Assembly: GCA_002494165.1 (NCBI GenBank)
Contig: DLBH01000025.1
Location: 16,287-80,286 of the forward strand
DNA length: 64,000 nt
Direction: 5' to 3'
Source: Lachnospiraceae bacterium UBA7026
GTDB taxonomy: Bacteria; Bacillota; Clostridia; Lachnospirales; Lachnospiraceae
Each line of letters begins with the position of its first letter. Position 1 is the stretch's first letter. Below, one piece after another: positions 1 to 64,000 of the stretch. The translations under genes and the position numbers were made by a program. The notes under the pieces were generated by a model, which was not told where the DNA came from, ran no database searches, and was given only the letters and a program-made list of their open reading frames with translations.

Positions 1-10
1 ACCATACCAC

Positions 11-892
11 CTACACTTTCTCCTGGATTGGTTTTCCGAGGAGGCCGGTCGGCTTGATCAGGAGAACCAGGATCAGGACTGCAAATACGATGGCATCAGA
101 AAGCTGGGATGAGATGTAGGCACGGCCCAGGATTTCGATGATTCCCAGGACAAGGCCGCCTACAAAGGCTCCCGGAATAGATCCGATTCCGCCGAATACT
201 GCCGCGGTAAAGGCCTTGATACCCGGCATGGCTCCCGTGTAAGGAGACAGGGTCGGGTAGGCGGAACAGAGCAGAATACCGGCTATGGCCGCCAGACCGG
301 AGCCGATGGCAAAGGTCAGGGAGATGGTTCCGTTAACGTTGACACCCATGAGCTGGGCTGCGTCTCTGTCTTCTGAGACAGCCAGCATGGCCTGGCCTGC
401 CCTGGTCTTGCGGATGAAAAGCATAAGGGCAATCATGATGACGATACAGCTTAAAACAGTGACGATGGTAACTGCAGAGATCGTCAGTTTTCCGCCGGCC
501 AGATGGAGAGGCGGCATGTTGACTACGGATGTGAAGGACTTGGTATCTGCGCCAAAGATAAGGAGAGCCAGGTTCTGGAGAAAGTAGCTGACACCGATGG
601 CTGTGATCAGTACAGCCAGGGAATTGGCACCTCTCAGTGGCTTGTAGGCAATCTTTTCTATGACGACGCCCAGACAGGTACAGATTAATATGGCAGCAAG
701 AATGCTGATTCCGGGATGGACACCGTACTGGCTCATGAGTGTAAATACAACATAGCATCCAATCATGATAACGTCACCATGGGCGAAGTTCAGCATCTTT
801 GCAATACCGTACACCATCGTATAGCCCAGAGCGATGATGGCGTAGACACTGCCCAGACTCAGTCCATTAATTAAATAGGACAAGAAACTCAT
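11..892 (-). CDS. livH: Branched-chain amino acid ABC transporter permease LivH
   Basis: Inner-membrane permease of a LIV-type ABC importer, one half of the channel that normally pairs with LivM. The 293 residues are almost entirely hydrophobic helices, with the family's opening (SLGSVYAIIALGYTMVYGI, then LNFAHGDVIMIG) and the conserved GINVNGT/EDRDAAQLMGV-like cytoplasmic loop near residue 180. Length is normal for LivH (about 290). The ATG is preceded by AGAGAGG at 8 nt spacing. It lies downstream of the binding-protein gene on the same strand, separated by 222 nt that contain a terminator hairpin. livM, livG and livF would be expected further left, outside the window. Family assignment is secure; the exact substrate (Leu/Ile/Val or another amide) is not shown by the sequence. 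Confidence 0.93.
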   Translation of the reverse strand: MSFLSYLINGLSLGSVYAIIALGYTMVYGIAKMLNFAHGDVIMIGCYVVFTLMSQYGVHPGISILAAILICTCLGVVIEKIAYKPLRGANSLAVLITAIGVSYFLQNLALLIFGADTKSFTSVVNMPPLHLAGGKLTISAVTIVTVLSCIVIMIALMLFIRKTRAGQAMLAVSEDRDAAQLMGVNVNGTISLTFAIGSGLAAIAGILLCSAYPTLSPYTGAMPGIKAFTAAVFGGIGSIPGAFVGGLVLGIIEILGRAYISSQLSDAIVFAVLILVLLIKPTGLLGKPIQEKV

Positions 893-1025
893 ACAATAAA
901 CCTCTCTTTGTTAAAACAAGTAGTGATCCGGGAATCTGAAATCTTTTTGACATAAAAAGAAATGGTCTCTCAAAGAAAACAGCTTCCTTTATAAAAAATG
1001 TGAGTAACGATCTTCAGGATAATGG

Positions 1026-1065
1026 TAAAAAAACGGGGGAGTATCTTAAATGATAGCCCCCCGTT
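1026..1065 (-). terminator. Intrinsic terminator between livK and livH
   Basis: Read on the minus strand, AACGGGGG pairs with CCCCCGTT across a loop of about 18 nt and is followed by seven T. It lies 50 nt past the livK stop, inside the livK-livH gap. It probably lets the binding protein be made in excess over the permease by partial termination, a common arrangement in ABC operons. Confidence 0.8.
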
Positions 1066-1114
1066 GGACCCTTAGATAAGGATACCACAGATTAATTCAC
1101 AAGCTGGGCATGAA

Positions 1115-2281
1115 CTACTCCATGCTCACATATTTGCCGCCCTGGATGATAACAGCCTTGGGCTGCTTGTTAACTTCACCGGTAGCTTCCCACTTAAGAC
1201 CTTCGTCTCCGCCGGTAAGACCCTTGATGTTAATCTCAACCATGGCCGCCTTCATGGCGTCACTGATTTCGCTGTAGGTCATCTCAGGTGTAATCTCTGC
1301 CTTCTCGGCTGCTGCCTTGATGGCATATACTGCATCGTAAGCGTCTGCTGCGAACTGGTTGGGGATCTCCTTGTAAGCTTCCTGATACTTAGTAACAAAG
1401 CTCTTAACAGCCTCGTCCTCAGAGTCAGCAGCGAAAGGAGTCAGCAGCATAACACCCTCTGCCAGAGAGGTATCAAAATTCTCAACAGTCAGGATTCCGT
1501 CCATACCGTCTACGCCGAAGAACTTGGGAGCATAGCCCATGTCATTTGCCTGCTTGAGGATGATGGATGCTTCCGTATAGTAGATGGGCAGGAAGACCAG
1601 ATCAGCGCCTGCATCCTGTGCCTGCTTAAGCTGGGTCTGGAAGTCTGTCTTGGAATCTGCTGTGAAAGCAGCTTCGGAAACGATCTCAAGGTTAAGAGAT
1701 TTTGCTGTTTCAACGAACTTAGCCCTGATTCCGTCAGAGTATACGTCGGAACTGTCGTAGATGATGCCGACCTTGGTAGCCAGCTTGTTTTCGGAGATGT
1801 ACTCTGCGGACTTGCTTCCCTGGTTAGGATCGGTGAAGCATACCTGGAATACATTGTCACCCATCAGGACATCCGGTGAGGAAGCAGATGGTGTGATTGT
1901 GAACATGTTATCCTGGACTGTCTTATCAGCAACCGCAAGACAGGGAGCTGTGGTAACGGTACCAACCAGCATATCCATGCCCCAGTCTTTCAGTGTATTA
2001 TAGGCATTGACAGATTTCTCAGCGTCATGGACATCATCCTGGAAATCATATTCAATCTGATATCCATTGAGGCCGCCAGCTTCATTGATCTCATCGACAG
2101 CAATCTGGGTGCCGTACTTAACAGCATTACCATAGATTGCAGCTGCGCCCGTGGCTGGTCCGATACCGCCGATGCGGAATGTATCAGAAGATCCACCCTT
2201 ATCACCTGAGCCTCCGCCGCAGGCAGTCAGGCATCCGACTGCAAGGACAAGTGCCAGTGCCATACTTAATAGTTTTTTCAT
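1115..2281 (-). CDS. livK: Branched-chain amino acid ABC transporter substrate-binding lipoprotein
   Basis: Extracellular solute-binding protein of type I periplasmic-binding fold (Peripla_BP_6, LivJ/LivK group) that delivers substrate to LivH/LivM. The N-terminus is a lipoprotein signal with lipobox LTAC, lipidated Cys at residue 21, followed by a Gly/Ser linker. The mature part opens with FRIGGIGPATGAAAIYGNAVKYG, as in the family, and ends with a Lys-rich IIQGGKY strand. The 388-residue length is typical. GGGAGG lies 10 nt before the ATG. The gene is first in its operon, with a promoter about 150 nt upstream and a terminator after it. Substrate is inferred from family only. Confidence 0.92.
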   Translation of the reverse strand: MKKLLSMALALVLAVGCLTACGGGSGDKGGSSDTFRIGGIGPATGAAAIYGNAVKYGTQIAVDEINEAGGLNGYQIEYDFQDDVHDAEKSVNAYNTLKDWGMDMLVGTVTTAPCLAVADKTVQDNMFTITPSASSPDVLMGDNVFQVCFTDPNQGSKSAEYISENKLATKVGIIYDSSDVYSDGIRAKFVETAKSLNLEIVSEAAFTADSKTDFQTQLKQAQDAGADLVFLPIYYTEASIILKQANDMGYAPKFFGVDGMDGILTVENFDTSLAEGVMLLTPFAADSEDEAVKSFVTKYQEAYKEIPNQFAADAYDAVYAIKAAAEKAEITPEMTYSEISDAMKAAMVEINIKGLTGGDEGLKWEATGEVNKQPKAVIIQGGKYVSME

Positions 2282-2429
2282 ACTCTAGTTACCTCCCTTA
2301 ATTCTTATAACATCAGTTAACAGTGATCCCGTTCCGGGGGGACATCCCGTGAAGACTTCCCATATTCTGTTTGAAGAGAGTCTTTTCTGTCGGATCCTTC
2401 TCCTTCCGGAACCTATAATATATGAAAAA

Positions 2430-2458
2430 ATTTTACCGCAATAACACAAATTTATCAA
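2430..2458 (-). promoter_or_regulatory. Predicted sigma-A promoter of livK
   Basis: On the minus strand TTGATA and TAAAAT are separated by exactly 17 nt. Transcription would begin about 140 nt before livK, leaving a 5' leader long enough for regulation; no known riboswitch was recognised in it. The rest of 2282-2770 holds no gene I can support. Confidence 0.55.
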
Positions 2459-2770
2459 TAATTATTCGAGAAATTTGTGGAATATTTAGGGAATAAATTG
2501 ATGAATGGAGGCTTTAAAAATTCATTTCAGCCTATATTTATCCACTGATTGCTTCTGAAAGTGCCGTCAGTGTCAGTTTGTTCTTTCATAACTGAACGGA
2601 AAATACTTTTTTTGGCATCTGCAGATGCAGGTATTTTGTCCGGTCCTTCCGGCAATGGTTTCCGGCCTGGCCTGTCATCAGGGGAAGACCTGCGGCTTGA
2701 CTCAGGAACGTATGTTCCGTATAATGATAGTGATTAATTCTAAAAAGATATCTGCAGGGATGGTGTTATT

Positions 2771-4159
2771 ATGAGTCAGTCAGAAGGGGAGAAAAAAGAG
2801 AAAAGGTCTACTTATCAGATGATGATTGAGGGGAATATCCCCCAGGTCATCGTCATGCTGTCTATTCCCGCCATTCTGAGTATGCTGGTGACCAATATCT
2901 ATAATATAGTGGACACGGCCTTTGTCGGCCGGCTGGGCACCAGTGCCAGCGGGGCCGTGGGGATCGTTTTCGGCTTTATGGCCATCATCCAGGCCTTTGG
3001 CTTTATGTTCGGCCACGGGTCCGGCAATATGATGGCCAGGTCCTTAGGAGCCAGGAATGTGGAGGAGGCTTCGAGAATTGCCTCCACCGGCTTTTGCTGT
3101 TCCCTGCTTTCCGGGCTTGCCATTGAGATCGTTGGCTTCCTGACCCTGGATCGTCTGGTATTCTGGCTGGGAAGCACACCAACCATAGCCCCCTATGCCA
3201 AAATATATATTTCCTATATCCTGGCAGCGGCCCCCTTTATGACAGCCAGCCTGTCCTTAAATAACATGCTCCGCTATGAGGGCAGGGCCGGCCTGGGTAT
3301 GATCGGCCTTATGACGGGGGCTTTCCTTAATATGGCCGGAGACCCTCTTTTTATGTTCGGCCTGGATATGGGTATAGCCGGGGCCGGTCTTTCCACGGCT
3401 TTAAGCCAGACTATAAGTTTTGCCATCCTCCTGTCCATGTTTCTAAGAGGAAAGACCGAGAGCCGGATCTCCTGGTCTTACTGCGGGCTGACAGACGGCC
3501 GGCTGGTCTGGGATATCATGGGGACCGGTATGCCCAGTATGCTGCGGCAGGGGCTCAACAGCTGTTCCACAGTTCTCCTGAATTCCTACTCTTCCGTCTA
3601 CGGGGACGCGGCAGTGGCGGCTATGAGTATTGTGTCCCGGATCGTCTTTTTTGTATTCTCCATCTCCCTGGGTATGGGTCAGGGCTTCCAGCCGGTGTCC
3701 GGCTTTAATTACGGGGCGAAAAAGTACAAAAGACTGCGGCAGGCCTACCGTTTTACCATCATGGTATCAGAGGCTATCATCACCGTGGGTGTTGCTCTGC
3801 TTTTAATCTTTTCCCCACACCTGATCGGCCTCTTCCGGAACGATCCGGAAGTAATCGCCGTGGGAACCAGGGCCCTGCAGCTGCAGGGACTGGCCTTGCT
3901 GGCCCTGCCGCCCTGCATGGCCTCAGAGATGCTCTACCAGAGTACCGGCAACAAAAAGGGAGCCTGGATCCTGTCCTCTTTGAGAAGCGGCCTGTTCTTT
4001 ATTCCTCTTTTGATTATTCTGGCCAATATACGGGGCCTGGCCGGCATCCAGGAGGCCCAGCCTCTTTCCACTTTACTGGCCTTCATTCCCTCTGTTCTCA
4101 TGGGCAGGAGCTTTTTTGCCAGGCTGCCTGAGGCGGATGAAGACAGTCAGCAGACATAG
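2771..4159 (+). CDS. MATE family multidrug/solute exporter
   Basis: Twelve-helix cation-coupled exporter of the MATE (MatE) superfamily, NorM/DinF-like branch. After a short cytoplasmic start the first half carries IPAILSMLVTNIYNIVDTAF, the hallmark helix-1/2 stretch, and the second half repeats the pattern from about residue 240 with GMPSMLRQGLNSCSTVLLNS. The 462-residue length is standard. The start is ATG with GGGATGG upstream. It stands alone, with divergent livK on one side and a hairpin terminator directly after. Substrate cannot be told from sequence. Confidence 0.9.
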   Translation: MSQSEGEKKEKRSTYQMMIEGNIPQVIVMLSIPAILSMLVTNIYNIVDTAFVGRLGTSASGAVGIVFGFMAIIQAFGFMFGHGSGNMMARSLGARNVEEASRIASTGFCCSLLSGLAIEIVGFLTLDRLVFWLGSTPTIAPYAKIYISYILAAAPFMTASLSLNNMLRYEGRAGLGMIGLMTGAFLNMAGDPLFMFGLDMGIAGAGLSTALSQTISFAILLSMFLRGKTESRISWSYCGLTDGRLVWDIMGTGMPSMLRQGLNSCSTVLLNSYSSVYGDAAVAAMSIVSRIVFFVFSISLGMGQGFQPVSGFNYGAKKYKRLRQAYRFTIMVSEAIITVGVALLLIFSPHLIGLFRNDPEVIAVGTRALQLQGLALLALPPCMASEMLYQSTGNKKGAWILSSLRSGLFFIPLLIILANIRGLAGIQEAQPLSTLLAFIPSVLMGRSFFARLPEADEDSQQT

Positions 4160-4204
4160 CTTTTTCTCACATTTTATCATTGGGCTGCCCAACAGCCAAA
4201 AGCG

Positions 4205-4236
4205 CCGGCCATCCTGCAGAAGATGGCCGGTTTCTA
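4205..4236 (+). terminator. Terminator after the MATE gene
   Basis: CCGGCCATC pairs with GATGGCCGG around an 8-nt loop, followed by TTTCTATTTT. It sits 45 nt after the MATE stop codon. Confidence 0.75.
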
Positions 4237-4380
4237 TTTTAATTTGCAGAAAATAAGCTTTAATATGCCAAGTGGTCCCATGCCATTAATGGTATCATTA
4301 ACTTGAGTTATTATGAACAGATTCCGGTAGAAAGAATCTGTCAAAGACAAGAAGAATACTATTGCGGGGGCAAGATTATT

Positions 4381-5385
4381 ATGAAAGAAGTAAATGAATT
4401 AAGAGATATGTCAACGCTCGATATCTGCAGAGTGTTTTATGAATGCTGCGGCGCGGATATGATCCACAAATGTTTTCCGGAATATGAAAAGAGGATTGCA
4501 GTTGGTCTTGTGGGAGAGGGCTCTGAGTGCTTTGGTTTTGATGATCCCATATCCAGGGACCATGATTTCGGCCTGGGCTTTTGCATGTGGCTCAACAAGG
4601 AGGATTACGCCGCCATAGGAGACCAGCTGCAGAAGGCCTACCATCAGCTGATGATGAGGGAGGGCGTCCGCCTGGCAACAAGGATCTGGGGACCGTCCGC
4701 CTCCATTTATAATCCCAGGATTGACCAGAGGAGGGGCGTTATGGAGATTGCCTCCTTCTACGGAGGTATCCTCAAGCTGCGGCCGGACCTGGACCTGATT
4801 CTTGGCAAGCACTACTGGCTTTATGCGGAGGAGCGCTGGATTGCCACGGCCGTAAACGGGGCTGTCTTCCGGGACGATGAAGGAACATTTTCCAGGGTGA
4901 GGGAGGATATCCTCAACTATTATCCCCAGAAGATCTTTCTCTACAAACTGGCGGAGCAGCTGCATCTTTTCTCCCACGGAGGACAGAGCAACTATCCCAG
5001 GATGATGGCAAGGAAGGACATTGTCACATCGGCCCTCTGTATCCAGCAGACCGTCAACAGTGCCATGACTATAGCCTACATGTTAAACCGTCGTTACACT
5101 CCTTATTATAAGTGGATGAGAAAGGGCCTGGAGCAGCTTCCTGTCCTCAGCAATATGGTTCCGCTTCTTGAGAAGCTGGTATCCCTGCCTGTCCAGTCTG
5201 AAGTATGGGAAGGCAGGACATACAGTGCCACCCAGGTGAACATGGATGACCAGGTGATCCAGACCGTGGAAGAGATTGCAGGGCTGATCGTGGTGGAACT
5301 GAATCGCCAGGGCATTATAACAGGAAGAGAGCGCTTCCTGGAGAGCTATGTGCCGGTAATCGCAGAGAAGGCCAGTAAATTATAG
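4381..5385 (+). CDS. DUF4037 nucleotidyltransferase-fold protein
   Basis: Member of the DUF4037 family, which has a polymerase-beta-like nucleotidyltransferase core. Near residue 40 the protein shows GLVGEGSECFGFDDPISRDH, matching the G-S ... D-x-D pattern of minimal nucleotidyltransferases; the C-terminal half is helical (about 210-330) and could be a HEPN-like partner domain. The start is taken at ATG 4381, which has GCGGGGG about 8 nt upstream; an in-frame TTG at 4303 lacks a good site and would add 26 unlikely residues. The next gene, 190 nt on, is a TPR protein on the same strand. Substrate is unknown. Confidence 0.8.
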   Translation: MKEVNELRDMSTLDICRVFYECCGADMIHKCFPEYEKRIAVGLVGEGSECFGFDDPISRDHDFGLGFCMWLNKEDYAAIGDQLQKAYHQLMMREGVRLATRIWGPSASIYNPRIDQRRGVMEIASFYGGILKLRPDLDLILGKHYWLYAEERWIATAVNGAVFRDDEGTFSRVREDILNYYPQKIFLYKLAEQLHLFSHGGQSNYPRMMARKDIVTSALCIQQTVNSAMTIAYMLNRRYTPYYKWMRKGLEQLPVLSNMVPLLEKLVSLPVQSEVWEGRTYSATQVNMDDQVIQTVEEIAGLIVVELNRQGIITGRERFLESYVPVIAEKASKL

Positions 5386-5420
5386 AGTGTCTTGGGCCTG
5401 CGGTCTGTGAAAGGCTGACA

Positions 5421-5550
5421 GAGGATAAGAAGTGATTTGCCGGAATAAGGAGAGTACCGGCAGAGGACAAGAAAATAATTTGCCGGAATCCTGGAGAGCA
5501 CCGGCAGAGAATAAGATATGATTTGCCGGGATATGGAGAGCACCGGCAGC
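5421..5550 (+). repeat. Three 43-bp tandem repeats after the DUF4037 gene
   Basis: The motif ATTTGCCGG recurs at 5435, 5478 and 5521, a constant 43-bp step, with each copy also containing GGAGAG and ACCGGCAG. TTTGCCGG and CCGGCA can pair within each copy, so the transcript could form a row of small hairpins. The copies lie between the DUF4037 stop and the TPR start. Confidence 0.85.
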
Positions 5551-5578
5551 TGATTAAATGATATGGGGAGGAGTTACC

Positions 5579-6379
5579 ATGACAGTACAGGAGAAGCTGC
5601 AGTATCTGGACAGCCTCTATGAACAGAATAAGATTACAGAAGCAGAGGAGTTTCTGCTGGCCCAGACCGCTGATGATAATTTTGAGAATTCACTTCAGGT
5701 GAAGATATCCCTCAACAATGAGCTGATGGGGATCTACAGGAATAAAGGGAATAAGGAAAAGTGCATGGAGAGGGTGGAAAAACAGAAGGCCTGGATGGAA
5801 CAGGCAGCGGATACCCTGGACCCGGCATCCCTGGCAACCCTTTACCTGAATATTGCCAATGCCTACCAGGCCTTTGGCATGCTGACGGAGTCTTACGATA
5901 TCTTAAATGAAGTGGAACTTATGTATAATAAGATCCTTGAGAAAAATGATTTCCGTCTGGCCAGCCTCTACAATAATAAGGCGGTTCTCCTGATTAAAAT
6001 GAAGGATTTAGACCAGGCTGAGGTTTATTTCAAGATGGCTCTGGCTATCCTGAAACAGCTGAGAGAGGCTGAGGATGAGATTGCGGTCACCTACCAGAAC
6101 CTGTCCCATATCTACAGCACAAAAGGCAAGTACGGACTGGCCCTGGATATGGCTCATAAGGGGGCAGACCTGTTAAAGCAGATCGGCGCCGAGGTGTCCT
6201 ACCACTATGGGGCCATCTGTAATTCCATCGCCGTCATCTACCATACCATGGGCGACTATGCAAAGGCTGCAGAGTATTTCGACAAAGCGGCGGATATTAT
6301 CCTCAAAGTCTACGGTGACTGTAAGCTTTATCAGGGGATCAGGGAAAGCGCTGCTTTGGCCCGGTCCCAGATTAAATAG
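5579..6379 (+). CDS. Tetratricopeptide repeat protein
   Basis: Soluble 266-residue TPR protein, probably a protein-interaction scaffold. Helical repeats run through most of the sequence; the clearest TPR units are around LATLYLNIANAYQAFGMLTE, RLASLYNNKAVLLIKMKDLD, IAVTYQNLSHIYSTKGKYGL and AICNSIAVIYHTMGDYAKA, each with the W/Y-G-Y-A-like spacing. The start is ATG 5579, placed 5 nt after GGGGAGGAG; an ATG at 5558 lies before that site and is not used. The gene shares strand and neighbourhood with DUF4037, and I infer the two act together. Confidence 0.85.
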   Translation: MTVQEKLQYLDSLYEQNKITEAEEFLLAQTADDNFENSLQVKISLNNELMGIYRNKGNKEKCMERVEKQKAWMEQAADTLDPASLATLYLNIANAYQAFGMLTESYDILNEVELMYNKILEKNDFRLASLYNNKAVLLIKMKDLDQAEVYFKMALAILKQLREAEDEIAVTYQNLSHIYSTKGKYGLALDMAHKGADLLKQIGAEVSYHYGAICNSIAVIYHTMGDYAKAAEYFDKAADIILKVYGDCKLYQGIRESAALARSQIK

Positions 6380-6432
6380 GCCTGGTTAAATAGGACCGGC
6401 AAAAAGTGGATGATCACTGGATTGTATGAATA

Positions 6433-6482
6433 AAAAGATTAAGGGGAATGTCCTTTGATGAGCATCATGGGACATTCCCCTT
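6433..6482 (-). terminator. Terminator hairpin between the TPR gene and btuD
   Basis: A 13-bp perfect stem, AAGGGGAATGTCC with GGACATTCCCCTT, is followed on the minus strand by a T-rich tract (TCTTTTTATTC). It terminates the btu operon and, lacking T on the plus side, may act more weakly for the TPR gene. Confidence 0.75.
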
Positions 6483-6580
6483 CTGTACTATGTTTATTTT
6501 GTACTGTGTTTAAATGACCAGGTTTTCTTTAACTGACTGTGCTTCCGTTTTTTTTCGGTAACCTTACATCTCCGGCCAAC

Positions 6581-7348
6581 TTATAATTCCGGCAAAAAGA
6601 TGATATTGGGCTTACCGGTGACACTGTTGGTCATAATCTGGGTGTTTACACCGAAGAGATTGAAAATCTTTTCCGGAACAAACATTTCCTCCGGGGTTCC
6701 CACATCAATCAGATGGCCCTTCTTCATGAAGACGATCCTGTCACAGTAGCAGGCGGCCACGTTCAGGTCGTGGATGGAGGAGAAGACTGTCAGGTTCTGA
6801 CGTTTGAGAATATTCATGATCTGGTACTGGTAGCCGATATCCAGGTGGTTGGTCGGCTCATCCAGGATGATGAGGGGAGCCTGCTGGACCAGGGCCCTGG
6901 CCACCAGAGTCCTCTGTTTTTCGCCGCCGGACAGGGACAGGAAGCTTCTTTGTTCATAGCCTTCCAGACCCACTTCCTTAATGGCGTCCATCACGATCTT
7001 TTTCTCTTTCCTCTTGTCGTTATTAAACATTTTCTGGTGGGAGAACCGGCCCAGCATGACCATATCATATACGACCATGTCGAACTCCACATTGTTCTCC
7101 TGCTGCATGACTGACATCTCATGGGCTGTGTCTTTGGAAGACAGCTCCGCCACGTTTTTTCCGTCAATGTAAACGGCACCAGAGTCTGGCTTATAGACTT
7201 TGTAGATGTTTTTCAGCAGGGTGGACTTACCACAGCCGTTGGGGCCGAGAAGTCCCACAAACATACCTTCTTCAATTCCAAGGCTCACCCCGTCAACAAT
7301 CAGTTTGGAGTCTATGGAATAAGTAATATCTTTTACTTCCAGCTTCAT
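6581..7348 (-). CDS. btuD: Corrinoid ABC transporter ATP-binding protein
   Basis: Cytoplasmic ATPase of a FecCD/BtuCD-type importer. It has Walker A GLLGPNGCGKST near residue 35, Q-loop QQEN near 85, signature LSGGEKQ near 143, Walker B LIILDEPTNHLD near 160 and the H-loop SSIHDLN. The 255-residue length fits. The ATG at 7348 is 6 nt after GGAGG; the permease stop is only 2 nt upstream of it, so the two are translationally coupled. The operon is headed by a cobalamin riboswitch, so a corrinoid rather than a ferric siderophore is the likely cargo. The assignment to B12 is inference from that switch plus family. Confidence 0.9.
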   Translation of the reverse strand: MKLEVKDITYSIDSKLIVDGVSLGIEEGMFVGLLGPNGCGKSTLLKNIYKVYKPDSGAVYIDGKNVAELSSKDTAHEMSVMQQENNVEFDMVVYDMVMLGRFSHQKMFNNDKRKEKKIVMDAIKEVGLEGYEQRSFLSLSGGEKQRTLVARALVQQAPLIILDEPTNHLDIGYQYQIMNILKRQNLTVFSSIHDLNVAACYCDRIVFMKKGHLIDVGTPEEMFVPEKIFNLFGVNTQIMTNSVTGKPNIIFLPEL

Positions 7349-7350
7349 GA

Positions 7351-8427
7351 TCAACCTCCAAACTTCCCGTGGGACCTACGGATGAGATACAGGAAAAACG
7401 GTGCGCCGAAGAAGGCGGATACCACACCGATGGGCAGTTCTTCCGGTGCCACGATAACACGGGATATGATGTCCGCCACCACCAGGAAGGTTCCTCCGAC
7501 CAGTACCGAGGCAGGGATCAGCCGGCTGTGTTTGGTGCCGACGATGGACCTGGTGATGTGGGGGATGGTCAGACCGACAAAGCCGATGGTTCCGCTGACG
7601 GAAACGATGACACCGGTGAGCAGGGTGGCCACGGCGATGATGATCAGTTTCAGCTTGTCCGTATCCACACCGACAGTGACAGCCACATCATCACCCAGCA
7701 GAAGAACATCCAGATTGCGGGTGAGGGCAAGGATCATGAGCAGGCAGATTACGAAAGCAATGCTGGCGTATTTGAGTTTGTCCCAGGATGCGCCATTGAG
7801 GGAACCCATCATCCAGTAGGTAGCCGTCTTTACTTTATCTGAACCGGTTTTAGTATGGTAGATCATAAAGTTGGTGATGGCCCCGAAAAAAGCGGAGACA
7901 GCGATACCGGCCAGAACCAGCTGGGTGGCTGTCACCTTATTGCGGATGGTGGCAATTCTAAGAGCCAGGATGATAGAGATCACGGCTCCTAAGAAGGCAC
8001 CGACCATGGTTCCGTAACCGCCCAGGAAGGACAGGTAGCCGTACATGATAACGGAAACTGCACCGGCGGAAGCACCCTGGGAGATACCCAGAACATAGGG
8101 ATCTGCCAGAGGGTTCTTGGTCAGGGCCTGCATGAGGATACCGCAGAGGGTCAGACCGGCTCCTACAATGAAGGCGGTCAGGATTCTGGGCACCCGGATG
8201 GACCAGAGGATGGACTCGGTACTTTCCTCCCAGGTGGAAGGATAGACGGTTCTGCCTGTGATCTTGTTGGCCAGAACTCTCTTTATGACATCAAATTTCA
8301 ATTCCACACTGCCAAGCCTTGTTGCCATGACAAAGGACAGGAGCATGACCCCGACCATGATGGCGCAGAAGATCAGGTAATGAGATCTTTTCTGCAGCGG
8401 GAAAAAGGATATTTTCATATTTGACAT
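7351..8427 (-). CDS. btuC: Corrinoid ABC transporter permease (FecCD family)
   Basis: Membrane permease of BtuC/FecD/FhuB type, expected to form a homodimeric channel with two BtuD subunits. The 358 residues contain about ten helices; family hallmarks include RVPRILTAFIVGAGLTLCGI, NPLADPYVLGISQGASAGA and GFVGLTIPHITRSIVG. A cytoplasmic N-terminal segment precedes helix 1. The ATG is preceded by AAAGGAG at a rather long 11 nt; an internal ATG three codons on is possible. It lies between btuF (about 90 nt upstream) and btuD (2 nt downstream). Confidence 0.92.
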   Translation of the reverse strand: MSNMKISFFPLQKRSHYLIFCAIMVGVMLLSFVMATRLGSVELKFDVIKRVLANKITGRTVYPSTWEESTESILWSIRVPRILTAFIVGAGLTLCGILMQALTKNPLADPYVLGISQGASAGAVSVIMYGYLSFLGGYGTMVGAFLGAVISIILALRIATIRNKVTATQLVLAGIAVSAFFGAITNFMIYHTKTGSDKVKTATYWMMGSLNGASWDKLKYASIAFVICLLMILALTRNLDVLLLGDDVAVTVGVDTDKLKLIIIAVATLLTGVIVSVSGTIGFVGLTIPHITRSIVGTKHSRLIPASVLVGGTFLVVADIISRVIVAPEELPIGVVSAFFGAPFFLYLIRRSHGKFGG

Positions 8428-8516
8428 AGGTGAATAGTCTCCTTTTACAGGGAATAGATTTCTGTAAAAACCCTTCCCGGCCTGCGGGAAGGGTACAGGT
8501 AAATCAATGATTATTT

Positions 8517-9587
8517 TTATTTGAATTTGTCAGGATAGAACTGTTTCGCCATGATCTCAACAGTGCCGGCAGAACCAGCGGAACCCTGCATGTCAGAACA
8601 GCATGCGGAATAGATCCGGCCCTCTTTGACAGCCCGGAGGTTCTTTGTGGCGTCGTTGGTCTTAAGGAATTCTGCCTTCTTTTCTGTGTCGTAGTCATAG
8701 TCAAGGATGAGGATGACATCGGGATCTCTCTCAACAACCTCTTCCCAGGAAGGTGTAGCCCAGCCCTTGTCAATGTCATCAAAGATGGAGATGCCTCCGG
8801 CCTTCTTGATCATATCGCCGGGAACACCCTGACATGCGGTGAAAGGAGCGTCCTCACCGGAATCATAAACGAATACCTTGATGGGGTTCTTGTAGACATC
8901 TTCGCCCAAAGTGGTCCTAACCTCTTCCAGTTTGTCTTTCATAGCCTGAACCTTCTCGGCAGCCAGGTCCTGGACACCGAAGACATTACCAAGAACTTCA
9001 TAGTCTTTGTAGATGTCATCGAAGGTGGCAGAGTCAGAACAGCAGTAGGGGAAGTAGGGAATGATGCCATTCTCCAGACAGAAGCTTACAGAGAAATGGT
9101 CCTCAGAGAAGAGGGAATCCCAGCCCATCATGAAGTCACAGCCTGTAGCCAGGATCTGCTCCTTGGAAGCATTCTGCAGGTTGACTCCGTCCTCAGTGAT
9201 CTTGGGTACAGTGTCTCTTGCCGGGTAATTGTTCACTGTGGACCAGCAGGCGCCGCGGGTGAAGCCGGCCATGTGGTCTTCCAGACCCAGGTCAAAGAAG
9301 AAATCAGCCATCTGGTCTCCGTCAGCGATGACCTTTTTAGGAGCGGATGTAAAGGTCTCTTCCATGTTCTGGCCGATGCCGGACCTTTCCAGGTTCAGTG
9401 TGATGGTATAGGGCTCATACTCGGTGTCAGTTTCGTCGGTCTGTACGGTTTTTGCTTCTTCGTCAACAACATATTCGTCACCTTTGGATCCAGTAACCTT
9501 CTTCTTGCCTTTTTCTTCACTGCTGCCGCAGGCGGCCATGGAGACAGCCAGGATCGCACAGAAGAGTATAGCTGCAAATTTTTTCAT
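8517..9587 (-). CDS. btuF: Corrinoid ABC transporter substrate-binding lipoprotein
   Basis: Substrate-binding lipoprotein of the BtuF/FhuD fold (Peripla_BP_2). Lipobox MAAC gives a lipidated Cys 20, followed by a highly charged linker to about residue 60; the binding domain begins near APKKVIADGDQMADFFFDLG. The second lobe has the typical WEEVVERDPDVILILDYD stretch and ends at EIMAKQFYPDKF. AAAGGAGGAT lies 5 nt before the ATG. It is the first gene after the cobalamin riboswitch and its terminator, so it should be off when cobalamin is plentiful. Two Cys-rich spots (residues 130-190) are noticeable for this fold. Confidence 0.9.
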   Translation of the reverse strand: MKKFAAILFCAILAVSMAACGSSEEKGKKKVTGSKGDEYVVDEEAKTVQTDETDTEYEPYTITLNLERSGIGQNMEETFTSAPKKVIADGDQMADFFFDLGLEDHMAGFTRGACWSTVNNYPARDTVPKITEDGVNLQNASKEQILATGCDFMMGWDSLFSEDHFSVSFCLENGIIPYFPYCCSDSATFDDIYKDYEVLGNVFGVQDLAAEKVQAMKDKLEEVRTTLGEDVYKNPIKVFVYDSGEDAPFTACQGVPGDMIKKAGGISIFDDIDKGWATPSWEEVVERDPDVILILDYDYDTEKKAEFLKTNDATKNLRAVKEGRIYSACCSDMQGSAGSAGTVEIMAKQFYPDKFK

Positions 9588-9762
9588 GTTATCCTCCTTT
9601 ATTATTGAGTAAAATTGGTTAGTAAGTGATGAAAACTGTAGGGATGATTTACAGTTTTAGCTGATGGGAGGAGGGATAGCAAGGATCAGGGAATCTAATT
9701 CATATCGCACGGGCGTGCATCCCCGGAAAGCTTTTAATCCATAGGAATCCGAAGAAATCCTA

Positions 9763-9792
9763 AAAATAAAAAAGCGTTTCCGATGGAAACGC
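9763..9792 (-). terminator. Expression-platform terminator of the cobalamin riboswitch
   Basis: On the minus strand GCGTTTCC, loop ATC, GGAAACGC form a perfect 8-bp stem followed by TTTTTTATTTTT. It lies about 140 nt past the riboswitch and 175 nt before btuF, the place expected for ligand-controlled premature termination. Confidence 0.88.
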
Positions 9793-9894
9793 CGCAGTTA
9801 TACAAAGTTACAGAAAATCGTGGCAGCAGAAACCTTTCCTTGTTAAAAAGGCAGGCCCGGGCTGGGATCTTCTGGTCATTTATTTTGTATAGCT

Positions 9895-9926
9895 TATCTA
9901 TCCTCATCCATCGTGATTGATAGATA
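9895..9926 (-). promoter_or_regulatory. Hairpin between riboswitch and terminator
   Basis: TATCTATC (9895-9902) and GATAGATA (9919-9926) form an 8-bp stem just after the riboswitch P1 helix. It could be part of the switching region between aptamer and terminator; no pairing with the terminator itself was worked out. Confidence 0.45.
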
Positions 9927-9932
9927 AAATGA

Positions 9933-10087
9933 GTTATAAGCAGGTCTCCTGACTCTTGAGCTGTGTCTTTCCGCCTTCCCGGTTACCCAGTGACATATTG
10001 GAAAGATTGCCTCAATTACAGTTGCGGGACAGTGCCGGAATCCCACCGGCTTCCCTCTTGGCGGCTTGTAAAAAGCCGACTTATAAC
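9933..10087 (-). ncRNA. Cobalamin riboswitch
   Basis: Read on the minus strand the element has, in order, the P1 arm CTTATAAC complement, AAGCCGG-TGGGATTCCGGCAC, the conserved CCCGCAACTGTAA, GTCACTGGG, ACCGGGAAGG and the B12-box end AGTCAGGAGACCTGC. Outer strands 9933-9940 and 10080-10087 are complementary and close P1. This is the adenosylcobalamin-class architecture. It precedes btuF with a terminator between them, so it controls corrinoid uptake by transcription attenuation. Confidence 0.95.
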
Positions 10088-10458
10088 TGGAAAAATATTA
10101 CGTTTATAAATTATATATAGAAGGGTGGCCTTTGTCAATATTGCATAATAATTTTCTAAATATTTTATTTTTTGATAAGGTTTTGGAGAGAAATTTATAA
10201 ATAATATAGGCAATAATTATAAATATTCAACAAAACAGGAATAGATTAAAAGCATATTGTTCCATAGACTTTGACTGGTGCTTATTAGTAGGTCCAAAAC
10301 CGTTTTCCGAAAAAAATCAGATACAATTTTTAGGGATCTGCAATGTAAGGAAGCTATACCTGTGGAAGCTATAAATTTATGCCCGGTTTGCAGAAAAAAA
10401 AGACAGATTGGTCAGAGTGTGTTAAAATGATTCATATTTATTCTGGAGGTGTCAATCC

Positions 10459-10896
10459 ATGAAATTATACGGGGATTTGCTGGGATACCTGACAAATCTT
10501 GTGAAAAAAAATAAAGAGAAAAACGTAGAAACTGATACAGAAGAAACTTTGGGAACGGCTGCAGGGCCGGAACCAGCAGTCTTCCAGCCGGACATAGCCA
10601 CTGCCCAGCCGGGTGCAGCAGTTTCCCAATCTGCAGAAACAGAAGTAGAGACCGAGGAGGAGACCAGGCTGGATGATCCTGCTTATAAGGAGCTGATGGA
10701 TACCAGTCTCTATGAGCTTAAAATGAAGTTTTTCGCTTATTACACCCTGAATAAGGCAGGTTTTAATACGATCGGGGATGTCTGTCATCCCAGGACTGAC
10801 AAGGATGCCTACCGGCTCAAGTATCTCCGTAAAAAGGTTAAGAAGGAACTGATTTCGAAACTGGAGAAATATGGGGTCAGGCCCAAGGTGGACTAA
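10459..10896 (+). CDS. Small protein with RpoA-CTD-like helix-hairpin-helix domain
   Basis: A 145-residue protein of unknown role. Residues 1-25 are basic, 25-70 are low-complexity and Glu/Thr/Ala-rich (probably disordered), and 75-145 form a domain whose pattern (LYELKMKFFAYYTLNKAGFN, then TIGDV, then LKYLRKKVKKELISKLEKYG) resembles the C-terminal domain of the RNA polymerase alpha subunit, a DNA- and activator-contacting helix-hairpin-helix fold. The similarity is by eye and distant. TGGAGGTG precedes the ATG. It lies 24 nt upstream of the LOG-family gene and may be cotranscribed with it. What it binds is unknown. Confidence 0.6.
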   Translation: MKLYGDLLGYLTNLVKKNKEKNVETDTEETLGTAAGPEPAVFQPDIATAQPGAAVSQSAETEVETEEETRLDDPAYKELMDTSLYELKMKFFAYYTLNKAGFNTIGDVCHPRTDKDAYRLKYLRKKVKKELISKLEKYGVRPKVD

Positions 10897-10920
10897 GGAA
10901 GCAATGAAAGAAGGGATTTT

Positions 10921-11493
10921 ATGAAAAAGGCAGGAATGGTTATCTGTATGTATGGTGCCGGAAGCGATAAGATTGATCCTGTCTACGTAAAGCAGACCGA
11001 AGCTCTGGGCAGGGAAATTGCCCTTGCCGGCTGTGATATGGTCTATGGTGGCGGGGCCGGCGGTCTTATGGGAGCCTGCGCAAGAGGCGTCAGTAAGGCA
11101 GAAGGAGTTGTCATCGGAATCATCCCCAAGTTTATGGGCAGATTTGAAAAAATCAATAAAAAATGCACAAAAATCATCAGTACGGAGAGTATGGCTGCCA
11201 GAAAGCAGATGATGGAGGCCATGGCCGATGGGTTTATCATCGCTCCCGGAGGTATAGGGACTTTCGATGAGTTCTTTCAGATTCTGACCCTCAAGGAACT
11301 GAAGCGGCGGACAAAGCCTATCGTGCTTTATAATATCGCCGGCTACTATGATGATTTTCTTAAAGTCATGGAAAGCGGTGTGGAGAAAGGCTTCATCCGG
11401 CCTGGAGTGATGGAGATGTTTTATGTCTGTGATGACCCCCGTGAGGCTGTGGATTATATCAGACGAAAAGGTGCCCCCAGGAAAGTTGACTGA
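10921..11493 (+). CDS. LOG family protein (TIGR00730), nucleoside-monophosphate phosphoribohydrolase
   Basis: Rossmann-like protein of the LOG/YvdD family, whose members release a free base from nucleoside 5'-monophosphates (cytokinin-type or AMP/GMP). The signature PGGIGTFDEFFQILT is near residue 110, with GGGAGGLMGACA near 45 forming the nucleotide-binding loop and a catalytic Arg-Glu pair in the family positions. The 190-residue length is typical. GAAGGG precedes the ATG. It follows the RpoA-CTD-like gene by 24 nt. Substrate choice (AMP, cytokinin nucleotide or other) is not decidable here. Confidence 0.88.
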   Translation: MKKAGMVICMYGAGSDKIDPVYVKQTEALGREIALAGCDMVYGGGAGGLMGACARGVSKAEGVVIGIIPKFMGRFEKINKKCTKIISTESMAARKQMMEAMADGFIIAPGGIGTFDEFFQILTLKELKRRTKPIVLYNIAGYYDDFLKVMESGVEKGFIRPGVMEMFYVCDDPREAVDYIRRKGAPRKVD

Positions 11494-11639
11494 AACAGGC
11501 AGTCAGGTTGTTCAGGAAAGCCACGAAAAAAATATAAAGAAGACTGGATCTGGAAGGCTGGCAGCTTAGGAGCGGTTGGCCATCCTGCCTGGGTAGTCCC
11601 GGTTTTATCTGGTCACAGATTACTGGAAAGGAATTGAAC

Positions 11640-12410
11640 ATGAATATTTTAATAGTAAATGATGATGGAATCCGTTTTGATGGAATTATACGGCTTGCAA
11701 AGATGGCTCTGGAGTTTGGCAAGGTCTATGTGGTGGCCCCGGCTGGCCAGTGCAGTGCCATGTCCCAGAAAGTGACTGTATCCGGGGACATGGTTCTGAA
11801 AAAAGAGACCTTTCCCATTGAGGGGGTTGAAGAGGCTTACAGTCTGACCGGCAGTCCGGCAGACTGTGTGAAGGTGGCCATGAACAGCCTTTTCCCGGGG
11901 GAAATCGATATTGTGTTCTCCGGGATTAATGAAGGCTTCAATGCCGGCTTTGACACCATTTATTCCGGGACCATCGGTGCGGCCATGGAGGCCGTGGTCC
12001 ATGGGGTTCCTGCCATCGCTTATTCCCTCCAGTCCCATTGCAGTTATGATGTGCCGGAGGCCTATTTCAGTGAGGTGACCAGGATGGTGCTCAAAAAAGA
12101 CCTGGAGCCCGGGTCCATCTGGAACATCAACTTCCCCGGCGGCCTGCCTGAGGAGATCCGGGGTATCCTTTTCCACCGGGTGCCGGCTCATATAGAGCAC
12201 TATTTCGACCACTATGACCAGGAAGAGACAGAGGAAGAAGGGGTATGGAAGATCACTCCCCGCTTTCTCCATCCTACGGAGGCGGAATCAGGTACAGATT
12301 TAGATGCTCTTTACAGGGGTTATATCTCAATCGGAAAGCTTAAGAATATGACTTTTGATTGTGAAAAGAAGGCGGAGGCGGAAGCCGACCCTGCTTTGAT
12401 GGATTTGTAA
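11640..12410 (+). CDS. surE: 5'/3'-nucleotidase SurE
   Basis: Metal-dependent nucleoside monophosphatase of the SurE family, which removes phosphate from 5'- or 3'-nucleotides. The N-terminus MNILIVNDDGI carries the metal-binding DD; GINEGFNAGFDTIYSGTIGA near residue 97 is the second active-site block and SGTIGAAMEA the third. The start is ATG 11640 with GGAAAGGAA upstream; the track-like TTG two codons earlier is not needed. At 256 residues it is normal length. It lies 146 nt after the LOG gene, and both act on nucleotides, so they may share a salvage role. Confidence 0.93.
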   Translation: MNILIVNDDGIRFDGIIRLAKMALEFGKVYVVAPAGQCSAMSQKVTVSGDMVLKKETFPIEGVEEAYSLTGSPADCVKVAMNSLFPGEIDIVFSGINEGFNAGFDTIYSGTIGAAMEAVVHGVPAIAYSLQSHCSYDVPEAYFSEVTRMVLKKDLEPGSIWNINFPGGLPEEIRGILFHRVPAHIEHYFDHYDQEETEEEGVWKITPRFLHPTEAESGTDLDALYRGYISIGKLKNMTFDCEKKAEAEADPALMDL

Positions 12411-12497
12411 AAAGATAAGGTGCAGGCAAAAATAAGTATGGACTTCCGGCTTGCCAGGCCCACAGGTGGAACAGCATTTTCCGGGAAGTTGAGGAAG

Positions 12498-13319
12498 TCA
12501 GTAAAGCTGGATGTAGACTAATTCCCTGGGATTGAAAAGACGGGGTATGGGCCAGGCTGTGTTGGCCAGGCCCCGGCTGATAATCAGCTGGCCCTGCTTT
12601 CCCTTTACCCTGCCGGCAGTAAGAGCAGGCAGGACTCCCTGGCGGGGAGCGAAAAGCCCCTTCCACTGCTTCTTCAGGGGATTGTAAAAACGAATCTGTC
12701 CTCCGTGGGCGTGACCGGAGCAGGTAAGGTCTATTTTATGGCTGCTGATCCAGGGTTCCCAATCTTCAGGATGGTGGGACAGGAGGATCTTATAGCCCTT
12801 TTGGGCTTCGAAGTCACTGAGCCAGTCTGTCCTGGGAATATTGGTGGGATAGGAAGCCCAGCAGAAGGGATAGGGTCGGGTATCTTCAGGATGCTGATGA
12901 TAATAGGCCTTTCGTTCCCGGCGGTAATCCGTCACCCGGGATGAGGTCAGGCCTCCCAACAGGATATCCTTGTTGAGGCGGGTATAACTGTTATCCAGCA
13001 GCTGGACACCCGTTGCCCGGATCATGGCCAGGTCTGTGTCGCTTAAGAAGGCTTCATGGTTGCCCAGGCTGTAGTAGCTGGGGCAACTGGAGGCACAGGC
13101 CCGGAGAAAGGGAAGGGCGTGACGGGCCTGCTCCATCTTTGTTCCCCTGCTGGGAAGCTTACCGATGATCAGGTCTCCGGCTATGGCGATAGAGTCCGGC
13201 TTCTCTCTGCGGACCGACTGGAGGATCTTCCTGTAGGGCCGGTCGTGGAGGTCTGTGACCAGACAAAGCTTATATGGGTATGAGATGGTGGCCTTGACAT
13301 AGTAGGTTTTTATATCCAT
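12498..13319 (-). CDS. Metallophosphoesterase, YaeI/YkuE-like
   Basis: Calcineurin-like phosphoesterase with all five family blocks: TDLHDRPY (D-x-H) near residue 23, AGDLI near 47, GNHE near 85, LLSHHPEDW near 190 and GHAHGGQIR near 215. It is close to the YaeI/YkuE group, many of which act on lipid or cell-envelope substrates, although no signal peptide or membrane helix is seen. The start is ambiguous: ATG 13319 has AAAGGA at 9 nt, ATG 13325 only at 3 nt. It converges with surE. Substrate is unknown. Confidence 0.85.
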   Translation of the reverse strand: MDIKTYYVKATISYPYKLCLVTDLHDRPYRKILQSVRREKPDSIAIAGDLIIGKLPSRGTKMEQARHALPFLRACASSCPSYYSLGNHEAFLSDTDLAMIRATGVQLLDNSYTRLNKDILLGGLTSSRVTDYRRERKAYYHQHPEDTRPYPFCWASYPTNIPRTDWLSDFEAQKGYKILLSHHPEDWEPWISSHKIDLTCSGHAHGGQIRFYNPLKKQWKGLFAPRQGVLPALTAGRVKGKQGQLIISRGLANTAWPIPRLFNPRELVYIQLY

Positions 13320-13495
13320 AATCATTAATCCTTTGTAAATGTATTGGTGCCTGGGCAGTCAGGCTGACCCGGCCCGGTTTTTTACGGCGGCTGTTTTTTC
13401 CGGGAAGATAAACAGGATTCTGTCTGCAGCCGGATTTCCATTATTTTATTATAGGTTCAGATATCTTTCAAGCATTTCCACAAGCTGGCCAGCCG

Positions 13496-13628
13496 GGACT
13501 TTAGCAGGAATTACTGTGATAACCGGCACCGACTGCTTGAGATTTTGGCAGGAATTACTGTGATAACCGTTACCGACTGCTCGGGACTTTAGCAGGAATT
13601 ACTGTGATAACCGCACCTACTGTTTGAG
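13496..13628 (+). repeat. Three 44-bp tandem repeats
   Basis: The 20-nt core CAGGAATTACTGTGATAACC begins at 13505, 13549 and 13593, a fixed 44-bp step, with CCGACTGCT or a variant following each. They lie between the divergent metallophosphoesterase and cupin genes. TTACTGTGATAA is itself partly palindromic, so a repeated protein site is possible. The remainder of 13326-13778 holds no gene I can support. Confidence 0.85.
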
Positions 13629-13778
13629 ACTGAAGAATTACAGCGAGTACCGGTATTGTCCGCCAAATGACTTTTCCTGGAACTGCCGGGACCGGTCCCT
13701 TTCATTGACGGATGAATTCTTCCTGTGATATATTCCTTTTAGCAGAAAAATTGATTAATCAGGGAAAGGGGTTTGGAT

Positions 13779-14126
13779 ATGATAAGACGGGCAGATGAGT
13801 GTAAGGTAGAATACCGTGAGCATATGAGAGACGGTGACGGAGTGGTGCAGATCACCAATTTTGTGGATGCTTCTGAACTTTATGAAAAGGGCAGGCTTTT
13901 TGCCAGATTAAGGCTGGAGCCCGGCAGCAGCATAGGCTACCATGTTCATGAGAATGACAGTGAGATTTTTTATATTTTAAACGGGCAGGCAGAGTACAAT
14001 GATAATGGAGAGATCCGCACGGTTAAAGGTGGCGATGTGACCATCTGTCCCGAGGGGACCGGCCATGGAATCGCCAACCGGAGTGACCAGGTGGTAGATG
14101 TGATTGCCGTAATTGTGTATGCCTGA
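13779..14126 (+). CDS. Cupin-domain protein
   Basis: Single-domain cupin of 115 residues. Motif 1 is seen as GSSIGYHVHENDSEIFYILNG (metal ligands H-x-H and E) and motif 2 as PEGTGHGIANRS with the last His ligand. Such small cupins are isomerases, sugar-binding or sensor proteins; the role is open. The start is ATG 13779, 7 nt after AGGGAAAGGGG; a TTG at 13773 lies too close to that site. A strong terminator follows 30 nt after the stop, so it is a single-gene unit. Confidence 0.85.
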   Translation: MIRRADECKVEYREHMRDGDGVVQITNFVDASELYEKGRLFARLRLEPGSSIGYHVHENDSEIFYILNGQAEYNDNGEIRTVKGGDVTICPEGTGHGIANRSDQVVDVIAVIVYA

Positions 14127-14155
14127 TCCTTGATGTCTGATTGTTTGGAACCGCC

Positions 14156-14197
14156 GCCCAGCAGGTCTGGATGCACAGACCGGCTGGGCAGTTTTTT
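14156..14197 (+). terminator. Terminator after the cupin gene
   Basis: GCCCAGC and GCTGGGC enclose a second stem GGTCTG/CAGACC; six T follow at 14192-14197. Confidence 0.9.
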
Positions 14198-14259
14198 AAT
14201 TCACAGGTAATTCTTCGGTTTTCTTTGAATTAAATTAATTAAAAAATTACTTGTGAATT
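14198..14259. repeat. 62-bp imperfect inverted repeat
   Basis: AATTCACAGGTAATT (14198-14212) and AATTACTTGTGAATT (14245-14259) are inverted copies with one mismatch; extension by two bases each side also pairs. The 32-nt middle is AT-rich. It abuts the cupin terminator and lies 130 nt before the EamA gene. It could be a regulator site, a long hairpin or a miniature mobile element. Confidence 0.7.
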
Positions 14260-14389
14260 AAAAATCTCCGGGTTGAATGTGCACTGGCCTGATAGACACT
14301 ATGGCACTGGCATGATCCTGCCCGGTGCGGGGGCCCGCAGGCGGGCTTTTCTTATGGGAATCTTATGGGGATAAAAAGGAGACGGAAAG

Positions 14390-15259
14390 ATGAAAAAACT
14401 GGCGCCATTACTGATTTTAACCGCGGGAATACTGTGGGGCTGCCTGGGCATTTTTGTCAGGCAGCTTAATAACCATGGCCTGGTATCCATGGATATCGTT
14501 TTCCTTCGGGCTCTGGTGACCTGTTTGATTATGGGCCTGGTCCTGCTTATTTTTGACAGGAGTAAATTCCGCATCCGCTGGAAGGACCTCTGGTGTTTCC
14601 TGGGGACCGGGATCTGCAGCATCGTCTTTTTTAATTTCTGTTATTTCAAGGCGGTGACCCTGACCTCTCTTTCCGTGGCGGCGGTCCTCCTCTATACAGC
14701 CCCGGCCATGGTCATGGTCATGTCCCATTTCCTCTTTGGCGAAGCATTTACCAGAAAGAAGGTTCTGGCCCTGCTTATGACCTTTCTGGGCTGTCTGCTT
14801 GTGACAGGAATCCTGACGGACCCGGGCCGGATTTCTGCCCTGGGTATCCTAACCGGTCTGGGGGCAGGATGGGGTTATGCCCTCTATTCCATATTTGGAA
14901 GGTATGCCCTGGAGAGGGGCTATCATTCCCTGACCATTACCTTTTATACCTTCCTGATCGCCAGCCTTGGAACCTTTTTCCTCACCGACAGCGGGCGGGT
15001 GGCAGAGGTGGCCACGGAGAGCCTGCCCATGTTTGGCCTGTGTCTGGCCCTTGGCCTGCTGGGGACGGTGGTTCCCTACCTGACCTATACGGCCGGGCTT
15101 CAGTATGTGGAGAACAGCAAGGCCTCCATAATAGCGTCGGTGGAGCCGGTGACAGCCACGGTTCTTGGCATGGTCCTTTACCGGGAACCATTGACTCTTG
15201 CCGGTGTGACCGGTGTGATCCTGGTCCTTGCTGCCCTGGCCATCTGCAGCGGAGAATAA
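14390..15259 (+). CDS. EamA/DMT family transporter
   Basis: Ten-helix drug/metabolite transporter made of two EamA repeats (about residues 6-138 and 150-287). The first repeat starts PLLILTAGILWGCLGIFVRQL and the second carries ALYSIFGRYALERGY; the closing YTAGLQYVENSKASIIASVE followed by EPVTATVLGMVLYREPLT is the family's conserved pair of helices. The 289-residue length is typical. Such proteins export amino acids, purines or sugars; the substrate is not evident. GGAGACGG precedes the ATG. Confidence 0.88.
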   Translation: MKKLAPLLILTAGILWGCLGIFVRQLNNHGLVSMDIVFLRALVTCLIMGLVLLIFDRSKFRIRWKDLWCFLGTGICSIVFFNFCYFKAVTLTSLSVAAVLLYTAPAMVMVMSHFLFGEAFTRKKVLALLMTFLGCLLVTGILTDPGRISALGILTGLGAGWGYALYSIFGRYALERGYHSLTITFYTFLIASLGTFFLTDSGRVAEVATESLPMFGLCLALGLLGTVVPYLTYTAGLQYVENSKASIIASVEPVTATVLGMVLYREPLTLAGVTGVILVLAALAICSGE

Positions 15260-15374
15260 AGGATTGTAATTTTATGTCATCTGATAATGGTAAAAATACA
15301 GGATAACATAATTTTTTCCATGATAATGAACATAAAATTTTCATGATAGCAGCTATTATTACAAGCTTTGTATT

Positions 15375-15424
15375 TTGTAATGGGTGGATTTTGGTGCTAT
15401 AATATATTCAAGAGCTGAATATAT
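15375..15424 (+). promoter_or_regulatory. Promoter and overlapping palindrome of the HD hydrolase gene
   Basis: TTGTAA (15375-15380), 17 nt, then TGC-TATAAT with the -10 at 15398-15403. A 23-bp palindrome, ATATATTCA-AGAGC-TGAATATAT, spans 15402-15424 across the expected start site, and could be a repressor site or a 5'-terminal hairpin of the message. Confidence 0.7.
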
Positions 15425-15444
15425 ACGTTACTGCGGAGGATTTT

Positions 15445-16014
15445 ATGGATTATAAAAAGACAGCACTCTATCAGAAGGCCTTGAACTTTGCTGCAGAGGC
15501 CCATAAAAACCAGTTCAGGAAGGGAACCGATACACCCTATATCACCCATCCTGTGGATGTAGCTGATATTATAGCGACTATGACCGATGATGAGAATATG
15601 ATTGCGGCCGGTCTGCTCCATGATGTGGTGGAGGATACCGACAGGACAGAGGCGGATATCAGAGCCTGTTTTGGAGATAGGATCGCCAATCTGGTTTCTG
15701 CCGAGACAGAAGATAAAATGAGGGACCAAAAGGCGGAGGACACCTGGATTATCCGCAAGCAGAATACCTTGCGGGGGCTTGAGCATGCGTCAAAGGAAGC
15801 TAAGATTATGGCCCTGGCTGATAAGCTGGCTAATCTTCGGTCCATCGACAGGGACTACCAGCTTGTGGGAGACCAGATCTGGAACCGTTTTAACCAGAAG
15901 GATCCGGACAAGCAGGCCTGGTACTATAAGACTGTCGCAGACCTGACATCAGAGCTTTGTGACTATGATGCCTGGCAGGAGTATAAGGGGCTTTGTGATA
16001 AAGTATTTGGATGA
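15445..16014 (+). CDS. Stand-alone HD hydrolase of the RelA/SpoT hydrolase (MESH1-like) type
   Basis: A 189-residue HD-domain protein resembling the ppGpp-hydrolase half of RelA/SpoT. The blocks are in order: AAEAHKNQFRKGTDTPYITHP near residue 17, LLHDVVEDTDRT near 60 (HD-x-x-ED), and ALADKLANLRSI near 120 (the second-Asp helix). No synthetase, TGS or ACT domain follows, so it would be a small alarmone hydrolase that degrades (p)ppGpp or a similar pyrophosphorylated nucleotide. GCGGAGG precedes the ATG. It has its own promoter with a palindrome. Substrate is inferred from the family. Confidence 0.82.
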   Translation: MDYKKTALYQKALNFAAEAHKNQFRKGTDTPYITHPVDVADIIATMTDDENMIAAGLLHDVVEDTDRTEADIRACFGDRIANLVSAETEDKMRDQKAEDTWIIRKQNTLRGLEHASKEAKIMALADKLANLRSIDRDYQLVGDQIWNRFNQKDPDKQAWYYKTVADLTSELCDYDAWQEYKGLCDKVFG

Positions 16015-16226
16015 CTGGCATATTATGGAAGGACGTGTGAAGCGTCCTTTTCTTTCATATTAGGGGAAAGTTTTTTAGGGATTGTAACCCGGGACCGTAG
16101 AGGGGATTGGGATATCCTGTCTTGAAGAAGTTCCTGGCAGGATGGGCAAGCCCGCCTTTGAAAGATTTCCTTTGTATTTAAGGCTAAGAAGAAAGCTGTT
16201 TTGAGGAGTTGAGGAGGGGATTCGTG

Positions 16227-17531
16227 ATGGCATATAAGGGTAGAGATCATATTATCTTTCACGTGGATGTCAATTCTGCCTTTCTGTCCTGGTCCGCCAT
16301 AAAAAGGCTGGAGGAGGACCCTTCTTCTGTTGATTTAAGGACCATACCCTCTGCCGTGGGCGGAGATATCAAGACCCGGCACGGAGTGGTTACTGCCAAG
16401 TCCATCCCCGCGAAGAAATATGGGGTGAAAACCGGTGAACCGGTGGTCAAGGCTCTGCAGAAATGCCCGGACCTGGTCCTGGTGAAGTCGGATTTCACTT
16501 ATTACCGGTCATGCTCCCATAAATTTATAAGAATTTTGGAGGAATACTGTCAGGAACTGGAGCAGGTATCCATCGATGAGGCCTATATGGACATGAGTCA
16601 CCTGGCTTTGCTTTCTGACCGGGAGCTTATTGACCGGGCCAGGATAATCCGGGAGCGTGTTTTCCATGACCTGGGCTTTACGGTCAATATAGGCATATCC
16701 ACCAACAGACTCCTGGCCAAGATGGCCAGTGATTTTCAAAAACCGGACCGGACCCACACCCTTTTTCCGGAGGAAGTAGCCGCCAAGATGTGGCCCCTGC
16801 CTGTGGAAGATCTTCATGGATGCGGCGGAGCGACTTCAGCCAGGCTGCATCAGCTGGGTCTCAACAGTATCGGGGATGTGGCCGCTGCCGACCTGGGTCT
16901 GCTTCAGTCTGTACTTGGCAAAAAAGCCGGAGCTTATATTCACAAAAGTGCCAATGGTATCAGCAGTGCAAGAGTCAGTGGAGAGAAGAGGGAGGCCAAG
17001 AGTTATTCCAATGAGACCACCCTGTCCGAAGATATTGATCTGACCAACTATGAGGCTAGAACACCGGCCATACTACAGAGATTGTCGGAAAAGGTTGCCG
17101 GCAGGCTGCAGAAAGACCAGGTCCTGGCCTTCACTATTACCGTCAGTGCCAAAACAGAGGATTTCCGCCGCCATTCCAGGCAGCTTACCCTGGAGAACTC
17201 CACCAACCGGGCGGAGGACATTTTCCATAATGCGGTTTACCTGCTGGACCAGCTGCTGAGGGGCCCTGAGGGGTTGCTGACGGCCGGCCATTCTGTGCGG
17301 CTGCTGGGAGTAGGAGCTTCCCATCTGGATAAAAGCGGTTACCGGCAGATCAGCCTGTTTGACTGGGCCGAGCAGAACCGGGAAGCCTTTGAAAAAAAGC
17401 AGGAGGAGGAAAAGAAGCAGAAGGCAAGGCAGGAAAAAATGGACCGCCTGGACAAGATGCTTAAAGACAGCCGGCAGCGGTTTGGCAAACAGGTGATCTA
17501 CCGGGCAAGTGACCGGGAGGACAGGGATTGA
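16227..17531 (+). CDS. dinB: DNA polymerase IV-like Y-family polymerase
   Basis: Error-prone translesion polymerase of the DinB/UmuC family. The palm begins FHVDVNSAFLSWSA (first catalytic Asp), SIDEAYMDMS near residue 115 holds the second acidic pair, and GISTNRLLAKMASDFQKPD near 155 is the conserved fingers/palm block; a helix-hairpin-helix follows near 190 and the little finger at 240-360. The C-terminus is a Lys/Glu-rich coiled tail, without an obvious clamp-binding box. Start chosen at ATG 16227 after GAGGAGGGG; upstream TTG and GTG are less likely. Length 434 is long for Pol IV (about 350-420) because of the tail. Confidence 0.92.
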   Translation: MAYKGRDHIIFHVDVNSAFLSWSAIKRLEEDPSSVDLRTIPSAVGGDIKTRHGVVTAKSIPAKKYGVKTGEPVVKALQKCPDLVLVKSDFTYYRSCSHKFIRILEEYCQELEQVSIDEAYMDMSHLALLSDRELIDRARIIRERVFHDLGFTVNIGISTNRLLAKMASDFQKPDRTHTLFPEEVAAKMWPLPVEDLHGCGGATSARLHQLGLNSIGDVAAADLGLLQSVLGKKAGAYIHKSANGISSARVSGEKREAKSYSNETTLSEDIDLTNYEARTPAILQRLSEKVAGRLQKDQVLAFTITVSAKTEDFRRHSRQLTLENSTNRAEDIFHNAVYLLDQLLRGPEGLLTAGHSVRLLGVGASHLDKSGYRQISLFDWAEQNREAFEKKQEEEKKQKARQEKMDRLDKMLKDSRQRFGKQVIYRASDREDRD

Positions 17532-17689
17532 AAGGTTGAAACTGCAGACCCCAGCCCCGGGAGACAGGGACAGGCTTCAGGGGCCGGACAGGAATCCACA
17601 AGGAATCTGATGGATTTTTCTTAACTGACATCTCTTATAGCATGATAAACTTAAGATGGGATAATGAATATGAGGGAGGTATGTCGGTT

Positions 17690-17923
17690 ATGACAACATT
17701 AATGATGCAGGAGATTGATGGAACGATGACCCCAATTGAGGCCATAGAAGCTGACGAAGGCTTTATGCATCTGCAGGGCGGTGCCCTGACAGCCTGCAAC
17801 CAGAAAGGGCTTCATCTTTACAAGGGTGGCAGCGAGTATTACCTGGCTGATGAGAATAAGATGGTGGTGGCTTCCGGGATGACTAATATTAAGACTTACA
17901 TTAATTTCTTTGTGATGAGATAA
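17690..17923 (+). CDS. Small hypothetical protein (77 aa)
   Basis: Unrecognised 77-residue protein with several alternating beta-like segments, HLQGGALTACNQKGLHLYKG in the middle and INFFVMR at the end. The start is ATG 17690, 10 nt after GGGAGG; an earlier ATG at 17642 lacks a site. A strong terminator follows 24 nt after the stop, supporting that it is expressed as its own unit or as the last gene of one. No function can be given. Confidence 0.6.
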   Translation: MTTLMMQEIDGTMTPIEAIEADEGFMHLQGGALTACNQKGLHLYKGGSEYYLADENKMVVASGMTNIKTYINFFVMR

Positions 17924-17947
17924 GTAATTATAATCCTTGCAAGTAGA

Positions 17948-17974
17948 ACCGTCCGGTGATCCGGGCGGTTTTTC
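17948..17974 (+). terminator. Terminator after the 77-aa gene
   Basis: ACCGTCCGG, loop TGAT, CCGGGCGGT, then TTTTTCCTTTTC. Confidence 0.9.
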
Positions 17975-18050
17975 CTTTTCTTCATTGGATTTTTTATGGT
18001 TTTCTGTGGCGATAGGAGGAATTAGCAGGTATAATGGGGTTTGTTTCGTA

Positions 18051-18082
18051 GAAATATCTGAGAGATGAAATATCTGAGAGAT
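18051..18082 (+). repeat. Perfect 16-bp tandem duplication at a gene start
   Basis: GAAATATCTGAGAGAT occurs twice back to back immediately before the deoxyribosyltransferase reading frame. The duplication creates two candidate in-frame translation starts (18065 and 18092). Confidence 0.9.
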
Positions 18083-18091
18083 GAGGTTATT

Positions 18092-18514
18092 ATGGCTAGG
18101 AAGATTTATCTGGCCAGTCCTTTTTTTAATGACAGGGAGCTGGCTAATGTTGATAAGGTGGAGAGGATTCTCCGGGAGAAGGGTCTTGAGGTGTTCAGCC
18201 CCAGGGAGTTCATGATCGAGGGAAAAGAGGGTTCTTCCACCTGGGCGGAGAACGCTTTTACTGTTGACAGGGATCATATTCATAAGTGCGATTGCCTGAT
18301 TATGCTTTACTATGGTAATTACAGTGACAGCGGGACAGCCTGGGAATGTGGTTATGCCTATGGGATTGGCAAGCCGGTGGTGGTTGTCCAGCTGGGTGAG
18401 GCTTCCAATCTTATGGTTCATGTCAGCTGCCAGGCTAACATAAGGCTGGAAGACCTTCCTGACTATGATTTTGAGACCCTGCCTGGCCGGGCCTATGAGG
18501 GCCCCATATACTGA
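18092..18514 (+). CDS. Nucleoside 2-deoxyribosyltransferase family protein
   Basis: Belongs to the nucleoside 2-deoxyribosyltransferase fold (Nuc_deoxyrib_tr), which exchanges bases on deoxyribonucleosides or cleaves deoxynucleotide glycosidic bonds. The beginning KIYLASPFFNDRELANVD, the Glu-containing helix region and GTAWECGYAYGIGKPVV (with the catalytic Glu in AWECG) match. The 140 residues from ATG 18092 are typical; translation from ATG 18065 would add nine residues derived from the 16-bp duplication. A row of 24-bp repeats follows the stop. It could work with the LOG and SurE proteins in nucleoside salvage, but there is no operon link. Confidence 0.85.
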   Translation: MARKIYLASPFFNDRELANVDKVERILREKGLEVFSPREFMIEGKEGSSTWAENAFTVDRDHIHKCDCLIMLYYGNYSDSGTAWECGYAYGIGKPVVVVQLGEASNLMVHVSCQANIRLEDLPDYDFETLPGRAYEGPIY

Positions 18515-18584
18515 GCCTGCGGCGGCCAGGGGGTTTAGCCGGGCCGGAGCTTGGAAAGGAACCTGGAGACCGACAGGAAAGTGA

Positions 18585-18712
18585 ATCGATAAATCAACAG
18601 GAAAATGAACTGGGTAGATTAACTGGAAAATGAACTGGTAGATTAACTGGAAAATGAACTGAGAGATCAACTGGAAAATGAACTGGTAGATTAACTGGAA
18701 AATGAACTGGGA
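18585..18712 (+). repeat. Five 24-25-bp tandem repeats after the deoxyribosyltransferase gene
   Basis: GAAAATGAACT occurs at 18601, 18626, 18650, 18674 and 18698, with AGATTAACTG between copies. A degenerate unit (GACAGGAAAGTGAATCGATAAATCAACAG split across positions 18570-18600) precedes. The block lies between the deoxyribosyltransferase and eutL genes. Confidence 0.88.
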
Positions 18713-18804
18713 AATGTGGCTTGAAAATCCTGCTTTTGTTTTCTTGAAAGGCCTTAATTTACATGGTATGATAAAGGCATCAATATGGTGAGGGGGTCCA
18801 TCTG

Positions 18805-19458
18805 ATGAATATTGTTAAGATGAAAACCAATATGCTCAGCCGCAAGCTGATCGCCCATGTGGCTCCGGATTATGCCAGGGCTTACAATCTTCCGGAGGGG
18901 CATCAGAGTGTGGGTATGTTTACAGTAGATAACGATGACGTCGGCTACCTGGCCGTCGATGACGCCACGAAAAAGGCGGATATAAAGTTGATTCACGCAG
19001 AGACATTTTATGGGGGAGAGGACTGCTCCTGGAGTAAATTCGGAGGCAGTATCTATGTACTCTTTTCCGGTCCCAAGGTGGCTGATGTGCGAAGCGGTAT
19101 GGAGTATATCAAGGATTTTATTGACCGCCAGTCGGCCCTCTGTAATTTTGACGGGGATGATACCACAGCCTTCTATGCCCAGACGATCCCGCGGGCAGGC
19201 AAGTATTTCAGCCAGTGGTGTGGTATCGAGGAGGGTAAGGCCTATTCTTATCTGGTGGCCGCTCCGACAGAGACCAACTATGCCCTGGATAAGGCCCTCA
19301 AGGCCGGGGATACCCGCATGGTCAAGTACTGGGCGCCGCCTTCCAATGCCAACTCCTGCGGAGCTGTTCTAACTGGAACTGAGTCAGCCTGCCGGGCTGC
19401 GACCAATGCCTTCATTGACGCTCTGAGATTTGCCCTGAAGAATCCCCATGACATCTGA
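18805..19458 (+). CDS. eutL: EutL-type bacterial microcompartment shell protein
   Basis: Trimeric tandem-BMC shell protein of the ethanolamine-utilisation type. The 217 residues align along their whole length with EutL by eye: LIAHVAPDYARAYNLPEGHQ, then GMFTVDNDDVGYLAVDDATK, then AETFYGGEDC, two BMC halves and the closing CRAATNAFIDALRFALKNP. EutL pseudohexamers form gated pores for substrate entry into the compartment. AGGGGG precedes the ATG. No other eut or BMC gene is in the window: upstream is a deoxyribosyltransferase, downstream glgC. It is either a displaced copy or works in trans with a remote locus. Confidence 0.9.
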   Translation: MNIVKMKTNMLSRKLIAHVAPDYARAYNLPEGHQSVGMFTVDNDDVGYLAVDDATKKADIKLIHAETFYGGEDCSWSKFGGSIYVLFSGPKVADVRSGMEYIKDFIDRQSALCNFDGDDTTAFYAQTIPRAGKYFSQWCGIEEGKAYSYLVAAPTETNYALDKALKAGDTRMVKYWAPPSNANSCGAVLTGTESACRAATNAFIDALRFALKNPHDI

Positions 19459-19715
19459 TTTTTTAAAAAACATATGGCAAATGCAGCAGATGCTACCCCA
19501 GCCTTTTGTGGATTTACAGCCGGCCGGACCAGAGATTATCTTAGAATCGTCCTGGTTTTGACCGGTTATATTTTTGCGATTTTCAACTTGTAAAATCTAT
19601 TTTATAGTTCTTGGTGTCTTTTTATATAATTTTGGTAATTTTTCAATGGCGCAGGAAGTTTTTTTGCTTTTTGCAAAGAAGTTTATAATAGATAAGTGCA
19701 AAAATATACATTCTA

Positions 19716-19724
19716 TGCTATAAT
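19716..19724 (+). promoter_or_regulatory. Likely extended -10 promoter of glgC
   Basis: TGC-TATAAT lies 105 nt before glgC; a poor -35 (GTGCAA) is 17 nt upstream. A second TATAAT is at 19684. The 19459-19828 gap is AT-rich leader and holds no gene I can support. Confidence 0.45.
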
Positions 19725-19828
19725 AACTTAGTCATTTAGACAAAAATGACATTGTTGTAACATATTATTATTGTTTTCATTGCTTTATTGAAGGATTACT
19801 AAATACACGAAGAAAGAGAGGTCTCATC

Positions 19829-20956
19829 ATGAAACAGAACGAGATGTTAGCAATGATCCTGGCCGGTGGTCGTGGAAGTCGTCTTCATGATCTTACTAAC
19901 AAAGTGGCAAAGCCTGCAGTATCCTACGGTGGAAAGTACCGTATTATCGACTTTCCGCTGAGCAACTGTGCAAACAGCGGCATTAGTACTGTTGGTGTTT
20001 TGACTCAGTATGAGTCTGTGCTTCTGGGCAGCTATGCGGCAAAGAGCGGTCTCTGGGGACTGGACACAAAGGACAGTGGAGTATACGTTCTTCCACCGCG
20101 AGAGAAGGCAGATTCTGATCTCGATGTTTACCGTGGAACGGCTGACGCCATCACACAGAATATTGACTTTATTGACAACTATGATCCTGAGTATCTTTTA
20201 GTTCTTTCCGGTGACCACATCTACAAGATGAACTATGACAAGATGCTCGCCTACCATAAGGCACAGAATGCAGCCGCAACTATCGCTGTTATGCCTGTAA
20301 CTCTTGAGGAGGCAACCCGTTTCGGAATCATGATCACGGATGAAGACAACAAGATCATCGATTTCGAGGAGAAGCCGGCTCATCCGAGAAGCACCCTTGC
20401 TTCCATGGGTATCTATGTATTTGACTGGGCAAAACTTCGTGCCCTTCTCATCAAGGACAAAGATGATGAGAATTCCAGCCATGACTTCGGTAATGACATT
20501 ATTCCGGCTCTGCTCAATGGAGGCGAGAAGCTGGTAGCCTTCAAGTTTGAAGGATACTGGAAGGATGTTGGAACCATCGATTCTCTCTGGGAGGCTAATA
20601 TGGACCTTCTTGATGAGAACAATGAACTTAACCTGAATGATCCGACATGGAGAATATATACTGAGGATGCAGCACCCCTGCCTGCATATATCGGTCCTGA
20701 TGCTGAGATCGGGGCAGCTTATATCACCCAGGGTACCCGAGTGGAAGGCGAAGTGAAGAATTCCGTAATCTTCACAGGCGCAGAGGTTGGCAAGGGAGCC
20801 CATATCATTGATTCCGTGCTTATGCCGGGCGTTAAGGTTGCCGAGGGTGCAACTGTAACCAGAGCTCTTATTGCAAACGATATCAAGGTAAGTAAAGACG
20901 CTGTTGTAGGAAGTGCGGACAGCAAGGAGATCCTGCTGGTTGCACAGGACGTGTAA
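19829..20956 (+). CDS. glgC: Glucose-1-phosphate adenylyltransferase GlgC
   Basis: Makes ADP-glucose from ATP and glucose 1-phosphate, the committed step of glycogen synthesis. The catalytic N-terminal domain opens LAMILAGGRGSRLHDLTNKV with AKPAVSYGGKYRIIDFPLSN following; SGDHIYKMNYDKML near residue 130 and EEKPAHPRSTLASMGIYVFD near 175 hold sugar- and metal-binding residues. A left-handed beta-helix of hexapeptide repeats occupies residues 290-375 and carries allosteric contacts. Length is standard. AGAGAGG precedes the ATG. glgD begins 13 nt after the stop, and the two normally form a mixed tetramer in Firmicutes. Confidence 0.96.
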   Translation: MKQNEMLAMILAGGRGSRLHDLTNKVAKPAVSYGGKYRIIDFPLSNCANSGISTVGVLTQYESVLLGSYAAKSGLWGLDTKDSGVYVLPPREKADSDLDVYRGTADAITQNIDFIDNYDPEYLLVLSGDHIYKMNYDKMLAYHKAQNAAATIAVMPVTLEEATRFGIMITDEDNKIIDFEEKPAHPRSTLASMGIYVFDWAKLRALLIKDKDDENSSHDFGNDIIPALLNGGEKLVAFKFEGYWKDVGTIDSLWEANMDLLDENNELNLNDPTWRIYTEDAAPLPAYIGPDAEIGAAYITQGTRVEGEVKNSVIFTGAEVGKGAHIIDSVLMPGVKVAEGATVTRALIANDIKVSKDAVVGSADSKEILLVAQDV

Positions 20957-20969
20957 GGAGGTAACAATC

Positions 20970-22079
20970 ATGGCAAAAGCATTTGGTATTATCACTTCAT
21001 CCGCTGACAAGAAGGTGGCTGGCCTTCAAGAGTATCGCTCCATCGGCGCATTTTCCTTCCTTGGAAGATACCGTGTAATCGATTTCCCGATTTCCAATTT
21101 CAGCAACAGCAATATCAATAATATCCAGGTTTATATCGCTTCCATGCCCCGGTCCATGGTAGAGCATATCGGAACAGGCCGTCATTACAACATCAACTCC
21201 AAGCGCGGCAAGATCCAGATTCTCTTCCCGGACCAGACCATGGCCAATGAAGTTTACAATACAAATATTAAGAACTTCAGACGGAATATCGAGCAGATCA
21301 AAAAGATGGAGAAAGAGTATGTTGTAATCGCTCCCAGCTGCATGATCTTTGCCCAGGACTATGACGCACTTCTTCAGGATCATGCCCAGTCCGGCTCTGA
21401 TATCACCTTGCTTTATCACAAGGTGACAGATGCCAAGAAGGGCTACGCTACCTGTAACGTTCTTGACCTTGATGGAAACAGGGTTAAGGGTATCTCCGCC
21501 TGCTTAAGTGATAAGGATGAGGAAAATATCTTCATGGAGTCTTATGTGATGAAGACAGAACTTCTCTATAGTTTGATTGAGAAGGCAGCAGCAGTTTCTT
21601 CCATTTACTCTCTGTCTGACATTGTTAATGCAGAGCTTAAGAACATGGATGTACGTGCCGTTGAGCACAAGGGCTTCTTCGCTCCGATCACCAGCCTGAG
21701 AACCTACCTTAAGGCTAATATTGATCTGATCAATCCTGAGAATTCCGATGACCTTTTCAAGAAGGATTGGCCCATCTATACCAGGACAACAGATGCCTGC
21801 CCGACCCAGTACTATGCTACGACCAGCGTAAAGAATTCCCTTATCTCCAATGGATGCCTGATTAAGGGTACTGTTGAGAATTCCGTTATCGGCCGTGGTG
21901 CTGTTATCGAGGAAGGTGCTGTCGTTAAGAATTGTGTAATTTCCGCTTATGATAAGATTGGTAAAGGTGCAGTTCTTGAGAACCAGGTTGTTGACAAGTA
22001 TGCGACCATCAATGACGGTACAAAGGTTATCGCTCCCGCAGCTACACCGGGTTATATCAAGTACAGGGACAAACTGTAA
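20970..22079 (+). CDS. glgD: Glycogen biosynthesis protein GlgD
   Basis: Paralogue of GlgC that forms a GlgC-GlgD complex; in characterised Firmicutes it is a weakly active or regulatory subunit. It keeps the fold (YRVIDFPISNFSNSNINNIQ, hexapeptide repeats at 290-365) but the GGRGxRL phosphate loop is replaced by ITSSADKKVAGLQEY, as expected for GlgD. The start is ATG 20970, 8 nt after AAGGAGG; the longer open frame running into glgC is an artefact. A terminator follows 56 nt after the stop, so glgC-glgD form a two-gene operon. Synthase and branching genes are elsewhere. Confidence 0.95.
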   Translation: MAKAFGIITSSADKKVAGLQEYRSIGAFSFLGRYRVIDFPISNFSNSNINNIQVYIASMPRSMVEHIGTGRHYNINSKRGKIQILFPDQTMANEVYNTNIKNFRRNIEQIKKMEKEYVVIAPSCMIFAQDYDALLQDHAQSGSDITLLYHKVTDAKKGYATCNVLDLDGNRVKGISACLSDKDEENIFMESYVMKTELLYSLIEKAAAVSSIYSLSDIVNAELKNMDVRAVEHKGFFAPITSLRTYLKANIDLINPENSDDLFKKDWPIYTRTTDACPTQYYATTSVKNSLISNGCLIKGTVENSVIGRGAVIEEGAVVKNCVISAYDKIGKGAVLENQVVDKYATINDGTKVIAPAATPGYIKYRDKL

Positions 22080-22134
22080 AAACTGGTTTGTATATGAAAA
22101 TGCTGTGAGTTTACAGCAGGTCTAGGGTCTATGA

Positions 22135-22177
22135 AGCCCTGCCGATGGTTTGAGAAAACCGGACGCAGGGCTTTTTT
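22135..22177 (+). terminator. Terminator of the glgC-glgD operon
   Basis: AGCCCTGC pairs with GCAGGGCT; the loop contains a GGTTT/AAACC-type inner stem; six T follow. The rest of 22080-22383 holds nothing else I recognise. Confidence 0.88.
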
Positions 22178-22383
22178 AATATGGCCGGCTGTCTGTTCCT
22201 TCTTTAGTAAATACTGGATATATGACACAGCATACTAATTCTCATTTGACAACAAAGGTTACTGGACATTCTGTAAAAAACAGATAAAATAATAAGAGAA
22301 GTATCAAGCTGTAAAGGGCTTTAGACTGTAGAATAAAGTTTTCCACCAGTATAGGGGTAGATGATTTTTGGAGGAGGGTAACT

Positions 22384-23091
22384 ATGTTAAATGGCTTGTC
22401 GACATTTCTGCCGGAAAATACGCTGACGATGTATGATAATCTGGAATTTATGATCCGTATTCTGGTTTCGGTATTCCTGGGAGGAAGTATCGGCCTGGAA
22501 AGATCCAGGAGGCAGAAGGGAGCCGGTGTCAGGACTCATTGCATTGTTGCGGTGACCTCGGCAGTATTTATGATCTTATCTAAATATGCCTTTGTAGACC
22601 TGGCTGATGTTGCCGGAACCAGAGGGGCTGATTCCTCCCGGATCGCAGCCCAGGTAGTCAGCGGCATATCCTTCCTGGGTGCAGGTATTATTTTCAAGCA
22701 GGGAAGGGCCAGTGTCAGGGGCCTGACAACAGCAGCCGGTATGTGGGCTACAGCGGCCATCGGCCTGGCCGTGGGAGCCGGTCTTTACTGGGTAGGTATC
22801 TTCCAGACCTGTGTCATTTTGATTCTACAGGCCATCCACCATGGTATGATTGGACCCCGGACCCTGGTAGAGCAAACGATTTCTGTACGTATGAAGGACG
22901 ATCCGGATATGCTGGAAAAATTCCATAAATTTATCCATGAGGATGAGTGTATCATTGATGACAGCAGTATTATCCGGAAAGAGGGATGGATCAGGATTAG
23001 TATGAGTGTGAGGATTGAGAATCCCATAGAATATGAGCAGGCTTTGGAATTTATGAATCAGAATCCCGAAGTGACAGAATTCAGCGTCTAA
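22384..23091 (+). CDS. MgtC/SapB family membrane protein
   Basis: Membrane protein of the MgtC/SapB family, linked in other bacteria to magnesium homeostasis, acid stress or control of the F-ATPase. The N-terminal 150 residues are hydrophobic and carry FLGGSIGLERSRRQKGAGVR, then TTAAGMWATAAIGLAVGAG, both diagnostic. Residues 160-235 form a soluble C-terminal domain of ACT-like appearance, as in longer MgtC proteins. GGAGGAGGG lies 5 nt before the ATG. A terminator follows. Exact physiological role is unknown. Confidence 0.9.
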   Translation: MLNGLSTFLPENTLTMYDNLEFMIRILVSVFLGGSIGLERSRRQKGAGVRTHCIVAVTSAVFMILSKYAFVDLADVAGTRGADSSRIAAQVVSGISFLGAGIIFKQGRASVRGLTTAAGMWATAAIGLAVGAGLYWVGIFQTCVILILQAIHHGMIGPRTLVEQTISVRMKDDPDMLEKFHKFIHEDECIIDDSSIIRKEGWIRISMSVRIENPIEYEQALEFMNQNPEVTEFSV

Positions 23092-23124
23092 GGGTTTTCA
23101 AAAGCATGCTTTTTTACGTGACAA

Positions 23125-23158
23125 GGAGCCGCCGCTTTAGTGCGACGGCTCCGTTTTT
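23125..23158 (+). terminator. Terminator after mgtC-like gene
   Basis: GGAGCCG pairs with CGGCTCC around CCGCTTTAGTGCGA, followed by GTTTTTG. Confidence 0.85.
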
Positions 23159-23203
23159 GTTGGATAAGTGTTGGTGTCTGGCCGGTTGGTCCGGGGCAGA
23201 TGT

Positions 23204-26200
23204 TTAGGTTGCGAAGTGTTTGTAGCGTTCCAGCCGGTCGATTTCGGCGGCGATGAGGTCTGATACCAGGCGGTCGCCGTCCATGCTGACGGAGGCGCCG
23301 CTATCGGGATACCGGGGTTCGGCAAGGACTTCAGAGAGCCGCCGCAGGGTCAGGGCCCGGTGGCAGGTTTCCTGGTAGACCTTTTCCAGGGCCAGGTAAA
23401 GGGCTCTGGAGTTCTCCAGGCAGACTCTGGATAATTCGAAAAAGGCTTCCCTGGAGGCACCCTCGAGGAAGGAGGGGACCTGGTAGGGCAGGATGGTATT
23501 AATGGAGGGCAGGAGGGAGGCGGTCTGGGCCTCTTCGTCCCTGGATTGGATTCCGTCACCGCCTACGAAGGGATAGATGTCTGATTCCAGGATCCAGGCT
23601 CTCATGTTGGGAATATTGTAGACAGCCTTGACGTTATGCTTGTTGATTTTGGCCAGGTCTCTTCCCTGGCCGGAGATTACTCCGACGATGATATCACTGA
23701 CATCGACTTTTTCTTCGTCCAACAGTGTCCGTATTTTGGATACACGGTAGCCTTTATGGAAAATATCATCCACCAGAATTACCGGTTTCTGGAAGGATTT
23801 GATGGACCGGATCTGGGTAATCAGGGAAGGATAGTTGGGGAATTCCCTGATTTCAAAGCCCTCCAGTCTCCGATTGTAAAGCTTTTCGGTATAGAGGTCT
23901 TTTGTGACAGTATCCGGCAGGCGGACTCCCTTTAATATTTTACCGAAGGGAACACACATTTTCTCATGGGAGAGATGGATTTCCAGGAGCTCCTCCGGTA
24001 TATAGTCTCCCTCCAGGTCATCTTTGCCTGTGATGGGGTTATTTTCCATGACCAGCCGGATCAGCTTATAGTTGAGGATCTCCGTCTCCAGATTGAGGAC
24101 CAGCCGGCCCGGATAGAGTTTGGGAAGGGCGGTCTGCAGTCTTTTGCGGCACTGCCAGAGCACCTGCTCTACTTCCGGTGTGTTGCAGTAGGGTTCCTTG
24201 ATAAAGGAAAATGCGTCGAAGAATACGGTCAGGGGATTACTCAGGTCCAGGATAAAGGAGTCCTCATAGCCCTCCAGGGGCAGAAAACCCTGGGCCAGGA
24301 GCAGGTCCCGGTGGTCCGGGCTGTCCAGCATGAGGACGTAGGAGTAAGACTGCTCCTGGACTATGGAGAGCATTTCTGCCAGGACGGTCATTTTCATATC
24401 CTCTGTCTCCGTGGTCTGGCCGCTGATGGAAGTGATCCGGACTACCCGGCCTGAAAGCTTCTGCCGCAGCAGGTTGGTCAGGTCCATATCCTCGCATTCT
24501 TCATAGAGATCAGACAGGAAGATTTTATGGTATATGACTTTTCCGCATTCCTTTAGCTCTTTTCTCTTGTCTAAGATGGTGACGGTCCTGTCTTTGTCTG
24601 ACAGATCCAGTATGGTTTCAATGGGCTTGGTCCTGGCAACTTTTTTGTAAATAGGATCCCCGGAATAGAGGTTCCTGTCCATAATATAGTTGAGGACCTG
24701 GGAATCCACCAAGCCGGATATGTCTGTGCCCTCCTCCAGTTTCTGCTGGATATCCTGGGAGGACATGGTGTCGTAGTAGGATGGCAGATTCATATAAAGG
24801 ACTTCATTCTGGATCAGCTGCTCGATGGCAGTCCGGTCCATGTGGCCCTGGGAGATGTTCCTGTAGAAGACGATGTGGGGGAAGGTGTGGATGGAACCGG
24901 GTCTGGGGTCCTCCATATAGGCAGAGTTGGTCTCCACCACATCATTTCCTACGACAATATAGATCTCCCGGCCGGGGAAGAGCTTTCTCAGCAGGCCCAG
25001 GTCATCCGTGTTGCCAAGACTGATGGGGTATTTCTCCGGGAACAGGTAGACATGTTCCAGATCAGCTACAGACATGGATATGATCTGCCGGCGGATCTGG
25101 TAGGGCTGGGTGTTCTGGAACCAGGAGAAATCATGAGCGTCAATATAAACCCGGAAGCCCATCTCAGACAGTTCCCTGGCCACAGCCTTATGGCCTCTGG
25201 TAAAGGGGTCGAAAGAGCCGGAGAAGAAGGCGATGGGCTGCTTTTTATCCTCATCAGGGAGAGTTCCCATGTTCTGCCGCAGGTATTTGTGGATGTGGCA
25301 GAGGGAACTGCTGTTGTAGAGTTCCGCCAGGAAGGCAGGTTTGGCCACCATGTAGGTCAGGGCTTTTTTTGCCAGATGGCGCATGTATTCCTGCTGGGCA
25401 TGGGAGGCTGCCTCATAGCGGAAAAGCCGGTGGCCTGCCAGGAAAAAGGCTTCTCTGGCTACATCGTCTTTGTAGCTGGCCATGGCCTTGTAAAGGATGC
25501 CGGTAAAGAACTGCATCTCCGTCTGCAGGTCCTGTCCCTGGACTGCCGTCCTGTGGGCAGAAGAGGTCTCCATGAGCTGGAGGATGACGGCCGCTGTTTC
25601 CGTGATGGTATTGACAACTTCTTTATTGCTGTGTTCGGACAGCTCCTGGAAGGCGGGAAGCAGCTCAATCTGGTCCTGGGGATCCAGATGAAGAAAAGCA
25701 TTTCCCAGGAATTCCGGATAATAGTTGGAGGAGTCATCCATCAGCTCTATGGATTTGAGGATCTCCTGGACGATCTCATAGATATGCTGATGGGACAGCC
25801 GGTGCATGGCCTGGACCAGGTGACGGCCGGCCGTGATAAATACGACGGCCTGGGTGTTAAGCCTCAGGATATTCAGCAGGTGGGTGGCATAGGGGAAGAG
25901 GTCTTCCCTGCCGCTGTAATAGTGCTTCAGGATTCTCAGATTCATGATTTTGATGATCCAGGGAGTCTCTGACCGGAGATTTTCCGAGATCAGATCCCTG
26001 GGCTGAAGCCTTTTTAATTCATGGTCCGGTCTGTCCTTGCCTTTTTCAGTTTCTGCCCCTGTTATCCCGGGCTCCTGGCCGGTTTCTTTCTCCTGGTCAC
26101 CGGCTGCTGCCTCAGTTACTGCTCCCCTTTTGGCGGGGCCGGACTGAGTGTCCGTTTTATTCTGGTGGGATACAGTGGAGGGAGCCGGAGCTTTGGTGGA

Positions 26201-27172
26201 TACGGGCTGAAAGCCCGGCAACTCCTCAGGCAGGTATTGGCGGATCTGCCAGACCAGATATTTTTCACTGTAGACGCTGCTCCTTTGGGGATAGTAATCA
26301 GACAGATAGAAGAGAACATCCTCCCTGGGCTTCCAGCCCTGGCCAAACCAGGTGGAGAGAAGGCGGAGTGAGGCGATGCGGATCTCTTCGTAATCTTTCC
26401 TCAGGAAATAGCGCATGAAACCGAAGATATAGTAGAGCTGCTGGGTCGACCAGAGCTGGCAGGAGATGTCCTGGATTCCTGTGACCAGGTAAAGGCAGGT
26501 CATGTTGTCCCAGCCTGTCGACTTGAAATAAGAAGAATAGGTGGCCAGGATTGCCGGAGTCAGGGGATGTCTGGCAGTGTTGGTTGCCTCATCAGCGGTG
26601 ATGGCGTCCATAGGCGCCGCATTTTCTGCAGGCAGAGAATCATCCTTATGATCAGGCCTGGTCAGGCCTTCCATGATCGCGTTGAGAATCTCCCTGATGG
26701 CATAGCCGATTCTCCGACGGTTGGTCAGGCTGGTATGGTTGCCTGGGAAGAGGAGGCGGTGAAGGAATTTTTCCCAGATATCGGGATTGGTCCTGGCGCA
26801 GGAAGCAATCAGAAAACCTGCCGTCCTGGCGGCCATTCTCCGTACCGTGCTGTTTTTGTGGGGCAGCATGGCAAAAAGGTAGTTGAGAACGATCCGGATC
26901 TGGTCCGGGGAAAGAAGACCGGAATGGCTTTCCAGTATGGTCAGGCCCGCCCTGATTTTCCGCCAGTCCTCTTCATTTTGCAGGGTTTCCATGAGACTGA
27001 TGATATCATTGGTCTCCTCTGTCAGCTTCAGGATTTTCCGCTCTGCCTCCTCTGCCAGGAGGGAGAAAGATGAGGCAATCTCCTTGTCTGTCATCAGTTC
27101 AGGGAAGGGGATGGCTTCCGTGATATTCCGGTAGATGTTCTGTTCATTGGCATTCTGGGTTAATTCGATCAT
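23204..27172 (-). CDS. Multidomain protein: repeat solenoid, HIGH-family nucleotidyltransferase, GNAT-like region, phosphoribosyltransferase
   Basis: A 1322-residue cytoplasmic protein with no named function. Residues 1-640 are helical with HEAT/ARM-like repeats (for example RRMAARTAGFLIASCAR) and a charged linker at about 320-390. Residues 640-840 are a NadD/cytidylyltransferase-like domain: AFFSGSFDPFTRGHKAV (HIGH-type motif with GHK) and IYIVVGNDVVETNSAY. Residues 845-980 look like an acetyltransferase fold (VRITSISGQ ... LLAQGFLPLEG). Residues 1070-1205 resemble a type I phosphoribosyltransferase, with PVILVDDIFHKGYR as the PRPP loop (usual form VDDVxxTG, here with HKGY). The start ATG overlaps the stop of the 880-aa gene by 4 nt. 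Together the domains suggest synthesis or processing of a nucleotide-like compound, but this is inference. Confidence 0.7.
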   Translation of the reverse strand: MIELTQNANEQNIYRNITEAIPFPELMTDKEIASSFSLLAEEAERKILKLTEETNDIISLMETLQNEEDWRKIRAGLTILESHSGLLSPDQIRIVLNYLFAMLPHKNSTVRRMAARTAGFLIASCARTNPDIWEKFLHRLLFPGNHTSLTNRRRIGYAIREILNAIMEGLTRPDHKDDSLPAENAAPMDAITADEATNTARHPLTPAILATYSSYFKSTGWDNMTCLYLVTGIQDISCQLWSTQQLYYIFGFMRYFLRKDYEEIRIASLRLLSTWFGQGWKPREDVLFYLSDYYPQRSSVYSEKYLVWQIRQYLPEELPGFQPVSTKAPAPSTVSHQNKTDTQSGPAKRGAVTEAAAGDQEKETGQEPGITGAETEKGKDRPDHELKRLQPRDLISENLRSETPWIIKIMNLRILKHYYSGREDLFPYATHLLNILRLNTQAVVFITAGRHLVQAMHRLSHQHIYEIVQEILKSIELMDDSSNYYPEFLGNAFLHLDPQDQIELLPAFQELSEHSNKEVVNTITETAAVILQLMETSSAHRTAVQGQDLQTEMQFFTGILYKAMASYKDDVAREAFFLAGHRLFRYEAASHAQQEYMRHLAKKALTYMVAKPAFLAELYNSSSLCHIHKYLRQNMGTLPDEDKKQPIAFFSGSFDPFTRGHKAVARELSEMGFRVYIDAHDFSWFQNTQPYQIRRQIISMSVADLEHVYLFPEKYPISLGNTDDLGLLRKLFPGREIYIVVGNDVVETNSAYMEDPRPGSIHTFPHIVFYRNISQGHMDRTAIEQLIQNEVLYMNLPSYYDTMSSQDIQQKLEEGTDISGLVDSQVLNYIMDRNLYSGDPIYKKVARTKPIETILDLSDKDRTVTILDKRKELKECGKVIYHKIFLSDLYEECEDMDLTNLLRQKLSGRVVRITSISGQTTETEDMKMTVLAEMLSIVQEQSYSYVLMLDSPDHRDLLLAQGFLPLEGYEDSFILDLSNPLTVFFDAFSFIKEPYCNTPEVEQVLWQCRKRLQTALPKLYPGRLVLNLETEILNYKLIRLVMENNPITGKDDLEGDYIPEELLEIHLSHEKMCVPFGKILKGVRLPDTVTKDLYTEKLYNRRLEGFEIREFPNYPSLITQIRSIKSFQKPVILVDDIFHKGYRVSKIRTLLDEEKVDVSDIIVGVISGQGRDLAKINKHNVKAVYNIPNMRAWILESDIYPFVGGDGIQSRDEEAQTASLLPSINTILPYQVPSFLEGASREAFFELSRVCLENSRALYLALEKVYQETCHRALTLRRLSEVLAEPRYPDSGASVSMDGDRLVSDLIAAEIDRLERYKHFAT

Positions 27173-29811
27173 GGGGTCACCTCCTTCCTGTCAAAAGCAC
27201 AGACAAGACGTTTGTCCATCAGGTCGTGGTAAAGACAGGCTCCTTCCTGTCCAACCAGGTAGAAACCGATGATGTGGTCGAGTCCGGCCGCCTCGGGGAC
27301 GATATCACATATATGGTTCTTCATGCTTGTGAACCGTTCCGGGTAAAAGACCCTTGTCCGGTCATCTTCGAAGACAGCCATATAGAGGATACCGTTTTCC
27401 ACCAGGTCCTGGAAAATGTGACTGCCGTAGGAGAGTTCCGGGCTGTAGCCGACCCGGGACTCGGATATTTCAAAGATGGCTTTGAATTCGCTGATGTCCG
27501 AGTAGGTGGATGGAACGCCCAGCTCCGGAGAGGAGGTACAGATCCGTCCCGGCACCATCAACAGCATGTTTTTATTTTTATTCCGGTAATACCAGTTGAG
27601 GGAACCGATAATCCGGGCAATCTGGTTTTTATCATTGTAGGGCATCTTGTAATACTCCACCGGGTCCACGTAGACGATGGCGTAGAGGGGGAGCCTCTGG
27701 GACTGGCCCATGGAGGCATTAGTACAATCGATAAAAATGTCTTCTTCTGCCAGGTCCTCAGGAATCAGCTGCCGGCCCTTGTCCCGGAATACCTGGAGGG
27801 GGCGGCACTGGAGCAAGTTGATGATGTAGTCCCCGTCCTCAGACAAATTCATGGTAAATTCAATATCTACCGGCTGCTGGTATTCCTCCTGGATTACGGC
27901 CATCATATCCTGCATATCCTTCATCAATTGTTTGTTCTTCACCAGACCCTGGCAATTCACAAAGAGCACATCCCGGAAGATGCCCCGGTCCCGGAAACGG
28001 CGTTCCGCGTCCAGGTCATGACCCAGCAGGACTTTTTTCAGCCATTTGGGCAGGACATCAAGAACCCGGCTTACGGGCAGCTGTTCCAGCTTGCCGGTCT
28101 CTTTATTAATCAGCTCCAGGTTTTGCTGGGAGTAGCGATGGTGTTCAGCCAGGGATTTGAAGGAGGTGGCTTCCGGCTTATCCAGACTGACCAGTCTGGG
28201 GTAGGAGCCTTCCGTCCGGTCCACAGCCGATGTTCCCAGGCCCATGACCAGGCGGAGCATGCCGGCGGCCGGGTCCAGGCTCTCAAGAAAACGATAGGTA
28301 CTGTAGGAGTAACCGACCCCGGCGGCACAGGGCATAAAATAGCTGCCATAGTGGGAGCCGGAGACCCTCATGACCAGGAGGGCCATCTGTTCATCCCGCT
28401 CAGCCAGGCCCCTTCTCAGCCTGTAGTCCAGGGCGGACCGGCTCATAGAGCTGGCATAGACGATCCGGATGGCTTGTTCGAACTCAGCCAGCCGGTCTTC
28501 CATAGTTCCCACCCCGGGACAGAAAACTGACTCGTATTTACCGGCAAAGGCATTGCCGAAGCCGTCTTCCAGGATGGAGCTGGACCGGACGATGATGGGT
28601 GAATGTCCATAGTATTCCAGGAGCTGGATAAAGGCATCCTTCATTTTCCTGGAAAATGTCCCGTGGAGCATCTTGTCTGTGACGCTGTCGGCCAGGTCGA
28701 AGTAACCCTCCTTTGTTTTCTGCCGGACCCGGAGATCCCAGAAATCATTTTCCACGATATAGGAGTAGAAGACATCGGACCCGATAAAGAAGGAGTCATG
28801 GGGCTCCATCCGCTCGAAAATATCGGGCCTCCGGTTCTCGATAATCCTGCGGGCCACCAGCATGCCACAGGCCTTGCCGCCGATCAGACCGGTGCCTACC
28901 ATGTGCTCTTTTACAAAAAAATAGTCCTCAGGCCGGAAATGGTCCCTGATCATTTCCCGGATCCGGGGATCCCGGCTCATCATGATCTCACTCATTCTCT
29001 CACAGGCTGTGCTGATATCCCTGGACATCTCGAAATCCCGCTGGGTCTGGTCGAAAAACCGGTCCCAGGCGTCCTTATGTTCATCATATTCCTTGCCGGC
29101 TGACATACGGGAGGTCAGGTTCAGAGCCCGTTGGAAGCGGCTGTTTAAGACAGCATCCTGTATGGGTTCAAAGTGGCCGGTCGAACCATGGAAAATGTGG
29201 GGGACCAGCTGTTTGTCCGGCATGCCGTAGATTTTGATGGGCCGCATATAAATATGGTTAAAGTCTGAATAGAGGTCCAGAAATAGCCTGGTCTGCCGCT
29301 GGATCTCCTTCTTGGTTTCTGAAGAGTGGAGGCCCCGGATCAGGGGGAAGAAGGCCTGGCTGTTGGTGCTGCGGATGGCAGGAGTGATGACCCGGAAGAA
29401 GTTCTCCATCATCAGGTCCGTGGCCCAGGCTGTCTGCAGCTCGGAAAGGCAGTCAAATATATAAAGGACATTATGGCCGTTGTTCCAGATGGTCTGGTAG
29501 ACGGATACGGAAAAGCCCTCAAAGCGGTGGGACAGGGGAATCTCCTGCAGATGGACTTTCTGTTCCCTGATGTAGCGGTCATCTACCAGGGAAGCCGCCT
29601 TCTCGGAGAAATGGATGTAGGCGATCTTCTGGCCGCCGGCAGCGGCTTTTTCGATGAAAGCCGGCAGAATCCGGCGGAATTCTGTCAGCTCTGTAATCTG
29701 CCATACCACATTTCTCGGCGTTGATGTGTTGAATAAAATGTCGTCCATGGCTGAGGGGGACTCAGGGTTTATCACTAATGGAGGGATAAGAATCATCTCC
29801 TTTCTGTACAT
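27169..29811 (-). CDS. PEP-synthase-type ATP-grasp (PPDK_N) protein with RecA-like N-terminus
   Basis: An 880-residue protein of unassigned role. Residues 30-200 contain beta-strands and a DCLSELQTAWATD segment that recall a RecA/KaiC-like core, without a visible Walker A. Residues 295-675 are the ATP/pyruvate-binding domain of PEP synthase and PPDK: GLIGGKACGML, then IIVRSSSILEDGFGNAFAGK near 404 and a closing VDIEFTMN ... INLLQCRPLQ near 645-672. The swivelling phospho-His domain (TxGGxxSH) and the PEP-binding barrel of true PEP synthase are absent; residues 690-880 are an unknown C-terminal domain. It is first in a two-gene operon, coupled by a 4-nt overlap to the 1322-aa gene. ATG 29811 has no good binding site, so the start is uncertain. 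Confidence 0.72.
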   Translation of the reverse strand: MYRKEMILIPPLVINPESPSAMDDILFNTSTPRNVVWQITELTEFRRILPAFIEKAAAGGQKIAYIHFSEKAASLVDDRYIREQKVHLQEIPLSHRFEGFSVSVYQTIWNNGHNVLYIFDCLSELQTAWATDLMMENFFRVITPAIRSTNSQAFFPLIRGLHSSETKKEIQRQTRLFLDLYSDFNHIYMRPIKIYGMPDKQLVPHIFHGSTGHFEPIQDAVLNSRFQRALNLTSRMSAGKEYDEHKDAWDRFFDQTQRDFEMSRDISTACERMSEIMMSRDPRIREMIRDHFRPEDYFFVKEHMVGTGLIGGKACGMLVARRIIENRRPDIFERMEPHDSFFIGSDVFYSYIVENDFWDLRVRQKTKEGYFDLADSVTDKMLHGTFSRKMKDAFIQLLEYYGHSPIIVRSSSILEDGFGNAFAGKYESVFCPGVGTMEDRLAEFEQAIRIVYASSMSRSALDYRLRRGLAERDEQMALLVMRVSGSHYGSYFMPCAAGVGYSYSTYRFLESLDPAAGMLRLVMGLGTSAVDRTEGSYPRLVSLDKPEATSFKSLAEHHRYSQQNLELINKETGKLEQLPVSRVLDVLPKWLKKVLLGHDLDAERRFRDRGIFRDVLFVNCQGLVKNKQLMKDMQDMMAVIQEEYQQPVDIEFTMNLSEDGDYIINLLQCRPLQVFRDKGRQLIPEDLAEEDIFIDCTNASMGQSQRLPLYAIVYVDPVEYYKMPYNDKNQIARIIGSLNWYYRNKNKNMLLMVPGRICTSSPELGVPSTYSDISEFKAIFEISESRVGYSPELSYGSHIFQDLVENGILYMAVFEDDRTRVFYPERFTSMKNHICDIVPEAAGLDHIIGFYLVGQEGACLYHDLMDKRLVCAFDRKEVTP

Positions 29812-30153
29812 GTTCCGGGGATCCTTCCGCCAGCTTTCTGCGGCTGCCGGAAGTCTGGCAATTATAAAAAGAATCAGCTATACCATCGGTGTATCATATT
29901 CATTTTTTAGTGTTTATGATAGTATAGCACAGATTGTTTTTTGGGGGGATACCTGCTTCTTTTTTATGTGGAAAGGGGGCTTGTTGGTGGGATGAAAGGG
30001 TATAAATAGCCATGGAAATTTTTGCTTTTTTCTATTATTATATAAGTAGATAAAGGTAGTTCTCCTGCCTGGAATCGGGAGGGGGATGGAAGGGTTTTTT
30101 AATGATTTTTATCCTGGGCCGGGAGGGCCCGTTTAGGGGACTGGAGGGATTGG
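29812..30153. other. Divergent intergenic region
   Basis: Space between the divergent 880-aa gene and the nitroreductase. It is T-rich in the middle and must hold promoters for both directions, but I saw no pair of -35/-10 boxes with acceptable spacing, no RNA element and no gene. Confidence 0.5.
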
Positions 30154-30648
30154 ATGAATAGTATTTTCACAAGAGTCAGTGTCAGGAAGTATAAGGATAA
30201 GGCGGTGGAGCCGGATAAGATTAAGTTGCTGCTAAAGGCTGCCATGGCGGCACCTTCGACTGCTAACCAGCAGCCCTGGGAATTCTATGTGGTAACCAAT
30301 AAGAGTATTATCCGGAAGCTGGCCAAGGCCAGCCCCTATGCCGGTTGCGCGGCTGGAGCACCCCTGGTTATAGTCCCCTGTTATTATGAGGATTGTATGT
30401 TTGCCAAATATACCCAGATTGATCTCAGTATTGCTACGGAGAACCTGTGGCTGGAGGCCAACGAGCTGGGCCTTGGTGGTGTGTGGCTGGGTATAGCTCC
30501 TGAGGAGGACCGGATGGAGGCGGTGAAGGAGATTCTGAATCTGCCGGATGGACTGACGGCCTTTGCGCTTTTCCCTGTGGGTTATCCGGCGGAGGCCAGA
30601 CCCCAGCAGCAGCGCTTTGATGAGAGCAGAGTTCACTATGTAATTTAA
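30154..30648 (+). CDS. Nitroreductase family protein
   Basis: FMN-dependent nitroreductase-fold oxidoreductase. The family start SIFTRVSVRKYKDKAVEPDK (R-S-x-R-x-Y-like FMN phosphate site) and LLKAAMAAPSTANQQPWEF near residue 30 are clear; WLEANELGLGGVWLGIAP near 108 is the second conserved block. At 164 residues it is a short member. CTGGAGG precedes the ATG at 6 nt. The next gene, a phosphatase, follows after 58 nt on the same strand. A second, different nitroreductase is at 54.3 kb. Substrate is unknown. Confidence 0.9.
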   Translation: MNSIFTRVSVRKYKDKAVEPDKIKLLLKAAMAAPSTANQQPWEFYVVTNKSIIRKLAKASPYAGCAAGAPLVIVPCYYEDCMFAKYTQIDLSIATENLWLEANELGLGGVWLGIAPEEDRMEAVKEILNLPDGLTAFALFPVGYPAEARPQQQRFDESRVHYVI

Positions 30649-30706
30649 GTGTTTTCCTGCAGAATAAGGCTTGAGCTGCATAAAAGCTTTGGAAGGAGAT
30701 AAAAGG

Positions 30707-31600
30707 ATGCATTATGTGATCGGGGATATTCATGGCTGTTATGATGATCTTATGGCCATGATTGATAAAATTGAAAAAAAGGATCCGGATGCACGTTTTA
30801 TCTTCTTAGGAGATTTCGTGGACCGGGGTCCCAAGGTTTATGAGACCATTCAGTGGATGATGGACCACATCACAGAAGATGGTAAGTACCAGTCGGTCTG
30901 TGGCAACCATGAAGACCAGCTGATCAGCTGGTTTACGGTTTTTGTCCGCTGGTGGTATCTGGGCAGGACAGATATGCCGGACCGTTTTCCCGGTACCTAC
31001 TATGATTTTGATCAGATGCTGGTGGACCATCATATGGTGGATGTGAAAAAGGTGGCTCCGATTATTAATTTCTTCCAGTCCCTGCCTGTGGAGAAGTCCA
31101 TTAAGGTCAAAACAGAAGGAGGAGAGCTGGAATATAAGATCGTCCATGCCTGGTACCCTCAGGACCCGTCCCGGTTCAAAAGCCAGGAAGAGTTCAGAGA
31201 GTACTGTATCTGGGAGCGGCCTCCCCAGTTTCAGGGGAATCCATCCGAAGACTATATCATAATACATGGGCATACACCGACTATCACCTCCTATATGAGT
31301 GAGACCGCTCCTCCCGGTATGATCGGTTACAGGGAAAATGCCATTAACATTGATGGTGGATGTACTTTTTCCCATATGGCGCCAAAATTTCCCTGCATGC
31401 TTTGCGGAATCTGCCTGGAGACCCTGGAGGAGATCTACCCTTACAGTCTGGAAGAGCGTTTTACGATGCTGAATCCAGACATAAGCCAGCAGGAACTGGA
31501 GGCCCATGTTGCCTGGTATGAGAAGGCTTTTCTCCAGTATGACAATCCTTTCCGGGAGGCCATGGTCCGGCGCTGCGGCAGGAAAGTGGATCCCCTGTAA
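30707..31600 (+). CDS. PPP-type metallophosphoesterase
   Basis: Serine/threonine-phosphatase-family (PPP) metalloenzyme. MHYVIGDIHGCYDDL, FLGDFVDRGPKVYE, VCGNHEDQL and IIHGHTPTI supply the metal ligands in order, ending with the IDGGCTF strand typical of the group. Bacterial relatives act as protein phosphatases or as diadenosine tetraphosphate hydrolases; which applies is not visible. The start is ATG 30707, 8 nt after GGAAGGAG; an upstream start at 30671 would add a non-conserved tail. The 3' end (coding VDPL-stop) is duplicated downstream as part of a 61-bp repeat. Confidence 0.88.
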   Translation: MHYVIGDIHGCYDDLMAMIDKIEKKDPDARFIFLGDFVDRGPKVYETIQWMMDHITEDGKYQSVCGNHEDQLISWFTVFVRWWYLGRTDMPDRFPGTYYDFDQMLVDHHMVDVKKVAPIINFFQSLPVEKSIKVKTEGGELEYKIVHAWYPQDPSRFKSQEEFREYCIWERPPQFQGNPSEDYIIIHGHTPTITSYMSETAPPGMIGYRENAINIDGGCTFSHMAPKFPCMLCGICLETLEEIYPYSLEERFTMLNPDISQQELEAHVAWYEKAFLQYDNPFREAMVRRCGRKVDPL

Positions 31601-31736
31601 GGACAGGGGCAGACAGATGCCTGGTCACGGATGAGTAAGGGTCATAGTGGATCCCCTGTAAGGATAGGGGCAGACAGATGCCTGGTCACGGATGAGTAAG
31701 GGTCATAGTGGATCCCCTGTAAGGACAGGGGCAGAA
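31586..31736 (+). repeat. 61-bp tandem repeat copied from the 3' end of the phosphatase gene
   Basis: GTGGATCCCCTGTAAGGA begins at 31586 (the last codons and stop of the phosphatase), 31647 and 31708, so the unit is 61 bp and starts inside the coding sequence. Copies differ at a single base over most of their length, which points to recent expansion. Confidence 0.93.
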
Positions 31737-31817
31737 GATATGAGCCGGGCAGGCCGGTTTAAAAACTCCATCTAAAAAACTGAACATAACTGAATATGAT
31801 ATAAATATGTGAAAGAA

Positions 31818-31880
31818 TAAAAAACCTCTGGCCAGCCGGCCAGTCCGCTGTAAAGACGGGACCGGCAGGTCCAGAGGTTT
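31818..31880. terminator. Bidirectional terminator between phosphatase and pepD
   Basis: AAACCTCTGG (31822-31831) pairs with CCAGAGGTTT (31871-31880), with GC-rich inner pairing. On the minus strand it is followed by TTTTTTATTC, serving pepD; on the plus strand by TTTATATT. Confidence 0.85.
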
Positions 31881-31922
31881 ATATTATGATATCACATTAG
31901 ATTCCTTTTATCAGGCCCTGGC

Positions 31923-33374
31923 TTAGTCCATTCTTTTCAGAACCTCCAGGAGAAAATCCCAGACCCGGCCGACACTGGCGATGTCCAGTTCTTCGTCAGG
32001 AGAGTGGATGCCCTTCATCTCAGGGCCTATGGAGACACAATCCAGGTCTTTGAGAGTGGCGGAAAAAAGGCCACATTCAAGGCCGGCGTGGATCATGGTT
32101 GCCTCCGGCTTACGGCCGTACTGCTCTTCAAAAACTTCTGTCATCAGCCGTCGCAGGACTGAGTTTGGCCGGTATTCCCAGGCCGGATAATTGCCTGAAC
32201 AGGAGATGGATCCCCCTAGACTTTTCATCAGCTGCCCAATCTGTTCTACAAGATGGTCCTTCTCTGAGCCTACGCTGCTCCTCACTGAATAGGTGAAGAG
32301 AATTTCTGTCTCTCTGGTTACGGCCCTGCCCAGATTCAGGGAAGTCTGGACCAGGTTCTCCAGGGCAAAACTCATTTTCTGGACTCCGGCCGGCAGGTTG
32401 AGAAGAGCTGCCAGAAGACTGGTGGCACTGTCTGTCGTTAAAACCCGGGAACTGGTGGGCCGGACCTCAGGCGAGAAGCTGACATCCACCTGGTCGTCGG
32501 TGAGAATATATTCTTTTCTTAATATCTGTCTTAGAGCCTTGACCAGCCGGTCTATCTCGGTGATGTCATCCCTTCTGACCATGATTTCGGCGGTGGACCT
32601 GTCAGGAATCACATTATCCGCTGTGCCGCCGCTGATGCTGATGATCTGGACAGGGATTTCCTTTTGCAGATAGTGGAGGAGCCTGCCCATGAGAAGGATG
32701 GCATTTCCCCGGCCCTTATCGATCTCCATACCGGAGTGGCCGCCCTTGAGGCCGCTGATCTCCAGCGTGGCGCAGATGCCTGACGCTTCCTCCCGCTTCA
32801 GGGGAAGGTGGGTGGTAAGGGACAGGCCTCCGGCGCAGGATACCATGAACTGCCCTTCTTCCTCCGAATCCAGATTAATCATCCGCCTGCTCTTAAGGAC
32901 AGACATATCCAGGGCAGCTGCTCCCAGCATACCAACCTCTTCGTCTGTGGTGAAGACACATTCCAGGGGAGGGTGGGGAAGATCATCCATGTCAAGGATG
33001 GCAAGCATGTAGGCCACGGCGATGCCGTCATCGCCTCCCAGGCTGGTGCCCCTGGCGGAAATCTTCCCGTCCCTGACCTGCAGCTGCAGTCCTTCCTTTT
33101 GGAAATCGATCTCATAGTCCGGCTCGCTGGCGCAGACCATGTCCATATGACCCTGGAGAATCACCGGGTCAAGCTGTTCGTATCCCGGGCCGCCCTTCTT
33201 CCAGATGATAACATTACCATAGTCATCCTGCAGGTAATCAAGCTGCCTGTCCCGGGCAAAACCGGTCAGATAGTCACTGATCATGGCCGTGTTCCCACTA
33301 CCATGAGGAATGGCGCAGATCTTCTCAAAATAGCTGAAAACTAATTCCGGTTTCAAATCAGCAAGTATATTCAT
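31923..33374 (-). CDS. pepD: Beta-Ala-His dipeptidase / aminoacyl-histidine dipeptidase PepD
   Basis: Zinc dipeptidase of the M20 family (PepD/carnosinase-type) that hydrolyses Xaa-His and many other dipeptides. Metal and catalytic blocks are in order: IPHGSGNT near residue 23, QGHMDMVC near 78, GGDDGIAVAYML near 112, TTDEEVGMLGA near 145, and HAGLECGLFS near 430. The lid/dimer domain lies at about 205-370. The 483-residue length is typical. AAGGAGATG precedes the start. The gene is 17 nt downstream of the 400-aa membrane-anchored protein on the same strand, so they are probably cotranscribed. Confidence 0.94.
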   Translation of the reverse strand: MNILADLKPELVFSYFEKICAIPHGSGNTAMISDYLTGFARDRQLDYLQDDYGNVIIWKKGGPGYEQLDPVILQGHMDMVCASEPDYEIDFQKEGLQLQVRDGKISARGTSLGGDDGIAVAYMLAILDMDDLPHPPLECVFTTDEEVGMLGAAALDMSVLKSRRMINLDSEEEGQFMVSCAGGLSLTTHLPLKREEASGICATLEISGLKGGHSGMEIDKGRGNAILLMGRLLHYLQKEIPVQIISISGGTADNVIPDRSTAEIMVRRDDITEIDRLVKALRQILRKEYILTDDQVDVSFSPEVRPTSSRVLTTDSATSLLAALLNLPAGVQKMSFALENLVQTSLNLGRAVTRETEILFTYSVRSSVGSEKDHLVEQIGQLMKSLGGSISCSGNYPAWEYRPNSVLRRLMTEVFEEQYGRKPEATMIHAGLECGLFSATLKDLDCVSIGPEMKGIHSPDEELDIASVGRVWDFLLEVLKRMD

Positions 33375-33391
33375 GTCACATCTCCTTGGTT

Positions 33392-34594
33392 TTAGTTGCC
33401 ACCAGGATTAGCCTGGTTGTAAAGTGCAAGGTTACATTCCTCTTTACTGATGCTCTGCTGGTCACCGGTCAGGGGGTCTACCCGCACGAAGTGTTCTTCT
33501 GTGAGATTACCCGCCTCATCCTGTTTGCCGTAGCTATAGTAAAAGAAGCCGTCGGCGAAGCTGTTGGTCAGAATGTTCTCCCCGATGGTGATGGCTTTTA
33601 CCACTTTGAGGTCGGGCAGGGAACAGGCCTTCAGGTGGGCACTGTTACCCTCGTAGTTATTGATCTGGCTTACATATAGCATACCCTGCCAGAAAGAAGC
33701 GGTCACGGTACCCTGGCCGATCTCATGGGTCTGGCCTGACGAGCAGTCATAGATGTAGGTCTTGGAGAAATCCGTGGACATCAGGATCATGTACTGACCC
33801 TCCGCGCCTGAATAGAGGTCCGGGGCAAGCCGGTCTTCGGCAATAGTGGAAACCTTGCCGTCTTTGCTGTCATAGCAATAGAAGACTGAGTTGGTATCAT
33901 CCTGATAGAGAGTATAATAATATTTTCCCTCATAAACCTGAAGGATATAGGGGGTGATATAATCACTTTTTTCCACGGGCATGACAAGCTCGGTGGTCTG
34001 ATCATCTATGGATAAGCGTGTGAGACCGTCAGCCGTGAAATAATAGAGGTCTTTGCCATCACTTACAAAAGTGGAGGTGAAGCTGTCTCCGATGAGCAGG
34101 GCATCTCCTTCATCGGTCTCAGACCTGGAATAAAAGAGAGTATCAAAATTCTTGTTGGCGTGGAAATAATAGTTACCCGCTTTGAATCTTTTTTCCCCAC
34201 TAAGAATGATACGGACGGGAGTTCCGGCCTCGGAGACGGCTGTGGTATCGCTGTCTTCTTCTGTCGCTTCAGTATCATCCTCATCCATTTCTACTTCTTC
34301 AATCTCTTCCTCAATCTCTTCTGAGGAAGTTCCTTCCTCAATCTCCTCTTCCGTTTCCGGGTCTTCAGAGTCGGCCTCTTCTTCATTGGCGGGGATGCCG
34401 GTATCATTCCCTTCCGCAGGGGCTTCCGACTGGCTCTGGCCGCCTTCCACTATGTTTTCTGCTGCCCTGCCGACAATGACCTGCCGGCCCGCAAAAAAGA
34501 GGCAGGCAGTCAACATGAATAAGAGACCCAGGGTGCTGAAGGGTCTGGAGTGGGTGAACTGTCTGATTCTGTCTAAAAGGGAATCATATATCAT
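33392..34594 (-). CDS. Membrane-anchored extracellular protein with acidic linker and DUF5050-like beta-propeller
   Basis: A 400-residue protein with one N-terminal membrane helix (about 18-38, LGLLFMLTACLFF), an extremely acidic Glu/Asp/Ser/Thr linker (about 45-110), and a beta-rich domain (about 115-400) built of repeats such as LYYFTADGLTRLSIDDQTT and KYYYTLYQDDTNSVFYCYDSK, resembling DUF5050 or similar propellers. The role is unknown; a sensor or adhesin-like scaffold is possible. The start is ATG 34594, 8 nt after GTGAGGT; the upstream GTG at 34609 lies in the binding site. It precedes pepD by 17 nt. Confidence 0.7.
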   Translation of the reverse strand: MIYDSLLDRIRQFTHSRPFSTLGLLFMLTACLFFAGRQVIVGRAAENIVEGGQSQSEAPAEGNDTGIPANEEEADSEDPETEEEIEEGTSSEEIEEEIEEVEMDEDDTEATEEDSDTTAVSEAGTPVRIILSGEKRFKAGNYYFHANKNFDTLFYSRSETDEGDALLIGDSFTSTFVSDGKDLYYFTADGLTRLSIDDQTTELVMPVEKSDYITPYILQVYEGKYYYTLYQDDTNSVFYCYDSKDGKVSTIAEDRLAPDLYSGAEGQYMILMSTDFSKTYIYDCSSGQTHEIGQGTVTASFWQGMLYVSQINNYEGNSAHLKACSLPDLKVVKAITIGENILTNSFADGFFYYSYGKQDEAGNLTEEHFVRVDPLTGDQQSISKEECNLALYNQANPGGN

Positions 34595-35083
34595 AGTATG
34601 TGACCTCACTTTCTTTTTATCTGATATTTGATTGGGAAAAGGGCTGGCCTGGTCAAGGCAGCTCTCTTCAATATTATAACAAAATATTGTTTGTATGGGA
34701 ACAAGAGTTTTGTTTTCACCAGTTTCCCCCTTTTTCCGGGGAGGTCCAGGGAGGGGAAACAGTCCGGGACCAGGGGGAAAGGTGGGCTGGGTCCAGAGAA
34801 AATATTCTTGGACCGGGGGAGGCAGGAAGCGGGAGACAGACCTGCAAGAAGTATCTGATGAAAGGCATATAAAAAGCTAAAGACCAGGCTATTAATAAAA
34901 AGACAAAAAATAAAAATTAAATCTAAAAATAATCAGTCTTTAATCTTTTATTGCTGGCAATATATCTGAATAATAACTTGATAAACAGGAAATTGTATAG
35001 TATATTTATGTTATACATTTAAAGTATTAATTTTAAACTATTTAATAATGAAGGGAAAATGAACTATTTAGGAGGAGGAAATT
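34595..35083 (+). promoter_or_regulatory. Intergenic region with promoter for the FN3-like secreted protein
   Basis: The 489-nt gap contains no convincing gene. Near the right end TTGATA (34978-34983) and TATATT (35001-35006) are 17 nt apart and would drive the gene at 35084 with a 70-nt leader. The left part is purine/GGG-rich and the right part (34870-35080) is very AT-rich. Confidence 0.55.
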
Positions 35084-35830
35084 ATGATGAAGGGAAGAAA
35101 AAGAATAGGTTTTATTGTGTTTTTACTTACTTTTATGTTTCTGTTTGCCATGACGCCGGCCAGAAAAGCCCAGGCAGCATCCTTAGGTAAACCGAAATAC
35201 AGAATGGCTACTTTCACGGATGGGAAAGTATTCCTTTCATGGACAAGGGTTAAGAAAGCTAAATATTATCAGATTCTCAGAAGCACGAGAAAGAACGGTG
35301 GCTACAAGGTGATCGGCAGAACAAGGAATACATCAATATTCGCGGCGGCCAATGGTAATTACTATTACCGCATCCGGGCTGTCAGGGGAAAGACAAAGGG
35401 TAATATGTCTGCGGCAAGACATATTTTTGCTGTCAAAGGCAGGGTAAACGGCTATTCCAGATTATTTGGAAGGGATATCTTAAGGATTGAAATAACCAAT
35501 ATGACGAATATTCCTATATATTTCCGAGGCTTAGGAGCAGGTAAATGGGACGCGACCGTATATATTCTTAACAGCGCCAAGCAGGTAATCTGGAGCACCT
35601 ATGCTTATGTTACCAATTCGAATGGCAGCTATTATGTATCCTATGCCGTGATCCCGGGCAATACTACCCAGAATATATATATATCCACCAGCGGTAATAT
35701 TCCCAGCAACTATCTGGATGATCCCTTTATGACCAGTGTCAGCTTCTTCCCGGGAAGCCCCAACGGAAGTCTCTTCTTTGCACTGGGCGCAAATAGTGAG
35801 GAATCTGCTGTGGCAGGCATTGCAAAATAA
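35084..35830 (+). CDS. Secreted protein with fibronectin type III-like domain
   Basis: A 248-residue exported protein. It has a basic N-terminus, a hydrophobic signal (about 8-26) and AQAA as likely cleavage site. Residues 38-115 look like an FN3-type beta-sandwich (VFLSWTRVKKAKYYQILRST is the W strand pattern; YYYRIRAVRGKTKG the closing strand). The C-terminal 120 residues are Asn/Ser/Tyr-rich, with repeated beta-strand signals, and are not recognised. AGGAGGAGG precedes the ATG. It has its own promoter and terminator. Function unknown. Confidence 0.7.
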   Translation: MMKGRKRIGFIVFLLTFMFLFAMTPARKAQAASLGKPKYRMATFTDGKVFLSWTRVKKAKYYQILRSTRKNGGYKVIGRTRNTSIFAAANGNYYYRIRAVRGKTKGNMSAARHIFAVKGRVNGYSRLFGRDILRIEITNMTNIPIYFRGLGAGKWDATVYILNSAKQVIWSTYAYVTNSNGSYYVSYAVIPGNTTQNIYISTSGNIPSNYLDDPFMTSVSFFPGSPNGSLFFALGANSEESAVAGIAK

Positions 35831-35885
35831 TGTTTATAACATATGATGAGGAAATAACATATTGTAGGAAATTTTTCGCACATTG

Positions 35886-35912
35886 CTGCCCGGACCTGGT
35901 CCGGGCAGTTTT
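35886..35912 (+). terminator. Terminator after the FN3-like gene
   Basis: CTGCCCGGAC, loop CTG, GTCCGGGCAG, then TTTTCTGC. The following stretch to 36171 holds no gene I can support. Confidence 0.9.
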
Positions 35913-36171
35913 CTGCTTCATAGGAAATGCCTCCATGGAAATGTCCCGATTCTTAATAATTATATACCCTCCTGGGGGATGTACATTCGTGGGACAGGAA
36001 ATCTGATGAAACTCTTTTCTTCAGCGGCAGCAGGCAGAACTTTTCAAGAAATCCTCCCTTATGGTATAACTATAAATGACGATACCACGGAAAATGCTTC
36101 CCTGCGGCAGGGCGGTTTTGCATATGCGGACCAGACCAGGAGTTCAGCGGGGTAAAAGGAGGAAGGACTTT

Positions 36172-36990
36172 ATGGAAGACCGGTCAAAGACAATACTGCT
36201 CATAATCATTGCTTTAATGATTGCGGTCACTTCCGCAAGGGTAGTCACCCCTAAAGTGACCGCGGTGAAGTTTCACCAAAGTGCCATAGACAGTCTGGAG
36301 GAAAAAAGGGCTAATGTCTTGGAGCTGATGGCTGTCTGTACAGCTTCATCTGCGGCGATCACTCTGATTCCCGGAGATGCCGGAACCCCTATTGCCGACA
36401 AACTGGCTGACCTGAGCAGCTACTTCATCGTCGTGATTTCAGCCATTTACCTGGAGAAGTACCTGTTGACCATCACAGGGTACGCAGCCTTTTCTTTTCT
36501 GATTCCTCTGGCCTGTCTGGCCTTTATCGTGGCAGTGATCATGAAGAATAAGTCCTGGTCCTACCTGTCCATGAAGATGGCTCTTTTCGGCCTGGCCCTT
36601 TTTGCCATAGTTCCTGCCAGTATGAAGATCTCCGGTGTTATCGAGGACACCTATCAGACTTCTCTGGAAGAGACAGTACAGGCAGCCAAGAAGACCACCG
36701 AGGAGATCGAGGAGGGCAGTAAGGACCAAGGATTCTGGGAAGGAATTTGGTCTAGTATCAGCAATGAGGCCAAGGATATATCCGAGGACTTGAGAAATAC
36801 ACTGAATAATATGGTGGAAGCCATCGCTGTCATGTTGGTTACCTCCTGCCTGATTCCCATCCTCGTCCTCTTTTTCTTTTTCTGGCTGGTGAAGATGGTC
36901 CTGGGTGTGGACCTGGATTTCTCCAATAACGAGAAGGTCAAAGGTTATTTCAGAAGAGGCAGGACCAAAAAGATCAGACAGGATAAGTAG
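36172..36990 (+). CDS. Integral membrane protein of unknown function
   Basis: Unrecognised 272-residue membrane protein. There are hydrophobic helices near residues 7-25, 60-75, 85-105, 112-140, 145-160 and 220-245; the stretch from 165 to 215 is charged, mainly acidic, with VQAAKKTTEEIEEGSKDQG, and may lie outside the membrane. The C-terminus is basic (RRGRTKKIRQDK). The start is ATG 36172 after AAGGAGGAAGG; the longer frame from 36076 is ignored. The final codons are repeated six times after the stop. It lies 148 nt before the acidic-tail protein on the same strand. Confidence 0.6.
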   Translation: MEDRSKTILLIIIALMIAVTSARVVTPKVTAVKFHQSAIDSLEEKRANVLELMAVCTASSAAITLIPGDAGTPIADKLADLSSYFIVVISAIYLEKYLLTITGYAAFSFLIPLACLAFIVAVIMKNKSWSYLSMKMALFGLALFAIVPASMKISGVIEDTYQTSLEETVQAAKKTTEEIEEGSKDQGFWEGIWSSISNEAKDISEDLRNTLNNMVEAIAVMLVTSCLIPILVLFFFFWLVKMVLGVDLDFSNNEKVKGYFRRGRTKKIRQDK

Positions 36991-37098
36991 ATCAGACAGG
37001 ATAAGTAGATCAGACAGGATAAGTAGATCAGACAGGATAAACAGATTAGACAGGATTAAGTAAGTCAGTCAGGACTTAGAAGACCAGGCAGGATACAG
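36972..37098 (+). repeat. 18-bp tandem repeat copied from the 3' end of the membrane-protein gene
   Basis: GATCAGACAGGATAAGTA begins at 36972, 36990, 37008 and 37026, then degenerates (37044, 37062, 37080). The first copy encodes the last residues and TAG stop of the gene; each later copy carries the same in-frame stop (18 bp = six codons). Confidence 0.92.
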
Positions 37099-37138
37099 AT
37101 GCCCGAATTATAGATATCATCGCATAGGAGGAAGACAG

Positions 37139-37663
37139 ATGAGAAAGAAATGGAACGCAGGTTTACTGATGACAGCGGTTACTCTGGCCTTTGCCCTGGC
37201 CATGTTTTATTCAACAGGCTTAGCCGGCTATGGGACTAAGCCGGTGCCAGGTGAAGTCAGGGCCAGTGAGGCAGGTCAGCTGAAAAAGGAGACTCAGTCC
37301 CTCGGTGACTTCAGAAAGTCTGTGGCCTTGTCCATAGGCCAGGTCACAGGGCATATCAGTAAGGTCATCGTTGGCAGTGCAGGAGGTAAGCTGCCTCCCG
37401 CCCTCACAGGAAAGGGAGAGGGGACCAGTGACAAGAGTAAGACCAGTAGTACTACTGAGAGCAGGACTGCCCCAGGCTCGTCCAACATTAAGAAAGAGTA
37501 TGATCCTTATAATGTCTATGATTATGATAGTGCAGATGATTTTGCAGAGGATTATGTCTATGAATTTGCAGAAGAATATTATGACGATGAATTTGAGGAA
37601 GACGCATACGATGATGCCTATGATGATGCCTGTGAATATTGGGAGAGTAAGCACAGAAAGTGA
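37139..37663 (+). CDS. Exported protein with acidic Tyr/Asp-rich tail
   Basis: A 174-residue unrecognised protein. It begins with a basic stretch and one hydrophobic segment (10-30), a signal peptide or anchor; the middle is Ser/Thr/Gly-rich with low complexity; residues 118-174 are strongly acidic with many Tyr and Asp (DPYNVYDYDSADDFAEDY, then EEYYDDEFEEDAYDDAYDD). The tail could bind cations or a basic partner. AGGAGGAAG precedes the ATG. It follows a membrane protein on the same strand, and precedes mnmM by 35 nt. Function unknown. Confidence 0.6.
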   Translation: MRKKWNAGLLMTAVTLAFALAMFYSTGLAGYGTKPVPGEVRASEAGQLKKETQSLGDFRKSVALSIGQVTGHISKVIVGSAGGKLPPALTGKGEGTSDKSKTSSTTESRTAPGSSNIKKEYDPYNVYDYDSADDFAEDYVYEFAEEYYDDEFEEDAYDDAYDDACEYWESKHRK

Positions 37664-37697
37664 CTTGTGACCGGCAGGCTGCTTTTGGGAGAATAAG

Positions 37698-38330
37698 ATG
37701 ACAGATATTTTTGATGTAACCATAACAAAGCGCTGCCAGATCCTCCTGGCTGCTTATCTCAGCCAGGGGGATACGGCTGTGGACTGTACCTGCGGCAATG
37801 GATATGACACGCTTTTTCTATGCCGGTCTGTGGGCAGGGAAGGAAAGGTTTACGCCTTCGATATCCAGGAGAAGGCCATAGAACATACAAGAGAGCTTCT
37901 TCAAAAGGAGGGCTGGGAAGCGGAGCTGTTTCTCAGCTCTCATGTCCGTCTTGCGGACCTGCTTTCTGACCGTCCGGCCCGGGGGTCAGGAAAGAATTTG
38001 GCCGCGGAAAGACCGGTCCGGGAGGAATCCGCACCGGCAGTGATTATGTATAATCTGGGCTATCTGCCCGGTGGAGACCACAGGCTTTGCACCAGAACAG
38101 AGGAAACCCTCTCTTCGGTCAGCCAGGCCCTGGAGCTTTTAAAGAAGGGAGGTGTTTTATCCCTGGTGGCTTATCCGGGCCATGAGGAAGGCAGGAAGGA
38201 GGCTGAGGCGGTTCATGATCTTCTGGCTGGTCTTCCACCAAAAGATTTTGAGGTGCTGACCCTGGCCCAGACCAACAGGAGCGCTCTTGCCCCTGTTCTC
38301 TATCTTGTTCATAAAAGGCAGACTTGCTGA
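37698..38330 (+). CDS. mnmM: tRNA 5-aminomethyl-2-thiouridine methyltransferase MnmM (YtqB family)
   Basis: SAM-dependent Rossmann methyltransferase of the YtqB/MnmM family, which finishes the mnm5s2U34 modification of tRNA in Gram-positives. The start FDVTITKRCQILLAAYLSQG, then VDCTCGNGYDTLFLC (SAM loop), YNLGYLPGGDH near residue 118 (NLGYLPG catalytic block) and LVAYPGHEEGRKEAEAV are diagnostic. A Gly/Arg/Ala-rich insert (about 93-108) between strands is unusual for the family. GGGAGAA precedes the ATG. At 210 residues it is slightly longer than the usual 190. A long hairpin overlaps its 3' end. Confidence 0.86.
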   Translation: MTDIFDVTITKRCQILLAAYLSQGDTAVDCTCGNGYDTLFLCRSVGREGKVYAFDIQEKAIEHTRELLQKEGWEAELFLSSHVRLADLLSDRPARGSGKNLAAERPVREESAPAVIMYNLGYLPGGDHRLCTRTEETLSSVSQALELLKKGGVLSLVAYPGHEEGRKEAEAVHDLLAGLPPKDFEVLTLAQTNRSALAPVLYLVHKRQTC

Positions 38331-38364
38331 GGGAGAGACTTGCATAGGCCTCTCCCTCAGCAAG
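38323..38364 (+). terminator. Long hairpin at the mnmM 3' end
   Basis: CTTGCTGAGGGAGAG (38323-38337, containing the TGA stop) pairs perfectly with CTCTCCCTCAGCAAG (38350-38364). There is no T tract, so it may stabilise or terminate poorly. Confidence 0.6.
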
Positions 38365-38441
38365 CTTGATAAATAGCCATCCTCCTGTTACAATACTTGT
38401 AAAAAGAATATTCTGACCCCTTCCGTAAGGGGAAAGATATA

Positions 38442-38470
38442 TTGACATGACCAAATCTCTATAATATAAT
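38442..38470 (+). promoter_or_regulatory. Strong promoter of the glycosyltransferase gene
   Basis: TTGACA (38442-38447), 17 nt, TATAAT (38465-38470), near-consensus. The leader to 38693 is about 215 nt and contains only short open frames (such as 38551-38640) that I cannot assign; it may hold remnants of older genes. Confidence 0.82.
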
Positions 38471-38693
38471 TGTAGGAATTATGGTTATAAGGAGAAATAT
38501 TGCTTAAGATATGAATCCAAAAATACTTAAATAGTTGAGTCAGACTAATGGTTATGACATCGTCGTCTGTTATTGGGATGATCAATACCGAAAGTTGCAA
38601 ATCGCAGTTGCTGCAATTGTTTAGTGAAGATAAAATGACATTGGGTGTAATACCTGGAAACTATGCAAATATATTAGAAATTAGGGTGAAAAG

Positions 38694-39641
38694 ATGAAAA
38701 AAACAGCCGTTTTGATTCCATGCTATAACGAAGCCTTGACTATTGAGACAGTAATTAAGGATTTTCAGAAAAATATGCCTGAGGCAGATATTTATGTTTA
38801 TGATAATAATTCCAAGGATGGCACAGCGGAGATTGCCCGTAAAGCCGGTGCGATTGTGCGCCATGAGTACAGGCAGGGCAAGGGCAATGTTGTGAGGACC
38901 ATGTTCCGGGAAATCGATGCAGATTGTTATATCATGGCTGATGGAGATGATACCTATCCGGCCAGCTTCGGGCCTGAGCTTGAAAAATATGTGCTTGAAG
39001 GAAAGGCTGACATGGCAATTGGAGACAGATTGTCATCCAGCTATTTTCAGGAAAACAAGAGACCCTTCCATAATTTTGGGAATGTTCTTGTCAGAAGGAT
39101 GATAAACTGGCTTTACCGGTCTGACGTAAATGACATTATGACGGGAGCAAGGGCCTTCAGCAGGGATTTTGTGAAATCATTTCCAATTATGTCCAGAGGT
39201 TTCGAGATAGAAACGGAAATGACCATCTTTGCCCTGGATAATAATTTTAAGCTGGTGGAAGTCCCTGTTGATTACCAGGACCGGCCGGAGGGAAGCGAAT
39301 CCAAACTCAATACTTTTTCTGACGGCTTTAAGGTTTTGTCTACCATCTTCACTTTATTTTTCAATACAAAGCCAATGGTGTCTTACGGTGGAATCGGCCT
39401 GGTATTACTGCTCCTGGGTCTGGGTTTCTTTATTCCTATTATTCATACCTATCAGCTGACCGGCCTTGTGCCAAAGCTTCCGACCCTGGTCGTTGTAATC
39501 TGCATGTGGATTATTGGTATTCTGCTTCTTTTGATGGGAATCATCCTTTCATCCCTCCGGAAAAATGAAAGACGGGCATTGGAACGGCATTTGAATATAC
39601 TCCAGTATATGCATATAAGTGGTAAGTATCATGAGAGATAA
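38694..39641 (+). CDS. Family 2 glycosyltransferase, dolichyl/undecaprenyl-phosphate type
   Basis: GT-A glycosyltransferase with membrane anchor, of the DPM1/GtrB type that transfers a sugar from a nucleotide donor to a polyprenyl phosphate. VLIPCYNEALTIETVI opens the fold, MADGDDTYPA near residue 82 is the D-x-D-like donor site, MTGARAFSRDFV near 146 and FEIETEMTIFALDN near 175 follow. Two helices close the protein (about 240-262 and 268-292), as in GtrB. The 315-residue length is normal. The lipid-sugar made would need a GT-C or flippase partner; the next locus holds only a fragment of a membrane gene. Confidence 0.88.
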   Translation: MKKTAVLIPCYNEALTIETVIKDFQKNMPEADIYVYDNNSKDGTAEIARKAGAIVRHEYRQGKGNVVRTMFREIDADCYIMADGDDTYPASFGPELEKYVLEGKADMAIGDRLSSSYFQENKRPFHNFGNVLVRRMINWLYRSDVNDIMTGARAFSRDFVKSFPIMSRGFEIETEMTIFALDNNFKLVEVPVDYQDRPEGSESKLNTFSDGFKVLSTIFTLFFNTKPMVSYGGIGLVLLLLGLGFFIPIIHTYQLTGLVPKLPTLVVVICMWIIGILLLLMGIILSSLRKNERRALERHLNILQYMHISGKYHER

Positions 39642-39767
39642 AAAAGCGGATATAGTATAGCAAATGGCTGGTGGCTGGTCTATACCGCAACAAGCCTGGC
39701 CATATCCATCCTGTTGGGTGTGGTCCTAAAGAAATTCATGAGTATTCTTCCATGGCGAAAGGCATAG
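39642..39767 (+). pseudogene. C-terminal fragment of a polytopic membrane protein
   Basis: In the same frame, straight after the glycosyltransferase TAA, 41 codons read through to a TAG and contain NGWWLVYTATSLAISILLGV, then VLKKFMSILPWRKA. This looks like the last transmembrane helix and basic tail of a larger membrane protein, such as an acyltransferase or GT-C partner, but no start or N-terminus remains. Deletion of the rest is likely. Confidence 0.55.
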
Positions 39768-39795
39768 ATAAAGTTTAAATTGTTTGCGAATATAA

Positions 39796-39826
39796 AAAAG
39801 GTCAGTTCAATTTCTGGCCTTTTTTT
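39796..39826 (+). terminator. Terminator after the gene fragment
   Basis: AAGGTCAG and CTGGCCTT form a stem with one mismatch; seven T follow, with an A-tract on the opposite side. Confidence 0.75.
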
Positions 39827-39874
39827 GATATAATTTTATAAAGATAAAGCAGAGAAAAAGGGAGGAGGTAGAAA

Positions 39875-40255
39875 ATGTATTTTGTTCGTTATGATAAAGA
39901 CCGGCAGTGTGTCAGTGCCTATGATGGCCAGAACAGAATTGGGGAATGTACTTACAGGATTGTGTCAGGAGACTGGGTCATTGACCACACCTTTGTGGAG
40001 GAGGCTTACCAGGGAACGGGGATGGCTGGCCGCATGGTGGACCGGGTCGCCGAGGAAGCCCGCAAGGCAGGGGCCGGCCTTGTGGCCGACTGCCCTTATG
40101 CCAGAAAGAGACTGGGTCAGGCCGGGACCGGGTCCGCGGAAGACAGGAAAAAGCAGGGGGAGCAAGACCTGCTTGAACTATTGGGAAGAGTTCCCGGCAA
40201 AGTGTCTGACCTCCAGGATGAAATAGACCGGATGAAACAGAGACAGAAAAGATAG
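39875..40255 (+). CDS. GNAT-type N-acetyltransferase (YjdJ-like)
   Basis: Small acetyltransferase-like protein of the YjdJ/NATD1 type. The core is ISDGxx-like DWVIDHTFVEEAYQGTGMAG with the pyrophosphate loop Q-G-T-G-M-A near residue 45, then MVDRVAEEARKAGAGLVADC and PYARK. A Lys/Glu-rich tail (about 85-126) is specific to this copy. The usual length is near 90 residues, so the tail is an extension; its last codons (RMKQRQKR-stop) lie in the first unit of a 35-bp repeat. GGAGGAGG precedes the ATG. Substrate unknown. Confidence 0.82.
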   Translation: MYFVRYDKDRQCVSAYDGQNRIGECTYRIVSGDWVIDHTFVEEAYQGTGMAGRMVDRVAEEARKAGAGLVADCPYARKRLGQAGTGSAEDRKKQGEQDLLELLGRVPGKVSDLQDEIDRMKQRQKR

Positions 40256-40410
40256 AAGCCTGCCGGATGAAAAAGAGGCAGAGAAGATAAAAGCCTGCCG
40301 GATGAAACAGAGACAGAAAAGATAAAAGCCTGCCGGATGAAAAAGAGGCAGAGAAGATAGAAGCCTGCCGGATGAAAAAGACAGGAGAGATAAGAATCCT
40401 CCGGAGTTAT
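40228..40410 (+). repeat. 35-bp alternating tandem repeat at the GNAT 3' end
   Basis: Units begin CCGGATGAAA at 40228, 40263, 40298, 40333 and 40368, exactly 35 bp apart. Copies 1 and 3 share ACAGAGACAGAAAAG while 2 and 4 share AAAGAGGCAGAGAAG, so the array grew by a 70-bp dimer. Copy 1 spans the GNAT stop codon (40253-40255). No unique spacers are present, so this is not a CRISPR. Confidence 0.92.
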
Positions 40411-40464
40411 AAAAGGTAGAGAAGATAAAGACTTGAACCAAGATGAGCAGGAGCAGGAGAGACT

Positions 40465-41247
40465 ATGGCATTTGTATCCAATGAGGGGCAGCAGATTTCC
40501 TTTGATGACCCCTATTACCGATTGAGTGACAGACAGAGGCGGTATCTGAAAGAATCGTGGGCAGCCTATTTCGCGGAGTATATTTTCCCGAAGATTGATG
40601 AATCCAGGTTTGCGAAGCTTTACAGTGACCGGCCTTCCAGGCCCAATATTCCGGTAAATATTCTGGTTGGGGCTTTATTGATCAAAGAGCTGACCGGCGA
40701 GTCTGACCAGGAGTTTTTGCGGTCGCTTCTCTTTGATTTCCGATATCAGTATGCCCTCCATACCTCTTCCTATCCTAAGCAGCCTTTGACCGAAAGGACC
40801 CTTGGCCGTTTTCGTATGAGGTGCGTCAATTATGAGCGGGAGAATGGAGAGGACCTGGTCCGGGAGACTCTGGAGGATCTGGCCGATGAACTGGCCTGCA
40901 TGCTGGCTATGGACCGGACCTTCCGGCGGGAGAGGAACTCCAGTCTGGCAGAAAGGATCCGCACCATGGGCAGTCTGGAGCTGATATGGGTCTGTCTTGC
41001 CAACCTTTTGAAAGATCTGGATCAGGCAGGAATCAGTTGTCCCCAGGACCTGGCTGCCTATGGGCAGGAAGAAGAGCGGAGGATGGCCCTTTCCTACAGC
41101 AGGCCCGAAGAAGCCTCCAGGCTGACAGCCAAAGTAAGAAAGGATGCTGAGCGGGCCCTGGCTCTCTGTGATGACCGCTTTGAAGAGTCAAGCAGCTATC
41201 TGCTGCTCCGTAGGGTGCTGAGAGAGACACGGGTGCAGGAATTTTGA
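40465..41247 (+). pseudogene. Truncated IS1182-like transposase
   Basis: The 260 residues correspond to the N-terminal half of an IS1182/IS5-group transposase: FVSNEGQQISFDDPYYRLSD, PNIPVNILVGALLIKELTG, then QPLTERTLGRFRMRC. The catalytic DDE half (family length about 480-550) is missing, and I found no continuation in the other frames, no inverted repeats and no target duplication. The reading frame that remains is intact and has GAGCAGGAGAG upstream. It is either a decayed insertion remnant or a retained N-terminal domain. Confidence 0.7.
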
Positions 41248-41416
41248 GTTCTAATGATAAGTCCGGCCAGGAGGCCGGGAAAACGGGGGAACAGGAGAAG
41301 TCATTTTTATCATGAAACATGGACAATACCGAAAGATGGACCTGGTGGAAATCGTATGATCAATGAAGGCTGGAAAGCAAGAAGCCATATACAGGGATTT
41401 TGGAGGTAAGAGTGTT

Positions 41417-41635
41417 ATGGGAGATAAGAATAATAAAGATTTTGAGAATCCTTATCTAATCAGGCCTAATGGAAGGGGAGGAGATCCGGAGGCTTTCGGC
41501 TACGTGATCGGCAACCTGGACCCTGCCTTGCGGGAAGCCCTGGGCATGCCGGAAGAATGTGCCTCTGTGGGTATCGTCACTTCCAAAAAGAGAAGTTCGA
41601 CCTTGATTTTCGGGGCGGATGAATCAGTGAAATAG
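41417..41635 (+). CDS. Small hypothetical protein (72 aa)
   Basis: Unrecognised small soluble protein with Asn/Lys/Glu-rich start (GDKNNKDFENPYLIRPNGRG), DPALREALGMP in the middle and a basic TSKKRSSTLIFGADE end. ATG 41417 is 10 nt after GGAGG; an earlier ATG at 41363 has no site. A strong terminator follows 40 nt downstream. No function can be proposed. Confidence 0.55.
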   Translation: MGDKNNKDFENPYLIRPNGRGGDPEAFGYVIGNLDPALREALGMPEECASVGIVTSKKRSSTLIFGADESVK

Positions 41636-41675
41636 GCCCGGCAGAGCTGAGGCCGGCGGATGCAAGAGAAAAAAT

Positions 41676-41735
41676 GAGTTCCCTGTCATATACTATCCCA
41701 AACAGGATGAGAAATATGGCAGGGAACTCTTTTTT
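41676..41735. terminator. Bidirectional terminator
   Basis: GAGTTCCCTG pairs with CAGGGAACTC; six or more T follow on the plus strand, and ATTTTTTC follows on the minus strand, serving both the 72-aa gene and the convergent reductase gene. Confidence 0.88.
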
Positions 41736-41770
41736 ACTTTATTCGTCTATAGTAGTCAATAATGGCCTTC

Positions 41771-42289
41771 TTAGTCTATGATGGCCTTGTCATAATGAAG
41801 GACCAGGCATCCCTGGTCATTGAGCCGTTTTATCCCGGCCAGAGTCCAGCGGGTTACCAGGGCCTGGTCAGTGAAAAGCCGCATACCGGCGCCCAGGGTG
41901 ACTGGTTCCACAGACAGATATAAACCGTCTACCAGTCCTTCCCGCAGAAATTCCAGGCAGGTGCTGGGACCTCCGATCAGAGCTGTTTTCCGGCAGCCCA
42001 TGGAGACCAATTCCTCGTATATGTCCCTGGCACTTCCGGATAGGTAGTAGTTCTGGGGATTGTCGTCTTCCGGAGGATTATGGGTAAGAATGATCCTGCG
42101 GATGCCGGGATGGGCATCCTTGACATAGCAGCTCTTGCCCATGAGCATAGAGTCATATTCTTTCAGGGATTCCAGAAAGAACTCCCTGTCCTCCCTGGAA
42201 GAGTAGGCGCTGATATCATGGTCCGGGTCCAGGGCGACGATGCCGTCCAGACTCATGACCAGATAAATGTCCATATGTATGGCTGACAT
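41771..42289 (-). CDS. Dihydrofolate reductase-like (RibD C-terminal domain) protein
   Basis: NADPH-dependent reductase of the RibD_C/DHFR superfamily, 172 residues. It shows MDIYLVMSLDGIVALDPDHD at the start, GKSCYVKD near residue 55, and ALIGGPSTCLEFLREGLVDGLYLSVEP as the cofactor- and substrate-binding half (GG-x-x-T in GGPSTC). Its AAAGGAGG site overlaps the stop of the folB-folK fusion 5 nt upstream, so the genes are translationally coupled. That linkage suggests a role in reducing dihydrofolate or a pterin, possibly replacing FolA; this is inference, since the family also contains riboflavin reductases. Confidence 0.75.
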   Translation of the reverse strand: MSAIHMDIYLVMSLDGIVALDPDHDISAYSSREDREFFLESLKEYDSMLMGKSCYVKDAHPGIRRIILTHNPPEDDNPQNYYLSGSARDIYEELVSMGCRKTALIGGPSTCLEFLREGLVDGLYLSVEPVTLGAGMRLFTDQALVTRWTLAGIKRLNDQGCLVLHYDKAIID

Positions 42290-42293
42290 GGGC

Positions 42294-43136
42294 CTACCTC
42301 CTTTTGGATGCTGCCTGGTCCATCAATTCTTCCTTTAACTTTTTCATGGTTTTCTTCAGGACCGGATGGTAGACATTGGGGCCAATGTCACACATGGGTA
42401 AAAGGGTGTAGTCCCTGTACTCGAAATCCGGGTAGGGGAGAACGTAATCAACGGTGGAAGCCACCAGATCATCATAGAGCAGGACGTCTATATCAATGGT
42501 GCGGATGCCGGCCTCTTTGGACCGGTCCCTGCCCAGGTCAGATTCTATGCTTCTGATCAGCTGGTGCAGCCTGTCGGGGGAGAGCAGGGTCTCAATCTTT
42601 ACGGCATTGTTCAGGAAGATGCCCTCATACTCGTCACCGTAGGCCGGTGAGGTCATGGACTCGGAACAGACCATATTCCGGATGTCGGGATGGCTGCCGA
42701 TGGCCTCCACGGCCTTCTCTATAATTTCGGCACAATTGCGGACATTGGATCCCAGGGACAGGTAGACCTCATGCCAGGCCATATCCTTCTGGACGGATAC
42801 ATAGTCAAAATGCATGCCGCGGATGGGGGCATGGGGCTTCTTCACCTCCAGGGTGATGGATTTGACACCCTCAAATTGGAGAAGAATCTCCCGGCATAGA
42901 TTGTAGGCTACCCTTTCTATGAGCTGGAAACTGTGGTCAGTCATCCATTGGGAGATAAACTTGCTGACACGGCTGTAATTGATAGTGTGGGCTATATCAT
43001 CATCAGAAGTGATATCATTCATGTTGGTGTGCATTTCCACGCAGATCAGAAACATCTGTCCTAAAGCCTGTTCTTCCGGATTCACTCCGTTGTAGGCATA
43101 TACGGCCAGGTCTTTAATACGTACGATGTATCCCAT
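42294..43136 (-). CDS. folBK: Bifunctional dihydroneopterin aldolase / HPPK (FolB-FolK fusion)
   Basis: Two consecutive folate-pathway enzymes in one chain. Residues 1-120 are FolB (IVRIKDLAVYAYNGVNPEEQ, then LIERVAYNLCREILLQF), converting dihydroneopterin to hydroxymethyl-dihydropterin. Residues 125-275 are FolK (VYLSLGSNVRNCAEII, SPAYGDEYEGIFLNNAVKIE and IRTIDIDVLLYDD), the pyrophosphokinase of the next step. The 280-residue length equals both domains. GGAAGGGTG lies before the ATG. It is the upstream partner of the RibD_C-type reductase; FolE, FolP and FolC are not here. Confidence 0.94.
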   Translation of the reverse strand: MGYIVRIKDLAVYAYNGVNPEEQALGQMFLICVEMHTNMNDITSDDDIAHTINYSRVSKFISQWMTDHSFQLIERVAYNLCREILLQFEGVKSITLEVKKPHAPIRGMHFDYVSVQKDMAWHEVYLSLGSNVRNCAEIIEKAVEAIGSHPDIRNMVCSESMTSPAYGDEYEGIFLNNAVKIETLLSPDRLHQLIRSIESDLGRDRSKEAGIRTIDIDVLLYDDLVASTVDYVLPYPDFEYRDYTLLPMCDIGPNVYHPVLKKTMKKLKEELMDQAASKRR

Positions 43137-43262
43137 AATTAGTCACCCTTCCCTTTCTAGAATCACATTGTATTTATAATACCTTATTTAAATAAAATGT
43201 ACAATAGAATTACTTTTTCCTTTCGGGTTTAAGACCGGCATGAACCAGAAAATACCGGGTCA

Positions 43263-43291
43263 TTGATTTTAAGGGTCTCTTTTGTTAGAAT
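43263..43291 (+). promoter_or_regulatory. Promoter of the methyltransferase gene
   Basis: TTGATT and TAGAAT, 17 nt apart, with the -10 40 nt before the ATG. It also lies in the divergent gap from folBK. Confidence 0.55.
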
Positions 43292-43330
43292 AGTAAAAAT
43301 CATGGCAGAGACCGGACGGAGGCAGGATTT

Positions 43331-43933
43331 ATGGCTTGGAATACTTATAAATGGGATAAGCTTTTAAAAATAAGGACCAGTGGCCGTGATGATTCCAGGG
43401 CTGACCGCTATCACTATCCCTATGAGCCCACCCCCTATACTGTGTTGGAGAGACTGGCCGGCAGCGGCTATGTGAGTAAGAGAGATGTGCTGCTGGACTA
43501 TGGTTGCGGCAAGGGCAGGGTAGGCTTTTATCTGGCCTGGCAGGTCAGGTGCCGGATCATCGGGATTGATTTTGATGAACGTATGTTTAAGGCGGCTATG
43601 AACAACCGGAGCCGGGCAGTGTCCGGGCCCAGGACTTCCTTTGTCTATGGTCCGGCCGAGACTTACAGGCTGCCGGAGGAGGTCAGCTGCTGTTATTTTT
43701 TTAATCCTTTTTCCACGGAAATCTTAGAGAAGGTCCTGAGCCGGATCCGGGTCTCTTGTTATGACTGCCCCAGAGAGATTCGTCTCTTTTTCTATTATCC
43801 TACAGACCAGTATCTGGCATGCCTTATGACCCAGGATATGGTTCTCTTTCAGGATGAGATCGACTGCAGGGACCTCTTTGAGGGAGGGGATTCCAGGGAG
43901 CGGATCCTGGTATTTTCCATGGGCGGCTGCTGA
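43331..43933 (+). CDS. Class I SAM-dependent methyltransferase
   Basis: A 200-residue Rossmann methyltransferase. DVLLDYGCGKGRVGFYLA (motif I) is near residue 52, IIGIDFDERMF follows as motif II and CYFFNPFSTEILEKVL near 118 resembles motif IV/V (N-P-F in place of N-P-P-Y). The stretch SRADRYHYPYEPTPYTVLERL before motif I is characteristic of a group of unstudied clostridial enzymes. The substrate is unknown, with protein, small-molecule or RNA targets all possible. GGAGGCAGG precedes the ATG. Confidence 0.8.
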   Translation: MAWNTYKWDKLLKIRTSGRDDSRADRYHYPYEPTPYTVLERLAGSGYVSKRDVLLDYGCGKGRVGFYLAWQVRCRIIGIDFDERMFKAAMNNRSRAVSGPRTSFVYGPAETYRLPEEVSCCYFFNPFSTEILEKVLSRIRVSCYDCPREIRLFFYYPTDQYLACLMTQDMVLFQDEIDCRDLFEGGDSRERILVFSMGGC

Positions 43934-44033
43934 CCAGGTGTTGTTTAGGGATCAGGGACAACACGTTCCTTGCCCAGTGGGAAAATGTTTTTAAATTGAC
44001 AGGTTTTTATTAATGGCAGCAAAGCAATATATG

Positions 44034-44042
44034 TGTTATAAT
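44034..44042 (+). promoter_or_regulatory. Extended -10 promoter of the CAP-domain gene
   Basis: TGT-TATAAT lies 70 nt before ATG 44112; the -35 region is poor, as is usual for extended -10 promoters. Confidence 0.45.
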
Positions 44043-44111
44043 AACTATGTATATTGTTTAGTTTATTTTACTTATGGGGAGAAAAGAGAGTTTTTAGGAA
44101 GAAGGGAAAGT

Positions 44112-45047
44112 ATGAAAAGAATAAGTATGAAGCGATGGCTGATGGTTTTTCTGATGGCCTTATGCTTTATTGCTGCTCCTATGCATACTTCAGCTAAGAC
44201 GGTGACCTTGCCGGTTGTTGGAAACTACGGGCAGACAGATGCCAGACTTCTTTATAATATGATCAACCGTTTCCGCACCGGTTCAGACGCCTGGTACTGG
44301 AGTAGTGATAATAAGAGGAAGATTAATGTCAGCGGGTCTCTTCACCAGTTGACCTACAGTTATGAGCTGGAGAAGACGGCCATGCTCCGGGCCATAGAGC
44401 TGTCAGTTTATTACAAGCATGTCCGGCCTAATCTGGATACCTGCTTTACAGCCTTTGACCTGGATGCCTACTCTATGGCTGAGAATATTGCCGTGGGCAG
44501 CAGCAGTCCTTCGGCTGTCTTTGATTCCTGGCTGGAGGCTGGCAAGAATTATGAAGGACAGGGCCAGAGAAGGACCATGCTGAGCAATGATTTCAATGCG
44601 GTAGGCATAGGGCACGTGGTTGTTAATGGCGTCCATTACTGGGTTCAGGCTTTTGCCTACACCAAAGACAAGGGACCGGTTACAGTGGCCAGGAATGGGA
44701 ATAGGACAGTGAATGTAGAGGTGGATAGCAGCCTCATCAGGAATATTGTCCTGACAACGGATGAGGATGCCGTCGCTATAGACTGCGGCGGGACCGGAAA
44801 CCTGCCCCAGGTGCAGGCAACCTTGCTTACCACAGCTTTTGCCGCCACTGATGGCAGCAGAAGTATTCCTTTGGATGTCTCCTGCAGATGGAAATGCCTT
44901 GATCCCTCCTTGGTTCAGATCAGAGGAGGCCGTCTGATGGGACTCCGGTCTGGAAAGACTACTCTCCTGGCCAGGGCCTGTGGCAAGACTCTGTCGATTC
45001 CGGTAACTGTTAAAAAAAAGAAGTCCTGGACAGGGCCTTACCGCTAA
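44112..45047 (+). CDS. Secreted CAP/SCP-domain protein
   Basis: A 311-residue exported protein. A classical signal peptide (about 1-30, cleavage near HTSA-KT) leads to a CAP (SCP/PR-1) domain at about 40-185: LLYNMINRFRTGSDAWYW, AMLRAIELSVYYKHVRPN, MAENIAVGSS and GVHYWVQAFAYT are the conserved blocks. Residues 200-310 form a Big2-like Ig domain (DVSCRWKCLDPSLVQIRG, then GLRSGKTTLLARA). Clostridial CAP proteins are secreted and of mostly unknown function. The start is ATG 44112 after GAAGGGAAAG; a longer frame to 44013 lacks a site and breaks the signal. Confidence 0.85.
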   Translation: MKRISMKRWLMVFLMALCFIAAPMHTSAKTVTLPVVGNYGQTDARLLYNMINRFRTGSDAWYWSSDNKRKINVSGSLHQLTYSYELEKTAMLRAIELSVYYKHVRPNLDTCFTAFDLDAYSMAENIAVGSSSPSAVFDSWLEAGKNYEGQGQRRTMLSNDFNAVGIGHVVVNGVHYWVQAFAYTKDKGPVTVARNGNRTVNVEVDSSLIRNIVLTTDEDAVAIDCGGTGNLPQVQATLLTTAFAATDGSRSIPLDVSCRWKCLDPSLVQIRGGRLMGLRSGKTTLLARACGKTLSIPVTVKKKKSWTGPYR

Positions 45048-45057
45048 ACTGAATGTG

Positions 45058-45150
45058 AAACCGCCGGCTTGACGGAATCTGCCCGGGAGGACAAGGGTTG
45101 CTGCCCTGTCTTTCTAAGAGCAGCCATGTCAGATAAACCGGCGGTTTATT
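45058..45150. terminator. Long hairpin terminator between the CAP gene and the zinc-ribbon gene
   Basis: AAACCGCCGG (45058-45067) pairs with CCGGCGGTTT (45138-45147), separated by about 70 nt with further pairing (GCTGC/GCAGC). ATTTATTTT follows on the plus strand. It lies between convergent genes. Confidence 0.65.
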
Positions 45151-45159
45151 TATTTTTGT

Positions 45160-46230
45160 TTATTCCTCTGTCTGCGGTTTGTTTTTCAGTTTTTCCCTGG
45201 GAGAGGACGGTCTGGCTTCCAGCTCCAGTCCTCGTTCTTTTAAAGCCTGGAAGAATTTATCAGGATTGACCGGTGACTGACCGGAAAGATAATCCTCTTT
45301 CGTTTCGTAAATGTGGTCTATGGTAATAGGATTTTTGTAACCGCATTTACTGCAGGTCCAGATACGGACATGATCGTCAAAGCCTTCCTGGCTGTTAAGG
45401 TAGTCACCACATCGGTCACAGTACCATTCTATACCCGGAAAACGGCGGTCCAGGTCATCTCCCCCATAATAGTCTTCGTAGTCGCCGGCTTCTAGCATGT
45501 CCGGGTCTATGACTTCTCTGAGCAGGGAGAAATCTGTGTCATAATAATAGAGCAGGCGGACGATCTGGTTGCGGAGCAGAGCTCCCAGCAGCAGCCAGGT
45601 CAGGGCTTTGGAAAAGCCTCTCAGGGTAAAGAGATTCCACTGGGCCACAACATTGCCCATCAGCTCATCAAATACCTCGTCATTGATGGGAAAAAGCTGC
45701 CAGTTCTTGTCAAGGTCGGTCATCTGGGCTCTTGCTTTCATCAGAGTATTGATATAGTCGGCGAAGCTGTCAATATAGAGGACCCATTGTTCATCCGTCA
45801 GCTGGGAGAGTAGAAGCTCAGTATTATTGACCAGATGGATGGTCAGATTTGGCTGGTTGACCAGTCTGCCGGCCAGGTTTTCCTGAATGAGGCTGGCGGT
45901 TTTCCGTTCCTTTTCCAGGTTGCTCTTGGCTGTGCCGATGAGCCGGCCTACGATCTGGGTCACCCGGTTACTCTTGCCCACATGGAACTTACCCTTAATT
46001 TTCATGGCACGGATTATATCGCACAGGTCGTCAAAGGAAGCATCCTGCCTTTGGGATTCTGTCTGTTTGCCGGGAGGGGTGACTTCCTCAATAAGGAGAC
46101 GGGGAAAAAACAGGTCGAGAAGGTCGATCTGTCTGGGTGTTGTCTGACCCAGCACCCGATCAAATAATAACCGGCCTATGTAGCCTACTCTAAGATCTTC
46201 AGGTGTATTGTAAGTACGTTCTTCCATCAT
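45160..46230 (-). CDS. Zinc-ribbon protein of unknown function
   Basis: A 356-residue cytoplasmic protein. Residues 1-270 are mostly helical, with no recognised family. Near residues 265-310, WYCDRCGDYLNSQEGFDDHV and WTCSKCGYKNPI supply two CxxC pairs, which make a rubredoxin-like zinc ribbon; the tail is Pro/Lys-rich. GGGGAAAA precedes two adjacent ATG codons. No partner gene is apparent: the neighbour is a convergent CAP protein and a divergent DegV. A regulatory or chaperone-like role is possible, but there is no direct evidence. Confidence 0.65.
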   Translation of the reverse strand: MMEERTYNTPEDLRVGYIGRLLFDRVLGQTTPRQIDLLDLFFPRLLIEEVTPPGKQTESQRQDASFDDLCDIIRAMKIKGKFHVGKSNRVTQIVGRLIGTAKSNLEKERKTASLIQENLAGRLVNQPNLTIHLVNNTELLLSQLTDEQWVLYIDSFADYINTLMKARAQMTDLDKNWQLFPINDEVFDELMGNVVAQWNLFTLRGFSKALTWLLLGALLRNQIVRLLYYYDTDFSLLREVIDPDMLEAGDYEDYYGGDDLDRRFPGIEWYCDRCGDYLNSQEGFDDHVRIWTCSKCGYKNPITIDHIYETKEDYLSGQSPVNPDKFFQALKERGLELEARPSSPREKLKNKPQTEE

Positions 46231-46440
46231 TTTTCCCCACTTTTGCTTTGACTTTTTAATTCTTCATGATTGTGAATCCGGCCTGTTCTGGCGGTCATGC
46301 CTGGCCGGGCTTCCCATGTATCTGTATTATATCGGGAAAATATACTGGTCACAAGACAGGGTTTTATTTTGGAAATAATTTGGGCAAAGAAAAGGCTGTC
46401 TGGCCAGACTAGCTGTTCCAGGTCATATTTGACTTGACCC

Positions 46441-46468
46441 TTGACTTGGCATATGAAAAGTTTATAAT
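46441..46468 (+). promoter_or_regulatory. Promoter of the degV gene
   Basis: TTGACT and TATAAT separated by 16 nt, about 120 nt before the ATG. TTGACTTGACCC, a near-repeat of the -35, is directly upstream. The remaining 46231-46589 sequence shows no gene. Confidence 0.65.
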
Positions 46469-46589
46469 TGTAACTGTTAATGAAGATTATTTTGGTATAA
46501 AAATATAAAAGTAGATCTTATCAGATCGATTTAGCAAATAGTCAGTTATTAGTTAAGAATCAGTTAGTAATTAGTTAGGAAGTGATATT

Positions 46590-47486
46590 ATGGCATTTAA
46601 GATTATTTCAGATGGTTCCTGTGATCTTGGAGAAAAGAGGGCCGAAGACCATGATGTGACAGTGGTTCCCTTTTACGTGGAGGTCGAGGACGGATCCTAT
46701 AAGAAAGAGATTGAAGAGATTCCTGTCAGGGACTTTTACCAGCTTATGGTGGACCATCCGGATTATTTTCCCAAGACAACACTTCCATCGGTGCAGGACT
46801 TCGTGGATGTTTTTGAGGAGACTCTGAAAGAGAATAAGGAGATACTTTGCATGTGTATCTCTGATAAGTTCAGTGGTGCCGTGAATTCTGCCCGCAATGC
46901 TGCCCAGATCATTATGGAGGACCATTCTGATGTGAAGATTAAGGTTCTTAACTGCCGGGTCAATACAGTTCTCCAGGGAATTCTGGTCCTGGAAGCCTGC
47001 CGGATGCGGGATGCCGGCTATGGCCTGGACCAGGCTTATGACCGGCTGGAGGAGATGATTCCTTCGGGCAGGATCTTTTTCACTGTGGGTAATTATGAGT
47101 ATCTGGTTCACGGGGGAAGAATCGGTAAGCTGATGCAGACCATGGTTGGAGGCCTGGGAATCCGTCCCATGATCATCCTCAAGGAGGGAGAGATCTTTCC
47201 GGCAGGCATAGCAAGGGGAAGAAAAAGAAGTCTGGACAAGGTGATAGCCATGTTTAAAAAGCATTTCCAGAACACCAGGGAAAAACTTGATGATTACCGG
47301 CTGGTGATCGGCTTTGGTTATGATTATGAGGAGGCATCCTTGTTCCGGGAGAAATTAATGAAGGTTATAGAGTCCATGGGAAGCAGCATCAAAGTAGAAC
47401 TGTTCCAGATTGGAGCGGTAATCGCCGCCCACACAGGGCCCTATGCCCTGGGAATCGCTGTCATACCTTGTTTTGACAGACCTTAG
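46590..47486 (+). CDS. DegV family fatty acid-binding protein (FakB-like)
   Basis: DegV/EDD-fold protein of 298 residues that binds a fatty acid and presents it to fatty acid kinase FakA. The start FKIISDGSCDLGEKRAED, then TTLPSVQDFVDVFEE near residue 62 (S-Q-P-T-like loop), GAVNSARNA near 95 and YLVHGGRIGK near 170 mark the family. No fakA is in the window. AAGTGATATT precedes the ATG, with GGAAG just before. Its 3' end sequence AGACCTTAGG reappears in a degenerate repeat downstream. Confidence 0.88.
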   Translation: MAFKIISDGSCDLGEKRAEDHDVTVVPFYVEVEDGSYKKEIEEIPVRDFYQLMVDHPDYFPKTTLPSVQDFVDVFEETLKENKEILCMCISDKFSGAVNSARNAAQIIMEDHSDVKIKVLNCRVNTVLQGILVLEACRMRDAGYGLDQAYDRLEEMIPSGRIFFTVGNYEYLVHGGRIGKLMQTMVGGLGIRPMIILKEGEIFPAGIARGRKRSLDKVIAMFKKHFQNTREKLDDYRLVIGFGYDYEEASLFREKLMKVIESMGSSIKVELFQIGAVIAAHTGPYALGIAVIPCFDRP

Positions 47487-47630
47487 GCTTAGGAGGTTCC
47501 TGTTTAAAGCTTCACTTAGACCTTAGGTTTAGGTAGTTTCCTGCATAGCTGCTGGGTATCAGGCTAAGGCAGCCTCCGCTTAAGGGAGCTTAGACCTTAG
47601 ATTTAAGGCCGCCTCCCCTTAAGAGAGCCG
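47478..47630 (+). repeat. Degenerate repeats after degV
   Basis: AGACCTTAG recurs at 47478 (the end of the degV gene), 47518 and 47591, each followed by a TTTAGG/TTTAAGG and a short AGGTAG or GGCAGCCTCC block. Copies are diverged compared with those at 31.6, 37.0 and 40.2 kb. Confidence 0.65.
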
Positions 47631-47705
47631 AAAATCTTCTGAAACTTAAAATGCCTATTAAAATGTGTAAATTTGGTGAATAACAGAGTTTGCACGGGAA
47701 TTATT

Positions 47706-47746
47706 TGCTATAATATACTGCGTGGGGACGATTCCCACGCAGTTTT
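47706..47746 (+). terminator. Extended -10 followed at once by a terminator hairpin
   Basis: TGC-TATAAT (-10 at 47709-47714) is followed by CTGCGTGGG (47718-47726), a short loop, CCCACGCAG (47734-47742) and TTTT. A transcript begun there would be only about 25 nt long; alternatively it is just the degV terminator. The kinase gene lies 180 nt on. Confidence 0.55.
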
Positions 47747-47927
47747 ATCATTAGCCGGGTCTTTTCCGGCTTCAAGGCATGCGGGGAAGCCTGCCTGCCT
47801 ATTATTGACAGATTATTAACTGGTCAGCGGTCAGCAGCCGGGGAAGGAACCGGCATTAGGACCAGCTTATGGGAAATTTGCCTTCCGGTCAGGCCGGAGG
47901 CTGATTAGAGGGAGGAGGACTAGGGTG

Positions 47928-50552
47928 ATGAATTCATTATACAGCCTGAAGGCCGGATGCAGACTGGATGATCGCTATATCGTCATGGATGTGATCGGTG
48001 AGGGTGGTTTTGGAATCACCTACCAGGGTTTTGATGAGCGGCTGGAGATGAAGGTCGCAATCAAGGAATATTTTCCCCAGCATCTGGCTGCCAGAATGAA
48101 TACCTATGGCAGCGAGGTTAATGTGACAAAGGAAGAAGACCATGAATCCTTTGAGAAAGGGAAAAAGCGCTTTCTTGAGGAGGCGATGATTCTCGGTCGT
48201 CTGGAGTCTGAGGAAGGTATCGTTAATGTAAAAGATTATTTTGAAGAGAATAATACGGCTTATTTTGTCATGGAGTTCCTGAACGGGGAGAATCTTGAAG
48301 CGATTGTGGACCGGGAGGGGCCTATGAATATGGATGATCTGGTCCTCTTGCTGGAGCCTGTTATGAAGTCTTTGGAAAGGGTCCACCAGGAAGGCTTGAT
48401 TCACCGGGATATCAGCCCTGATAATATTATCATTACGAACGGCGGGTCTGCCAGGCTGGTGGATTTCGGGGCAGCCAGGAATTATATGGCCGGAGACAAG
48501 ACCCGGACTGTTATCTTAAAACCTGGCTATGCTCCGGAAGAGCAGTACAGGGCCGATGAGGAACAGGGACCATGGACGGATGTCTATGCCCTGGCGGCCA
48601 CCATTTACCGTTGTATTACCGGGCTGCGGTTGCCCGAGGCCTACCGCAGAGTGACCGATGACTGTCTCAGTAATCCTTCTGAGCTGGGAGTGGATATTTC
48701 TCCTGCCCAGGAACAGGCTCTGATGAAGGGCCTTGAGGTTTATGCCAAAGACCGTTATCAGACCATGGCTGATTTCCGTCAGGCTCTTATGGCCCAGGAG
48801 TCCCAGATTTCCATGGCGGCGTCCGGCCAGGATGGATCCGGAGGCAGGCGGTTTGCCGAAGAGGAGGGAGGCATAAGACCGGCCATTTTAGCTGGGGTGG
48901 CAGGGCTTTTGATCATGCTGCTGGCCGGAACAGGTTTCCTTTTCCACATGCTAAAGGGTAAGCCTGCCGACACTGATGATCAGATTAAGGCAGCCAATGA
49001 ATATAAGCTGACGGCATCTACAAGCCAGACCAGGCCCGCGGATGACCAGGAAGATGACGACTCCGACGACCAGCTGGCACAGGGAAGTGAGGACAGTGGG
49101 AATCAGGGAGCGGAAGGTTTCACAGGCTTCGGGGAGAAATGGGACAAGAATAAGATTTCCCAGGATTCCGTGGACCAGTACCGGGAAGGTGCGGATGAAG
49201 TAGAAGAAGAGACTCTGGATGCGGACCAGGAGGAGACAGACCAGGTGACTACAGAGACTCCGGAGCAGACGACCCAGGCGCCCGCGGCCAGCACAGAGCA
49301 GAAACCGGAGGGCTGGGAGGATGAGACAGGAACTGCTATCCCAGGCCAGGAGATTCCTGCGGCTACAGAGGCACCGGAGCAGACGACCCAGGCGCCCGCG
49401 GCCAGCACAGAGCAGAAACCGGAGGGCTGGGAGGATGAGACAGGAACTGCTATCCCGGGCCAGGAAGCTCCAGTGACGACAGAAGCCCCGGCACCGGCGA
49501 CAACAGAGGCCCCGGCACCGGCGACAACAGAGGCCCCGGCACCGGCGACAACAGAGACCCCGGCACTGGCGACGACAGAAGCCCCGGATCAATCGACCAC
49601 AGGGATTCAGGGGCTGCCGGCCCAGATAGATCCAGAAGCCAGTACAGAGCAGAAACCGGAGGGATGGGTGGACCAGTCTGGAGATGTGGTTCCGGGTCAG
49701 GAGATTCAGGATGAGACCGGACTTCCGACCCAGATAGATCCAGAGGCCAGCACAGAGCAAAGGCCGGAAGGCTGGGTAGATGAGTCTGGAACCGTCATTA
49801 CTGACCAGCCTGCCCAGGCATCTACAGAGACTCCTGAACAGGTGACAGAAGCTCCGGCACCGGCGACGACAGAAGCCCCGGCCCAGACGACAACAGAGGC
49901 TCCCGAGGAGGTGATAGAAGTTCCTGAGCAGGTGACTACGGAAGCTCCTGTCCAGGAAGAGCCGCACCCAGTAGATGAAGAGATTCTGGATGAAAACCAG
50001 AACCCAGAGTCGGAAGGTGAGGAAGTCCAGGTGGTTGAATCTGCTGGGGAAGAGTTTGTGGAAGATGGAGGAGTACTGGTAGGAGAGACGGGAGAAGACC
50101 CTATAGCCCAGGTGGACGCTATTGATGCTTCCCAGGGGGCTTACACCAGCCAGGATGGTTATCCCTCCTATATCAGTGAAAGTGTTGACACTTCCCGTTA
50201 CCAGGTTACCAGTCTCATAGACGAACAGGGCGTTTTGAAAAAGAGCCTTGTCACAGACAGTCAGACTGGTATAAGCGGAGAGATTTATTATAAGAATATT
50301 TCTCCGGAAAGTGTGGCGGCAGGCGGTGTTTCTCTAAAGAATACTGCATTTTGCACCTATATACAGACACCGGCCGGGGAGTGCCAGGCTTATTTTAAGG
50401 ATGGACAGGTGACAGAGTTCATGGGACCCGATGGACAGGTGCAGGATTTCGGTGAAGGCATAGACTATGCTTCCTTCTATGAGCTTATGCAGCAGGGGGC
50501 CTATGGCGACCTGGCTAAGACCTTGCTGGACATGACTGGTCCAGGCTGGTAA
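47928..50552 (+). CDS. Receptor-like Ser/Thr protein kinase with repeat-rich extracellular stalk
   Basis: An 874-residue single-pass kinase. The cytoplasmic kinase (about 10-290) has VIGEGGFGITYQGFDERLEM, VAIKEYFP (ATP Lys), HRDISPDN near 160 and LVDFGAARNY near 178, with the APEEQY segment in the activation region, so it is predicted active. One membrane helix is at 320-343. An acidic, Thr/Pro/Ala-rich stalk (about 345-700) follows, containing exact copies of long repeats. The C-terminal 130 residues form a small extracellular beta-rich domain with two Cys. No PASTA repeats. ATG 47928 follows GGAGGAGG; the GTG at 47925 is too close. No cognate phosphatase is adjacent. The sensed signal is unknown. 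Confidence 0.86.
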   Translation: MNSLYSLKAGCRLDDRYIVMDVIGEGGFGITYQGFDERLEMKVAIKEYFPQHLAARMNTYGSEVNVTKEEDHESFEKGKKRFLEEAMILGRLESEEGIVNVKDYFEENNTAYFVMEFLNGENLEAIVDREGPMNMDDLVLLLEPVMKSLERVHQEGLIHRDISPDNIIITNGGSARLVDFGAARNYMAGDKTRTVILKPGYAPEEQYRADEEQGPWTDVYALAATIYRCITGLRLPEAYRRVTDDCLSNPSELGVDISPAQEQALMKGLEVYAKDRYQTMADFRQALMAQESQISMAASGQDGSGGRRFAEEEGGIRPAILAGVAGLLIMLLAGTGFLFHMLKGKPADTDDQIKAANEYKLTASTSQTRPADDQEDDDSDDQLAQGSEDSGNQGAEGFTGFGEKWDKNKISQDSVDQYREGADEVEEETLDADQEETDQVTTETPEQTTQAPAASTEQKPEGWEDETGTAIPGQEIPAATEAPEQTTQAPAASTEQKPEGWEDETGTAIPGQEAPVTTEAPAPATTEAPAPATTEAPAPATTETPALATTEAPDQSTTGIQGLPAQIDPEASTEQKPEGWVDQSGDVVPGQEIQDETGLPTQIDPEASTEQRPEGWVDESGTVITDQPAQASTETPEQVTEAPAPATTEAPAQTTTEAPEEVIEVPEQVTTEAPVQEEPHPVDEEILDENQNPESEGEEVQVVESAGEEFVEDGGVLVGETGEDPIAQVDAIDASQGAYTSQDGYPSYISESVDTSRYQVTSLIDEQGVLKKSLVTDSQTGISGEIYYKNISPESVAAGGVSLKNTAFCTYIQTPAGECQAYFKDGQVTEFMGPDGQVQDFGEGIDYASFYELMQQGAYGDLAKTLLDMTGPGW
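49261..49480 (+). repeat. 114-bp in-frame tandem repeat in the kinase stalk
   Basis: CGGAGCAGACGACCCAGGCG begins at 49261 and again at 49375. The first 80-plus bases of both copies agree almost perfectly, the unit being 38 codons. Diverged copies of the STEQKPEGW core follow at about 49640 and 49755. Confidence 0.95.
49484..49585 (+). repeat. 24-bp in-frame tandem repeat in the kinase stalk
   Basis: GCCCCGGCACCGGCGACAAC with its AGAG end is a 24-bp unit (encoding eight residues, APAPATTE) repeated four times, with one copy changed to TPALATTE. Confidence 0.92.
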
Positions 50553-50632
50553 AGCCTGTGCCATATACTAGTTGATTATGATGGGAGAATATATAAAATA
50601 AGGCAAATAACTGGTATTATACAGGGAATCTC

Positions 50633-50706
50633 TGTTATAATTAATTATTGCCATATGGGATATGCTCAGCTGGCAAGCTGGCCGGGCATATCCTTTTGTT
50701 TTTTTA
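50633..50706 (+). terminator. Extended -10 followed by terminator hairpin after the kinase
   Basis: TGT-TATAAT (-10 at 50636-50641) precedes GGATATGC (50658-50665) pairing with GCATATCC (50686-50693), with inner CAGCTGGC/GCTGGCC pairing and TTTTGTTTTTT. It ends the kinase transcript or a very short separate one. Confidence 0.75.
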
Positions 50707-50853
50707 GGGATTGAAATTTAGGCTTATTCGCCTTGGGTTGACAGTCTGGGTATAGCAGTTATGGATTAGCAGTATGGGAAAAACAGATTCGGAATAACAG
50801 CCGGAGATTAGTAGTTTAAAGATCCTGGAAAAGAGAAAGAAAGGATATTATCA

Positions 50854-52335
50854 ATGATCAGATGGGGCATTATAGGCGCGGGTAATATCGCACACCGTTT
50901 TGCGGAGAGTTTAAAACATGTGGAAGAGGGAGAGTTGATTGCCATCAGCTGCAGAAAGATGGAGAAGGCCCGGGCTTTTGCCGGGGAATATCCCTGCAGC
51001 TATTTATATGATGACGGAGGATATGGCCTCCTGGAGAATCCGGATGTAGATGCGGTCTATATCAGTCTCCCCCATGGTCTTCATTGTGAGTGGGCCATCC
51101 GGGCCATGAAGGCAGGTAAGGCTGTCCTTTGTGAGAAACCAGCGGTCCTTACTACTGAGGAGATGGACCAGATCTCCCAGACTTCCAGAGAGACAGGGAT
51201 ATTGTTTATGGAAGCTATGAAAACCAGGTTTGTCCCCATTCACCGACTTATAATAGAGATTTATGAAAAGGGGGTCGTCGGTCAGATCAGCAGGATTGAG
51301 ACTTCTCTCTGCAATAAATCTGAACAGAGGGCTCCGGACAAATACCTCTATGATCCGGTGCAAGGAGGTATTCTACTGGACTGCGGCATCTATTGCGCCA
51401 GCTGGATTGACGAACTGACTTCAGGAATATATGGTTCTCCGGAGGTCCGTAACGCTGATTTCAGAATGGAAGGAGAAGTGGAGAGCTATGCCAAAAGCTG
51501 GCTGCGCTACAAGAATTTGTCGGGAGACCAGGAACTGCGAGTTATGCTGGAGTGTGCCTTCGATGAGAAAAAGCCCAGGATGCTGACTATCCGCGGAGAC
51601 CAGGGAACCATAGAAGTCCCGGAGCTTCACAGGCCTGAGACCATGGAGATGACCCTTTCCCTGACAGAGAAAACCAGGGAAGAGGAGGCCTGGCTGGATG
51701 ATCTGGCAGCTACATGGAAGGGCCAGATCAGCTGGAATGAGAACAAGCAGGAAAAAAGATATGTATTTACACTGCCCTATGAGGTGGATGATTTTTATGG
51801 ACAGATCAGGCATTTTTGTCACTGCCTGCAGGAGGGACGCCAGGAAAGTCCTGTCATGTCCTTAGAGGCCTCCAGGGCCTGCATCGAGATTATTGAAATG
51901 ATCAGGGAAAGGAAACCGGATATTTCTTTCCATGGAATCTCAATCCAGTATAATAACCGGATTGTCCGGATTAATACAGATAGAAATCTACTTGATTTCC
52001 TGGATCAAAAGGGTAACGGGTCCCTGGAACTGGCGGACCACATTCACCGCTTTTACCAGGACAAATGGGGTAAGCCTTTGGAGATCAGCCGGGAGTCCCT
52101 GGCAGTGGAGATCCTGATCCATGTCTATTGTGACCTGGTCTTTGACCGGATCGACCGGATCGTAGAAAAGATTGGAAAACCAGGCAGGCTGCTAAAGGAT
52201 AAACTGGCATTTTTAAAAAGGGCTACGGAAGTCATTGATTGCGGAGAGAGAGCGGTGGACAGCAATCGTATCGTCTTTGACCAACTTGCTCCCTTCCGTC
52301 AGCTGCTTTTCCTGATTTTAGGAGATAAGGCCTGA
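50854..52335 (+). CDS. Gfo/Idh/MocA oxidoreductase with a C-terminal extra domain
   Basis: NAD(P)-dependent sugar or inositol-type oxidoreductase. WGIIGAGNIAHRFAESL gives the dinucleotide loop, VDAVYISLPHGLHCEWAIRA follows, and GKAVLCEKPAVLT near residue 90 holds the E-K-P catalytic Lys. The catalytic and dimer domain occupies about 125-365. Residues 375-493 form an additional, mostly helical domain that family members of usual length (about 330-390) lack; it starts after a NRIVRINTDRNLLDFLDQKG stretch and is not recognised. AGAAAGGA precedes the ATG. The natural substrate is unknown. Confidence 0.85.
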   Translation: MIRWGIIGAGNIAHRFAESLKHVEEGELIAISCRKMEKARAFAGEYPCSYLYDDGGYGLLENPDVDAVYISLPHGLHCEWAIRAMKAGKAVLCEKPAVLTTEEMDQISQTSRETGILFMEAMKTRFVPIHRLIIEIYEKGVVGQISRIETSLCNKSEQRAPDKYLYDPVQGGILLDCGIYCASWIDELTSGIYGSPEVRNADFRMEGEVESYAKSWLRYKNLSGDQELRVMLECAFDEKKPRMLTIRGDQGTIEVPELHRPETMEMTLSLTEKTREEEAWLDDLAATWKGQISWNENKQEKRYVFTLPYEVDDFYGQIRHFCHCLQEGRQESPVMSLEASRACIEIIEMIRERKPDISFHGISIQYNNRIVRINTDRNLLDFLDQKGNGSLELADHIHRFYQDKWGKPLEISRESLAVEILIHVYCDLVFDRIDRIVEKIGKPGRLLKDKLAFLKRATEVIDCGERAVDSNRIVFDQLAPFRQLLFLILGDKA

Positions 52336-52379
52336 GCTGATCCTGTAAAAGGAGCCTGGAAAAAGCAGGCCATTCTTCG

Positions 52380-52460
52380 TGATACAAATGACCTGGAACA
52401 AAAAAGTAAAAAGAGGGAGTTGGAAATAAGTTAAAAGAGAGGGTTGGAAATAAGGAAATA
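52380..52460 (+). repeat. Two near-identical 26-28-bp units after the Gfo/Idh gene
   Basis: AAAGAGGGAGTTGGAAATAAG and AGAGAGGGTTGGAAATAAG follow one another at about 52410 and 52437, in the 3' region of the oxidoreductase gene. Confidence 0.6.
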
Positions 52461-52481
52461 GAATCCCCGGGAATTAAACAA

Positions 52482-52533
52482 CCCGGCAGACCAGTAGAGT
52501 TCATGGGATGAGGCCTGGTTTGCCGGGCTTTTT
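52482..52533 (+). terminator. Terminator of the Gfo/Idh transcript
   Basis: CCCGGCAGACCAG (52482-52494) pairs with CTGGTTTGCCGGG (52515-52527) with one G-T pair, followed by CTTTTTC. Confidence 0.9.
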
Positions 52534-52576
52534 CTTATTGCTAATATATTATTGGTAATATTTCCTGGGCGGGAGC

Positions 52577-53230
52577 CTATGCTTTGGGAAAATCAGCGAT
52601 GATGACCAGTTTCACTTTGTCGCCGGCAACACCAACCTGGACATCGCTGGCGATATTGGCTACGATAGATTTCTCCAGCTCATCCCAGGCCTGCCGGGCT
52701 TCCGGACTTTCGCTGGCCTGCTTCCTGACCTGTTTTTTATATTTCTGCAGGGACCAGACCTGGCTTTGGGATATGCCGGCTGAACCAAAATAGAGGGGGT
52801 CATTGGCCAGGTTCTCATCGTAGGGCATGAGGTCCATGCCTTCTTTGATCAGTTCCCAGTTCTCAGACTTTTGCACGTTATAGGCAAAGGACTCGAAAAC
52901 GGCCCGGATTTTATTAAATACTCCCTTTTCCATGATATTGTCACCGGATTTGGAGAGGGCCAGCAGTTCCCTTTTTTTCTCCTCCGCGTCCTCGGCTGTG
53001 GCCTGGATGGTCATGACGCACCGGTCTTTCTGGCTTTCTATATAGAAGTCTCCCCTGAAGTTACCCGCCAGGGAACGAAGCATGTTAAGACTTTCCTCTG
53101 CCAGCAGCCGGAGATGGAGGGCATATTTTTTCTCAAAACCCTGCTGGCCGGCAAATTCTTCAGTCACCCTGAGAACCTTGGCCAGGCCTTTTCCTTTGTT
53201 ATTTACTTGAATTCTTTCTGTCTGCATCAT
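52577..53230 (-). CDS. Conserved hypothetical, possible degenerate GHKL ATPase-like protein
   Basis: A 217-residue soluble protein. ALHLRLLAEESLNMLRSLAG at about residues 37-56 resembles the N-box helix of anti-sigma/GHKL kinases, and DFYIESQKDRCVMTIQAT follows like the next strands, but the G1/G2 nucleotide loops (D-x-G-x-G) are not visible. The C-terminal 80 residues are helical, then end in strand VKLVIIADFPKA. ATG 53230 or 53227 follows GAAAGGAG; a longer frame from 53269 lacks a site. It is a single gene between convergent Gfo/Idh and divergent bcp. Function unknown. Confidence 0.5.
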   Translation of the reverse strand: MMQTERIQVNNKGKGLAKVLRVTEEFAGQQGFEKKYALHLRLLAEESLNMLRSLAGNFRGDFYIESQKDRCVMTIQATAEDAEEKKRELLALSKSGDNIMEKGVFNKIRAVFESFAYNVQKSENWELIKEGMDLMPYDENLANDPLYFGSAGISQSQVWSLQKYKKQVRKQASESPEARQAWDELEKSIVANIASDVQVGVAGDKVKLVIIADFPKA

Positions 53231-53482
53231 AAGCTCCTTTCTGTGGGAAATAATCCGACGCCTGGGCATCCGATCAAAAGACAGGGATGCTGGATGAAGC
53301 AGCTCCTGCGGTAGACTCTCCCGGTTCTTTTTCCATATTATAGCGAAAAAAAGTCCATGCTACAACTAAAGAAATAATTACGTCCATCTTTTGTCTTGTA
53401 TTTCCAACGCTTCCAGGCATGGGAGATTTTATTCTATAGCAAGAAGAAATAAAATCTGGAATAAGTTCCTGGCCTCTTCCCC

Positions 53483-53522
53483 TTGCTAAGGGCCCGTGGA
53501 ATTCGTTATAATAAATTATAGT
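53483..53522 (+). promoter_or_regulatory. bcp promoter with PerR-like palindrome
   Basis: TTGCTA and TATAAT are 18 nt apart (-10 at 53507-53512). Overlapping the -10, TTATAAT-AA-ATTATAG (53506-53521) is a near-palindrome like the PerR box TTATAATnATTATAA but with a two-base centre. Confidence 0.5.
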
Positions 53523-53567
53523 AAATGCAGATTATATTTATTCACAGAATTTTAAAGGGAGAAGAAT

Positions 53568-54035
53568 ATGTTAGAAACAGGAAGCCTGGCACCGGACTTT
53601 GAGCTGCCGGACCAGAATGGTCAGAACCATAAATTAAGTGATTACAGGGGGAAGAAGGTAGTCCTCTACTTTTATCCCAGAGATAATACAGCAGGCTGTT
53701 CCAAACAGGCTTGTGCCTTTGGAGATCTCTATCCCCAGTTTCAGGAGAAAGGGGCCGTGGTCCTCGGTGTCAGTAAGGATACGGTAAAGTCCCACAAGCG
53801 ATTCGAGGAGAAATATGGCCTTCCCTTCACCCTTCTTTCCGACACGGAGAAGACGGTGATCCAGGCCTATGATGTATGGAAAGAGAAGAAAATGTATGGC
53901 AAGGTTTCCATGGGCGTAGTCAGGTCCACTTACCTGATCGATGAAGAGGGTGTGATCATCGAGGCCTTTGGCAAGGTCAAGGCCGCTGATAATCCCGGCC
54001 AGATGCTGGAGGAGCTGAAGCAGCTTCAGGATTAG
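53568..54035 (+). CDS. bcp: Thiol peroxidase of the BCP/PrxQ family
   Basis: Thioredoxin-dependent peroxidase that reduces hydrogen peroxide and organic hydroperoxides. GSLAPDFELPDQNGQNHKLS opens the fold; VVLYFYPRDNTAGCSKQACA holds the peroxidatic Cys (GCSK) and, five residues on, a resolving Cys (QAC), the PrxQ pattern. VLGVSKDTVKSHKRFEEKYG and the closing FGKVKAADNPGQMLEEL are family typical. The 155 residues are normal. AAGGGAGAAG precedes the ATG. The promoter carries a PerR-like palindrome. Confidence 0.94.
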   Translation: MLETGSLAPDFELPDQNGQNHKLSDYRGKKVVLYFYPRDNTAGCSKQACAFGDLYPQFQEKGAVVLGVSKDTVKSHKRFEEKYGLPFTLLSDTEKTVIQAYDVWKEKKMYGKVSMGVVRSTYLIDEEGVIIEAFGKVKAADNPGQMLEELKQLQD

Positions 54036-54039
54036 CCCT

Positions 54040-54230
54040 GAGCCAGCAGATCTTAACCGGCAGCTTTGCGCCGCCAGACCTAAACTACCAGGCCTGAACT
54101 GCCAGACCCAAGTTGCCAGACCAGAGCTGTCAGACCAGAGCTGTCAGACCTGAACTGCCAGACCCAAGCTGCCGGACCTGAGCATCCATACTTGAGCCAG
54201 CAGACCTTAGCTGCCGGCTTTGGGCCGGAA
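54040..54230 (+). repeat. Degenerate ~15-bp repeats between bcp and nitroreductase
   Basis: About a dozen units of the type GCCAGACC-TGAACT or CTGCCAGACCCAAG run from 54045 to 54225, with GAGCTGTCAGACCA occurring twice in tandem. The copies are uneven in length (14-16 bp) and diverged. Confidence 0.8.
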
Positions 54231-54268
54231 GAAGTCTGGTTTTTGAAAAATAGTATAAGGAGGATAAT

Positions 54269-54793
54269 ATGGAACTTTTAGACCTTATGTTGAAAAGAAG
54301 AAGTATCCGTGCCTATAAGGATGAGAAGATTGAAGACGATAAACTTGATAAGATTATCAAGGCCGGTATGCTGGCCCCCAGCAGTAGGAATGGGCACGCG
54401 GGTGAGATGATTCTTGTCAGGGACAAGGAAGTTCTTAAGGCCCTGGCGGATATTAAGCCGGGATCTGCCGCCATGATTGCAGGAGCAGACTGTGCCGTGG
54501 TTGTGATCGGTAATCGGGAAAAGACTGATGTATGGATGGAAGACAGTGCCATTATCATGACTCAGATGCATCTCATGGCCACAGACCAGGGTGTGGGCAG
54601 CTGCTGGGTTCAGTGCCGGGGCAGAAAGCATGCCGATGGCAGGACCTGCGACCAGGTAGCCAGGGATCTTCTGGCTTATCCGGAAGCTTACGAGCTGGAA
54701 TCGATTCTGGCCCTGGGCATGCCGGCCGAGGAAAAACCGGCTTATGACCCTGACCATATCAAGGGTAACCAGGTCCACTGGGACAAGTTTTAA
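54269..54793 (+). CDS. Nitroreductase family protein (second copy)
   Basis: FMN-dependent nitroreductase, 174 residues. MLKRRSIRAYKDEKIEDDKL at the start, AGMLAPSSRNGHAGEMILV near residue 32 and TDQGVGSCWVQCRG near 112 are the family blocks. It differs clearly from the copy at 30.2 kb (SRNGHA in place of the usual STANQQP), so it is a separate subgroup. Two Cys are in the SCWVQCRG segment. AAGGAGGAT precedes the ATG. It stands between repeats and a patatin gene. Confidence 0.88.
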   Translation: MELLDLMLKRRSIRAYKDEKIEDDKLDKIIKAGMLAPSSRNGHAGEMILVRDKEVLKALADIKPGSAAMIAGADCAVVVIGNREKTDVWMEDSAIIMTQMHLMATDQGVGSCWVQCRGRKHADGRTCDQVARDLLAYPEAYELESILALGMPAEEKPAYDPDHIKGNQVHWDKF

Positions 54794-54882
54794 CTAGCCG
54801 GCCCCAGGCCGGGGGCCGCGGACTGGTTTGATACAAAAACCAGAGACTGGATAAAGATATTTAACAGAGCGGGGGTGGTGCT

Positions 54883-56010
54883 ATGATTAACAGGGATTCC
54901 CTGAATAAGCTGCTGGAGCTGGCAGGAGATGATGATTTTAAAAGGCGGGCGGAAAGTATTGCCGACAGCCTGGACCATAGCAAACGGATCAGTGACATCT
55001 ACCGGCATCCGGCAGATAAGAAAGTACGGCTGCAGGACATGGAGGAAGGACTTTCAGAAGAGGTGAAGGTTAAGGCGGCAAAGGATTGTTCCGGCATCGC
55101 CCTCATTTTAAATGGCGGCGGGGCCAAAGGCTGCTACCAGACAGGGGTTTTTAAGGCCCTGTCTGAAGGCTCCCTATTGCCGGGAGAGATCAAGGCCTAT
55201 TCCGGAACATCGGCAGGAGCCCTCAACGCAGCGGTATTTTCCAGCTTTGGCCCTGAGAAAGGAGAGGAGCTCTGGTCTGGAATTCTGGAAAATAATCTGA
55301 TGACCTTGAATGACCTGCTTTATCCCAGCCTGGTTAATGACAAGAATCTTGAATTATTGATCAGGACCAGCGGAGTCCTGGACCAGCTCACCATGGACAA
55401 GGCACTGGTGTCCGTGTCTTCTTTTAACACAGATACAGCCTACCCCAAAGATGTGATACTCAATGACCTGGACCCGGAAAAAAAGCTGTCCTGGCTTATG
55501 GCCAGCGCGGCCTACCCGGTTGCCTTTGAGAAGCAGACCATCGATGACACGGTTTTTATAGATGGAGGAATTCCTGTATTTGGCAGTAATATGCCAGTGG
55601 CGCCCCTCTATCATCTGGGCTTTCGCCGTTTTATCGTGGTCCATTGTTCCTCCAGGAAAGAGGCTGGAGACTGGGCCTCCCTGGACCGGCTGAACATCAG
55701 TCTTAACGAAGAGGAGTATTATAACGGAGCCTGCTTTGTCCATATATATCCTTCCCGGGATCTGGGCGGCCTGGTGGATGGCACTATGAATTTTGATCAT
55801 GATTATATTGTGAAGACCATGGAACTGGGATATGAGGATGCCCATAAGCTGGAGGAGGATTACAAGATACTTGGCCAGGATGGAGAGAGGGAAGAAGATC
55901 CCATAGAGAGAGAACTGGCCAGAATGCGGGAGATCCATATGCTTAATGGGGTCCGCTTCCGCAATTACCGGGAGCTTCTTGAGGATCTCCAGTCAAGATT
56001 AAAAAGATAA
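54883..56010 (+). CDS. Patatin-like phospholipase
   Basis: Cytosolic or membrane-associated acyl hydrolase of the patatin family with a Ser-Asp dyad. NGGGAKGCYQTGVFKAL near residue 84 is the oxyanion loop, SGTSAGALNAAVFSSF near 107 holds the catalytic Ser (G-T-S-A-G), and FIDGGIPVFGSN near 226 the catalytic Asp (DGG). The 75-residue leader is helical and specific to this group. The C-terminus (about 310-375) is charged and helical. No signal peptide. GGGGGTGG precedes the ATG. It is followed by proC after 26 nt. Confidence 0.88.
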   Translation: MINRDSLNKLLELAGDDDFKRRAESIADSLDHSKRISDIYRHPADKKVRLQDMEEGLSEEVKVKAAKDCSGIALILNGGGAKGCYQTGVFKALSEGSLLPGEIKAYSGTSAGALNAAVFSSFGPEKGEELWSGILENNLMTLNDLLYPSLVNDKNLELLIRTSGVLDQLTMDKALVSVSSFNTDTAYPKDVILNDLDPEKKLSWLMASAAYPVAFEKQTIDDTVFIDGGIPVFGSNMPVAPLYHLGFRRFIVVHCSSRKEAGDWASLDRLNISLNEEEYYNGACFVHIYPSRDLGGLVDGTMNFDHDYIVKTMELGYEDAHKLEEDYKILGQDGEREEDPIERELARMREIHMLNGVRFRNYRELLEDLQSRLKR

Positions 56011-56036
56011 GTCATTATAAAGAGAGGAAGAATACC

Positions 56037-56831
56037 ATGATGAAATTAGCAGTGATCGGATGTGGCAACATGGCTTCGGCCATTATCGGAGGCCTGGTTG
56101 GCAAGGGCCTTTTAGAGGGCCGGGATATCACAGCCTCAGACAAGCTGGAGGAGGCCAGGGCCAGGATGAGCAGGTCTTTTGGCGTCAATGTGACCGAAGA
56201 TAACAGAGCCTGCGTAAAGGATGCGGACCTGGTGCTTTTGGCCGTGAAGCCGGGAGTGTTTCCCCTGGTGGCACCGGAAATTAAGGACCTGGTCAGGGGT
56301 AAGCTGATCCTTTCTATTATGGCGGGTAAATCAATCAGTGACCTGGAAGAACTTCTGGGACCTGACCAGAAGATCGTCAGGGCCATGCCTAATACACCGG
56401 CCCTTGTGGGTGCCGGTATCACCGGTTATTGCCCCAATGCCCATGTTAGTCCCCGTGACCTGGACCAGGTAAAAACTATCCTGGAGGCCTTCAGCCAGGC
56501 AGAGCAGGTGCCTGAGAGCCTGATGGCAGTGGTCACCTCTGTCAGTGGTTCCTCTCCTGCCTATGTCTACATGTTTATTGAAGCGATGGCTGATGCGGCG
56601 GTGGCTGACGGTATGCCCAGAAAGCAGGCCTATCATTTCGCGGCCCAGACTGTCCTTGGTTCTGCCAAGATGGTTCTGGAGACTGGAAGGCATCCGGGAG
56701 AGCTTAAAGATATGGTCTGCTCTCCGGCAGGAACAACCATAGAAGGTGTGACCAAACTTGAGGAAAAAGGATTCAGGACCGCTGTGATTGAAGCGGTCAG
56801 GGCCTGCACCGAAAAAGCATTGAATATGTAA
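56037..56831 (+). CDS. proC: Pyrroline-5-carboxylate reductase
   Basis: Last enzyme of proline synthesis: reduces pyrroline-5-carboxylate with NAD(P)H. LAVIGCGNMASAIIGGLVGK gives the dinucleotide loop, VLLAVKPGVFPLV follows, RAMPNTPALVGAGITG near residue 120 is the substrate-contact block and SGSSPAYVYMFIEAMADAA near 165 with a P5C signature ending PAGTTIEGV closes the domain. The 264-residue length is standard. AGAGAGGAAG precedes the first of two adjacent ATG codons. proA and proB are elsewhere. Confidence 0.95.
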   Translation: MMKLAVIGCGNMASAIIGGLVGKGLLEGRDITASDKLEEARARMSRSFGVNVTEDNRACVKDADLVLLAVKPGVFPLVAPEIKDLVRGKLILSIMAGKSISDLEELLGPDQKIVRAMPNTPALVGAGITGYCPNAHVSPRDLDQVKTILEAFSQAEQVPESLMAVVTSVSGSSPAYVYMFIEAMADAAVADGMPRKQAYHFAAQTVLGSAKMVLETGRHPGELKDMVCSPAGTTIEGVTKLEEKGFRTAVIEAVRACTEKALNM

Positions 56832-56853
56832 GCTGTTGAATTATCTTTTATTA

Positions 56854-56862
56854 TGTTATAAT
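56854..56862 (+). promoter_or_regulatory. Extended -10 promoter of the zinc-ribbon gene
   Basis: TGT-TATAAT with the hexamer at 56857-56862. Transcription would start near 56868-56870, exactly at an ATG that would otherwise be the translation start, so the downstream TTG is preferred. Confidence 0.5.
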
Positions 56863-56924
56863 TTAGAATGACTATCATAGTAATACCAGTAATACCAGCC
56901 TGGCTGGTGAAGGGAGGGAGTCCA

Positions 56925-57194
56925 TTGTATTTTGTACCTGAAGGAACGGAAATATGCGGCTACTATGAGTGTGAAGAGTGTCATAACAGGTTTCTGGATA
57001 CAGGGACAGGCCCCAGAATGATTTGTCCTTATTGCGGGGAGGAGCCGGATATGGAGATCGGTCCTGATGACCTTATGCCCGAGCCGGAGGAACATGCCCT
57101 GCTGGTGGAGATAATCAGAGGTAAGGAGGAGATTGAGAAGTACGATCAACTTTTGAGCCTGGCAATCACAGGAGGTAATTTTGATTGGATCTGA
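56925..57194 (+). CDS. Small zinc-ribbon protein
   Basis: An 89-residue protein with a C4 zinc ribbon: C-G-Y-Y-E-C-E-E-C in the start and MICPYCGEEPDMEIGPDD after it. The C-terminal half is acidic and helical (EEHALLVEIIRGKEEIEKYD). The start is taken at TTG 56925, which has AAGGGAGGG at 6 nt; the ATG at 56868 sits at the predicted transcription start and has no binding site. Such small ribbons often act as nucleic-acid or protein adaptors, but there is no specific evidence here. Confidence 0.65.
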   Translation: MYFVPEGTEICGYYECEECHNRFLDTGTGPRMICPYCGEEPDMEIGPDDLMPEPEEHALLVEIIRGKEEIEKYDQLLSLAITGGNFDWI

Positions 57195-57328
57195 TGGCGG
57201 ACTGGACAGCGATATAGTTTTTTAATAGGACGGATCATGATGGAGCCGCTGGCGGTGAACACGGATATGGGAAAAGTATTTTGCCATAATTTAAGAGGGT
57301 GTTTTAAGTTTAATTAAGGGAGATGTCT

Positions 57329-58111
57329 ATGATGCAGAGAAAATATATCAAAATGGCCATTATAACAGGGCTTTCCCTGGCTATGTGGGGACTGGCCGGT
57401 TGTGGATCGGCCGGAGGAGCAGACCAGGTGAAAGAAGAGGCGACAGAGATTGTGGTTGAGGCCACCAGTGGAAGCCACACGCAAACAGTGACAGAGACTT
57501 CAGAGGCAGTTGTGACTGAGGCCGGGGCAGATGAGACTAAGCCGGCTCCAGCGGACAAGGAGGGAGCAGGACAGGGAGTGAAAGAAGGAGCTTCATGGTA
57601 TGATGATATCCTGACTGACAGTCAGCTGGCCTATGAGTTTGGGGGAGAGACTTACAGCCTGGGCAATTACGATTATTATGCCTTGATTGACCTGGCCGGA
57701 GATGGTAATCCTGAGCTGGTTTTATCTACAACAGATGAATCATTTCTTATTATGGATAATCAGGCAATCATTCTGGCCCAGGTGGACGGGGAAGTACGGA
57801 TACTTGGCGTTTATGACTATGGAGGAGGCTGTTCCCTCTACTATAACGAGACAGAAAGTAAGCTGGGATGGTATACCCGCCTTTCCGGCCAGTCCAACAG
57901 CTATGTTTACACTCTGGAAGATGGGGCCCTTAAGGAGATAGAATCCCTGGATTCCTACCAGCCTTTCCATGATCCTGGAACTGAGGGCCTGAATAAGGAG
58001 AATAAATTCTATATTAATGGAGCTGAGGTTTCAGAGAAAGAATTCCAGAAAGAATACAGCAAGTATTTTTCTGACGATGAAGTCCTGACTTATGAGCCCA
58101 TTAACCGCTAG
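57329..58111 (+). CDS. Hypothetical lipoprotein
   Basis: A 260-residue lipoprotein: lipobox LAGC with Cys at residue 25. A Glu/Thr-rich linker (about 30-85) leads to a domain with DILTDSQLAYEFGGETYSLG, YYALIDLAGDGNPELVLSTT and IILAQVDGEVRILGVYDYGG, an FG-GAP-like calcium-binding repeat pattern (D-x-x-G-D-G-x-x-E-L). The role is unknown; surface calcium or peptide binding is possible. The start is ATG 57329, 6 nt after AAGGGAG. A terminator follows the stop at about 85 nt. Confidence 0.7.
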   Translation: MMQRKYIKMAIITGLSLAMWGLAGCGSAGGADQVKEEATEIVVEATSGSHTQTVTETSEAVVTEAGADETKPAPADKEGAGQGVKEGASWYDDILTDSQLAYEFGGETYSLGNYDYYALIDLAGDGNPELVLSTTDESFLIMDNQAIILAQVDGEVRILGVYDYGGGCSLYYNETESKLGWYTRLSGQSNSYVYTLEDGALKEIESLDSYQPFHDPGTEGLNKENKFYINGAEVSEKEFQKEYSKYFSDDEVLTYEPINR

Positions 58112-58195
58112 GATAAGCGGTCGTCTATTCATGGAGGGCAAAGGGTCCGGGTTAGCCGGACTGACATATCCGCTAAATAATAATATGTGATAGTA

Positions 58196-58249
58196 ATATC
58201 CTGAACCAGGTGAGGCCGGAAGGTCTTACGAGGTTCAGGATATTTTTTT
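58196..58249 (+). terminator. Terminator after the lipoprotein gene
   Basis: ATATCCTGAACC pairs with GGTTCAGGATAT (12 bp, perfect) around a 24-nt loop, followed by seven T. It is the strongest terminator in the window. Confidence 0.95.
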
Positions 58250-58410
58250 ATAGAAAGATTTTTGGTTTCCCAGTGAAATAAAAACCCTCCGGGGGATGGG
58301 CCTTACACACGATCGGGATTATCCCAGATAGCCTAAAATATAATGCCGGCGGGGAAATAGTCGCTTGTCCGATGGAGGGCATCCAACTGGCAAAAAGTCT
58401 CTTAAAATAA
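58250..58410. other. Unassigned GC-rich leader-like stretch
   Basis: Between the terminator and the regulator promoter is a stretch with CCCTCC (58290) and GGAGGG (58374) complementary over about 80 nt and several G-runs. No coding region. It could be a structured RNA or a remnant. Confidence 0.3.
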
Positions 58411-58414
58411 TAAT

Positions 58415-58444
58415 AAATTTGTTATTTTCTAAAATAACAAATTT
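58415..58444. promoter_or_regulatory. 30-bp perfect AT-rich palindrome
   Basis: AAATTTGTTATTTT-CT-AAAATAACAAATTT (14-bp arms, 2-nt centre). It ends 3 nt before the -35 box of the regulator gene, so it could be an operator or activator site; followed by TTTTT it could also terminate. Confidence 0.75.
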
Positions 58445-58447
58445 TTA

Positions 58448-58497
58448 TTGACTAAATAAGAGGGTAAGAATATAATTAATTGTACAAAATTAATTAT
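58448..58497 (+). promoter_or_regulatory. Promoter with overlapping OhrR-type operator
   Basis: TTGACT (58448-58453), 17 nt, TATAAT (58471-58476). Over the -10 and start lies an inverted repeat ATAATTAATT-GTACAA-AATTAATTAT (58472-58497), 10-bp arms. The centre AATTGTACAAAATT recalls OhrR/MarR operators (TACAATT/AATTGTA). This is a layout for autoregulated repression. Confidence 0.8.
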
Positions 58498-58543
58498 AAA
58501 TTCTGTTTGTTTTAATTTCAAAATATTTAAGAGGTGATTTGGA

Positions 58544-59083
58544 ATGGCATGTGCTTACCGGTCTGGTCATCTGGTGGAATCCCTTGACCAGTCCACATTA
58601 TGTATCCCTCTGTATGTTCTTTCCAAGGAGTATACCAGGGTTTATAAAGAATGTCTGAAACAGATAAATCTTACCTTCACCCAGTTTATTGTCATGATGG
58701 TGCTGTGGAATATGGATGATTTAGGGGTCGGTGAAATGAAGGTCAAGGAGATCGGTAACTGTCTCTGCCTCGACTCGGGGACTCTGACTCCCGTATTAAA
58801 AAAGTTGGAGACTAAAGGCTTTGTCCTGAGAAGCCGGTCTGAGACCGACGCCAGGGACCTTTGTATCAGACTGACGGACCAGGGAATCTGTCTCAGGAGG
58901 GATGTACTGACGATTCAGGACACCATGAAAGAGAGGATGGACATAAGCCCTGACAAGGCTGAGCGGATTGATATTCTGCTTCGCGAGCTGCTCAGTCTCC
59001 TGGCAGAGGAATTTGAGCAGAAGACAGGCGAGGATGTGATTACTTCCCTGAAGGATTTCATAAAAACGGAGGATAAAGTATGA
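58544..59083 (+). CDS. ohrR: OhrR-type MarR redox regulator
   Basis: MarR-family winged-helix repressor, closest by eye to OhrR. LCIPLYVLSKEYTRVY matches OhrR's sensing block: Cys 20, with Tyr 24 and Tyr 34 at +4 and +14, the same spacing as Cys15, Tyr19 and Tyr29 of the Bacillus protein. LDSGTLTPVLKKLETKGFV near residue 75 is the recognition helix, matching OhrR's YLDSGTLTPMLKRM. The C-terminal 40 residues are longer than in OhrR. It has a strong promoter with a palindrome over the -10, and its stop overlaps the adaptor's start by 4 nt. Expected to be inactivated by organic peroxide or HOCl, derepressing the pump genes; this last step is inference. Confidence 0.88.
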   Translation: MACAYRSGHLVESLDQSTLCIPLYVLSKEYTRVYKECLKQINLTFTQFIVMMVLWNMDDLGVGEMKVKEIGNCLCLDSGTLTPVLKKLETKGFVLRSRSETDARDLCIRLTDQGICLRRDVLTIQDTMKERMDISPDKAERIDILLRELLSLLAEEFEQKTGEDVITSLKDFIKTEDKV

Positions 59084-60834
59084 GGAGAAAAATATCAGCG
59101 GTTATACTTAGTCTTAGTCTTGCCGTGTCTGTGATTACTGGCTGCGGCAGCATTTCTTCAGAGAAGGATGAGCCGACGATTTCAAAAAAGGTTAAGGTGG
59201 AGTCCCAGCAGGCTGTCATAGGAGACCTGGAGGTTGTCAGTACCTATGTCGCTTCCATAGACCCCATCAACAGTGTGGCCGTTACACCTTTGGTGTCAGG
59301 AGTCGTCAAGAGTCTGAAGGTCAAGGTGGGTGACAGGGTAAAAAAGGGGCAGGTCCTCTGTAAATTTGATGATGAGGGAGCTGCTCTTTCCGTAAAAAAT
59401 GCTGAAGATGCGGTGGCCAGTGCCAGGGCGGGCAAAAAAGCGGCCCAGAGCCAGCAGGAGGCCGCTTCGGCCCAGAGTGACGCCAGCATTGCCACCACCA
59501 AGGAGACTCTGAAGGGTTATAAGTCTTCTCTCAAGAAAGCCAAAGAACAGCTTAAGGAGGCCAAGGCCTCAAAGAAGAAGATTCTCGAGGGTGTGGATCA
59601 GGCAAAACAGGCTTATGAACAGGCCAATACCCTCTATAAAAAGGCTGAGACGATCTACATGAACGCTAAAGGGTTCTTAGACGCTAACCCGGATTGTAAA
59701 ACAACTGCCGGGCTGACAGCAGCGGCGGCCGGTGGAACAGCCGCAGCCAGCACTCAGGCAGCAGATACCAGCCAGGCGGCGGATACAAGTCAGGCGTCAG
59801 CAGACACGACTCCGGCAGACGCCGGCCAGACCGACGCCAGTACAGAAAGCCCGTCTACACCTGCCGCAAGCGCTAAACAGCAGACGGCAGCCCTGCTATT
59901 AAATACTCTCAATGAGGCAGGGCTCACAGTGGAATACATTTCAAAAGCCGGCCTTAAAATCCTCTCGGAAAATGTGGAAGAGGCCAAGACAATCTACACA
60001 AATGCTGCCGCCGGCTCCGGCCAGTTAGACAGCTCTATAGCCACATTGGAATCCACGGTTGACCAGCTTCAGGCCCAGGTGAATGTGGCCAAAGCCACCA
60101 TAAAAGCTTCTGAGAAGGCTTCCAAGGCAGCCTCGGCTGGAACAGGGGTCTATGATGCCCAGATCAGGGCCGCGGAGACTGGTGTGGAATCTGCCAGATA
60201 CCAGCAGAGTCTTTACACCATAACAGCCCCCATCAGCGGTATTATTGAGACTGTAAATGTGTCCAAGGATGAAATGGCTAACATGGGTGTACCTGCCTTT
60301 ACTATTTCTGAGAAGCGGACCATGGAAGCATCCTTCTATGTGACGGAGGATGTGAAGAATTACCTGAAGGTGGGAGATCCTGTCAGGACGGAAGTTGACC
60401 AGGCTGGCAACTATTCCACAGGAAAAATTATAGGGATCGATACGGCAGTGGATCCCCAGAAAGGACTTTTCAAGGTCAAAGCGGAAATCAAGCCCTATGA
60501 CCGGTCTGTTTTTTCCAGCGGAACCAGTATTAATCTGGTTGTTATCAGTAATTCTGTTAAGAACCAGGTTCTGATCCCTTACGATGCTGTCTATTATGAA
60601 AACGGACAGGCCTATGTCTTCGTCATAGAAAATGGAATCGCTGTCAGAAGGGATGTGCAGACAGGGCTGTATGATTCAGATAACATCGTTATTACAGATG
60701 GCCTGAGTCCCGGTAACCTGCTGGTAACCAGCTGGGCTTCCGGTCTTAAAGACGGTGCCCAGGTAGAATTGGTGGAGGAGGACCAGGATGGTCAGACTTC
60801 AGGCCAGACAGATGCGGCAGATACGGAGAACTAG
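59080..60834 (+). CDS. RND efflux adaptor (HlyD/MFP) lipoprotein
   Basis: Membrane-fusion-type adaptor, 584 residues. Lipobox VITGC gives a lipidated Cys 22. A barrel-sandwich half (about 60-110) with VTPLVSGVVKSLKVKVGDRV and KKGQVLCKFDDEGA leads to an alpha-hairpin (about 110-360), the second barrel-sandwich half (ITAPISGIIETVNVSKDEM) and the beta-barrel (about 410-500). A low-complexity Ala/Thr/Gln/Ser segment (about 212-270, with TSQAADTSQA repeats) is inserted near the hairpin tip; this is unusual. The gene overlaps the regulator by ATGA and precedes the pump by 15 nt. Confidence 0.9.
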   Translation: MRRKISAVILSLSLAVSVITGCGSISSEKDEPTISKKVKVESQQAVIGDLEVVSTYVASIDPINSVAVTPLVSGVVKSLKVKVGDRVKKGQVLCKFDDEGAALSVKNAEDAVASARAGKKAAQSQQEAASAQSDASIATTKETLKGYKSSLKKAKEQLKEAKASKKKILEGVDQAKQAYEQANTLYKKAETIYMNAKGFLDANPDCKTTAGLTAAAAGGTAAASTQAADTSQAADTSQASADTTPADAGQTDASTESPSTPAASAKQQTAALLLNTLNEAGLTVEYISKAGLKILSENVEEAKTIYTNAAAGSGQLDSSIATLESTVDQLQAQVNVAKATIKASEKASKAASAGTGVYDAQIRAAETGVESARYQQSLYTITAPISGIIETVNVSKDEMANMGVPAFTISEKRTMEASFYVTEDVKNYLKVGDPVRTEVDQAGNYSTGKIIGIDTAVDPQKGLFKVKAEIKPYDRSVFSSGTSINLVVISNSVKNQVLIPYDAVYYENGQAYVFVIENGIAVRRDVQTGLYDSDNIVITDGLSPGNLLVTSWASGLKDGAQVELVEEDQDGQTSGQTDAADTEN

Positions 60835-60849
60835 GGAAAGGAGTACGGT

Positions 60850-63800
60850 ATGGGTCTGACAAAAATAGCTTTGCGGCGACCGGTCTCCACGGCCCTGGTT
60901 ATCCTGGGAATCGTGGTGTTTGGTTTCTTCTCTATCTTCAGCTTCGATATGGAATTGATGCCGGACATCCAGCTTCCTATGATGATGGTTATGACTGTCT
61001 ACCCCGGAGCTAATCCGGACAGTATCGACCAGCTGATTACCGAGGAAATCGAGGATGCGGGCGGCTCTCTGAGTGGAGTAGACAGCATTTTATCTTACTC
61101 CTATGAGAACTATTCCGTCGTTGCTTTTACCTATGATTATGATATGGATATGAACGATGCCTACACAGATCTTTCGGCAGCCCTGGATCTTCTGAAGCTG
61201 CCGGAGGATGCGCAGGATCCGATAATTATCCAAATGGATGTCAATGCAGCCCCCTCCATCATGATCTCCGCCACCAATGACGGGTCTTCGGATATGATGG
61301 CTTATATTGAAGATACAGTCGTACCTAAATTGGAGTCTGTCTCCAATGTGGCCCGGGTGGAGGTCACCGGCGGCAGGGAGAATTATGTCCGTGTCCAGCT
61401 GAACGCGGAGAAAATGAACCAGTATGGACTTAATATGGCGACTGTATCAGCGGCCATAGCAGGGTCAGATTATAATGTCCCAGCCGGTTCCATCAAGGGG
61501 GGCAGCCAGGATATCAGTGTGAATACCAGTGCCAGGCTGAGAAACCTGGAGGATATTAAGAAGGTTGTAATCACTACACCTACAGGTGCTATCGTATCCC
61601 TGGGAGATGTGGCGGATATTTTCATGGACGCCAAGGAACCTGATACCGTCAGCCGCTACAATGGCCAGTCCAATGTCAGTATCAGTGTAAGTAAAAACCA
61701 GAGTGCTTCTACAGTCAAGGTCTGCCAGCAGGTGAAAAACACTCTGGAAAGGTTGGAGAAGACAGATCCGGGAGTGAAATTTGACATTAGCTATGATGCC
61801 GGTGACAGCATTATTTCATCCCTCAGGTCAGTGGCGGAAACCCTGATTATTGGAGTCATTCTTGCTATGATTGTCCTCTTTGTCTTTTTCGGGGACTGGA
61901 GGGCCAGCCTGATCGTAGGCTCTTCCATGCCTCTGTCTGTATTCACTACTTTGGTTTGTATGTTCCTGGCAGGTTTTGATCTCAATGTGATCACAACTGG
62001 AGCTATGGTCATTGCCATTGGTATGATTGTAGACAGTTCCATCGTAGTTATAGAGAGCTGCTTCCGTATGAAGGAAGAGACGGCCAGCTACAAGGATGCA
62101 GCGCTAAGGGGAGCCAAAACGGTAGCCATGAGTATTGCGGCTTCCACGATTACGACCTGTGTTGTATATGTTCCCCTGGTTATGATCAAGGGGCTGGCGG
62201 GCCAGATGTTCTCCCAGCTGGGTATGATCATCATATTTGCCATGGTGGCTTCCCTGATTTCAGCCCTGACAGCAGTTCCCCTGCTTTATGTATTTGTAAA
62301 GCCGGAAGAGAAAAAGAATAATGTGAGCAACCGCATCCTGGACAAGGTCAGAAATGCTTATGAGAAGCTGGTGCGCCGGCTGATGTACAGGAAAAAGATG
62401 ACCATGCTGGTCAGTCTCCTTTTACTAATCCTGTCTTTCTTCCTGGCGTCAACCCTGGATTTTGAGTTGATTCCTACCAGCTATGACGGATCAATCAAAA
62501 TTACTACCACTTTCCGGTCAGGAACCAAGCTCGAGACTATGAGTGAGACCATGAAGACTTTGGAGCAGGCAGTCAGTGAAGATAAGAATTTTAAGACCTA
62601 CAGTCTCAGCATCTCCAATAATCAGGCAGTTCTCACGGCAAATGCTGTGGATGACTGCAAGAGAACCAGTGCGGAGGCCGTGGAAATCTATACAGAAAAG
62701 TTTGCTGACATGACAGATATGGATATATTTGTGGAGTCAGCAGGCGGTGGCAGTGAAATGACGGGTGATTACTCCTCGGACCTGGTGGATGTGGTTCTCG
62801 AAGGTTCAGACCAGACCAGCCTGAGGCAGGCCTCCGAGATGGTGGAAGAGCTTATGTACGACACACCAGGTGTCATCCACGTGTCCTCAGACGCGTCAGA
62901 TTTTAAGACCACAGCCAGGGTGGTTGTGGATCCCCTCAAGGCAGCTGACGCAGGTCTGGCTCCTGCCCAGGTGGCGGCGGAACTCTACCAGACCCTGACA
63001 GGTATGACAGCTGCCTCCATGGAAAAGGACGGGGATGAGTACGATATTATCCTCAATTATCCTAAGGATACCTTCGATGATGAGAATAAGCTGCGGGCCA
63101 AGGTCCTGACCGGGGCCACTGGCAAGCAGGTTACTTTAGGAGATATCGCCAGAATCGAGTACAGCCAGCAGGCCCAGATGATCCAGAGATCCAACGGTAA
63201 ATACCAGCAGACCATCTCGGCTACAGCCATGGCTGACAGGAAGAGTGAGGTCAATAAGAAGATCACCAATCAGGTTAAAAAGATGGACTTCCCACAGGGA
63301 GTTGCCCTTTCCTCCTCTTTTGTGGATGATATGCGGACAGAGAACCTGACCTCTATCTTTATGGCCATTCTTGCAGGTATATTCCTTGTATTTCTTGTCA
63401 TGGCCATGCAATTTGAATCACCCAGATTCTCCCTGATGGTTATGACCTGTATTCCATTTTCCCTGATCGGATCCTTCCTCCTGCTCTTCATTACGAGAAC
63501 CAGCATGAACATGATATCCATGATGGGTTTCCTGATGCTGATGGGTATCGTGGTTAATAATGGTATCCTCCTGGTAGATACAGCCAATCAGGAAAGAAGG
63601 AGGATGAATATTGAGGATGCTCTGGCCAAGGCAGGTAAAATCCGGCTCCGGCCTATCCTCATGACAACCTTAACCACTATCCTTGCTATGGTTCCCATGG
63701 CTCTGTTCAGTGACAATAAAATGATGTCTGGTATGGCCTTTGTTATTATTGGCGGTCTTATCGCGTCCACACTTTTGTGTCTGCTTATGATGCCGGCCTT

Positions 63801-64000
63801 CTATCTGCTGCTCGCTAAGGATCCGGATAAGAAAAAGCGGAGGGGGAAAAAGAGAAGGAAGAGTACAGGCAGAAAAGCTGGCAAAAAAAGAAAGAAAGCC
63901 CCTGAAAAGGGCATCCCTGAAGAGGAGAATTCTTTTGCCAGACTCTTAGAGGATGATCCGGAAAAGGAAGATGATGCCAGCCCGGCAGTGACGGAAGAAT
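60850..64000 (+). CDS. RND efflux pump permease (3' end beyond the window)
   Basis: Resistance-nodulation-division (HAE1/AcrB-like) pump subunit, at least 1050 residues and still open at the window end. It starts IALRRPVSTALVILGIVVFG, the first membrane helix; the large external loop (about 35-330) includes the porter region; AIGMIVDSSIVVIESCF near 385 corresponds to the proton-relay helix 4 with D in place (usual G-x-x-x-D-D is GMIVDSS here, with one Asp). The second half repeats the pattern (FLMLMGIVVNNGILLVDTAN). Residues 990 onward are a Lys-rich, then Asp/Glu-rich cytoplasmic tail. ATG 60850 follows GGAAAGGAG. It works with the adaptor just upstream. Confidence 0.93.
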   Translation, partial: MGLTKIALRRPVSTALVILGIVVFGFFSIFSFDMELMPDIQLPMMMVMTVYPGANPDSIDQLITEEIEDAGGSLSGVDSILSYSYENYSVVAFTYDYDMDMNDAYTDLSAALDLLKLPEDAQDPIIIQMDVNAAPSIMISATNDGSSDMMAYIEDTVVPKLESVSNVARVEVTGGRENYVRVQLNAEKMNQYGLNMATVSAAIAGSDYNVPAGSIKGGSQDISVNTSARLRNLEDIKKVVITTPTGAIVSLGDVADIFMDAKEPDTVSRYNGQSNVSISVSKNQSASTVKVCQQVKNTLERLEKTDPGVKFDISYDAGDSIISSLRSVAETLIIGVILAMIVLFVFFGDWRASLIVGSSMPLSVFTTLVCMFLAGFDLNVITTGAMVIAIGMIVDSSIVVIESCFRMKEETASYKDAALRGAKTVAMSIAASTITTCVVYVPLVMIKGLAGQMFSQLGMIIIFAMVASLISALTAVPLLYVFVKPEEKKNNVSNRILDKVRNAYEKLVRRLMYRKKMTMLVSLLLLILSFFLASTLDFELIPTSYDGSIKITTTFRSGTKLETMSETMKTLEQAVSEDKNFKTYSLSISNNQAVLTANAVDDCKRTSAEAVEIYTEKFADMTDMDIFVESAGGGSEMTGDYSSDLVDVVLEGSDQTSLRQASEMVEELMYDTPGVIHVSSDASDFKTTARVVVDPLKAADAGLAPAQVAAELYQTLTGMTAASMEKDGDEYDIILNYPKDTFDDENKLRAKVLTGATGKQVTLGDIARIEYSQQAQMIQRSNGKYQQTISATAMADRKSEVNKKITNQVKKMDFPQGVALSSSFVDDMRTENLTSIFMAILAGIFLVFLVMAMQFESPRFSLMVMTCIPFSLIGSFLLLFITRTSMNMISMMGFLMLMGIVVNNGILLVDTANQERRRMNIEDALAKAGKIRLRPILMTTLTTILAMVPMALFSDNKMMSGMAFVIIGGLIASTLLCLLMMPAFYLLLAKDPDKKKRRGKKRRKSTGRKAGKKRKKAPEKGIPEEENSFARLLEDDPEKEDDASPAVTEE

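Follow-up and report, generated by a model that had tools for sequence, protein, structure and literature searches.

In a stretch of 64,000 nucleotides from Lachnospiraceae bacterium UBA7026 (contig DLBH01000025.1; hereafter the window) two very large genes, here called A and B, form an operon on the minus strand. Judged from its predicted structure, A is best interpreted as a putative swivel dikinase that belongs to the PPDK/PEP-synthase/rifampin-phosphotransferase superfamily and has no pyruvate site. Sequence comparison suggests that B has descended, with partial erosion, from a wider clostridial protein that carries an extra HD domain. We tentatively assume that both proteins act as a pair of dikinase and scaffold, which would serve nitrogen (ammonia/glutamate) metabolism by phosphate transfer via a histidine of the swivel. 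ATP would be split in the PPDK_N domain of A, and a phosphate would be taken up by a histidine in the C-terminal swivel (probably H798) and then passed to an acceptor held either by the KaiC-like front domain of A or by protein B, with which A would be in contact. B may thus be a HEAT-scaffolded partner in which the phosphoribosyltransferase (PRTase)-like domain is kept, the NMN-adenylyltransferase-like domain is eroding and the HD domain is gone. A nitrogen role of the pair is suggested by A-type and B-type genes elsewhere, which tend to lie close to genes for ammonium transporters, GOGAT, glutamine synthetase and glutamate dehydrogenase.

The initial annotation had described two minus-strand reading frames overlapping by 4 nt, and their coordinates, strand and lengths proved to be right (Table 1). 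The overlap consists of the ATGA at 27169-27172. As the start of B lies in the last codons of A behind a strong Shine-Dalgarno-like site (identified by eye), coupled translation is likely, which is in line with the earlier view that A and B are made together. A GGAAGGA motif precedes the start of A (by eye), and the start codon itself is uncertain, since the closest relative of A (P0003, among at least 7997 matches) begins at the equivalent of residue 22. Chance reading frames seem not to be involved, because both proteins have many relatives at E≤1e-3: at least 7997 among 7999 candidates scored for A and at least 249 among 7992 for the C-terminal part of B. One further locus (L002) encodes a B 93% identical to that of the window. 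The window genome is an assembly of 2.33 Mb that is 83% complete and contains a single match to A. A promoter scan yielded 5 sites compared to 5.3 in shuffles, Rfam at gathering thresholds revealed no riboswitch at the A-B pair of the window and none in the loci L021 and L022, and literature searches of open-licence PMC listed no description of A or B. Elsewhere in the window, a cobalamin riboswitch (9922-10099, minus strand, 122 bits), the sole Rfam match, precedes transporter genes of the Peripla_BP_2 and FecCD types, which share its strand. The segment 18805-22079 (plus strand) contains a gene for a BMC-domain protein and, behind it, two nucleotidyltransferase/hexapeptide genes that resemble a GlgC/GlgD pair, and an 875-aa protein with a protein kinase domain at the N-terminus is encoded at 47925-50552 (plus strand).

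Table 1. Positions of genes A and B, their domains and selected motifs in the window.
Feature	Position	Strand	Remark
Gene A	27169..29811	-	ORF, 880 aa; PpsA-like, of dikinase type, no PEP barrel; PPDK_N E 7e-39
KaiC/FlaH/RecA-like domain, A residues 10-230	29122..29784	-	no P-loop at the usual place
PPDK_N ATP-binding domain, A residues 274-681	27769..28992	-	Pfam E 7e-39; structural match
Swivel-like domain, A residues 690-873	27193..27744	-	predicted fold
H798 codon, candidate phosphohistidine (PELSYGSHIFQDLVE)	27418..27420	-	His in 45/45 aligned A proteins
Shine-Dalgarno-like AGGAGGTGA for B	27177..27185	-	by eye; inside A, ahead of the B start
Gene B	23204..27172	-	ORF, 1322 aa; HEAT-like/NMNAT-like/GNAT-like/PRTase-like fusion
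HEAT-like helical repeats, B residues 24-600	25373..27103	-	weak evidence
NMN adenylyltransferase (NadD)-like domain, B residues 644-837	24662..25243	-	weak, repeatable matches
Q809 codon	24746..24748	-	Gln in place of the ISSTxIR Arg
GNAT-like fold, B residues 849-978	24239..24628	-	predicted fold
Type I phosphoribosyltransferase-like domain, B residues 982-1190	23603..24229	-	predicted fold; weak sequence match, E 0.029
PRPP-loop-like ILVDDIFHKGYR	23744..23779	-	D1135/H1139/R1143 region

The predicted structure of A (mean pLDDT 83.9) combines three domains, of which the KaiC/RecA-like N-terminal and the swivel-like C-terminal one, like the HEAT-like repeats of B, had been missed in the initial annotation. 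The Walker A P-loop of KaiC/RecA ATPases is not present at its usual place. K313, R409 and R670 are invariant in all 45 aligned A proteins. Around H798 the model contains a strand, a loop, a helix starting at this residue and a further strand, the same order as in PEP synthase (PEPS), and a structural comparison matched A to RPH and PEPS, swivel part included. Sequence profiles did not confirm the swivel histidine, neither with Pfam on the swivel piece alone nor with hhalign against E. coli PpsA. In the latter, the PpsA segment after its own histidine aligned with SPELGVPST of A (E 0.046), which counts against H798, as the PpsA histidine was not aligned to it.

The earlier description of A as a PEP-synthase head could not be upheld. 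Besides PPDK_N no Pfam match above cut-off was found in A and none past residue 688, all PEPS models remained far under their cut-offs (best model, the PEPS equivalog, 47.5 bits versus 883), and the PEP/pyruvate-binding barrel is absent, as the model chain stops after the swivel-like part. We therefore rejected A as a PEP synthase; it resembles a dikinase group that includes rifampin phosphotransferase. The RPH equivalog scored 17.2 bits on A at a cut-off of 999. A-type proteins were detected in 38 of 150 family-sample genomes, the window included (E≤1e-40), and several of them are labelled phosphoenolpyruvate synthase by their sources. According to PMC4844700, RPH homologues are often misannotated in the same way. 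Metabolic models that rely on such names would gain a PEP-forming step, although A-type proteins lack the pyruvate site. One locus (L147, 8671-10533, minus strand) encodes a 620-aa A-type protein that apparently starts near the ATP-binding part and has no KaiC-like front domain; similar short matches occur in the 150-genome family sample.

In B, the HEAT-like half is weakly indicated by a PF02985 match below cut-off in a relative (L069, E 7e-4) and by a match of the B family profile to the designed protein 4rzp (E 5.6e-5). The following part gave a cytidylyltransferase-like Pfam match (E 7.6e-5) and an E value of 7.7e-9 with the NadD model, yet under its cut-off (35.3 versus 150 bits). NadD proteins carry an (H/T)xGH-type and an ISSTxIR motif; the window B contains FDPFTRGH and, in the second motif, Q809. 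No family match by sequence was obtained for the GNAT part, and the acetyl-CoA loop of GNAT proteins, [RQ]xxGx[GA], is absent from window B at the aligned residues 919-956 and present in 5 of 120 relatives (best 120 of 249). The PRPP loop of type I phosphoribosyltransferases is of the DDxxxTGxT kind, and in VDDIFHKGYR of B the acidic pair and the Gly are kept, with K and R at the Thr positions. Equivalents of D1135, H1139 and R1143 were each found in all 16 HD-less relatives and in 103, 100 and 104, respectively, of the 104 that have the HD motif (best 120 of 249). A model of residues 840-1322, based on 64 sequences (mean pLDDT 91.2), reveals a clear GNAT fold and a clear type I PRTase fold, and much of this C-terminal half is conserved family-wide. 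Both assignments of the initial annotation are thus confirmed by fold, though for the GNAT part not and for the PRTase part only weakly by sequence. Of the three motif classes it had named, PPDK_N in A and the cytidylyltransferase-like domain in B stood up to Pfam, and PRTase is clear by fold only.

To trace where B comes from, motifs were counted in the best 120 of 249 relatives, P0122, a near-copy of window B, being left out. Of these 120, 104 have an additional N-terminal region with a motif of the HDxGK type. Pfam HD exceeded its cut-off in four of five HD-motif proteins scanned (P0239 is the exception) and gave no match in the B of L069. Equivalents of Arg809 and His661 are kept in all 104 HD-motif relatives (best 120 of 249). 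After three apparent N-terminal fragments and P0211, which has a long N-terminus, had been set aside from the 16 HD-less proteins, 8 of the remaining 12 with their own N-terminus have Gln at the ISSTxIR Arg (best 120 of 249), and the His of the His661 motif is gone in the HD-less P0173 and P0182. A tree of 43 B proteins was rooted at its midpoint; L112, L117, L121 and L074 of 21 loci offered had been dropped at the motif filter. In this tree the HD-less proteins except P0170 form one clade with long branches inside the HD-bearing ones (support 0.990). As P0170 groups elsewhere, HD may have disappeared repeatedly, by loss or by truncation.

B was found in 9 of 196 order-sample, 32 of 391 class-sample, 21 of 397 family-sample and 5 of 21 genus genomes; these samples overlap and the window genome is counted in each. 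We read the neighbours in 40 B regions. Of the 39 non-window order/class-sample genomes, 19 supplied 20 regions, and the other 20 came from all 20 non-window family-sample genomes. An LDH-like gene (PF00056) occurs in 38 and an FMN-reductase-like gene (PF03358) in 32 of the 40 regions, and several of the missing partners are explained by contig ends. In L060 and L061 transporter and GOGAT genes lie between the LDH-like gene and B. The LDH-like gene was found in 4/4 HD-bearing and in 0/5 HD-less genomes, the latter being assemblies 75-91% complete. The window clade has lost the HD domain, the LDH-like and FMN-reductase-like partners and often the Arg of ISSTxIR, and has A instead. Such losses, differing from clade to clade, amount to a natural experiment as to which parts work together. 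B itself belongs to a clostridial operon whose neighbours point to ammonia/glutamate metabolism.

Some further observations concern the HD-type regions. C205, C208, C213 and C222 are invariant in the FMN-reductase-like partner (L069, 6021-7076, minus strand, and relatives) and perhaps form an Fe-S site; a PDB search with the profile of this family gave no matches at 0.01. In G785 an HD-type B broken by stops or frame breaks (L126, 7058-11197, plus strand) adjoins LDH-like and FMN-reductase-like genes. A scan for FMN riboswitches covered 7 of the 40 HD-type B regions. In L060 (1867-7714, plus strand) such a riboswitch is followed by an ECF transporter S-component gene and an HD-type B, and in L061 (6467-13161, plus strand) by an ECF S-component gene, one further reading frame and an HD-type B. 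As all these elements are on the same strand, B could be controlled by FMN in both loci.

Within the genus (21 genomes) A is present in 13 and B in 5 genomes, and in all five of the latter A is directly beside B, the A of G215 being cut by a contig end. In G947, from another genus, A overlaps an HD-bearing B that is followed by an LDH-like gene; this arrangement is an intermediate state. The two genes are therefore found together beyond the window. Outside the genus A was detected in 3 of 59 B genomes, namely 1 of 39 (a partial, weak match, E 8.2e-29) and 2 of 20. The profile search did not find A in the other 56, and a distant A could be missed, as the model was built from close relatives. 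The adjacency noted earlier hence holds as a local linkage, but not as a general pairing. The pair-type A proteins group apart from stand-alone A; with the A of G947 added, support is 0.52.

Genes for ammonium transporter, GOGAT, glutamine synthetase or glutamate dehydrogenase were searched for with identical BLAST thresholds in all region sets and occur in 10 of 42 B regions, in 6 of 28 regions with a lone A and in 1 of 40 arbitrary control regions from 14 of the same genomes. One-sided Fisher tests gave 0.0045 for B and 0.017 for lone A, values that have to be read with shared kinship and differing sizes of the regions, which are phylogenetically non-independent, and with a gene list picked after the first loci had been seen. 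The lone-A matches comprise 3 of 8 genus loci and 3 of 20 family-sample loci (drawn from 37 non-window A genomes), so that 17 of these 20 are without such a gene. Reference identities were assigned by Pfam, save for the GOGAT small subunit (by eye), which was never the sole match in a region. Looser thresholds added nitrogen-type matches in L074, L136 and L147 that dropped out under the stricter ones, and the stricter list does not include CarA of L069 and PurF of L029. A scan of 10 ORFs next to the pair in the window revealed no nitrogen gene, and none was found in L021 and L022. In G947 gdhA adjoins the A-B pair. A cluster of about 15 kb in G804 (L191, 1172-15574, plus strand) comprises an HD-type B, an LDH-like gene, an aminotransferase gene, gdhA, a 2-hydroxyacid dehydrogenase gene, DUF4147/MOFRL and A. 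Its A overlaps the DUF4147/MOFRL gene by 4 nt and is by eye of the stand-alone type; it came to light after the counting and is left out of all counts. In another locus (L024, 12830-14671, minus strand) an ammonium transporter fused to a P-II domain adjoins a stand-alone A gene.

The initial annotation had proposed that A and B may make, attach or salvage an unusual nucleotide or nucleoside-like metabolite, or mark a protein with one. In a reading of this type the PRTase-like domain would add phosphoribose to a base, and the NadD-like domain would adenylate the product to a dinucleotide, which we regard as rather unlikely. The same low expectation applies to the further roles, in which the HD domain of HD-bearing B would proofread, the LDH-like and FMN-reductase-like proteins would use the product and A would supply a phosphorylated precursor. 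This reading could explain why the HD-bearing proteins (104/104, best 120 of 249) keep Arg809 and His661, why their regions share NAD-type and FMN-type redox genes and why in L060 and L061 the strand of B also carries an FMN riboswitch one or two genes upstream of it; the HD (YqeK)-NadD proofreading fusion of PMC9426524 is a precedent. It has to face a window clade without HD, without redox partners and usually without Arg809, the loss of His661 in P0173 and P0182, and an acetyl-CoA loop pattern missing in 115 of 120 relatives (best 120 of 249). Since window B has neither the ISSTxIR Arg nor HD, nucleotide synthesis fits the HD-bearing relatives better, and for the copy in the window the earlier idea weakens. 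Taken as a whole, HD-HEAT-NMNAT-GNAT-PRTase with the LDH-like and FMN-reductase-like proteins might form a clostridial route, so far undescribed, to a non-standard NAD-like dinucleotide that reports or serves ammonia/glutamate status, with HD as proofreader and with a KaiC-fronted histidine dikinase that replaced the redox partners in the window branch; we consider this doubtful.

It is likewise rather unlikely that B in the window clade is a decaying pseudo-enzyme, a regulatory scaffold controlling A with no new metabolite. The eroded motifs and long branches of the HD-less clade, the HEAT-like half of B and the gene overlap are what one would expect from such a scaffold, but all 16 HD-less relatives retain the PRPP-loop residues (best 120 of 249), and family-wide conservation extends over much of the C-terminal half. 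The source names and the PPDK_N domain would agree with A as a real PEP synthase or PPDK of central metabolism and B as its regulator, which we consider very improbable, as only PPDK_N exceeds its Pfam cut-off, the chain ends after the swivel-like part and PEPS models score far too low. Hardly more credible is a nucleoside signal produced by a defence system or a Ter-like stress system, in spite of the patchy occurrence of B (5 of 21 genomes in the genus) and its PRTase-like domain. Neither A nor B matched PADLOC or PHROGs at 0.01, and we rejected a defence or phage origin on these grounds. A search for TerD matched 2 of 14 control genomes but found none in the 83%-complete window genome, and Pfam gave no Ter-type domain for A or B at E≤1; a Ter system was rejected on the lack of a TerD match. 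A dikinase with a scaffold partner in nitrogen metabolism is still the explanation that we tentatively prefer.

Ter biosynthetic modules (PMC7824862) share with A-B a PRTase-type domain and an operon with other nucleotide-using enzymes; they differ in that the window genome gave no TerD match and A and B no Ter-type Pfam domain. A fusion of NadD with the HD protein YqeK and its proofreading are known from NAD synthesis (PMC9426524). HD-bearing B relatives resemble it in the joining of a NadD-like with an HD domain, but their HD is N-terminal and far from NadD and HEAT-like, GNAT-like and PRTase-like parts are added, whereas window B lacks both HD and the ISSTxIR Arg. In PEP synthase and PPDK, as in A, the ATP-binding domain is directly followed by a swivel-like domain; unlike them, A has no pyruvate/PEP barrel, an extra N-terminal domain and a strongly diverged swivel sequence. 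Swivel dikinases of the RPH group, with an essential histidine in the swivel, convert ATP and an acceptor into phospho-acceptor, AMP and Pi. In RPH the phosphate passes from ATP via the swivel histidine to the acceptor (PMC4844700), and HpeHI is a two-component relative (PMC12167813). The drug-binding domain of RPH sits between its ATP domain and its swivel, whereas A has a KaiC-like front domain and its swivel-like part directly after the ATP domain. RPH and HpeHI share with A the PPDK_N-type ATP-binding domain and the lack of a PEP barrel; their swivel phosphohistidine domain has a counterpart in A by predicted fold, with H798 as candidate histidine.
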